Under the pieces are notes generated by a model. The model did not search any database and was not told the DNA's origin. It was given only the letters and a program-made list of their open reading frames with translations. DNA of 29,977 bases from a virus. The translations under genes were made by a program, and so were the position numbers. The first letter of the stretch is position 1. Every line of letters begins with the position of its first letter. Location of the stretch: IMG/VR virus record IMGVR_UViG_3300037088_000308, positions 1-29,977 of that record. One strand, 5' to 3'. This document shows, piece by piece, positions 1 through 29,977 of the stretch.

Positions 1-234
1 TACATTTTCTAAATCTAAATCTTCAATTTCTAATTTAGATGGATAAATAACTTCCACTTTACTTTGACCTTGTGTTATTGGGAGCCAAATATCTTCAATA
101 TGATAATCTTCGTTTAAATCATCGGGTAAATTTGGATGATACTCTTGCATCAATTCATACATTTGCTCTTCAGCTTGTTGTCTGGATAAACCACCAACCA
201 TAATATAAAACACTCTAATAATTAGTTTTCTCAT
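1..234 (-). CDS. Hypothetical protein, C-terminus beyond the left edge
   Basis: Reading leftward from an ATG at 234, the frame stays open for 78 codons to the window edge, so the gene is cut and its end is not visible. The product begins MRKLIIRVFYIMVGGLSRQQ and continues with acidic stretches such as NLPDDLNEDYHIEDIWLP. A second possible start is the internal Met in FYIMVGG. The gene follows the 87-aa gene on the same strand with a gap of 12 nt, which fits co-transcription with the upstream recombinase gene. I do not recognise the family. The coding call rests on the long open frame, matching strand, spacing and codon use. Confidence 0.7.
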   Translation of the reverse strand, partial: MRKLIIRVFYIMVGGLSRQQAEEQMYELMQEYHPNLPDDLNEDYHIEDIWLPITQGQSKVEVIYPSKLEIEDLDLENV

Positions 235-246
235 ATTTTTGAATTA

Positions 247-510
247 TTATTTTTCTGGAAAAGATTCTTTCGCGTTCGTCAAAAAGTCAATAAAATCTTG
301 AACATTTTTTCGTGTACTTAAATAAATGCTGTCCAATTCAATAGAATCGAGTTGATGACCAACGGTACAATTTTTAATATCCTCATCCATTCCCATGTTT
401 ACATCCCAATCATACGATTTCATTCTGGAATACCATGTAGCTTGAGGAATATCTTTTTCTTTTTCTGGTGTTTTAAATTGTTCTGGATTAATAATTCTAA
501 TTCTTAACAT
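247..510 (-). CDS. Hypothetical protein, 87 aa
   Basis: Small charged protein with no recognised domain. It is soluble by composition, rich in Lys, Asp and Glu, with a central region WYSRMKSYDWDVNMGMDED and no membrane segment or cysteine cluster. It lies 17 nt downstream of the recombinase stop on the same strand and 12 nt before the next gene, so it probably belongs to the same transcript. Its place behind a recombination gene hints at a DNA-metabolism accessory, but nothing in the sequence proves that. The start was chosen at the only upstream ATG, which has an AT-rich leader and no strong Shine-Dalgarno, as is usual for Bacteroidota. Confidence 0.7.
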   Translation of the reverse strand: MLRIRIINPEQFKTPEKEKDIPQATWYSRMKSYDWDVNMGMDEDIKNCTVGHQLDSIELDSIYLSTRKNVQDFIDFLTNAKESFPEK

Positions 511-527
511 ATTTTTTAATTATTTTT

Positions 528-1778
528 TTATTTCAATAAAGTATCATCCATACCATCACTGTCGATTTCGAGTTCTGGATCTTCTTCAAATTGAGAGTAT
601 AATTTGTTCATTTCTTCTTCAATTTTCTGTTTTTCTTCATATGAAGAATATCTGAAATATTCATAAATTATTGGTTCTAATGCTTCTAATACATCTTTGG
701 TAAAAACACTTCCATTATAAAGATTCTTTTCATAAAGATATTTATCAAGATGTTTAACATACCAACGGGCTTTTGTTCCAGCTGATTCATATGTTACTTC
801 ACCAGTTTTCTTATCTACGACTTGTTTTACTTGAGCGATACCAACTTTTTCGAAATTTTCAGGTGTACAAAAAAAGTCTAATCCCTCGTAACGATTACAA
901 CCAGAATCGGGATCAATACTAAATTTGATTTTCTTTGGTTTGGCTATACGATTTTTACGGGCTCTTGCAGTTACAAGAATACCTGATGATCCAAGGGATA
1001 ATTCATCTTTATCTTTATCTTCAACCTTGGAAGCTGATAAATAAACAACAATAGAAGGTGTGTAATTAGTAGCTTCACCACCACTTTGTTTTGTTTGAGG
1101 AAATAAATCTTGTGTGAGGTATACATGGTTTGTTGCCACCAATGGAATATTCAAATACCCCAAATCATTAGTAATAAGACGAAGCATTGATTTGATAATT
1201 TTGGCTCTTGTCATATCTGTTTTTGTTTCACCTTTCAGTGCATCTTCTTTTTCTTTACCAGAATGTAATTGACCCAAACTATCAATAATAATTAATGTTT
1301 TACTAACATCTACACCTTGTTCCTTCAAATCTATTAAAGCATCTATAATTTGAACTAAGGCTATTTTTACATTTTCAATTCGTGAACAACGAATTAATTG
1401 GAATTTATCCGAATCAGAAACATCAACTCCGAATGATTCGAAATCAACTCTATCAATTGAATATTCAGTATCTAAAAATAATATTTTATAACCCTCTTTC
1501 TGGGCATTTCTCATTATATTATAACAAATATAGCTTTTTCCTGTGGAATATTCTCCAGCTAGAATTGTAATTCTGTTTTTAGGAATTCCACCGTGAAGAA
1601 TACTTTTGGATAATAAAGCGTTTAAGGTATATACATCAGTACTAATGTATGATCTTTCTTCATTCATGTTGTCAACGATAATCATTGACTTTTTTGATAA
1701 ATTGTCTATAACACTTGAAATTTTTGAAAACCCAAATTCATTTGAAGGCTTAGAAGGTTTTGTCGGTTGTTTTGCCAT
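528..1778 (-). CDS. uvsX: UvsX/RecA-type recombinase
   Basis: ATP-dependent strand-exchange protein of the RecA superfamily, closest in layout to T4 UvsX. It would form filaments on single-stranded DNA for recombination-dependent replication and repair. With the chosen start it has 416 residues. Walker A GEYSTGKS is at residues 75-82, a Walker B strand TLIIIDSLGQL follows, and the DNA-binding loop region NHVYLTQDLFPQ plus KQSGGEATNY matches the UvsX/RecA L1-L2 area. The C-terminus is strongly acidic (EEDPELEIDSDGMDD), as in RecA proteins that regulate DNA access. The frame extends 8 codons further to an ATG at 1802. I prefer 1778 (MAKQPTKPSK) because a purine/A-rich leader precedes it and homologues start near this point. 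The gp46-like ATPase at 20383-22098 would act in the same pathway. Confidence 0.93.
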   Translation of the reverse strand: MAKQPTKPSKPSNEFGFSKISSVIDNLSKKSMIIVDNMNEERSYISTDVYTLNALLSKSILHGGIPKNRITILAGEYSTGKSYICYNIMRNAQKEGYKILFLDTEYSIDRVDFESFGVDVSDSDKFQLIRCSRIENVKIALVQIIDALIDLKEQGVDVSKTLIIIDSLGQLHSGKEKEDALKGETKTDMTRAKIIKSMLRLITNDLGYLNIPLVATNHVYLTQDLFPQTKQSGGEATNYTPSIVVYLSASKVEDKDKDELSLGSSGILVTARARKNRIAKPKKIKFSIDPDSGCNRYEGLDFFCTPENFEKVGIAQVKQVVDKKTGEVTYESAGTKARWYVKHLDKYLYEKNLYNGSVFTKDVLEALEPIIYEYFRYSSYEEKQKIEEEMNKLYSQFEEDPELEIDSDGMDDTLLK

Positions 1779-1846
1779 TATATAATGATTATTTTTTAGC
1801 AATTCGTTTGCGAAGTTTTTATTATTTAATTCATAAAAAGTTTTAA

Positions 1847-2437
1847 TTAATTTTCATATTCTGAATAACTGAGAATTTTCGGGACATTCGTTATTTTCCA
1901 TCTTTTTTTAACATCATAATATTCCAATTTAATATGAGAATATTTTTCAAGGTATTTTTTTATGTAATCTAAATATATAAAATCTCTTGATCTATATTTT
2001 CGTCCATTATAGTCACGAATATTAACTTCATAATCGGATGAATTTGGTATTTGTATTGATATAATGTATTTCCCTAATTTGTGTATATCTTTAAATATTC
2101 TTTCTTCGAATTCCCATTCTGTGTTATTCCATAAACTTTTTCCAAATTTTCTTTTATGTGGATTATCATCTTTACTAAATTCATCAATTGATTTTGGAAC
2201 ATAACCATCTAATCTGAGTTTGTTTTGGTTTAATTTTAATCGTGGAAACCAATTATCATCGTAAGTATAACTGGAACTTCTGGTAAGACAAATACAAGAT
2301 TTTCCTATATATGGAGTTTTAATTATTAAAGTATCACAATCTAATATTTTTTCCAAACTATATTTTGTGTAATGATACAAGGGTGGATAGTTACTTTCTA
2401 AATATTTTTCGAATAATAATAAGTATTTCATATTCAT
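1847..2437 (-). CDS. Putative ADP-ribosyltransferase-fold protein with capsid-targeting-like N-terminus
   Basis: 196 aa, or 194 if translation starts at the second ATG (2431). It opens MKYLLLFEKYLES, resembling the T4 capsid-targeting peptide (MKTYQEFIAE), with a possible prohead-protease site L-F-E or Y-L-E. The rest has LYHYT (residues 20-24) before a helix SLEKILDCDTL, then CICLTRSS (48-55), then EWEFEERIF followed by KLGKYIISIQI. This H-x-T / TR / E-x-R order is shared with the 188-aa protein at 26069-26635 and resembles DarT/ART-fold enzymes. I infer a NAD-using ADP-ribosyltransferase, but the assignment is from motif spacing only. The gene sits alone between the recombinase and a divergent gene. 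The 9-mer TAATATATA lies directly before the first ATG (2438-2446, minus). Confidence 0.6.
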   Translation of the reverse strand: MNMKYLLLFEKYLESNYPPLYHYTKYSLEKILDCDTLIIKTPYIGKSCICLTRSSSYTYDDNWFPRLKLNQNKLRLDGYVPKSIDEFSKDDNPHKRKFGKSLWNNTEWEFEERIFKDIHKLGKYIISIQIPNSSDYEVNIRDYNGRKYRSRDFIYLDYIKKYLEKYSHIKLEYYDVKKRWKITNVPKILSYSEYEN

Positions 2438-2480
2438 TATATATTAAAATTTCCAAAAAATTTCGTTTGGATTCATTTTA

Positions 2481-2489
2481 TAATATATA
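2481..2489 (+). promoter_or_regulatory. Late-type promoter box TAATATATA
   Basis: TAATATATA ends 23 nt before the ATG at 2513. The flank TTCATTTT-A-TAATATATAT (2472-2490) is identical, apart from one extra base, to the box before the 477-aa gene (27207-27223). It resembles the T4 late box TATAAATA. The 9-mer alone is expected several times by chance in DNA this AT-rich, so weight rests on the constant spacing and the shared flank. Confidence 0.45.
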
Positions 2490-2512
2490 TAACTCAAAAT
2501 CAATCCAAGAAT

Positions 2513-2911
2513 ATGAACTTCTACTTAGTACTCTCTAAAAGCAGAAAAAAGATAGACAAATATATCAAGGTAAATAGAATCTCCAAAAAGGTGATAATTG
2601 ATATAAAACTCGCGATGGAAGAAAATGATATTGAAGATGGGGATAAATACACGGAATATTTTAACCTGATGATTTATACACGAATCACTCAGGCACTGAA
2701 CAAGGAAAAGGATATTTATTATATTCCTAATTTTACTAATAAAAAATTTGATATAAAGGAAGTTCTAAAAATAAAGAAAATATTGAAGGAGGGTACAACA
2801 TTTAATGTACTTTGGTTCTTCGAAGAATTCAAGGATGATATTAGATTTCAGAATGAGGTATTAACCAGTATACCGATATTCGATAATTCTCAAATATTAT
2901 CAGATTATTAA
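2513..2911 (+). CDS. Hypothetical protein, 132 aa
   Basis: Small, Lys- and Glu-rich soluble protein beginning MNFYLVLSKSRKKIDKYI, with predicted helices up to residue 100 and a C-terminal stretch FNVLWFFEEFKDDIRF. No cysteine cluster, Walker motif or signal peptide is visible and I do not recognise a family. It is a lone plus-strand gene between minus-strand genes, preceded by its own late-type box (2481-2489), and its stop overlaps the stop of the convergent 145-aa gene by 4 nt. Isolated position and own promoter suggest it was inserted as a unit. Confidence 0.75.
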   Translation: MNFYLVLSKSRKKIDKYIKVNRISKKVIIDIKLAMEENDIEDGDKYTEYFNLMIYTRITQALNKEKDIYYIPNFTNKKFDIKEVLKIKKILKEGTTFNVLWFFEEFKDDIRFQNEVLTSIPIFDNSQILSDY

Positions 2912-3345
2912 TTGTTTATAGTATCATTATAAATTTTCACAAATTCGATAAGTTTACTATAAGTCCATTGTATTTCCATGTTTTTAGTTGATCCACCAGA
3001 TTCGGGAATATCAAAAAATACGGTGAGAGATTCACACATTTCTTTATATTTATCTTTCAATTCCGAAGTTATCTGTTTATGGGTACAATATTTGATGGCA
3101 AACATCAACCAATTATAATTACAATGAAATTCCATACATCTTACTCCCTGTTCATCACTTCTCAATAAAATACCCATTGGTGGACATTTCATAAGATATA
3201 CTGGAGTTTTTGGTTCATCAAATCTATAAACAGTTCCAATCATTGGAACATTTTGTAATTTACCACCACAAAATACAGCAATTAAATCATTAGTGTCTTG
3301 GAACTTATTTTCCAATTCATCCAAAAATTCGTGTGAGTCCATCAC
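2908..3345 (-). CDS. Hypothetical protein, 145 aa
   Basis: Unrecognised soluble protein starting MMDSHEFLDELENKF. Cys and His residues are scattered (FCGGK, KCPPMG, MEFHCNYNW, KYCTHKQ), so a metal-binding role is possible but no standard finger spacing is seen. It lies 3 nt downstream of the 61-aa gene on the same strand, suggesting a two-gene transcript, and its 3' end overlaps the convergent plus-strand gene by 4 nt. Either of the first two Met codons could be the start. Confidence 0.75.
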   Translation of the reverse strand: MMDSHEFLDELENKFQDTNDLIAVFCGGKLQNVPMIGTVYRFDEPKTPVYLMKCPPMGILLRSDEQGVRCMEFHCNYNWLMFAIKYCTHKQITSELKDKYKEMCESLTVFFDIPESGGSTKNMEIQWTYSKLIEFVKIYNDTINN

Positions 3346-3348
3346 AAT

Positions 3349-3534
3349 TTATTTTTCATTTTGTATTATCGAAGATAACAGCCTTTTTTCTCCTCTGTGA
3401 ACCAAAAAAGTCTTATCTGACATTTTCAGACTTATTACTTTTCTGTTTGGGTTCATTGAAAACCAATGACGGGCCTGTTTCATGGCCTTTTCTACTGTTT
3501 TACCAGTTGCGATTAATTCTTTCGGACGCTTCAT
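3349..3534 (-). CDS. Small basic hypothetical protein, 61 aa
   Basis: Short, strongly basic protein (MKRPKELIATGKTVEKAM, then HWFSMNPNRKVISLKM). Size and charge would suit a nucleic-acid-binding or host-takeover peptide, but this is inference and no family is recognised. It is followed after 3 nt by the 145-aa gene and preceded, 22 nt upstream, by the methyltransferase stop on the same strand. A-rich sequence precedes the ATG (TTATTTATTATG). Confidence 0.65.
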   Translation of the reverse strand: MKRPKELIATGKTVEKAMKQARHWFSMNPNRKVISLKMSDKTFLVHRGEKRLLSSIIQNEK

Positions 3535-3556
3535 AATAAATAATTTTTAAGTGAAA

Positions 3557-4459
3557 TTAAGGTATTGAAAGTTCGGGTATTTTTTCGAAAAAGTGTGATA
3601 TAACATCGACAGTCCATCCGTTGCCCAACATCCTTTTTCTTTGAGTTTTTGGAATACCACTAACATAGGTATAATCAATGGGAACAGTTTGTAATATTTC
3701 CATTTCTTTTATTGTTAAATCCCTATCCACTCCGTTGACATATACTTTATTAGTGTTACCAGATGTCACAACACAATTAGATTTATCGTCTTTTCTAATC
3801 GTGAAATTGGGAACATATCTTTTTGTTATCGGATTCATAACACCACGATATCCACAACCCTTAGCCCCCGGAATGATGCTTGATAATGAAATTTTTTTGT
3901 CCTGAGGAATAGAAATATTCGGTATATTTGTCCAGTATAAACGGTCTCTGTTTTGTGCTGATACTAACGATGAATTAATTCTGATTGGTTTAACACCAAC
4001 TTCTCTGGAGATAACATCTTCCCATTTTTTACTCATTAAAACATTTTCCAAAAAGAAATATTTTGGTTTTAATTCTCTTAAAATTCTGACATACTCCCAA
4101 AACAAATAGGATTGGCCTTCAAATTCAAATTCTTCTTTTTTGAGTTTCAAATATTGGTCTAAACAATCAGTCAACAATCCTTTTTTCTTTCCTGCTATTG
4201 ATAGATCAGTACATGGTGAACCACCAATAAGTAAATCAATCTTGGAATTTTTGACACTTTTTTTGGTTATTCCCCTAACATCACCGACATGAATAGTATT
4301 TGGATAATTATATTTAGTAACAAAAATTGAAGATTTTTCGATTTCGCTAGCGAAATAGATATACTTTTTCCCGTTACATACCTTATTAATGGCAATTTGT
4401 CCACAAGATATTCCGTCAAATAATGATAAGACAGTAAAATAGTCATTGAATATTATCAT
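3557..4459 (-). CDS. C5 cytosine DNA methyltransferase
   Basis: 300-aa AdoMet-dependent enzyme methylating C5 of cytosine in DNA. Motif I LSLFDGISCG is at residues 11-20, motif IV GGSPCTDLS at 79-87 with catalytic Cys83, motif VI ENV at 138-140, motif VIII QNRDRLYW at 169-176, and motif X GNGWTVDVI at 279-287. All key residues are present, so it should be active. The PC-TDLS form resembles the PCNDLS of DNMT3-type enzymes more than the bacterial PCQGFS. The frame is open upstream to 4798, but that would overlap the tail operon and lies before any motif. The ATG at 4459 (MIIFNDYFTVLSLFDG) puts motif I at the usual place and follows promoter 4483-4514 by 23 nt. No restriction enzyme is adjacent, so it is probably an orphan methylase protecting phage DNA. 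The target site cannot be read from the sequence. Confidence 0.95.
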   Translation of the reverse strand: MIIFNDYFTVLSLFDGISCGQIAINKVCNGKKYIYFASEIEKSSIFVTKYNYPNTIHVGDVRGITKKSVKNSKIDLLIGGSPCTDLSIAGKKKGLLTDCLDQYLKLKKEEFEFEGQSYLFWEYVRILRELKPKYFFLENVLMSKKWEDVISREVGVKPIRINSSLVSAQNRDRLYWTNIPNISIPQDKKISLSSIIPGAKGCGYRGVMNPITKRYVPNFTIRKDDKSNCVVTSGNTNKVYVNGVDRDLTIKEMEILQTVPIDYTYVSGIPKTQRKRMLGNGWTVDVISHFFEKIPELSIP

Positions 4460-4482
4460 CAAAAGTCTTTTAAAGTTGAGTA

Positions 4483-4514
4483 CAAATGTATAACAAATAT
4501 TCGAATAAAAAAAA
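4483..4514 (-). promoter_or_regulatory. Early-type promoter: T-tract plus TACATTTG
   Basis: On the minus strand TTTTTTTATT (4513..4504) is followed after 13 nt by TACATTTG (4490..4483), which fits the Bacteroidota -7 consensus TAnnTTTG. The methyltransferase ATG is 23 nt further on. The same two-part arrangement recurs at 15995-16026, 16865-16896 and 22860-22891. Confidence 0.75.
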
Positions 4515-4537
4515 TGAAAAGAGGGTAGAGCCTTTTT

Positions 4538-4546
4538 TAATATATA
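4538..4546 (+). promoter_or_regulatory. Late-type promoter box of the tail operon
   Basis: TTTTTTAATATATAAAAC contains TAATATATA ending 21 nt before the ATG at 4568, the first gene of the baseplate operon. Spacing and sequence match the boxes at 2481 and 27214 and recall the T4 late box. It is the only promoter-like element upstream of this operon. Confidence 0.5.
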
Positions 4547-4567
4547 AAACAAAAGAAAGCACTTTAC

Positions 4568-6442
4568 ATGGTTCATAATGAAATGAGTTTTTTGTTTGGA
4601 GCAGTACCAATTCCGGGAACACCCCCACAAAATGTAATGCCTGTTGTTAATAACAATCAAGGAAATACGGGAGATATATTCGGATCTTTCGATACTACCA
4701 AATATGACAGAGTATATAAAGACAGTGGATCTCATTACAGAAATAATGTAATTGGTTATATTGGTGATACCATTTATGCTACTGATAGAATAAATCAAGA
4801 TCCTTATATTTCATTACTTGACTATTTTAATGGTTCGGGTGGTGGAACTGGATCGGGAGGTGATAATAAACATGGTCCACCATCTATGACCTTAAAGGCC
4901 GCTGATTTTGTTTATCTGAGAGATTTGGGTGTCTATCCGATCAATAGATTAATAATATTAAGAAGATATAGAGATGGTGTTATAGTCCCGAATAATTTAT
5001 CATTATTCAAAGAAAGACCGATTTCAACAGTTGTTGGATGGTTTAAAGTGGATGATTCCAATAAAGAATTGTTTTCTTTCAATTTCGGTGAGAAATGGGT
5101 CGAACAGACAGAAACTTTGGATAAAGTTATTCAGAAGATAATGAAAGAACAATTTGGTATCAGAACTGAAATGTTCTTACCTGTCGCTGGTTGGTCACAA
5201 GGGTTTTTATTTGGTATGTTAAATAAAATGGGATTAACAACATATGATTTTCTTCATGTTCCAACAGGAGATCCTAATGTTTTAAGACAAGCTATGATGA
5301 GAGATACTGATGGTCAATCTTTATTATCTGATTTGAAAATAACATTTGAAACTTCTTATGAACAAAAATATATTGATGGAGTTGATCCGGGGTTGGCTTT
5401 TCAGGATATAATTGCTAACTTAGCTCGTTGTGGAACATCAGATATGAAATTTATTCTTAATGGAAATAGTGAAGCTTTTCAAACTTTCTTTAAGGATGTT
5501 TTAATGGGCGGTAGTAAAGATAGTGCACAAGCATGGGTAAATCTTGGTAAACAATTAGTAGATGTTTTTGTTTCGACAGTAAAAGAATTCTTCACTGGAT
5601 TATCCAATACGGATACTGGTACAAAGAGTGCTGGTAATATCACAACTTCATGGAGTGGTGTAAATGATCAAATAACAACAAATAATCAGACGGCATCCAA
5701 TAAACAAGCACAAATAGATAACGCCCAAAAGAAATTATCAGACTTAAAGAATCAGCAATCACAAAGTAGTCATCCAGAACTTTATACAAATAATATTAAT
5801 TATTGGCAAAATAGACTCGATAATCTTCAAGGAAAATCGTCCAAAGCTTCCCCGAATGGTATTTTTGCTGGTGTTAATTTGGATTTTTCCAAGGTTAGTT
5901 CTATTTTTTCGGGGGTCGTGAATACAATTTTGGCTGGTTCAGTTTATCGTTATCGTTGGCCATTAATTGGTAGTATAGGTTTAATGAGTGGTTTATCCAC
6001 AACTCCATGGCATTTAACAGTAGGTAATCCATTCTCCCCTATTTTAAATATGGCTAACATTGTGGTGAATAATGTTGATTTGAAATTTAGTACTGAATTG
6101 GGATTTCAGGATATGCCAAAGAGAGTTGATGTTACTCTTGATATAAAATTGGCAAGACCATTTGGAGCACAAGAAATAAATAGAATGTTTAATAATCAAT
6201 ACGGTAGAATATATTCTAAACCTACTCAGGTTACAACCAACGCTAGTGGAATTAGTACTACGAGTGGAATTAGTAATAATAGTACAACAAGTGGGATAGC
6301 ACCCTCTGGTTATCATTATGAAGATGGTGTTTTAATTTCTGATACAGTAGGAACAACAAATGTAATCGCACAAAGAACTCCACCATCGACAGTTGTAGTT
6401 GGACGAGGTAATAATCAAAGTTCTGTTAATCTTGGACTTTAA
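4568..6442 (+). CDS. Baseplate/tail structural protein, 624 aa
   Basis: First gene of the tail operon, probably a virion protein at the baseplate-tube junction. The N-terminus is Pro/Asn-rich with a GSGGGTGSGG linker near residue 90. A folded middle part includes KAADFVYLRDLGVYPINRL. A Gln/Asn-rich helical segment follows near 375-425. The C-terminal domain carries TPWHLTVGNPFSPI (near 479), then DLKFSTELGFQDMPKRV and ARPFGAQEI (near 530). As I recall it, this TPWH...GNP...L-x-F-x-D-x-P...AR-x-G-QEI pattern occurs in structural proteins of other contractile-tailed phages, so the role is inferred from pattern and neighbours. The tail end is Thr/Ser-rich and low in complexity. Starts at 4568 or 4583 are both possible. 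The upstream box at 4538 suits 4568. Confidence 0.7.
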   Translation: MVHNEMSFLFGAVPIPGTPPQNVMPVVNNNQGNTGDIFGSFDTTKYDRVYKDSGSHYRNNVIGYIGDTIYATDRINQDPYISLLDYFNGSGGGTGSGGDNKHGPPSMTLKAADFVYLRDLGVYPINRLIILRRYRDGVIVPNNLSLFKERPISTVVGWFKVDDSNKELFSFNFGEKWVEQTETLDKVIQKIMKEQFGIRTEMFLPVAGWSQGFLFGMLNKMGLTTYDFLHVPTGDPNVLRQAMMRDTDGQSLLSDLKITFETSYEQKYIDGVDPGLAFQDIIANLARCGTSDMKFILNGNSEAFQTFFKDVLMGGSKDSAQAWVNLGKQLVDVFVSTVKEFFTGLSNTDTGTKSAGNITTSWSGVNDQITTNNQTASNKQAQIDNAQKKLSDLKNQQSQSSHPELYTNNINYWQNRLDNLQGKSSKASPNGIFAGVNLDFSKVSSIFSGVVNTILAGSVYRYRWPLIGSIGLMSGLSTTPWHLTVGNPFSPILNMANIVVNNVDLKFSTELGFQDMPKRVDVTLDIKLARPFGAQEINRMFNNQYGRIYSKPTQVTTNASGISTTSGISNNSTTSGIAPSGYHYEDGVLISDTVGTTNVIAQRTPPSTVVVGRGNNQSSVNLGL

Positions 6443-6457
6443 AAAATAAAAATAAAA

Positions 6458-6937
6458 ATGAGTAACATATATACATTAGAAAATGGAACTATTCAAATAG
6501 ATGATGATGGAAATCCAATCACCAATATTATTACACCTCTTGTAGTAACAAATGATACTTTGGTTTTGTATCCACATTTTGTAACAAATGTGGATGAAAT
6601 GAGACCAGATTTGGTTCTTCGTGCAATGTATGGTAATAGTAATTTTATAGATGAAATAATGACATTGAATAATGTGATTGATAGTTTTTCCTTGACTGAG
6701 GGAACATTACTGTGGTATCCAGACCCGACAGACATAGATAAACTAAGAAAAGAACCGTCTACTCAAACTGATCAACAAATTATTGATAGTTTGGTAGATC
6801 CTAATGCAGAAAGAAAAATAACTTATAACAGAGAAACAGGTGAAAATTTATCACCAACTGTTAAACCAACAACATTGAAACAAATTAGTGTAGATACAAA
6901 CAATAATACAATAAAAATAATTAACACTTTAAAATGA
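6458..6937 (+). CDS. LysM-like baseplate protein (gp53/tail protein X type)
   Basis: 159 aa. Residues 46-88 read like a LysM-type tail module: DEMRPDLVLRAMYGNSNF, then EIMTLNNVIDSFSL, then EGTLLWYPDP. This is the familiar order of a helix with YG, a helix ending in N-x-I, and a G-T-x-L-x-Y-P strand. Such modules occur in baseplate wedge or hub proteins (T4 gp53, P2 gpX) and hold hub and tube together or touch peptidoglycan. The C-terminal 60 residues are polar and likely disordered. Its stop overlaps the next start (ATGA, 6934-6937), so it is translationally coupled to the gp27-like hub protein. The A-rich leader AAAAATAAAAATAAAA precedes the ATG. Confidence 0.75.
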   Translation: MSNIYTLENGTIQIDDDGNPITNIITPLVVTNDTLVLYPHFVTNVDEMRPDLVLRAMYGNSNFIDEIMTLNNVIDSFSLTEGTLLWYPDPTDIDKLRKEPSTQTDQQIIDSLVDPNAERKITYNRETGENLSPTVKPTTLKQISVDTNNNTIKIINTLK

Positions 6938-8346
6938 TAAAAAGAATAACATCATCAGATAAGGTTTTAGAAGATTTAACGATATCATATAAACCAGAAG
7001 TTAAGCCAGAAGATGCTATTCAATGGGCAAGTGATATTGGTAAGTTTCCTTATTTGGTGTTTTCATATCTGGATAAATTACTCGTTGAAGCCAAAGATAT
7101 TATTTATTTTAAATTATACGGTGATAAGTATATTCCAGAATTAGAATGTACTTTTAGAGATCCGACTAATAAACTAAATGATTATATGTTTCCTCTTGAT
7201 AAATCAATTGTGAGTTTAATGATAAAGGCAAATTCTGAAAATTTGATGCCTATTCGTTGTGATTTTTATATTAAGAATTTCAATTTAGTCAAAACTGGAA
7301 TGAGAGATGATAAAATTTATAACATGAAATGTATTTTGGATATTCCTATTATTATAAAGAATATGAGTTTTCCAAGTATGACCAGTTTTCAAGTATTACA
7401 ACAAGTGGCAAAAGAAACATTACTTGGTTTTGTAACAAATATAGATGATACAAATGATAGTATGACATGGATAAATCCGGGTGAGGATTATATTAAAGAT
7501 TTTTTACCTGATGTCGTTTCGGAAAGTTATAAAAGTGATGATAGTTTTTTGTGGTCGTTCATTGATTATTACTATAATTTAAATTATATTGATATCGAAA
7601 CAGCTTTGAATGAAGATATTACCAATCAACAAACGATATTAAATTCCAATGACTTGAATGGAACAGAACAAACCATTCCATTGATTTTGTCGAATCACCC
7701 AGATAAAAGATCAAGTAATTTATATATTGATAGATGGAATCTTGATAACGATAGCACCGATATAAACATGGATATAGGGTATGAGCCTTATATTTATTAT
7801 TTCGATGATTTAGGAAAAGATTTTATTCAATTATTACTCGATACAATATCAACCGCTGGGAGTGATCAATCAGCTATTGTCTTGAAACAAAGAAATGATG
7901 ATGTAAATACAAACGCTGGTAATGTTCAACAAAAAAAGAAATATTTTCTTGGTAAAATTGATACAGATAATGTTCATAAAAATATTTTATATGCACAAAA
8001 ACAAAATGAAAACAACATTTTGTCTTTACAAAAAATCAAGATGAATGTCGTTATGCCAAATCCTAATTTTTCCTTGTTCCGTTTCCAACCTGTGGAACTT
8101 GTTTTATATGATTTAACGGATATGGAAACAAAGAAAGGAAAAGATGATCAAAGTGTTGAACAAGTTTACGCTAATGAAAATAAGATAAATAATCGTTTAT
8201 CTGGAAAATGGTTGATAACTGGAATAAATTGGGTTATGGATAAAAGAAATATGCAAAAAGGTGGTCAATCAATTTTTGTACAAGAAGTAACACTGGTTAG
8301 AAGGGAATTAACAACTCTTTATAAACCAAAAAAATTAACAACATAA
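6934..8346 (+). CDS. Baseplate hub protein (gp27-like, inferred)
   Basis: 470-aa soluble structural protein. Sequence alone gives weak homology signals: a beta-rich N-terminal half (ELECTFRDPTNKLNDYMFPL, then PIRCDFYIKNFNLVKTG) followed by a helix-rich hub-like stretch with DSFLWSFIDYYYNLNYIDIE and a C-terminal beta domain ending WLITGINWVMDKRNMQ. Position supports a hub role: it is coupled by 4 nt to the LysM-like gene and lies in the same operon as the gp5-like OB-fold protein, the usual partner of gp27 in T4-like baseplates. Alternative: another baseplate wedge component. No catalytic motif is visible. Confidence 0.65.
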   Translation: MIKRITSSDKVLEDLTISYKPEVKPEDAIQWASDIGKFPYLVFSYLDKLLVEAKDIIYFKLYGDKYIPELECTFRDPTNKLNDYMFPLDKSIVSLMIKANSENLMPIRCDFYIKNFNLVKTGMRDDKIYNMKCILDIPIIIKNMSFPSMTSFQVLQQVAKETLLGFVTNIDDTNDSMTWINPGEDYIKDFLPDVVSESYKSDDSFLWSFIDYYYNLNYIDIETALNEDITNQQTILNSNDLNGTEQTIPLILSNHPDKRSSNLYIDRWNLDNDSTDINMDIGYEPYIYYFDDLGKDFIQLLLDTISTAGSDQSAIVLKQRNDDVNTNAGNVQQKKKYFLGKIDTDNVHKNILYAQKQNENNILSLQKIKMNVVMPNPNFSLFRFQPVELVLYDLTDMETKKGKDDQSVEQVYANENKINNRLSGKWLITGINWVMDKRNMQKGGQSIFVQEVTLVRRELTTLYKPKKLTT

Positions 8347-8350
8347 AATA

Positions 8351-10996
8351 ATGCCAAGTTTAACTAACAATTTTAATAATATTCCGACAAGTGCAAGTAA
8401 TATATCAACGAGTGCTATGGGAATTGGTGGATCAATTAATCAAATGAAAAACCCATCGAATTTTGGTTCAGCTTCAGTAAATTTGGCCAATTCGGCTATA
8501 AATTTAGCCGGTAGTATTACCGATTTACAAAACAGTATAAATGGATTATTTAATGTTGATAAAGATGTGATTAATCAAAATATGAATATAATGCGTGGGA
8601 ATCATTATATCTCAGGATATGAAAGAGTACCAGTTCCACCACTCCCACCAATCGATCCATTTTCACCATCAAATGTATTGGCTGATTTTTTACCACCAGA
8701 AGCTAATGATGTGTTAGGATTAGGACAAGATATTCATACACAACCATTGGTTGAATATGATTTGGAGAATTTCAAATATTTAATGGATAGAACAGATGAC
8801 GCGGATTCTTTCTATGAAGATCCATTATATATGTCTTTTGATATAATATTTGATAGGACAGTATCTCCTTTGTTTAATGGTGAAATTGATAGATTCTTTG
8901 AAGTATACGCTACGAATGATTATTTAAATAAAGCTTGGATTCATTATAAGAAATTTACTCAATTATTTTTTAAAATATTTAATGGAATTGGACCTCAAAA
9001 ATATCAGGTTACAAATGTTCCATTTATGCCTATATCTCCTGTTATGAATAGTGCTGAAATTAAAAGAAATAAGGTTTGGTATATAAATTCTATACTTGGT
9101 TTGGACAAATTAACTGCTAAGATTCCAAAATATACTGAAGATAAATTGACGATAACACTTTCCGAAGATGTCGCTATGTTGGTGAATTACATGATTGATT
9201 CATATAACAATTTCGCATATAATTACGCTCAACAAAGATATAATTTACCAGATAATTTAATGAGATTTAAAATGATGATTCGTTTTTCTGATATGAGAAC
9301 TATGAAATTATTAAATCATTTCGAATCACCTGATTATATGTATGATAAGGCTTCTGAGATTTATACTTTATATGACTGTAACTTTGATTTTTTCAATTCT
9401 AAAAATTTCGGAGATGAAGTTATCAATGGTGGTTTCGGTGTAGCTAAACAAGATAATCCATCTACTGTTAAGTTTGATATTATTTACAAATCAATACAGA
9501 AAGAATTCAGAACACCATTGATCAAAGGTGAAAGAAATAATGTAGTTAATAATAAAGAGGTTGATTCCAATTTATCTTTAACAAATTTATTCAGAGATAA
9601 ATTAGGAAGAACTTTGGAAGAGGAAATTTCAATGCAGGATATTCTCACTGGTGCCTTTGGTGCCGCGACATCGTTGAATAATATGTTACAAAATTATATA
9701 CCTAAATTTCAACCACCATTTCCAAAACTTCCACCAGATCTTTTAGGTGCAGTATACGATAATACAAATAATGAAAATGAATTTTATGGTAGAAGGGGTA
9801 GTATTGGTGAAACAGGTAATAGTCCAGTTGATGAATTAGTAAATGGTGATTTACCTAATGTTGATCCATTATTGGCAAGGAAAAATCTTATAGCAAAATT
9901 CACCTTGGATATGAAAGATAATTTTAATCGAGTTCTTCCTTCTGGAATAGCTGGATTAAATCTTGGTAATGATTATCAACAAATAACAACCGCCCCAAGA
10001 CAACCACATTTGGATTTCGATTATCATAATGACGGAACACCAACTCATGGAGATCTTGGATTTATTTCACTATTTTTAAGACCACCACACACTGGTAGTT
10101 TGGGATTCGATTATACAAATATCGGATTTACTTTTGGTGGTAATTTAGGATTTGATTATACTAACGATGGTTCACCAATTCATGGGGATTTAGGATTTGA
10201 CTATACAAATGATGGTTCACCAATTCACGGTGATCTGGGATTCGACTATACAAACAATGGTTCACCAATTCATGGGGATTTAGGATTCGACTATACAAAT
10301 GATGGAATACCGACACATGGTAACTTAGGAAACGATTACGCTAATATTGGAAGTAGAATTCCTTTAACCAACATTACATTATTCGGTAAGGGAAATAGAA
10401 CGAGTCCATCACTTGGATTTCTTTACACTAATTTATCTGAATTGAGGACAGTTAATTTAAATTCACTTTATGATAATTCGGTTCAAAGAACATATGTACC
10501 TTTGGGTGATTTATATTCTAATTTATCAGTGAAGAATACCAACGATTTAGGTACTGATTTCAGTAATGTTGCTGGAAAACCTGTACCTGAATTGAATCAA
10601 CTTTTCGGTAAAGTAGAAAAACCTCCAGTTGAATTAAATTCATTGTTTACGAATAATGAAAATCAAAAATCAACTCAGGATATGGGTACATTATTCAGTG
10701 GAACAGAAAAACCATCTGTTCAGGATTTAGGAAATGATTTTGCTAATAATGGAATAAGACCAAATACAGATTTGGGATCTGATTTTACAAATACCGATCA
10801 AAAGAGAAATGTTTCTTTGGATAATGTATATGATAATAATTCGATTGGACATAATCAGACCGATCTAAATTCATTATATAATAATGTTATACCACCAAAA
10901 CAAGGATTAGAGGGAGATACAATAGATATTAAAACTACGGAAAAATCAAAACAAGATTTGGGTGAATCCTATGAAAACAATTTAATTGAAGAATGA
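8351..10996 (+). CDS. Large baseplate-operon protein with C-terminal 15-residue repeats
   Basis: 881 aa in two parts. Residues 1-537 start Asn/Ser-rich, contain a Pro-rich turn (PPLPPIDPFSP), then a folded region with SFYEDPLYMSFDIIFDRTVSP and helices. Residues 538-881 are about 23 repeats of near 15 residues, consensus L-G-x-[DL]-[YF]-x-N followed by about eight variable residues ending in D, T or N. Four central copies (10145-10324) are almost identical (LGFDYTNDGSPIHGD). Outer copies are degenerate but keep Leu1, Gly2 and the aromatic at position 5. The protein lies between the hub and spike genes, so it is almost surely a tail or baseplate component. The repeat tail may be a flexible or solenoid extension, possibly a ruler, fibre or receptor contact. 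Its stop overlaps the next start by 4 nt. Confidence 0.8.
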   Translation: MPSLTNNFNNIPTSASNISTSAMGIGGSINQMKNPSNFGSASVNLANSAINLAGSITDLQNSINGLFNVDKDVINQNMNIMRGNHYISGYERVPVPPLPPIDPFSPSNVLADFLPPEANDVLGLGQDIHTQPLVEYDLENFKYLMDRTDDADSFYEDPLYMSFDIIFDRTVSPLFNGEIDRFFEVYATNDYLNKAWIHYKKFTQLFFKIFNGIGPQKYQVTNVPFMPISPVMNSAEIKRNKVWYINSILGLDKLTAKIPKYTEDKLTITLSEDVAMLVNYMIDSYNNFAYNYAQQRYNLPDNLMRFKMMIRFSDMRTMKLLNHFESPDYMYDKASEIYTLYDCNFDFFNSKNFGDEVINGGFGVAKQDNPSTVKFDIIYKSIQKEFRTPLIKGERNNVVNNKEVDSNLSLTNLFRDKLGRTLEEEISMQDILTGAFGAATSLNNMLQNYIPKFQPPFPKLPPDLLGAVYDNTNNENEFYGRRGSIGETGNSPVDELVNGDLPNVDPLLARKNLIAKFTLDMKDNFNRVLPSGIAGLNLGNDYQQITTAPRQPHLDFDYHNDGTPTHGDLGFISLFLRPPHTGSLGFDYTNIGFTFGGNLGFDYTNDGSPIHGDLGFDYTNDGSPIHGDLGFDYTNNGSPIHGDLGFDYTNDGIPTHGNLGNDYANIGSRIPLTNITLFGKGNRTSPSLGFLYTNLSELRTVNLNSLYDNSVQRTYVPLGDLYSNLSVKNTNDLGTDFSNVAGKPVPELNQLFGKVEKPPVELNSLFTNNENQKSTQDMGTLFSGTEKPSVQDLGNDFANNGIRPNTDLGSDFTNTDQKRNVSLDNVYDNNSIGHNQTDLNSLYNNVIPPKQGLEGDTIDIKTTEKSKQDLGESYENNLIEE
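9962..10993 (+). repeat. Array of about 23 repeats of 15 codons within the 881-aa gene
   Basis: Unit length is 45 nt (15 aa), with occasional 14, 16 and 17-residue units. The four perfect-to-near-perfect copies start at 10145, 10190, 10235 and 10280. Copy identity decays outward in both directions, as expected for recent expansion of an old array. Reading frame is kept throughout. Confidence 0.9.
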
Positions 10997-11670
10997 AACA
11001 TTTAAGTGATAAAATTTTCTTTGGAATCGTTGAAGATAATAAAGATCCTAACAGGAAAGGTAGAATTAAAGTCAGGGTTCAGGGTATGTTTGATGATATA
11101 CCTTTAGCTGATATTCCATATGCTTCTCCGGGATATTCAGTAGATGGAAAATCGTTTAATGTACCAGCTGTTGGTAAAATCGTGTCTGTTATATTTGGTT
11201 GGGGAGATATTTATCAACCCTATTATGTTGCTTGTAATTATTTCAATACAAATTTACAGAAAAAATTGGCGGATTTGGGAGATGATGAATACGCTAATTT
11301 TACTGCATTGACATTTGATGAACGATGCCAAATATATGTAGATGATACAGATTTAACATTGGATTATTTGTTCAATAAAATGACAATTAACGATACAAAT
11401 ATAAATCTGGAATTAAAAGACAGTAAAGGAAATATAACTCTGGGGACTGTTGATGCTGATCAACAAGCTTTATTAACAGGACATTTTTTTGATTGGTTCG
11501 ATAAATTTGTGAATGAACTCATTAAACCAAGTTCACTACTTGCTGAGGGAAATCCTGTTATAAAATTGAAATTGGATGAAATATTGGCAGAATATAAGAC
11601 TGTCAAAGATACATTTTTATCTAAAAATGTTTTCATTGTGGATAATGATAAAGTAAAAAAATTGACTTAA
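10993..11670 (+). CDS. gp5/VgrG-like baseplate spike OB-fold protein
   Basis: 225 aa. Residues 9-31 (FFGIVEDNKDPNRKGRIKVR and on) are the signature start of the OB-fold domain found in T4 gp5, phage gpV and VgrG. They are followed by PLADIPYASPGYSVDGKSFN and GKIVSVIFGWGDIYQPYYVA, the usual next strands. The OB domain sits beneath the hub and presents the central spike. The C-terminal part (LELKDSKGNITLGTVDADQQ, then helical EILAEYKTVKDTFLSKN) does not look like the gp5 lysozyme domain. The lytic function is instead in the next gene (M23 peptidase), so spike and tail lysin are split here. Start overlaps the preceding stop (ATGA). Confidence 0.85.
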   Translation: MKHLSDKIFFGIVEDNKDPNRKGRIKVRVQGMFDDIPLADIPYASPGYSVDGKSFNVPAVGKIVSVIFGWGDIYQPYYVACNYFNTNLQKKLADLGDDEYANFTALTFDERCQIYVDDTDLTLDYLFNKMTINDTNINLELKDSKGNITLGTVDADQQALLTGHFFDWFDKFVNELIKPSSLLAEGNPVIKLKLDEILAEYKTVKDTFLSKNVFIVDNDKVKKLT

Positions 11671-11675
11671 AATAA

Positions 11676-12833
11676 ATGGCTGGAAAAAGATATAGTGATC
11701 CTAATGTAGATGATACAGATTTGACCATCAATAAAGTAAAATATAGTGATAGTGATTATACTGGAAGTGAAGCCAAACAAACAGTAAAAACAACGGTTCA
11801 AAAGGAAACTCAACAAATGAGTGATTCCAAAAGTTCAACTTTATCTAAAGGTGAACAAACTGGTTCACCAAATGGAGAAGATAATGACAAAGATGGAAAA
11901 TATGTTGATGTTGGATTAGTGGATAAAGTAAATAAGGACGAGGTTAATAAAATTCAATATATTCAACAAAACAACCCAGATTATTTTGAAGAGGTAGGTC
12001 AGAATGCTGATGATTTATTGAGTGGATTTACAAATGCTGATTCAGGAGTTACATTTTTGGAGAGTGAAGATATGACTTTGGGAACTATAATAAACGAAAA
12101 TGGAATCACTTATGTTGATAATTCAGATCCAAATGCTGTAACAACCACCACAACGACCACATCAGGAACAGTAACAACAACTCAAATAAACCCATCAGAG
12201 ATTCTTTCTGTATCTGATGTCTTTGCACATCCAACTAATCATGTAGGAACTATAACATCCCCATTTGGATTTAGAATTTTAACAAATGGCGGTAAATGGG
12301 AATTTCATGGGGGAACAGATATTGGGGCAAAAAATGGGACAAAAGTATATGCTGTGTATGCCGGTATAATTCAACATGCGTATAGTCCATATGTTAATCA
12401 AATAGAATCTCCAAAAGGAAGTGGTATAAATAAATATGGTCAGAGTATTTATCGTTCTCCGAGTGGATATGGTAATTCAGTTTGGTTAGTTTTTTATTCT
12501 CCGAATGACGGTAAACAATATGTGGCAATATATGGACACTTACAGGATGTATTTGTTAAAGCGGGTGATAAGGTTGATAAAGGTCAATTGTTAGGGACTA
12601 TTGGTGATACTGGATTTTCATATGGTAATCACTTACATTTCGAATTGAGATCTAATGATCCAACTAAAAAAACCGTTTTGAAAAGTGATTATTTAGCCGG
12701 GTATAACAATAGAAAAGCATCTGGTATTCAAACTGGTTTCTATGGTGTCAATAGAATTAAGGATGAGAATGGAGATTGGGTAATTAATAATACCACAATT
12801 TTTGTAGATCCTAAATCTATGGGAATAATATAA
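11676..12833 (+). CDS. Tail-associated M23 zinc endopeptidase
   Basis: 385 aa. The N-terminal half (1-175) is Thr/Asp/Lys-rich and probably disordered, ending in a run of Thr residues. The C-terminal half is an M23/LytM peptidase: TSPFGFRI, then HGGTDIG with zinc ligands His211 and Asp215, KVYAVYAGII, VAIYGHLQDVFVKAGDKVDK, and NHLHFE with His319 and His321. All ligands and catalytic His are present, so it should cut peptide cross-links in peptidoglycan. As the last gene of the baseplate run, it is most likely carried at the tail tip to breach the cell wall during DNA entry rather than acting as the lysis endolysin. It has no signal peptide. Confidence 0.93.
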   Translation: MAGKRYSDPNVDDTDLTINKVKYSDSDYTGSEAKQTVKTTVQKETQQMSDSKSSTLSKGEQTGSPNGEDNDKDGKYVDVGLVDKVNKDEVNKIQYIQQNNPDYFEEVGQNADDLLSGFTNADSGVTFLESEDMTLGTIINENGITYVDNSDPNAVTTTTTTTSGTVTTTQINPSEILSVSDVFAHPTNHVGTITSPFGFRILTNGGKWEFHGGTDIGAKNGTKVYAVYAGIIQHAYSPYVNQIESPKGSGINKYGQSIYRSPSGYGNSVWLVFYSPNDGKQYVAIYGHLQDVFVKAGDKVDKGQLLGTIGDTGFSYGNHLHFELRSNDPTKKTVLKSDYLAGYNNRKASGIQTGFYGVNRIKDENGDWVINNTTIFVDPKSMGII

Positions 12834-12889
12834 AATATTAAACCTTTCGTCAATTTATTCATAAAATAGGTAAATAAATTTTTTATATT

Positions 12890-13849
12890 ATGCCTAATTA
12901 TATAGATGGATTATTCTGGGAAAGATATCGTCCAAAATCATTGAATCAAATGGTTCTTCTTCCGAGAATCAAAGCCGAACTTGGAGAGGGATTCAAAAGG
13001 AATTATTTACTTCACGGACATCAAGGAACTGGAAAAAGTACAATTACCAGAATTTTATTGAAAGATAGAGATTTTATTAGAATAAATGCATCGTTAAATG
13101 GAAAGATAGATACATTAAGGGATGAATTGGAAGATTTTTGTACTTCTATGAAATCTCCATTTATCAAATCAGATGATAGCATGAAATATGTTTATATGGA
13201 AGAATTTGAGAATTCGACTAAGGATTTTCAAGAGGCTTTCAAGGCATTTATTGAAGATTATGACCAGAGGGTTAGATTCATTATTACAATGAATGAAATC
13301 CAATCCATTAAAGTTCCGGCTCTTTTATCTCGTTTCGAACCATTATTGAAATTTGATCCGATAAATGATGAAGAAAGAGAATTTTTACATAGTGGATATA
13401 CCAAGTATTTAACCGCTGTTAGTAAACACGCTGGATTAAATTTGAAACCAGAAACAATAACAAATTTGATAAATACTTATTTCCCTGATTTGAGAGCGGC
13501 TGTTCAGGGTGTTCATGCTATATTTTTGACGGGGAATGAGGATATTCAAATTCAGGAAACCTATACGGATATCTATGAATTTATTTTAGGTAGTAAGTCT
13601 ACTTTTGATAATATTTACGATTTTGTTGTAGATAATTACACAAATAGGCCAAAGGATTTAATGTTTATTCTTGGTAGACCATTCTACAAATATCTAAAAA
13701 CTAATCATCCAGATATAATTACAAATAAGGGTTTCAACCTTATTGGAATTTCAAAAAGTTATAATGAAAATTATGAAACGACAGTAGATCCTGTCATTCA
13801 TTTAATATCTTATATTTCAGAAATAAAGAAAACTTTGTTTACTCAATAA
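12890..13849 (+). CDS. 44: Sliding-clamp loader ATPase (T4 gp44-like)
   Basis: 319-aa AAA+ ATPase that would load the phage sliding clamp at primer ends. It opens with the RFC/gp44 signature WERYRPKSLNQMV. Walker A GHQGTGKST is at residues 43-51, the acidic Walker B VYMEEFE at 101-107 (the DEAD position reads MEEF), and SRF at 147-149 gives the arginine finger. The C-terminal collar region is helical. Length matches T4 gp44 (319 aa). It lies 56 nt after the tail lysin gene on the same strand, an unusual neighbour for a replication gene, and its small-subunit partner gp62 is not in the window. An AT-rich leader (TTTTTTATATT) precedes the ATG. Confidence 0.92.
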   Translation: MPNYIDGLFWERYRPKSLNQMVLLPRIKAELGEGFKRNYLLHGHQGTGKSTITRILLKDRDFIRINASLNGKIDTLRDELEDFCTSMKSPFIKSDDSMKYVYMEEFENSTKDFQEAFKAFIEDYDQRVRFIITMNEIQSIKVPALLSRFEPLLKFDPINDEEREFLHSGYTKYLTAVSKHAGLNLKPETITNLINTYFPDLRAAVQGVHAIFLTGNEDIQIQETYTDIYEFILGSKSTFDNIYDFVVDNYTNRPKDLMFILGRPFYKYLKTNHPDIITNKGFNLIGISKSYNENYETTVDPVIHLISYISEIKKTLFTQ

Positions 13850-13858
13850 TCAAAAAGG

Positions 13859-13890
13859 GAATTCCCCGCCCCTCACGAGGCGGAGAATTC
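13859..13890 (-). terminator. Hairpin terminator between convergent transcripts
   Basis: GAATTC-c-CCGCC (13859-13870) pairs with GGCGG-a-GAATTC (13879-13890), leaving an 8-nt loop: 11 base pairs with one mismatch in a GC-poor region. On the minus strand the stem is followed after two bases by five T residues, the form of an intrinsic terminator for the 14892-to-13922 transcript. On the plus strand it lies 10 nt after the clamp-loader stop but lacks a T-run, so bidirectional use is possible but weaker. Confidence 0.75.
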
Positions 13891-13921
13891 GGAATTAACC
13901 AATCATTAAGCAAACATGATA

Positions 13922-14014
13922 TTAATTCTCTTCGATAATTTTCTTAATTTCCTCTTTGATTTCTTGTGCTTGCCACTCAGGAGACATCATTTTCTTTTTA
14001 AGACTGTCGAACAT
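13922..14014 (-). CDS. Candidate 30-aa mini-protein
   Basis: ATG at 14014 gives MFDSLKKKMMSPEWQAQEIK and a further ten residues, ending at TAA 13922-13924. It is highly charged and helix-forming. AAAAAGG lies a few bases upstream of the ATG, a fair ribosome-binding site, and a promoter-like pair lies at 14054-14086. The frame is open upstream to a stop before 14070 but without another ATG. It ends 32 nt before the terminator hairpin. Function unknown. The gene call rests on the leader, promoter and terminator context rather than on homology. Confidence 0.4.
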   Translation of the reverse strand: MFDSLKKKMMSPEWQAQEIKEEIKKIIEEN

Positions 14015-14053
14015 ACCTTTTTGATTTAATATTGATTTGATTAATGATTTCTG

Positions 14054-14086
14054 TAAAGATAATGAAATTTATTTCTAATAAAAAAA
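14054..14086 (-). promoter_or_regulatory. Weak early-type promoter before the mini-gene
   Basis: TTTTTTTATT (14086..14077) followed after 15 nt by TATCTTTA (14061..14054). It matches the other early-type promoters except for A instead of the final G of TAnnTTTG and one extra spacer base. It would drive the 30-aa gene at 14014. Confidence 0.4.
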
Positions 14087-14094
14087 TTTTTAGC

Positions 14095-14892
14095 TTATTT
14101 TTTTTCTTTTTTCACTAATTTCCACGATGGAACACGAATTGTACCCGTATTCACAATAATACCCTTTAGCTTAAGTTCCCACATAATATTTTCAATCTTA
14201 GTTTTCTTCTGCTTCAGTGTATAACTGTCTGAAAATTCGGGAATAAGGATAACATCAATTTCTTTTTTAGAGAGTGATTTACCCTTTAAACTTTCAATTA
14301 GGATACCAGTTATGAGTTCCTTATCCTTAGTTTTATTGATTACGGAATTAGCTTTTTTGGTTTCTGAATTAGCTTTTTTCTCAGTTTTTTCGGGTTTTAC
14401 CGTTTTCGGAACTTCATGAATCGGATTCTCTGTTATCGAATCTTTCACTACAACTGTTGTTTTTTCAATGAAAGGATCTGAAGCGGTCATTGTAACAGAT
14501 GATTTGTTGAATGCCTTGGAAATTAATCTTCTTCCCGTAGGATTCATGTCATGAATGTTATATTTTGGAAGAGGAAGATTATTTGTCTTACAAAAATCAA
14601 CGATCCATTGTGCACATTCAAAACCAGTTGGAGTGTAGGATTCTTCATTATTAAAAACAGTGAAATCCTCTGTTACCTGCATAATGACATCAGCCAATAA
14701 ATAATCGAAGCTAATAAAGCCGGGATAAGTTCCCTCTTTCTTGAATTGTTCTTCGATATGTTCAGTGAATTGACTGTATGATTTGATAACCACAAATTGT
14801 TCCTTATATAAAGGATTACTTGTTTTGTAAAAAATATCGAGAGGACGAAGTTTGTCATCGATAAATACATTGTATGTCATTTCTCGTTTCAT
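14095..14892 (-). CDS. Receiver-domain (cREC-like) protein with C-terminal helical/winged-helix-like domain
   Basis: 265 aa. Residues 6-135 resemble the cyclic-phosphate-processing receiver domain: NVFIDDKLRPLDIF, a middle strand PGFISFDYLLA with the acceptor-like Asp, then GFECAQWIVDFCKTNNLPLP and YNIHDMNPTGRRLI, the D-M-N-P-G-x-R pattern of this group. A Lys/Thr/Glu-rich linker (about 165-190) leads to a C-terminal domain with KGKSLSKKEIDVIL and KIENIMWELKLKGIIV, which looks like a winged helix. It may process or sense cyclic-phosphate RNA or nucleotide ends, or regulate transcription. This is family inference only. Starts at 14892 (MKREMTYNVF) or 14880 (MTYNVF) are both plausible. The leader contains no TAnnTTTG box. 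Confidence 0.65.
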   Translation of the reverse strand: MKREMTYNVFIDDKLRPLDIFYKTSNPLYKEQFVVIKSYSQFTEHIEEQFKKEGTYPGFISFDYLLADVIMQVTEDFTVFNNEESYTPTGFECAQWIVDFCKTNNLPLPKYNIHDMNPTGRRLISKAFNKSSVTMTASDPFIEKTTVVVKDSITENPIHEVPKTVKPEKTEKKANSETKKANSVINKTKDKELITGILIESLKGKSLSKKEIDVILIPEFSDSYTLKQKKTKIENIMWELKLKGIIVNTGTIRVPSWKLVKKEKK

Positions 14893-14960
14893 ATTAATTT
14901 AATTATATTGATTGATTTAATTGAAGGGTTCTATTATAGTTGTATTAATATTAAAAGTTG

Positions 14961-15398
14961 TTAATCTTTTTTACATTTAGCTTTCAATTCTTCCCAAGTT
15001 GGTTTTGTTCCCTGTGGTACAAAAAATTCTATCCCTTGATTTGAATGGTCATATTCATAATCCAAATACCAATTATTATCTGGTCCACCCTCATTTAATA
15101 AATTCGATTTTACTTTTTTCAAATACGCACTTTCATAAGGTGCACCATCCATAATAAAATGATCAACTGAACTGGAATTTGAAAATCTATATTCCTTATC
15201 ACAAAGTTCCATGATGATAAATCTATTACAGTCATACCAATCCTGAACAAAATTTCCAGAGTTGAAAATTTTCTTATCCTTTAAATTGTTATATGATATT
15301 TCAACGGATTCATAAATAATCTTTTCTCTTATTTGATTTCCGTCTTTATCATCTTCAATAAAGGCCCCTCCTTTGTAATTGATTGAAATTACACCCAT
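14961..15398 (-). CDS. Hypothetical protein, 145 aa
   Basis: Unrecognised acidic soluble protein (MGVISINYKGGAFIEDDKDG, then WYDCNRFIIMELCDKEYRFS, ending GTKPTWEELKAKCKKD). The frame extends upstream to an ATG at 15482, but that 28-residue extension lies in a patch of 48% GC, unlike the rest of the window. I prefer ATG 15398 because it is preceded by AAGGA at suitable spacing. If the longer form is real, the first residues would be MDVRAKYTEEWWRIGSP. No catalytic motif was seen. Confidence 0.65.
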   Translation of the reverse strand: MGVISINYKGGAFIEDDKDGNQIREKIIYESVEISYNNLKDKKIFNSGNFVQDWYDCNRFIIMELCDKEYRFSNSSSVDHFIMDGAPYESAYLKKVKSNLLNEGGPDNNWYLDYEYDHSNQGIEFFVPQGTKPTWEELKAKCKKD

Positions 15399-15420
15399 AT
15401 TTTTCCTTATAATATTTAGT

Positions 15421-15520
15421 TCATTGGTCTGTGGACTCCCGATTCTCCACCACTCTTCCGTGTATTTGGCCCTTACATCCAAATGTTATGGGTAAACTTC
15501 CGCTACCGGCGTGCTAATTT
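15421..15520. other. GC-rich patch of foreign composition
   Basis: 48 of these 100 bases are G or C, against roughly 30% around them. The patch includes CGCTACCGGCGTGC. It has no tRNA cloverleaf, no inverted-repeat ends and only a short open frame on the minus strand. It looks like a recombination scar or captured fragment upstream of the 145-aa gene. Confidence 0.5.
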
Positions 15521-15567
15521 TTTGGATCGTATCTAATTACACTAATCGACCAACAAACATTTCTTAT

Positions 15568-15714
15568 TTATAAATAAATTAAAAATTCGTATTTATATTC
15601 GTTTTTATCAAATTGTATCATACCTCTCTTTAGATATTTTCTACCAAGAAGATATTCTACGGTTTTCTTATTGACTAAATCCCCTCCCTCAAAAGCATAT
15701 TTTTTGAAATTCAA
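15568..15714 (-). pseudogene. Coding-like 48-codon frame, probably the frameshifted end of the 92-aa gene
   Basis: Between 15714 and 15568 a frame without ATG reads like protein: LNFKKYAFEGGDLVNKKTVE, then YLLGRKYLKRGMIQFDKNEY, ending KYEFLIYL. It overlaps the end of the 92-aa gene in another frame. Removing one A from the A6 tract (15700-15705) would join the two frames as ...IEFQK-YAFEGGDLV..., giving a 132-aa protein. So this is either the broken C-terminus of the upstream gene, a sequencing indel, or a small gene starting at TTG 15714. Function unknown. Confidence 0.5.
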
Positions 15715-15967
15715 TTGAACTTTGTAAATGCTTTATATCTTCATTGACTTCTTTGATAAGATGGTCAATAACCTGTTGAGTAGGTTTTTCAATAATATCA
15801 TCACAATGGACTGTATAACCGTAGCCATGTCCACCATCACTTGATTCCCCCCAATATTCCATGGCTTCATGAATATAGTTTTCATCATCGGTTTTTTCAA
15901 CAAGGACATATTCCCTGTGTTCACCACTACTATATGTTTTTCTGAAAAGACAAATGACGAATTCCAT
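15689..15967 (-). CDS. Hypothetical protein, 92 aa, possibly truncated by frameshift
   Basis: Starts MEFVICLFRKTYSSGEHREY and contains a Gly/Tyr-rich turn SSDGGHGYGYTVHCDD and a C-terminal helix VIDHLIKEVNEDIKHLQ. No family is recognised. The last residues (FQKICF) read through an A6 tract beyond which another frame continues as credible protein (see 15568-15714), so the full product may be 132 aa. A clear early-type promoter (15995-16026) lies 27 nt before the ATG, marking it as the first gene of its transcript and as probably expressed early in infection. Confidence 0.7.
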   Translation of the reverse strand: MEFVICLFRKTYSSGEHREYVLVEKTDDENYIHEAMEYWGESSDGGHGYGYTVHCDDIIEKPTQQVIDHLIKEVNEDIKHLQSSIEFQKICF

Positions 15968-15994
15968 AATTTAAAATTATTAAAGCGAATTGAA

Positions 15995-16026
15995 CAAAAG
16001 TAATAAATTGAATTGGAATAAAAAAA
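15995..16026 (-). promoter_or_regulatory. Early-type promoter: T-tract plus TACTTTTG
   Basis: TTTTTTTATT (16026..16017), 14-nt spacer, TACTTTTG (16002..15995), then 27 nt to the ATG at 15967. The T-tract sits at the stop codon of the upstream 271-aa gene. Confidence 0.75.
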
Positions 16027-16842
16027 TTAATTTGAAAGTAATTTTTGAACTGGATGATTTTCAATAAGATTATCGAGTTTTTCTTCCGTCAGATCTTTGA
16101 GAAATTCATTCAATTTTTCTGTCAGGTTAGTGAAATTGTTCTGAATTGCTTTCAAATATTGTTCTCTTTCTTCACTCCAAGGAATCATAATATAAGCCCC
16201 TTTTAAATTTCTTAAATCCTCATAGGTGTGGTGAAGTGGTACTAACTGACTTTCCTTGTATTTGTGATTTTCACCCTGTTCACTCATTCCACATTTGTAA
16301 TAGGCTGTGAATTTTTCAACGGTTATAATATCATCACTCAACCATTTCTTTTCCTGACCCAAGTGATGATAAGCTGTGAAATACTGGAAGTTGATGTTGT
16401 TTTCCAATCCCATGTCTCCACCAAAATGTCTTTCTCTCTGAGTGGATGATGAACCCCTGAAATAAATCATGATGACTTTATCACCGATTTTTTCATCGAA
16501 TGTATGATAACCCTGAATTTTTTTTGATAAATCCCAAAGTTCTGATTCGATACCAACAAGGGCCTGATGTCTTAAAACTTTCGATTTGACTTTTTTGAGT
16601 TGCCAATCAAGATTACCGACTTTGTTTTCTTCTCTTTTCGTTTTAATGAATTCGAAATCATAATCTTCCGGCCAAATCTTCTTGGCTTCATCGAAAATAT
16701 AATCGGGGATTGATGTTTCGAATTGAACAGTACCATTGGATTCGACTAATGAAACTTTGAATTTCATTTCAATCATTTCCTTGAAATCTTCACTTACAAC
16801 ACTGAAAGTGCGTTCAATATCATCAAATTTGGTCTTTTTCAT
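16027..16842 (-). CDS. Hypothetical protein, 271 aa
   Basis: Unrecognised, charged soluble protein. It begins MKKTKFDDIERTFSVVSEDF. The centre has YFRGSSSTQRERHFGGDMGL, aromatic/His-rich NINFQYFTAYHHLGQEKKW, and YKCGMSEQG. The C-terminus is a long helix with coiled-coil character (NNFTNLTEKLNEFLKDLTEE). No Walker, zinc or membrane motif was found. It has its own early-type promoter (16865-16896) 22 nt upstream and another promoter follows its stop, so it appears to be a single-gene transcription unit. An early host-takeover function is plausible but unproven. Confidence 0.75.
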   Translation of the reverse strand: MKKTKFDDIERTFSVVSEDFKEMIEMKFKVSLVESNGTVQFETSIPDYIFDEAKKIWPEDYDFEFIKTKREENKVGNLDWQLKKVKSKVLRHQALVGIESELWDLSKKIQGYHTFDEKIGDKVIMIYFRGSSSTQRERHFGGDMGLENNINFQYFTAYHHLGQEKKWLSDDIITVEKFTAYYKCGMSEQGENHKYKESQLVPLHHTYEDLRNLKGAYIMIPWSEEREQYLKAIQNNFTNLTEKLNEFLKDLTEEKLDNLIENHPVQKLLSN

Positions 16843-16864
16843 ATTAGCTTTTAATTTAACTCTA

Positions 16865-16896
16865 CAAAATTACAACAAAAAGCTGAAATAAAAAAA
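16865..16896 (-). promoter_or_regulatory. Early-type promoter: T-tract plus TAATTTTG
   Basis: TTTTTTTATT (16896..16887), 14-nt spacer, TAATTTTG (16872..16865), then 22 nt to the ATG at 16842. The T-tract abuts the stop codon of the QueC-like gene. Confidence 0.75.
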
Positions 16897-17607
16897 TTAT
16901 ATTGGTTTTCCGATTAGAATACCGTTTGATGCTGGAGTATCGTCTGATGGTGGATCATTCGAATTTTTAATTTGACCATATTCTATATTCCATATGTCTT
17001 TATCGAATTCATACCTTTTGCAAGAATGGCATTCTCCACAATTTGTAAATTCAAAATTATCTTCTTCGGGTAATCCATAATCTTTTATTATAGTTGGATT
17101 TTCACAAAACACAACCAGATCCTTATATTTTTTTGGTAAGGAATCAGATAATTGAGCTTTTCCATTTTTCATCAATGGAAATGTTAAAATTGGATGCTTT
17201 GGATTTAAAAAAGAGAAAGATTCCCAGATATTTTTAATATCATCTATAAAAGAGATCATATCGTCATTCATTACAGCACCGATTTGAACTTCGTCATATG
17301 ATGATGAATGATGATATAGTAAAGATACCAACCAAATTAAAGTTTGTTTAAAAATCAAATCATTTGATGATGGAATATCGAATCCAATTCCCATATCTAA
17401 GGTAAATTGACCGGGAAAATCTTCTTTGAATAATTTTCCTAATTTTTTTGTTTGATGGGTTTCTACTCTTATTTTATTTATATTGTTTTTTATGGTAGTA
17501 TATAAGCCAGTAACAGTGTTACCTTTTCTTAAATTATCATAAACCAGATAAGTAGAATCCAACCCACCCGAAAAAGAAACTAATATTTTTTTGTTCGTTT
17601 TTTCCAT
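16897..17607 (-). CDS. queC: QueC-like PP-loop enzyme (7-cyano-7-deazaguanine synthase)
   Basis: 236-aa ATP-pyrophosphatase-type enzyme. The PP-loop SFSGGLDSTYLVY (SGGLDST at 13-19) binds and cleaves ATP. A C-terminal zinc site is formed by Cys168, Cys190, Cys193 and Cys196 (FCENP, then NCGECHSCKRYE), the QueC hallmark, although the gap between the first and second Cys is longer than in cellular QueC. QueC converts carboxydeazaguanine to preQ0. In phages preQ0 feeds either tRNA queuosine or replacement of guanine in DNA, which shields phage DNA from restriction. FolE, QueD, QueE and a DNA-inserting transglycosylase are not in this window. Alternative: another PP-loop thiolase or amidating enzyme. 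It lies 3 nt after the zinc-ribbon gene. Confidence 0.78.
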   Translation of the reverse strand: MEKTNKKILVSFSGGLDSTYLVYDNLRKGNTVTGLYTTIKNNINKIRVETHQTKKLGKLFKEDFPGQFTLDMGIGFDIPSSNDLIFKQTLIWLVSLLYHHSSSYDEVQIGAVMNDDMISFIDDIKNIWESFSFLNPKHPILTFPLMKNGKAQLSDSLPKKYKDLVVFCENPTIIKDYGLPEEDNFEFTNCGECHSCKRYEFDKDIWNIEYGQIKNSNDPPSDDTPASNGILIGKPI

Positions 17608-17610
17608 AAG

Positions 17611-17913
17611 TTAATCTTCTCCGATCAATTCAAATTCTTCTTTGGTCGGTTTTCTTTCATCATCACATATTGTACATCTCATCATTGTGAATCGTTTTGG
17701 ATGTGTATGTGTTGGTTCATAATCATGTTCAGATCCATTTAAGCAATCTGCTTTATAAACTTCATAATAAAACGATATTGAAGTGGTATAAACAAATGTT
17801 TTTCCACAACTACCACATTCTTGTTGATGGGTCGATCCTTCTTCATAACCGTAGCCATCATCGTGGTTTATATCTTGTTCTGCATTACAATAAGGACAAT
17901 TTATATCTTTCAT
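17611..17913 (-). CDS. Zinc-ribbon protein, 100 aa
   Basis: Two Cys pairs at the N-terminus, NCPYCNAEQD and ECGSCGKTF, separated by an acidic Gly/Tyr-rich loop, form a zinc ribbon. A second set (KADCLNGSEHDYEP and MRCTICDDER) lies further on. Small zinc-ribbon proteins of this layout are common in phages and usually bind nucleic acid or other proteins. No enzymatic motif. It sits between GroEL (16 nt upstream) and the QueC-like gene (3 nt downstream) in one minus-strand transcript. A long A-rich leader precedes the ATG. Confidence 0.75.
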   Translation of the reverse strand: MKDINCPYCNAEQDINHDDGYGYEEGSTHQQECGSCGKTFVYTTSISFYYEVYKADCLNGSEHDYEPTHTHPKRFTMMRCTICDDERKPTKEEFELIGED

Positions 17914-17929
17914 TTTTTTTTTAATTTTT

Positions 17930-19561
17930 TTACATTAATGGTGGTGGACCTTGATGTAGTCCAAATTCATTTTTTTCTTTTATTTCTGATACTACACATT
18001 CCGTAGTTAAGAATAAACCAGCAACAGAGGCCGCATTCTCTAAAGCCACCCTTGCCACTTTCGTTGGGTCAATGATTCCAAGTTCATATAGATTACCGAA
18101 TTTTTCAGTATTAGCATCGTAACCATAATCAATATCAGAAGTTCCTGATTTTACATTTTGTAAAACAACTGAGGATTCTTTTCCCGAATTTTCAACTATT
18201 TTTCTTAGTGGTTCTTCCAAAACTTTACGAATTATATCAACTCCAATCTTTTCATCTTCATTTGAGATTTCCAAATCATCCAGTGAATTTATACATCTTA
18301 TATAAGCAACTCCACCACCGGGAACTATACCTTCTCCAATGGCAGCTTTGGTTGCATGTAGAGCATCATCAAAACGATCTTTCTTTTCTTTCATTTCTAT
18401 TTCACTGGAAGCCCCAACACTTATGACACAAATTCCACCCGTTAAATTGGCCAATCGAGCTTCATTTTTTTCTTTATCATAATCGTTTTTATTGTTTTCT
18501 ATTTGATTTCTTATTTGACTGATTCTTCCAAATACCATTTCAGGATTACCATTTCCACCCATTATTATAGTTGAGTTATTGTTGATTATAATTTTTTCAG
18601 CCATACCTAAATCTTCAAGTTTCATGGTTTCTAATTTTCTACCCATTCCATCGGATATTAAATTTCCACCGGTTAAAACTGCGATATCTTCCAATAAATC
18701 CTTTCTTCTATCTCCGAAGCCGGGAGCTTTTATTGCACAAACTTTTAAATTTCCTTTTACTTTATTATAAACTAATGGTCCGAGTGCTTCGTTTTCGAGG
18801 GTATCAGCAATGATCAAAAGTGGTTTACCTGTCGGAACAACCAATTCGAGGATAGGTAATAAATTATGTATCGATTGTATTTTTTCCTCGTATATAAGAA
18901 TATAAGTGTTCTCAAAAACTGTTTCCATTTTTTCTGTATCCGTGATGAAATAAGGTGAAATATAACCTCTATCGAGTTTCATTCCCTTTACAGTTTTTAT
19001 TGTAGTTTCCATTCCACGAGCCTCTTCAATTGTAATAACACCAGTTAATCCAACATTTTTCATAGCATCAGTAATCATAAAACCTATATCCTTATCATTA
19101 TTGGCACTTATAGTAGCGACTTGTTTTATCTTTTCATAATCAAGACCAATTTCTACTGAAATTTCATTTAATCTTTCAACAACTCTCTTTACCGCTTTAT
19201 CAATTCCTTTTTTCAAATCTATTGGATTTATACCTGTTGTTGTACTTTTTAAACCTTTTTCGACAATAGAACGAGCTAATATTGTTGCGGTAGTTGTACC
19301 ATCACCAGCATCATCAGATGTTTTGGTGGCTGCCTCTTTTATAATTTGACAACCTATATTTTCCAGAGGATCTTCCAGTTCAATTTCTCTTGCGACTGTA
19401 ACACCGTCCTTTGTAATTACTATCCTGAGACCACCACTCTTTTCTATGATGACATTTCTTCCTTTTGGTCCTAAGGTAATACCAACACTATCAGCTATTT
19501 TATTTATCCCTTTCATTAATTTCATTCGGGCTTCAGATCCAAATTCTATATTCTTCTTCAT
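17930..19561 (-). CDS. groEL: Phage-encoded chaperonin GroEL
   Basis: 543-aa group I chaperonin forming double-ring folding chambers. Conserved blocks follow cellular GroEL: GITLGPKGRNV (27-37), KDGVTVAREIEL (51-62), AGDGTTTATILA (85-96, with Asp87), apical RGYISPYFIT and KAPGFGDRRKDLLEDIA, and DALHATKAAIGEGIVPGGG containing the Asp398-equivalent needed for ATP hydrolysis. Apical residues that contact GroES and substrate look conserved. The C-terminus ends GLHQGPPPLM instead of the usual GGM repeats. No co-chaperonin gene is next to it, so it may use host GroES or a phage one elsewhere. It likely folds capsid or tail proteins. The start overlaps the stop of the 64-aa gene by 4 nt. Confidence 0.97.
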   Translation of the reverse strand: MKKNIEFGSEARMKLMKGINKIADSVGITLGPKGRNVIIEKSGGLRIVITKDGVTVAREIELEDPLENIGCQIIKEAATKTSDDAGDGTTTATILARSIVEKGLKSTTTGINPIDLKKGIDKAVKRVVERLNEISVEIGLDYEKIKQVATISANNDKDIGFMITDAMKNVGLTGVITIEEARGMETTIKTVKGMKLDRGYISPYFITDTEKMETVFENTYILIYEEKIQSIHNLLPILELVVPTGKPLLIIADTLENEALGPLVYNKVKGNLKVCAIKAPGFGDRRKDLLEDIAVLTGGNLISDGMGRKLETMKLEDLGMAEKIIINNNSTIIMGGNGNPEMVFGRISQIRNQIENNKNDYDKEKNEARLANLTGGICVISVGASSEIEMKEKKDRFDDALHATKAAIGEGIVPGGGVAYIRCINSLDDLEISNEDEKIGVDIIRKVLEEPLRKIVENSGKESSVVLQNVKSGTSDIDYGYDANTEKFGNLYELGIIDPTKVARVALENAASVAGLFLTTECVVSEIKEKNEFGLHQGPPPLM

Positions 19562-19752
19562 ATTTCCTTTTTATTTTTTATTTCTAAACCATTTTTATCC
19601 AGAATTTCAATAATATCATACCAATCTAATTTATAGGGTGGTACATAAACTTCTGGTTCTTCCATATAATATGAACCATCCCATAGTTTAAGTTCTGGGA
19701 AAATTCTGTTTAAACGATTAACTAATTCGGTTAATTCTTTATTTCTGTTCAT
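19558..19752 (-). CDS. Hypothetical protein, 64 aa
   Basis: Small protein (MNRNKELTELVNRLNRIFPE, then WDGSYYMEEPEVYVPPYKLD) coupled to groEL by an ATGA overlap and to the upstream 119-aa gene by a 4-nt overlap. Its position directly before groEL is where groES usually sits, but it has no GroES mobile loop or beta-barrel pattern and is too short. Role unknown. Confidence 0.7.
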   Translation of the reverse strand: MNRNKELTELVNRLNRIFPELKLWDGSYYMEEPEVYVPPYKLDWYDIIEILDKNGLEIKNKKEI

Positions 19753-20108
19753 AATATTTTATCTAAATTATTTTTTCTTCTCATGTTGATAATTACTTCA
19801 TCTGGAATAGAATCCAATAAATTTCTAACACTTTCAAATACTTCATCACTTTCATCCTTATTTACAATATCATCGGATTTCATAAAAACGAGATGATTAC
19901 TATGTTTTTCCAATGATTTTATTAATTCTTCATCTTCGAATTGAATTTCTTTTAATGATGATATGATGTTATTAACCATATTTTCCATATTAAATATCAA
20001 GTCTTTATTGATAATTTTACCCCATATATCATTCCATCTATCTTTATTGAAGAAAAAAACATCATATACGGATGACTCTCCAATATTTTTTTTATATTCT
20101 AATAACAT
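19749..20108 (-). CDS. Hypothetical protein, 119 aa
   Basis: Unrecognised acidic, largely helical protein starting MLLEYKKNIGESSVYDVFFF, with a middle helix MVNNIISSLKEIQFEDEELI. Its C-terminus MRRKNNLDKIL resembles the short R-x-x-K-L-x-x-I-L tail of three other proteins in this window. It overlaps the next gene by 4 nt and follows the 83-aa gene by 23 nt, so it belongs to the gp46-groEL transcript. Confidence 0.7.
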   Translation of the reverse strand: MLLEYKKNIGESSVYDVFFFNKDRWNDIWGKIINKDLIFNMENMVNNIISSLKEIQFEDEELIKSLEKHSNHLVFMKSDDIVNKDESDEVFESVRNLLDSIPDEVIINMRRKNNLDKIL

Positions 20109-20131
20109 TTTATATCTCAGTTTTCCTTATT

Positions 20132-20383
20132 TCAATTTAATATTTTTATGTTTTTATATTTTGTATAGTAATCACATCCATCCATCTCACTTATATCAGC
20201 TGTTAACATAGATATTATTTCATCATTTTTATATAATCTTTTACACACAAAGTTGTCTAATTGATAATCCCAAACTTTTTCTTCAAGAATAAATGGATTC
20301 AACTTTATCAGATCCGATTTGTGAATTGGAATATAATCAAAATGAGTATAATATTTCATTTCTTCGTATTCGTTGATACCCAT
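20132..20383 (-). CDS. Hypothetical protein, 83 aa
   Basis: Tyr- and Asp-rich small protein (MGINEYEEMKYYTHFDYIPI, ending DYYTKYKNIKILN) with no recognised domain. Its start overlaps the stop of the gp46-like gene by one base (TAATG), so it is translated by reinitiation after that gene. In T4-like phages the gp47 nuclease partners gp46, but this protein is far too short to be it. Confidence 0.7.
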   Translation of the reverse strand: MGINEYEEMKYYTHFDYIPIHKSDLIKLNPFILEEKVWDYQLDNFVCKRLYKNDEIISMLTADISEMDGCDYYTKYKNIKILN

Positions 20384-22098
20384 TATTCTTCTTTCTTTTT
20401 ATAGCTATCGGTAATCATTGAAAAGTATTTCTTTTCAATATGAATGATTCTATCGAATTTATTCTCATCGAAGTTAATCTGGTGTACAATCAATATATTT
20501 ATATTGTTTTCTTTGGCAAAATCCTTTAAAACTCTTAACATTATGTTTATATTTGATGGACTGATAGAAGAAAAAACTTCATCTAAGAACAATATATTTA
20601 TTCTTTTATTTAGATCTAATATTGTTTTTATGTAAGATAACGCTATAGCTATGTTTATTTTACGAGCACCACCGATAGATAATGTTTCTGAATCAATGTC
20701 CATAAATCTGTCTTTTATCACAGCATCAAATTCATCATTCAATTTGACATTATAATTTGATTCTATTTTCTTCAGGAAGATTTCCAGATTCTTATTGATC
20801 GGATCAATAATAGTTTTGATGATGTTTTTTCTTATGCCTTTCTCTGATAAATAATCAACTGTTTTTTCGTAAAGGTCTATTTTCTTTTTGACATCAAGTA
20901 GTTTCCTATTCAATTCTAAATTATCATGCTCTAATTTGGAAATGTTTCTTTTTATTTCGATTATAGAAACGCTATCAATATCATTGGATTGATATAAATT
21001 TTTCAGTTCTCTTAGCTTAGAATCTATCTGATTGAATTCAAAACTTTTCTTGTTTAATTCATTATTTGTTGTGGTTCTTTCTCCAGACAATTCCTTTATT
21101 TCATTTACAGAAATGGTGTATTCTTGTTTTAATGTATCAATATAAAGTAATTGGTCGGATTCCTCCTTCTCCAGCTCAACCAGTTTGTGTTTTTTATCCT
21201 CTGTGTCGAGTTTACTATCACAGACAGGACATATTCCACTTTTAAAGATCTCAATCTTTTTACCGAACTCTTTTAGGATGAAATTTTCTTGCATTATTTT
21301 ATTCCTTTTCCCCTCTAATATTTCTTTCTTATTTCTGAAATCCTTTGATAATTGGAATGAAGTAGTATTCAAGTCATTTATCGCTTGCTTTAATATAGTA
21401 TATGTATCTTTATATGATAAAATCTCGTTTTTGATTTCTTCCTTGTTTACTTCAGTTGTTTGAGATTTGATATTAGATATGTTCTCATTGTAAGTATCAA
21501 TAGTATTGGTATTACTTAGTAGTATGGATTCTAATCTTTCTTTTTCTTTGTATGAGTTCTTGACTATTTCTTTACCGATAGAGAAATATTCGTCAATTTC
21601 AGTGATGTTGAATAATTTGTTAAGTAATTTTCTTTTGGTATCGGTGTCCAGATTAACAAAATTGGCAAAATCACTAAGGTTAAGAGATATAAGTGATTTA
21701 TATGTATTATACTCCAATCCAATGAACTTTTCTCTTTGTTCAATGGTCATAGCTTTGAATTCTTTAAAAAAGTTGTTACTATTTTTATATACTTCTATTG
21801 AGGTGGGTTCAAGTTTTCTACGGATAAGAATATTATCACCATCATCATTTATGAAGTTTATTTCTGTTTCCAGATTTTTGTTTAATCTGTTTGGTAGTTT
21901 AACAAGGGCTATTTTTTTAGTATTTTTACCTCTTACAACACCATATAAAGTAAAATCAATAGATTCAATCAGAGAACTTTTACCGGCTTCGTTGTCACCG
22001 GAAAGAAGTATAAGATCGCCCCCGTTTTTAAAGGGGACTCGTTGCATGTTATTACCGTAACTCTTGAAGTTTTTTAATCCTATATTATTAATTATCAT
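20383..22098 (-). CDS. 46: Recombination nuclease ATPase subunit (T4 gp46 / Rad50 / SbcC type)
   Basis: 571-aa SMC-like ATPase. Walker A GDNEAGKS is at residues 34-41. Long coiled-coil arms surround a zinc hook CPVCDSKL (Cys290 and Cys293). The ABC signature LSIGGARKINIAIALS starts near 473, and Walker B INILFLDEVFSSI has Asp506 and Glu507. Length matches T4 gp46 (560 aa). With a gp47/Mre11 nuclease it would resect DNA ends for UvsX-dependent recombination and replication and could degrade host DNA. The nuclease partner is not next to it in this window. The start at 22098 overlaps the nucleotidyltransferase end by 11 nt, so the two are co-transcribed. Confidence 0.95.
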   Translation of the reverse strand: MIINNIGLKNFKSYGNNMQRVPFKNGGDLILLSGDNEAGKSSLIESIDFTLYGVVRGKNTKKIALVKLPNRLNKNLETEINFINDDGDNILIRRKLEPTSIEVYKNSNNFFKEFKAMTIEQREKFIGLEYNTYKSLISLNLSDFANFVNLDTDTKRKLLNKLFNITEIDEYFSIGKEIVKNSYKEKERLESILLSNTNTIDTYNENISNIKSQTTEVNKEEIKNEILSYKDTYTILKQAINDLNTTSFQLSKDFRNKKEILEGKRNKIMQENFILKEFGKKIEIFKSGICPVCDSKLDTEDKKHKLVELEKEESDQLLYIDTLKQEYTISVNEIKELSGERTTTNNELNKKSFEFNQIDSKLRELKNLYQSNDIDSVSIIEIKRNISKLEHDNLELNRKLLDVKKKIDLYEKTVDYLSEKGIRKNIIKTIIDPINKNLEIFLKKIESNYNVKLNDEFDAVIKDRFMDIDSETLSIGGARKINIAIALSYIKTILDLNKRINILFLDEVFSSISPSNINIMLRVLKDFAKENNINILIVHQINFDENKFDRIIHIEKKYFSMITDSYKKKEE

Positions 22099-22789
22099 TC
22101 AGTATATATTCTAATTTTTGATTTCTATCGAAATTTATTTTTTGTTCATTCGATAAATTTTCTATATTCGTCCATCCTCTTCCATCCAATTTGGATGTTC
22201 GCATTAAAATTCTACTCTCATTATACATACGAGCTTCTTTATTTATTAAATAATATCCCCACTGACAATGTTTTATTGCATCTTGACAGTTTTCTTTAAT
22301 TATTTTTCCATTATAACTCACACCACAACAAGATAAATCAACTTCTTTCATCAATCGAAAAAATCCAGATTCATTAAGAAAATTAAAACTATTATCAGGA
22401 TTTGTCAATTTGATCTTATCCTTGTCGTTTTTAACATCAATCGATGGCCTAATGATTTGAACCATTTTTAAATCATCATCTGGTGATGTTTGTTTTAAAA
22501 AAGTCCAAGGTTCAAATATACAATGAATATCTTTGTACATCTCTTGTAATTCTTTACCATTCAATAATTCGATGAAATGATAACCTTTACTCTCCAATAT
22601 TTCCGCACAGATTTTGGCACTTTTTGATAACGCTAAAATATCAACATCGTGTATCTTCATTCCAGCTATAGAATCTCTTATTGATCCCCCAAATATTTCA
22701 AGAAAATCACATTTTTCAAATAAAATATCCGAATCGAATTCCAAATACTCGTCTATTTTACTTTTTACTTTAATGGATAAATCATTCAT
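22088..22789 (-). CDS. Nucleotidyltransferase, poly(A) polymerase/CCA-enzyme head type
   Basis: 233 aa. GGSIRD (residues 34-39) followed by HDVDIL (47-52, with Asp48 and Asp50) is the G-G-x-x-R-D...D-x-D active site of class II polymerase-beta-like nucleotidyltransferases, which bind two metals and transfer NMP to RNA ends or other acceptors. The rest is divergent: CIFEPWTFLKQ, FRLMKEVDLSCCGVSY, and RILMRTSKLDGRGW near the end. It lacks an obvious RNA-binding tail domain, so the acceptor (tRNA, RNA or a protein) is unknown. It heads the long minus-strand operon with gp46 and ends with the short tail DRNQKLEYILNDN seen in other proteins here. Confidence 0.75.
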   Translation of the reverse strand: MNDLSIKVKSKIDEYLEFDSDILFEKCDFLEIFGGSIRDSIAGMKIHDVDILALSKSAKICAEILESKGYHFIELLNGKELQEMYKDIHCIFEPWTFLKQTSPDDDLKMVQIIRPSIDVKNDKDKIKLTNPDNSFNFLNESGFFRLMKEVDLSCCGVSYNGKIIKENCQDAIKHCQWGYYLINKEARMYNESRILMRTSKLDGRGWTNIENLSNEQKINFDRNQKLEYILNDN

Positions 22790-22859
22790 ATTATTAGGGT
22801 TTTATTGTCTTTATATGATTATTTTCAATCAAAGTTTTAGACATATTTTGGGTATATAA
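22790..22859. promoter_or_regulatory. Divergent intergenic region
   Basis: This AT-rich stretch lies between the nucleotidyltransferase start and the plus-strand promoter. On the minus strand TAAAACTTTG (22841..22832) is a near miss to TAnnTTTG, with a four-base instead of two-base gap, and no T-tract precedes it. It may hold the promoter of the 22789-to-16897 operon, but I cannot assign it firmly. Confidence 0.3.
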
Positions 22860-22891
22860 TTTTTTTATTATCAAAGAATTCTGTACCTTTG
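22860..22891 (+). promoter_or_regulatory. Early-type promoter: T-tract plus TACCTTTG
   Basis: TTTTTTTATT (22860-22869), 14-nt spacer, TACCTTTG (22884-22891), then 25 nt to the ATG at 22917. It is the only plus-strand copy of the full motif and drives the cation transporter gene. Confidence 0.75.
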
Positions 22892-22916
22892 TATCGTCAA
22901 ATCAATAAAACCAATT

Positions 22917-23834
22917 ATGTCAAAGTCAGATGGTTCAATGAGGGCAGTTTTTTTCGCCTTAGGTGGTAACACACTTATTTCCATTATTAAGTTCACGGTG
23001 GCCTTTATTACAAGTAGTTCGGCTATGATGGCTGAATCAATTCACTCTACGGCAGACTGTTTAAATCAGATATTTCTATTGATTGGGAATACGAGATCAA
23101 AAAAGAAACCGAATGAATGGCACAGCTTTGGATTTAAGAAAGAATCATTTTTTTGGTCTTTGATGGTGGCCTTTCTTTTGTTTTTTGGTGGGGCTTCATT
23201 TTCTATTTATGAGGGAGTACATAAAATTTTGAATCCTGAACCTATACATAACATTTATTGGATTTTCATCGTATTGGGATTATCAATGATAATCGAGGCC
23301 AAATCTTTTACAGTCGCTTACAAAGAATTCCGAAAAAAATCGAAAAGTTCATTTGTTAGAGCCATTGAGGATTCAACAGATACAAATTTAATGGTTGTTT
23401 TATTGGAAGATTTCGGGGCACTAACGGGGTTGACAATCGTATTACTGACAACTCTACTTTCTATAAAATATCCGATTTTCGATGCCTTTGGATCAATCTT
23501 TGTTGGGTTATTACTTATTTCCATTTCTTATAAACTGGCCAATGAAATAAGAAAATTGATTGTCGGTGAAAGTATCCCACGAAATAAAAGAAATGAAATT
23601 AAGAACATTATAAACGAATATAGTATAGTTGAACATATTAATAGGGTTCAGACTATGGTTATCGGTAATGATAAATACCTTGTTCTTATATCCATTGATG
23701 TTGATAATGATTCAACTGGTTATCAGATCGAAGATGTGATTGATCAAATAAAAGTGGATATTAAGAAAGCGATTCCCGAAGTGGAAACTATTTATGTCGA
23801 AGTACAGGATATGAACAGAACCCTCAATTCATAA
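22917..23834 (+). CDS. Cation diffusion facilitator (CDF) metal transporter
   Basis: 305-aa inner-membrane antiporter of the CDF family, exporting zinc, manganese or similar ions. The start MSKSDGSMRAVFFALGGNTL leads into about six hydrophobic helices. Transport-site residues are MAESIHSTAD (His43 and Asp47) in helix 2 and LLEDFGALTG (Glu164, Asp165) in helix 5, the E-D variant known from ZnT9-like CDFs. A soluble C-terminal domain (KLIVGESIPRNKRNEIKNII, then RVQTMVIGNDKYLVLISIDV) is typical. It is a single plus-strand gene with its own early-type promoter, placed between two minus-strand operons, the usual look of a captured host gene. It may change host metal balance early in infection. Confidence 0.93.
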   Translation: MSKSDGSMRAVFFALGGNTLISIIKFTVAFITSSSAMMAESIHSTADCLNQIFLLIGNTRSKKKPNEWHSFGFKKESFFWSLMVAFLLFFGGASFSIYEGVHKILNPEPIHNIYWIFIVLGLSMIIEAKSFTVAYKEFRKKSKSSFVRAIEDSTDTNLMVVLLEDFGALTGLTIVLLTTLLSIKYPIFDAFGSIFVGLLLISISYKLANEIRKLIVGESIPRNKRNEIKNIINEYSIVEHINRVQTMVIGNDKYLVLISIDVDNDSTGYQIEDVIDQIKVDIKKAIPEVETIYVEVQDMNRTLNS

Positions 23835-23835
23835 T

Positions 23836-24111
23836 CTAATCATTCAATATAATATCTAATTTTTCTTTCCTATTTTGATTTATTGACCAATTATTTAAGT
23901 ATTCATATGGTATAATCATTCTAATCTTTTTTTGATTTGTCAATAAAAAATCAGCGACATAAATGTGAGGATCATGACTTCTAAAATTACCATAAAAAGG
24001 AATACTGATACATTCATGGCCAAGAGACTTACAATAACCCATTAGAATTCGACCTTCTTCTTCAAATGTTCCTAAGAAATCATCATTCCTTATCTCAGTC
24101 CAGATGTCCAT
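23836..24111 (-). CDS. Hypothetical protein, 91 aa
   Basis: Starts MDIWTEIRNDDFLGTFEEEG. The middle GYCKSLGHECISIPFYGNFR and SHDPHIYVADFLLTNQKK suggest a small alpha/beta fold, but no family is recognised. It ends in NRKEKLDIILND, matching the C-terminus of the nucleotidyltransferase (NQKLEYILND). It is the last gene of a five-gene minus-strand run (26019 to 23836), one base after the 93-aa gene, and its stop is adjacent to the convergent CDF stop. Confidence 0.7.
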   Translation of the reverse strand: MDIWTEIRNDDFLGTFEEEGRILMGYCKSLGHECISIPFYGNFRSHDPHIYVADFLLTNQKKIRMIIPYEYLNNWSINQNRKEKLDIILND

Positions 24112-24112
24112 A

Positions 24113-24394
24113 TTAATTTATAATAGTATCTTCGTCTACCATTTTTACTTTATCACCCTCTTTCAAATCGGTTCGATCATCAGCATCTTCAACAACTATT
24201 TGTGTTCCAGTTGCGTGAACAATAACTCTTTTGGCGTTTGGATATAAATCAATCATATCCCCTTTCAAGTCTACAACTATTCCCTCTCCTACTGGAATAA
24301 TAAGTCCAAGTGTACGAGTAAATAGTAAAGCCCCGAATAACCAATCCTTAGGATTATCTTCGTAGTTGTTATCATTTGGTTTCGTGTAATTCAT
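24113..24394 (-). CDS. Hypothetical protein, 93 aa
   Basis: Beta-rich by appearance: DWLFGALLFTRTLGLIIPVG, then GIVVDLKGDMIDL and KRVIVHATGTQIVVEDADD, with a final EGDKVKMVDEDT. It could be a small OB- or SH3-like barrel, but this is pattern reading only. Coupled to the upstream gene by a 4-nt overlap. Confidence 0.7.
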   Translation of the reverse strand: MNYTKPNDNNYEDNPKDWLFGALLFTRTLGLIIPVGEGIVVDLKGDMIDLYPNAKRVIVHATGTQIVVEDADDRTDLKEGDKVKMVDEDTIIN

Positions 24395-24675
24395 AATGTA
24401 TCTTTTAATATTATTTTTCTTTTTGTATTTATAATCTCTTCATCGGTGGCTCTTTTCAGACCCTCGGTATCTGTTAATATTTTATCACTTGTAATATAAT
24501 CAAGAAATAATCCCTCTTTTAATAATTCATCTCTAATAAGTTGTTTATGTTCATCGTTAACCAAATTCCTGAAATCCAATTTTTCTAATTCAGCATCTTT
24601 ATATGGAATTTCTTTATATCCTGAAATTTTCATTTCACGATCTCTAATCTTTTTTAATGTTTCTTTGGAGTCCAT
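24391..24675 (-). CDS. Hypothetical protein, 94 aa
   Basis: Charged helical protein (MDSKETLKKIRDREMKISGY, then EHKQLIRDELLKEGLFLDYI) with no recognised domain. Its start overlaps the preceding stop by one base (TAATG) and its stop overlaps the next gene by 4 nt, so it is translationally coupled on both sides. Confidence 0.7.
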   Translation of the reverse strand: MDSKETLKKIRDREMKISGYKEIPYKDAELEKLDFRNLVNDEHKQLIRDELLKEGLFLDYITSDKILTDTEGLKRATDEEIINTKRKIILKDTL

Positions 24676-25016
24676 TATTTTAAAGTATCCTTTCTGTATT
24701 TTTTACCCCCATATAATATTTGGTTTAGTTTTTTTTGTCTTTCTAAATTTATTGATTCCTCTTCAGTGAGTTTTCTTTTTCTGACTAAGAATTCAGTAAA
24801 AACTTTCCATGTTCTTTTCGATGCCTTTTTCTTTGGAAATCTAATTGAATCAGGAACATCAACAATTTTACCATCACAATCATGTGGTTTTTCCCAAGTC
24901 GAATTCCAATGACATTTCGGACAAAAAGATTTAAAACCATATTGACCATGATTATAACCTCTATTTTTAAAGGGTTCATCAGGTACAAAATCAGTTTTAT
25001 TTACCCTATTACTCAC
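24675..25016 (-). CDS. Small putative zinc-binding protein, 113 aa
   Basis: FCPKCHWNSTWEKPHDCDG gives a C-x-x-C-H...H-D-C cluster able to hold zinc. Basic residues follow (RFPKKKASKRTWKVF), then a helix NLERQKKLNQIL, related to the R-x-x-K-L-x-x-I-L tails elsewhere. Nucleic-acid binding is a reasonable guess. It overlaps the DUF4419-like gene by 8 nt upstream and the next gene by one base downstream. Confidence 0.7.
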   Translation of the reverse strand: MSNRVNKTDFVPDEPFKNRGYNHGQYGFKSFCPKCHWNSTWEKPHDCDGKIVDVPDSIRFPKKKASKRTWKVFTEFLVRKRKLTEEESINLERQKKLNQILYGGKKYRKDTLK

Positions 25017-26019
25017 TTTTTAATTGTGTAATAACTTTTATAAAATCAGGAACATAACAACCATCTTCATAGGTCGATGTTAATAATCCGATATACATTG
25101 TAAATTTTGAATCATCGTGTAAATCAGTATAATCAACTTTCGTTATATGTTTTGGAAAAGAAGATACAGATTTTGTTCTACCATCATAATTTCTATAAAA
25201 TTTGGTAAACCAACCATCAACATTTTTAGTTCCATACCCATCTTCTGTCCAACAAATATCTTTCCAGAAATATTTATTATCCCACTCTTTTATGATTTCT
25301 TCTATTTGTTCAATACAATTTTTAAAATAAGAATCGAAATCAGGAATTATTTCTTGGATTTTATTTAATGTTGTTATCATTAATTTATAATCATCTATTG
25401 TTCCTAATATTTTTATTTTACTGAAACCACAACCGTACAGACCATATTGATAGAATGGAGAAACTGTTTCTAAAAAAGAACATTTGAAAGCCCATTCACT
25501 TCTTTCTGTTAATGTAGAAAATTTTGGAACTATCATATCTTCAGTTATGTTTGTAGGTATGAGTTCTAAAACAGCTTTTGTGGCTAAATCGAGTGGTAAT
25601 TCAACACAACCTGATATTTTTGATACCCCTCCCGGAACATTAATCGAAATCTTTCCTTCTTCTTTTTTTCTTGTTGTATAATATTTTCTGAATTTTTCGG
25701 GGTCGGAATTGACGAATTGTGCAATTTCACACATAATCGTAAACCAAATAAAATCTGGTTTTATTATATATCCTTGTTCTACCAGATAAGTGAATTCAAG
25801 ATATTGTAGATAATCTTCGTGAGAAATATAAGGATTTTTTTGATAATCCCCACCAAGTATTACTTTATTTTTATCCGAAGTCGCTGTTCCATTATTATAA
25901 TCGAATGAAGCAGTATTACCTTTTTTCTTATCACTGGATTCAGTAATAATTGATTCTAATTTTACATTTGGTTTCCAAGGTTCTCTTGATTCTTTGAAAT
26001 AAAATACATGCTCTTCCAT
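25009..26019 (-). CDS. DUF4419-like protein, 336 aa
   Basis: The pattern matches what I know of DUF4419: KPDFIWFTIMCEIAQFVNSD with PEKFR (87-111), a beta segment EGKISINVPGG, KFSTLTERSEWAF (166-178), YGCGFSKIKILGTIDDY (195-211), a helical part SYFKNCIEQIEEIIKEW, then KYFWKDICW and GYGTKNVDGWFTKFY. The family is of unknown function, is found in bacteria, fungi and other eukaryotes, and is rarely discussed in phages. The N-terminal 60 residues are polar and may be a linker. A T4-like late box TATAAATA (26042-26049) lies 22 nt before the ATG, so late expression and a virion or late-stage role are possible. It heads an operon with four small unknown genes. Confidence 0.65.
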   Translation of the reverse strand: MEEHVFYFKESREPWKPNVKLESIITESSDKKKGNTASFDYNNGTATSDKNKVILGGDYQKNPYISHEDYLQYLEFTYLVEQGYIIKPDFIWFTIMCEIAQFVNSDPEKFRKYYTTRKKEEGKISINVPGGVSKISGCVELPLDLATKAVLELIPTNITEDMIVPKFSTLTERSEWAFKCSFLETVSPFYQYGLYGCGFSKIKILGTIDDYKLMITTLNKIQEIIPDFDSYFKNCIEQIEEIIKEWDNKYFWKDICWTEDGYGTKNVDGWFTKFYRNYDGRTKSVSSFPKHITKVDYTDLHDDSKFTMYIGLLTSTYEDGCYVPDFIKVITQLKSE

Positions 26020-26041
26020 AAATACAATGCTTTCTTTATTA

Positions 26042-26049
26042 TATTTATA
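26042..26049 (-). promoter_or_regulatory. T4-like late promoter box TATAAATA
   Basis: Minus-strand TATAAATA (26049..26042) is an exact match to the T4 late consensus, preceded by TTTTT and placed 22 nt before the ATG at 26019. Spacing equals that of the TAATATATA boxes elsewhere in the window. Confidence 0.5.
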
Positions 26050-26068
26050 AAAAATGATGAGGTTTGAT

Positions 26069-26635
26069 TTATTTCAGAATACAAATGATGTTCTTAGAAC
26101 GAATATATTCGTATAATTCTTTTTTAAATTCATCTATTGTTGTATAGTTATCAACATTAAATCCTTTATAAACATTCTTATAAGGTGCAAACCATTTTAT
26201 ATAATCTAATTGTTCTTTTTCTGATGCTTTATCATTATGATATAATTCTATTCTAATAATATATTTAGATATTTTTTCAATACTTTTATTGGTTCTGGTT
26301 TCCATTTCATCAGCTACATTCTTTTTTGGTTTTAGTTTACCATCAAAAAAATCGTCATATGGAAGCAATTTATAATTGTTAGATAATTTATCACCATCAA
26401 CAACCATACAAACTTCCATTGGATAATGTCTATTTTTCCAACCATGAAAAATTTTATCTCGTGTGAAAGAAACTCCATAAAAATCATCACTATTAAAAGA
26501 TGTGGCATCATCTCGAATAGAAGATGTGGCTTTTAAATAATTTTCTTGTAATATAGAATATATTGAAGCAAATGTTGTCCAATGATATAAAATACCAACC
26601 TGCTTTCCTTCAAATATTTTGAAATAGGTAATCAT
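26069..26635 (-). CDS. Putative ADP-ribosyltransferase-fold protein with capsid-targeting-like N-terminus
   Basis: 188 aa, divergent paralogue of the protein at 1847-2437. It begins MITYFKIFEGK, fitting a T4-like capsid-targeting peptide with a possible prohead-protease cut after I-F-E. ILYHWTTFASIYSILQENYL (His18, Thr20) is followed by YGVSFTRDK (56-60), then DEMETRTNKS, and KISKYIIRIELY. This H-x-T / S-x-T-R / E-x-R order is shared with the paralogue and recalls DarT/ART enzymes, which use NAD to modify nucleic acid or protein. The fold call is inferred, not proven. The start overlaps the stop of the Nudix gene by 4 nt (ATGA), so Nudix and ART-like proteins are made together. Confidence 0.6.
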   Translation of the reverse strand: MITYFKIFEGKQVGILYHWTTFASIYSILQENYLKATSSIRDDATSFNSDDFYGVSFTRDKIFHGWKNRHYPMEVCMVVDGDKLSNNYKLLPYDDFFDGKLKPKKNVADEMETRTNKSIEKISKYIIRIELYHNDKASEKEQLDYIKWFAPYKNVYKGFNVDNYTTIDEFKKELYEYIRSKNIICILK

Positions 26636-27150
26636 CTCGCGTATTTTTTAATAGTCTGTAAGGATTTCTGGTCTTTTAATAATCCAGATAGGCCAAAATG
26701 TTTTGGTGATATACCCATCATTTCATTAAATGTGACCCATTTGAATGATTCTGTTTCCCAATCTAATGTTGGTTGATGTTCGTGGTCTAATAGTCCAATG
26801 AAGTTATAATATGTGAAAACATTTTCTTTTCTAAAAACATAAGCAGGGATTAATTGAATATTGCCGTCAAATCCACCTTCTTCCATAAATTCTCTTTTGA
26901 CAACTTCTTCGATGTCTGATTGAGCTTCCCCATGTTCTTCATCAATTTTTCCACCCCAAACTCCCCAAGTATTCGGTTCGTTTACATATCTTGAACGAAA
27001 TGGTAATAAAATTCTACCTGTTTTAGTACATATTGGTAATACACCACCACCAATATTTCCCCAGAAATTTTCACCGGCTTTGTTATGAAACGATGCAAAT
27101 TCTCCACTACCGATTATTTCCTTTAAAAAATTATCAAATTTTGTAATCAT
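26632..27150 (-). CDS. Nudix hydrolase with capsid-targeting-like N-terminus
   Basis: 172 aa. The Nudix fold is shown by GGGVLPICTKTGRILLPFRS, WGVWGGKIDEEHG and the box end KREFMEEGGF (Arg86, Glu87, Glu90, Glu91), then FTYYNFIGLL and ESFKWVTFNEM. The box has about three extra residues between GE (74-75) and RE compared with the usual spacing, but the metal-binding glutamates are kept. Nudix enzymes cleave nucleoside diphosphate-X compounds such as ADP-ribose, NAD or RNA caps. The substrate is not readable here. The N-terminus MITKFDNFLKEI resembles the capsid-targeting peptides of its neighbours, with L-K-E as a possible cut site. It precedes the ART-like gene with a 4-nt overlap, so the two probably act on linked chemistry. 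Confidence 0.85.
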   Translation of the reverse strand: MITKFDNFLKEIIGSGEFASFHNKAGENFWGNIGGGVLPICTKTGRILLPFRSRYVNEPNTWGVWGGKIDEEHGEAQSDIEEVVKREFMEEGGFDGNIQLIPAYVFRKENVFTYYNFIGLLDHEHQPTLDWETESFKWVTFNEMMGISPKHFGLSGLLKDQKSLQTIKKYAR

Positions 27151-27164
27151 AAGTGTATATATTA

Positions 27165-27195
27165 TTTTTTAATTCAAATAAATGTGGTAAATTTG
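27165..27195 (+). promoter_or_regulatory. Variant early-type promoter: TTTTTTAATT plus TAAATTTG
   Basis: TTTTTTAATT (27165-27174), 13-nt spacer, TAAATTTG (27188-27195). The T-tract is one T short and reads AATT instead of ATT, but layout matches the other early-type promoters. With the late-type box at 27214 it would give this gene two promoters in tandem. Confidence 0.5.
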
Positions 27196-27213
27196 TAGTT
27201 CAGTTTTCATTTT

Positions 27214-27222
27214 TAATATATA
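27214..27222 (+). promoter_or_regulatory. Late-type promoter box TAATATATA
   Basis: TTCATTTT-TAATATATAT (27207-27223), nearly identical to 2472-2490. The box ends 23 nt before ATG 27246, and this spacing argues that the gene starts there and not at 27222 or 27153. Confidence 0.5.
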
Positions 27223-27245
27223 TGAAAAAAGATTCCGACAAGAAT

Positions 27246-28679
27246 ATGATAATCACCTTTAAACTTTTCGAAGCCATGTCAGAAACAACCCCCTCTTATC
27301 TCATGACCTTATCAGAGTATAAGGAAAAAGTTTCTCCCATTTTGAAAGCCTTTTATAAGTTTCTTAAAAAGAATACTGATTATCTGAAACCTTCTTCATA
27401 TTATGGGGTTTATCATACTACTTATGATGAATACATGGAAAAGGAAAAGGAAAAGGATGAAAAATCATATCCGGGATCATGGATTAAATGGGCTAAAAAG
27501 CATGCCGAAGGAAATTGGCCGAATGGTAAACAAGCACCAAAGGAAGTAATGGATACTTATCATGATTATCTCAATACTCTTTCAAAAATATTCGGCCAGT
27601 CAGATCTTGAAAAGATCGAAAGTGATGAAACAAATTCAAATAAAAGGTCTGTCAGGAGAGCTCTTGATGACGGAATTTATGTGGAAATGTTGAAAGATGG
27701 TAAGATAGAATATCCAAAATTCGAAGAAATATTATCATCAGTTGGTTTGAAGATCCCGGCTGGATTCAATAAAAAAATTAATTTCAAACCCCCAACACCT
27801 AAACCTATTGAAAAAACCGAAGAAGAAAAAACTCTTATTCTCAAAAGAATAAAAACCGCATTTGATGGTTTCAGAGCGAGAGGCGTTAGTGCTTTTAATA
27901 TCGGCCCACGAATGACCAAGAATATGTATCATATTTCTTATAGTGATGTTTCGATGTTTAAATATGTCGTTGATCATTGGAATTTTTTGAATCCAGAACA
28001 AATTAAAGAACTTGAAAGTCAAGGTGAATATTTGAATTTAATTAAGAGAGTTAAACAATATGTGGCTAAAGCAGGTGAAAAGAATATTGATTTCGCTGAA
28101 GATTCAGTTTATTCAAAAATTATCGAAGAAGTAAAAGTAGCCATTCAACCATCAATTGACGAACATAAAGAAGAAATTAAAGAGAAAATTTTAAGAAAAC
28201 AAGATTTCATAAGAAAAGAAAAAGAAACCTTATCTGAAAAAGAATTCGAAGAAAAATGGGCGGTCAAAGATTATGACAGAAAAGGAAATGTAATTGGATA
28301 CGATATCGAGGAATTTTATAAAAGAACTCTTGAAGGTAAATTACTCGGATGGGATGAATGGGAAACCAACAAATATATTAAAGAACAACAGGACGCTTAT
28401 CAAGATAGAGAACATGGTAAACTTAATCTTTTATTCTATAAATTAAAAACCAGATATCCAACCATTAACGAATTTAAATTTGGTGATGTTTCTAAGCGTA
28501 GAACTGGTCTTGAATTTCATATCACTGGTTACGATTCAAATGATGTTATTTATCGTATCGACACAAATACCATTTTCGCTGGTGGATGGAATATTCAGGT
28601 ATACCATATGAGATGGTTGATGTCTGTTTATGTTGGAAATGAAAGAGTAGCGGTATTCAAATCAGAAAATCAATCTTAA
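27246..28679 (+). CDS. Large hypothetical protein, 477 aa, candidate internal virion protein
   Basis: With ATG 27246 it begins MIITFKLFEAMSE, a capsid-targeting-like peptide with L-F-E as a possible prohead-protease site. The frame is open further upstream (27153 and 27222), but those starts would lie across the promoter boxes. The body is very rich in Lys and Glu, with long helices (EKEKEKDEKS, HKEEIKEKILRKQDFIRKEK) and a more folded C-terminus (TGLEFHITGYDSNDVIYRID, then VYHMRWLMSVYVGNERV). No known domain or catalytic motif is seen. High charge and the N-terminal peptide fit a packaged internal protein like T4 IPs or Alt. The stop abuts the convergent 74-aa gene. Confidence 0.75.
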   Translation: MIITFKLFEAMSETTPSYLMTLSEYKEKVSPILKAFYKFLKKNTDYLKPSSYYGVYHTTYDEYMEKEKEKDEKSYPGSWIKWAKKHAEGNWPNGKQAPKEVMDTYHDYLNTLSKIFGQSDLEKIESDETNSNKRSVRRALDDGIYVEMLKDGKIEYPKFEEILSSVGLKIPAGFNKKINFKPPTPKPIEKTEEEKTLILKRIKTAFDGFRARGVSAFNIGPRMTKNMYHISYSDVSMFKYVVDHWNFLNPEQIKELESQGEYLNLIKRVKQYVAKAGEKNIDFAEDSVYSKIIEEVKVAIQPSIDEHKEEIKEKILRKQDFIRKEKETLSEKEFEEKWAVKDYDRKGNVIGYDIEEFYKRTLEGKLLGWDEWETNKYIKEQQDAYQDREHGKLNLLFYKLKTRYPTINEFKFGDVSKRRTGLEFHITGYDSNDVIYRIDTNTIFAGGWNIQVYHMRWLMSVYVGNERVAVFKSENQS

Positions 28680-28904
28680 TCATTTTCTTACTGAATTTAC
28701 ATACAATTCTCTTTGTTCCATACGACTTCTATGAGCGTTGTGGACTAAATTTAAAGAAGATTGAATTAATTCTTCCTTGTTAGGATCATCATCTGGTAAA
28801 TTACTTACAAACATTAAACGAACCGCATACATTTGTTCAAGTCTTTGATATTTGATCCAGCCTTTTAATGATTGATATTCTTCAAATTTCTGTAACATTT
28901 TCAA
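28680..28904 (-). CDS. Hypothetical protein, 74 aa
   Basis: Short helical protein with N-terminus MKMLQKFEEYQSLKGW, the closest in this window to the T4 capsid-targeting form MKTYQEFIAE. The rest is Arg/Glu-rich (HRSRMEQRELYVNSVRK). No family recognised. It overlaps the upstream 159-aa gene by 23 nt and abuts the convergent 477-aa gene at its stop. Confidence 0.65.
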   Translation of the reverse strand: MKMLQKFEEYQSLKGWIKYQRLEQMYAVRLMFVSNLPDDDPNKEELIQSSLNLVHNAHRSRMEQRELYVNSVRK

Positions 28905-29361
28905 AGATGTTTAATTCTGGTTTCTCTTTACGAAGTTCTAATTCATTCGAGAAAAATTGTTTGGTTTCTTTGTTTAACTGTGTCTGAGTATCAAGAATAG
29001 ATTGGATGTGTTCATTGGTCATATCTTTTAATTGGATATATCTTAATGGTTCATTTCCTTTTTTCCCACGAGTTCCCCATAATAATATCTCTCTCATTGG
29101 AAACCCCAAACCTTCCATAAATTCTCTATCCTCAGTATAATACCACATTCCCGGTAAGTTGGGTATAAGTCCAGTATTCACACAAAGTTGAGTAAATCTC
29201 CAATCAGGATTTTCCAACCATACCCTTTCCAATTCATTATATAATTCATCTACATTCAAGGTATCAGAAGTTATTAATTCTTTTACTATCATTGGTGTTG
29301 ATGTTTTAGATCTTTCTTTCAATAAATCCAAATAAATTTTAATTCTTTCTGGTGCTCTCAT
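28882..29361 (-). CDS. Hypothetical protein, 159 aa
   Basis: Unnamed protein with strongly patterned segments: ENPDWRFTQLCVNTGLIPNL, then PGMWYYTEDREFMEGLGFPM, ILLWGTRGKKG, and IQLKDMTNEHIQSILDTQTQ. The W-G-T-R-G and K-D-M-x-x-E-H-I-x-x-I-L motifs recall conserved phage and bacterial hypothetical proteins, but I cannot name the family or activity. It is coupled to methylglyoxal synthase by a 4-nt overlap at its start and overlaps the 74-aa gene by 23 nt at its end. Confidence 0.75.
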   Translation of the reverse strand: MRAPERIKIYLDLLKERSKTSTPMIVKELITSDTLNVDELYNELERVWLENPDWRFTQLCVNTGLIPNLPGMWYYTEDREFMEGLGFPMREILLWGTRGKKGNEPLRYIQLKDMTNEHIQSILDTQTQLNKETKQFFSNELELRKEKPELNIFENVTEI

Positions 29362-29801
29362 ATGTTTCTATTGATATAATCTGAATAATCAGTTAATTTT
29401 GGTTCATATTCCTGTTCGAATAAATATGAAGAAATAATAAAATCGGCAGTTGAACGATTACAAGCAGTTGGTATATTATATAAGACTGATATTCTCAAAA
29501 GAGCTTTAATGTCTACATCATGAGAATGTGGTTGCATTGAATCCCAAAAGAATATAAGAATATCAATTTCATTATTTGAAATCATAGATCCCAATTGTTG
29601 ATCCCCACCCAAATGTCCGCTTTTTAACAAAATAAGATTTATATCTTTATCAAATACATTTTGAACTAATTTACCAGTTTCCCCTGTACAAACAAATTTA
29701 TGTTTAGAAAGAATTTCTTTATTAAACTCAATCCATTCAATTAAATCTTTTTTACAATTATCGTGAGCGACTAAAGCTATGTTCTTTATTTTATTCATCA
29801 T
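29358..29801 (-). CDS. mgsA: Methylglyoxal synthase
   Basis: 147-aa enzyme converting dihydroxyacetone phosphate to methylglyoxal and phosphate, a bypass of lower glycolysis that releases phosphate. It tracks E. coli MgsA closely: IALVAHDNCKKDLIEW (8-23), CTGETG (38-43), SGHLGGDQQLGSMI (61-74, with the catalytic Asp67), IDILIFFWDSM (79-89), PHSHDVDIKALLR (91-103), NIPTACNRSTADFII (109-123). The only notable change is His for the Pro in S-G-P-x-G-G-D and a two-residue insertion near PHSHD. Active-site Asp and His residues are kept, so it should work. Length is close to cellular enzymes (about 150 aa). Its ATG overlaps the stop of the upstream cut gene. As a phage-borne metabolic gene it may free phosphate or arrest the host. 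Confidence 0.95.
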   Translation of the reverse strand: MMNKIKNIALVAHDNCKKDLIEWIEFNKEILSKHKFVCTGETGKLVQNVFDKDINLILLKSGHLGGDQQLGSMISNNEIDILIFFWDSMQPHSHDVDIKALLRISVLYNIPTACNRSTADFIISSYLFEQEYEPKLTDYSDYINRNI

Positions 29802-29977
29802 GAACCGATTCCAAGTTCGATCAATCCGTTTTTGTAGACACTCACTCTTTCGAAGTATAAATCACTTATAACATGACCCCAAATTCCAAATGTTCCATCT
29901 GTTTCACCTCTATTTAAGAGAGATCCTGCTGGTTGATAATTTGTCTGGGTTTCATCCTCAGTATCGTATATATTCTT
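29798..29977 (-). CDS. Hypothetical protein, start beyond the right edge
   Basis: The last 59 codons of a gene entering from the right edge, ending at TGA 29798-29800, which overlaps the methylglyoxal synthase ATG. It contains YDTEDETQTNYQPAGSLLNR, GTFGIWGHVISDLYFERVSV and the end YKNGLIELGIGS. Not recognised. The compact beta-like pattern and coupling to mgsA suggest the same operon. Confidence 0.75.
   Translation of the reverse strand, partial: KNIYDTEDETQTNYQPAGSLLNRGETDGTFGIWGHVISDLYFERVSVYKNGLIELGIGS

What the first reader, a model, noticed from the sequence alone, without database searches (positions are those of the whole stretch)
26069..28904. Candidate injected-effector module: ART-like, Nudix and internal protein sharing a capsid-targeting-like peptide
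Five otherwise unrelated proteins begin with M-x-x-[FLY]-x-x-F-[EL]: MKYLLLFEKYLE (2431), MITYFKIFEGK (26635), MITKFDNFLKE (27150), MIITFKLFEAM (27246) and MKMLQKFEEYQ (28904). In T4, MKTYQEFIAE-type peptides send internal proteins into the prohead and are removed by gp21 at [LI]-x-E. L-F-E, I-F-E, L-K-E and Y-L-E occur at the right place here. T4 likewise packages an ADP-ribosyltransferase (Alt). I infer that these proteins are packaged and injected. The 4-nt overlap of the Nudix and ART-like genes suggests linked ADP-ribose/NAD chemistry.
Basis: partly seen in the sequence, partly recalled or inferred. Interest (0 to 1): 0.8.

Follow-up and report, generated by a model that had tools for sequence, protein, structure and literature searches.

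The report
Shared address tag on phage cargo proteins

Summary
The window is identical to part of an 85.9-kb contig (G001) from a relative of the 735-kb phage LR756501. The idea behind it holds. A pattern taken from T4's capsid-targeting sequence (aromatic-x-x-aromatic-[ILV]-x-E) is enriched at N-termini over internal methionines: 7/122 vs 1/480 in G001, 51/1001 vs 15/3789 in LR756501, 23/916 vs 7/2638 in LR756504; a short form (..[IL]FE) gives 3, 16 and 9 vs 0.

A second contig from the same metagenome (G013; near-identical tetranucleotide usage, complementary genes) encodes portal, major head protein and a gp21-type protease. In this clade that protease is fused to 14-residue repeats (YSEYIAE...), each a copy of the tag core; T4 gp21 and gp22 have none. 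G013 has three more tagged ART-like proteins.

Best reading: a T4-like capsid-targeting/cleavage tag loading many proteins, probably including injected NAD/ADP-ribose enzymes. Packaging, cleavage and injection are inferred. One proteomics test (PA5oct) was uninformative; the Atu_ph07 test was partly supportive.

The parts
26069..26635 (-). ART-like protein P0001, 188 aa, short-form tag MITYFKIFE then YHWT...SFTR...E
   Evidence: AlphaFold model pLDDT 59.8; best VIA-align rows Tpt1/KptA/DarT, Z 7.8 to 4.6; homologue with tag MKYIKIFE in the 636-kb phage
26609..26635 (-). N-terminal tag of P0001 (MITYFKIFE); predicted cleavage after IFE
   Evidence: sequence; short-form regex B 3/122 vs 0/480 in G001
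26632..27150 (-). Nudix hydrolase P0002, 172 aa, 4-nt overlap with P0001
   Evidence: Pfam NUDIX E 6e-10; phrog_1198 E 1.5e-14
27118..27150 (-). N-terminal tag of the Nudix (MITKFDNFLKE): F5-x-x-F8-L9-x-E11, same spacing as T4 Y4-x-x-F7-I8-x-E10
   Evidence: matches T4-derived pattern A0; RaK2 and GAP32 Nudix homologues begin at the Nudix domain without this leader
27246..28679 (+). 477-aa protein P0003 with no relatives found, tag MIITFKLFE if started at 27246 (alternative ATG at 27222)
   Evidence: no hit in phages or, beyond its own contig, in viral contigs; model pLDDT 41, not usable
27246..27272 (+). short-form tag of P0003
   Evidence: start codon choice not certain
1847..2431 (-). second ART-like protein P0005, 194 aa, tag MKYLLLFE (start 2431; alternative ATG 2437)
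   Evidence: same family as P0001; homologue in the 636-kb phage
2408..2431 (-). short-form tag of P0005 (MKYLLLFE)
28680..28904 (-).
   Evidence: TTG start, no [ILV]-x-E

Best explanation
The tag is a capsid-targeting and cleavage peptide of the T4 internal-protein type. During head assembly the aromatic-x-x-aromatic-[ILV]-x-E peptide docks a protein onto the assembly core. In this clade the core probably includes the 14-residue repeat array fused to the S77 (gp21-type) protease, whose repeats carry the same core sequence. The protease then cuts after E, in tag and scaffold alike, freeing the cargo in the head. Cargo includes NAD/ADP-ribose enzymes (two ART-like proteins and a Nudix in the window; three further ART-like in the sister contig), which are most likely ejected into the host with the DNA. 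SHOWN by sequence: the tag, its enrichment, the protease with intact catalytic motifs, the repeat array. INFERRED: docking, cleavage, packaging, ejection, activity.
For: T4-derived pattern at N-terminus vs internal Met: G001 7/122 vs 1/480; G013 13/180 vs 3/567; LR756501 51/1001 vs 15/3789; LR756504 23/916 vs 7/2638; LR756500 (400 of 462 kb) 19/535 vs 1/1574; LR756502 (400 of 642 kb) 20/579 vs 8/1960. In T4 the same pattern picks 4 of 255, including ipII and ipIII. Positions not fixed by the pattern are also biased: the residue before E is N in 27 and K in 14 of 51 in LR756501, and synonymous codons vary. Protease: GE[FL]DHP and SSR surroundings of gp21 kept; 8 to 14 core copies in most of the clade, mostly exactly 14 residues apart, vs shuffle means 0.1-0.2; 0 in T4 gp21 and gp22, and 0 in the S77 loci of PTm1, RaK2, PA5oct, GAP32, Atu_ph07, SP-15 and Slickus, of which the three tested whole or in part (PTm1, PA5oct, Atu_ph07) show no tag enrichment. 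G013, same metagenome as the window's contig: tetranucleotide correlation 0.998, L1 distance 0.046 against 0.197 or more for the other records; portal, major head protein and protease identified. Nudix homologues without leader. T4 CTS residues 4, 7 (targeting) and 8, 10 (processing): PMC9026906 passages.
Against: No virion proteomics for this clade. In PA5oct, where proteins seen by mass spectrometry are marked, the T4-derived pattern is absent (0/88 and 0/249) and a loose [ILV]-x-E leader does not predict virion proteins (17/88 vs 52/249). The pattern misses two of T4's own packaged proteins, IPI and Alt, so it is not a complete rule. The tag is poorly kept between distant orthologues: of 519 reciprocal-best pairs, both tagged in 2, one tagged in 9. 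The regexes catch false positives: judging by eye, a TonB-type protein and a histidine kinase in LR756501, and internal sequence resembling ribonucleotide reductase in the IMG/VR DNA scan. A leader with [ILV]-x-E alone is weak evidence, since 33-44% of genes in these AT-rich genomes have one. The link of G013 to the window's phage rests on composition and gene complementarity; its protease lacks the N-terminal LI[VI]E seen in LR756501 and LR756504. My prediction that LR756500, whose protease repeats are degenerate (2 core copies), would have fewer tags failed.
Confidence: 0.72

Rival explanations
1. The tagged proteins are packaged and cut, but many are core, scaffold-associated or structural parts rather than injected effectors; the enzymes act in head assembly or are passengers.
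For: Some tagged genes occur near portal, protease and head-protein genes in LR756501 and G010 (by eye); few tagged proteins have a known domain. T4 core proteins gp22, gp67 and gp68 are also cut and mostly lost (passages).
Against: ART-like and Nudix domains have no obvious structural role; in T4 the best-studied tagged proteins (IPs, Alt) are ejected (passages). Tagged genes are scattered over the whole genome.
Confidence: 0.3
2. The peptide is an N-terminal signal for some other destination or for stability (for example a phage-made compartment), not for the head.
For: Only sequence is available; the tag is on many proteins of unknown function.
Against: Residue spacing matches T4's mapped capsid-targeting peptide, and in the gene sets the only proteins with five or more copies of the same core are the head protease fusions plus one 1691-aa protein of LR756501.
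Confidence: 0.12
3. The resemblance is chance from AT-rich composition (many K, I, N, F, Y).
Against: Internal-methionine control in the same proteins gives rates about 8 to 56 times lower in G001, G013 and the four huge genomes; the short form is 28 vs 0 over G001, LR756501 and LR756504.
Confidence: 0.02

Closest known systems
Bacteriophage T4 capsid-targeting sequence of internal proteins IPI-III and Alt, with gp21 protease
   Same: N-terminal peptide of about 10-13 residues, aromatic-x-x-aromatic-[ILV]-x-E (IPII, IPIII), shared by unrelated proteins; gp21-type S77 protease with conserved His and Ser motifs; one T4 cargo (Alt) is an ADP-ribosyltransferase
   Different: Tens of tagged genes per genome instead of a handful; a short ..[IL]FE form; protease fused to a 14-residue repeat array with the tag core, of which T4 gp21 and gp22 have no copy
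phiKZ/SPN3US-type giant phage head propeptides
   Same: Prohead protease and many ejected head proteins
   Different: Several of those propeptides exceed 100 residues (PMC5694885 passages); here they are about 8-16 residues
Predicted head-packaged ARTs and Nudix of myoviruses (PMC9503650, abstract and passages)
   Same: ART and Nudix proteins proposed to be packaged and injected
   Different: In the passages I saw, that proposal rests on domain fusions and gene neighbourhood; here a peptide tag and a matching protease are the evidence
Agrobacterium phage Atu_ph07 virion cluster CDS 31-76
   Same: Ten tandem paralogues begin M[KR]WxxLxE inside a cluster with 29 proteins found by mass spectrometry
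   Different: Different tag consensus; which of the 46 were detected is not visible to me

Membership tests
T4-type capsid-targeting sequence | Aromatic-x-x-aromatic-[ILV]-x-E at the N-terminus | tested here: met
   Nudix MITKFDNFLKE; genome-wide enrichment. P0001, P0003 and P0005 meet only the short [IL]FE form; the 74-aa ORF meets neither
T4-type capsid-targeting sequence | gp21-type (S77) protease in the same phage | tested here: inconclusive
   Not found in G001, a fragment in which no head gene was found; present in G013, linked to the same phage by composition and gene complement only, and in LR756500, LR756501, LR756502, LR756504, LR745206 (4 of these 5 under Pfam's cut-off)
T4-type capsid-targeting sequence | Cleavage after E during head maturation | not testable with these tools
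   needs N-terminal mass spectrometry or protease assay
T4-type capsid-targeting sequence | Protein present in virion and ejected | not testable with these tools
   no proteome for this clade; PA5oct uninformative
ADP-ribosyltransferase superfamily (P0001) | ART fold | tested here: inconclusive
   Low-confidence model (pLDDT 59.8); Foldseek best E 0.16; VIA-align top rows Tpt1/KptA/DarT, Z 7.8 at best, below the level the tool calls safe; no Pfam match
ADP-ribosyltransferase superfamily (P0001) | Conserved H-x-T, T-R and E positions in the family | tested here: met
   H18, T20, R59, E112 invariant in six homologues; their catalytic role is inference
Nudix hydrolase (P0002) | NUDIX domain over the curated cut-off | tested here: met
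   39.7 bits vs cut-off 21.1

The most novel reading that the evidence does not exclude
The largest known phages use one short peptide address, identical in core to the repeat unit of their protease-fused scaffold, to load tens of different proteins into each head. The address is a copied scaffold repeat, so any gene can become cargo by gaining about ten codons, making the head a general delivery vehicle for a large first-strike arsenal that includes several ADP-ribosyltransferases.
Probability: 0.55. Interest if true: 0.87.

Novelty: new variant of a known kind. Interest (0 to 1): 0.74.

Why it matters
It would give a sequence rule for predicting which of the hundreds of unknown proteins of giant phages are packaged and injected, a question now answered mainly by virion proteomics. 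It would also point to a mechanism (cargo mimics the scaffold repeat) and to a store of early host-takeover and counter-defence proteins. I saw no description of it in the listings of the searches I ran (one search was swamped by unrelated words), which cover open-licence PubMed Central papers only.

Tried and rejected
PA5oct virion proteome as a test (250 of 287 kb, 88 of 89 marked genes matched): pattern absent, loose form not predictive. Orthologue conservation of the tag: 2 of 519 reciprocal pairs both tagged, 9 with one tagged. Prediction that degenerate protease repeats go with fewer tags: failed for LR756500. LxE-leader argument for the ART family: by eye all 10 distinct full members found carry one (an 11th hit, cut by a locus end, was dropped), but the background is 33-44%, so it is weak. 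Structure of P0003: useless model. PDB sequence searches of P0001, P0002 and the ART alignment: nothing at the limits used. Scans for viral-contig relatives of P0003 and P0005 found only their own contig; of a Slickus relative, none. Major head protein cleavage site: an [MI]-x-E candidate in two huge phages is not kept in G013.

Limits of the counts: genes are my own longest-ORF calls with first ATG (not curated); Fisher tests treat genes as independent; pattern A0 was written after seeing G001 but from T4's published positions, and misses T4 IPI and Alt; form B was written after seeing G001. One of the four T4 hits lies in my upstream extension of gene 61.4. Sets not significant: G002 0/28, G003 1/35, G004 1/23, G006 2/64 vs 0/191, PTm1 2/301 vs 2/1023, MaF61 (160 of 168 kb) 0/174, PA5oct 0/337, Atu_ph07 (100 of 490 kb) 0/137; G005 4/180 vs 0/614 and G010 3/79 vs 0/403 are significant. 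The S77 matches of G005 (157-aa ORF) and the second of LR756501 are weak and carry no array.
Full report
What the window is. The window equals positions 36654-66630 (reverse strand) of the 85.9-kb viral contig IMGVR_UViG_3300037087_000150, called G001 here. Its protein at 6934-8346 is 46.7% identical to one in LR756501, a 735-kb phage, and less so to ones in other 460-640-kb phages and in Flavobacterium, Tenacibaculum and Chryseobacterium phages. I recall these huge genomes as 'Mahaphages'; that name for these accessions comes from no call. Of ten G001 proteins scanned none was a head gene, and no S77 protease was found, so I take it for a fragment.

The observation. Coordinates and peptides are right. 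The written motif fits only two of five peptides; with one residue of slack all five fit. Four of the five carry a tag that stands up: the Nudix has the full form (F-x-x-F-L-x-E, same spacing as T4 Y-x-x-F-I-x-E), and P0001, P0003 and P0005 have a short form ending [IL]FE. For P0003 and P0005 this depends on a downstream start codon. The 74-aa ORF has neither and I drop it.

Is it more than chance? I wrote the pattern ^M.{1,9}[FYW]..[FYW][ILV].E from the T4 residues that mutants showed to matter (4 and 7 for targeting, 8 and 10 for processing; passages of PMC9026906). As control I used the same pattern started at internal methionines of the same proteins. N-terminal against internal: G001 7/122 vs 1/480 (p 8e-5); LR756501 51/1001 vs 15/3789 (8e-23); LR756504 23/916 vs 7/2638 (7e-9); LR756502, 400 of 642 kb, 20/579 vs 8/1960 (5e-8); LR756500, 400 of 462 kb, 19/535 vs 1/1574 (6e-11); G013 13/180 vs 3/567 (2e-6). 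The short form gives 3/122, 16/1001 and 9/916 against 0 in the first three, 7/579 vs 1/1960 in LR756502, 6/180 vs 0/567 in G013, and is not enriched in LR756500 (1/535 vs 1/1574). In T4 the pattern finds 4 of 255: ipII, ipIII, 61.1 and an upstream extension of 61.4; it misses IPI and Alt. It is not enriched in PTm1, MaF61, PA5oct or the part of Atu_ph07 held. Free positions agree too: in LR756501 the residue before E is N (27 of 51) or K (14 of 51), the next is A or S in 21 of 51, and codons vary synonymously, so selection is on the peptide.

What carries it. Eleven G001 genes that I recognise as cytoplasmic or replicative (DNA polymerase and ribonucleotide reductase; GroEL, clamp loader, SbcC-like and others by eye) lack the tag, as do the topoisomerase and RecA-like genes. 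Of the 67 tagged LR756501 proteins (either form) 65 were scanned: 34 Pfam families were hit, the 25 shown each by one member; several of these families overlap in one protein, so probably most tagged proteins have no Pfam domain. By eye a TonB-type protein and a histidine kinase among them are false positives of the short form. Six Nudix homologues were looked at: RaK2 and GAP32 begin at the Nudix domain, so the window's Nudix has a leader of about 30 residues that they lack; PA5oct's annotated start is inside the domain; SCTP-2 has another leader containing LFE; BcepSauron has a leader without [ILV]-x-E; in Tunturi_5 the domain lies inside a much larger protein. P0001 and P0005 belong to one family with members in LR756504 (two), SCTP-2, SP-15 and Slickus (four in tandem). 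AlphaFold gave P0001 a low-confidence model (pLDDT 59.8, four sequences). Foldseek found nothing significant (best E 0.16, a Tpt1), but the realignment of its list put Tpt1/KptA and DarT structures in the first 18 rows, Z 7.8 to 4.6 (three of them identified by me from code or title rather than named as such). The tool warns that Z under 8 may mean only a common arrangement. I read this as ART-like, not proven.

The protease and its array. LR756501, LR756502, LR756504, LR745206, LR756500 and G010 have an S77 match, the first four below Pfam's curated score. Alignment of three of them (LR756501, LR756504, G010) with T4 gp21 shows both catalytic surroundings kept (GE[FL]DHP, SSR) and, in LR756501 and LR756504, an LI[VI]E near the N-terminus like gp21's LIE (LIE-9 of gp21). 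G013 lacks that E. C-terminal to the protease lies a run of 14-residue repeats, typically YSEYIAENLDKSID. Counting the tag core [FYW]..[FYW][ILV].E in the stretch held: 13 copies in LR756501 (14 in the whole protein), 11 in LR756504, LR756502 and LR745206, 8 in G010, 2 in LR756500, against shuffle means of 0.1-0.2; spacing is mostly 14. The nine S77 loci found in IMG/VR contigs that hold the tag's DNA pattern (9 of 13 contigs asked) gave 14, 11, 11, 10, 8, 8, 8, 6 and 2 copies, one of the eights being G013. T4 gp21 and gp22 have none, nor has any ORF at the S77 loci of PTm1, RaK2, PA5oct, GAP32, Atu_ph07, SP-15 or Slickus; one ORF beside SCTP-2's has one. In the gene sets one other protein, of 1691 residues in LR756501, has five or more copies. 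That the array acts as scaffold is inference from its fusion to the protease and from T4's gp22 being cut by gp21.

The phage's own protease. G013 (110 kb) comes from the same metagenome as G001. Its tetranucleotide usage correlates 0.998 with G001 (L1 distance 0.046; next record 0.197; in 20 comparisons shown, 85-kb pieces of LR756501 differ from each other by 0.05-0.31). Best hits in LR756501 average 52.8% identity for 41 G001 genes and 52.0% for 54 G013 genes, and the two contigs hit different genes except two targets; four partial protein similarities link them directly. G013 encodes portal (phrog_213, 7.5e-61), major head protein (phrog_138, 2.4e-26) and the protease (phrog_207, 8.4e-25) with eight or nine core copies. 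It has 18 tagged genes of 180, among them two adjacent relatives of P0001 (MIKEFKIFE, MITDFKIFE; hmmsearch 2e-16 and 1e-15) and a third protein MIKKFKIFE... with a sub-threshold ART-PolyVal match (3.6e-6, 28.2 vs 31.2 bits). I take G013 as probably the same phage; assembly would settle it.

External tests. In PA5oct, whose record marks proteins seen by mass spectrometry, the pattern is absent and a loose form has no predictive value, so it tests nothing for this tag and shows that not every S77 phage uses it. In Atu_ph07 the paper places most virion proteins in three clusters; CDS 31-76, with 29 detected (passages of PMC6102473), holds 16 of 46 genes with an M[KRI]..[ILVF]-x-E start against 3 of the other 86 CDS in the 132 of 714 that I held (p 3e-6), but ten of the 16 are one tandem family.

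How it most likely works. Shown: tag, enrichment, protease, repeat array. Inferred: the tag docks cargo to the core as a copy of the array's repeat, the protease cuts after E in both, the cargo stays in the head and at least some is ejected. In T4 the internal proteins are ejected and IPI-III each counter a host restriction enzyme (passages of PMC9026906, PMC12373910, PMC9391042). Packaging of ARTs and Nudix proteins in myoviruses has been predicted from fusions and gene context (PMC9503650 abstract and passages). New here, as far as my searches reach, are the scale, the short form, and the match between tag and protease-fused repeat.

Verdict. It works like the T4 system as far as sequence can show; membership in the sense of shown packaging and cleavage is untested.

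Noticed in passing
LR756501, loci L045-L081: A second recurrent peptide, DPYGEE-x-W, occurs 106 times (DP[YF]GEE) in about 1001 ORFs, 41 within 20 residues of the C-terminus, 29 in tagged proteins. Synonymous codons vary, though with strong preferences, and 106 of 109 DNA-level matches are in frame. Absent from the other eleven gene sets; among phage records found only in LR756501 and LR756503, and in three IMG/VR loci (L148, L199, L224).
   Followed up: partly
L278, T4 gene 61.1 (record 18966-19130): T4 gp61.1 starts MKTFKEFIKED, fitting the capsid-targeting pattern; candidate unrecognised internal protein.
   Followed up: no
L288 39484-49507: Atu_ph07 CDS 53-62: ten tandem paralogues starting M[KR]WxxLxE with a YRG[MI] motif about 40 residues in, inside the virion cluster; no Pfam match for the two scanned.
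   Followed up: partly
L008 1662-5531: Alishewanella phage Slickus01 has four tandem ART-like relatives of P0001 with a shared leader LY[ED]S[LI]LEEG.
   Followed up: no
L318 15130-16670 (G013 95130-96673): Two adjacent tagged ART-like genes overlap by 4 nt, the same arrangement as Nudix/ART in the window.
   Followed up: no
L282 304-1716 and beyond: In Tunturiibacter phage Tunturi_5 the Nudix relative is part of a very large protein directly after a minor head protein gene.
   Followed up: no
window 10099-10305: Near-exact repeats (LGFDYTNDGSPIHGD units) inside the 881-aa protein at 8351-10996.
   Followed up: no
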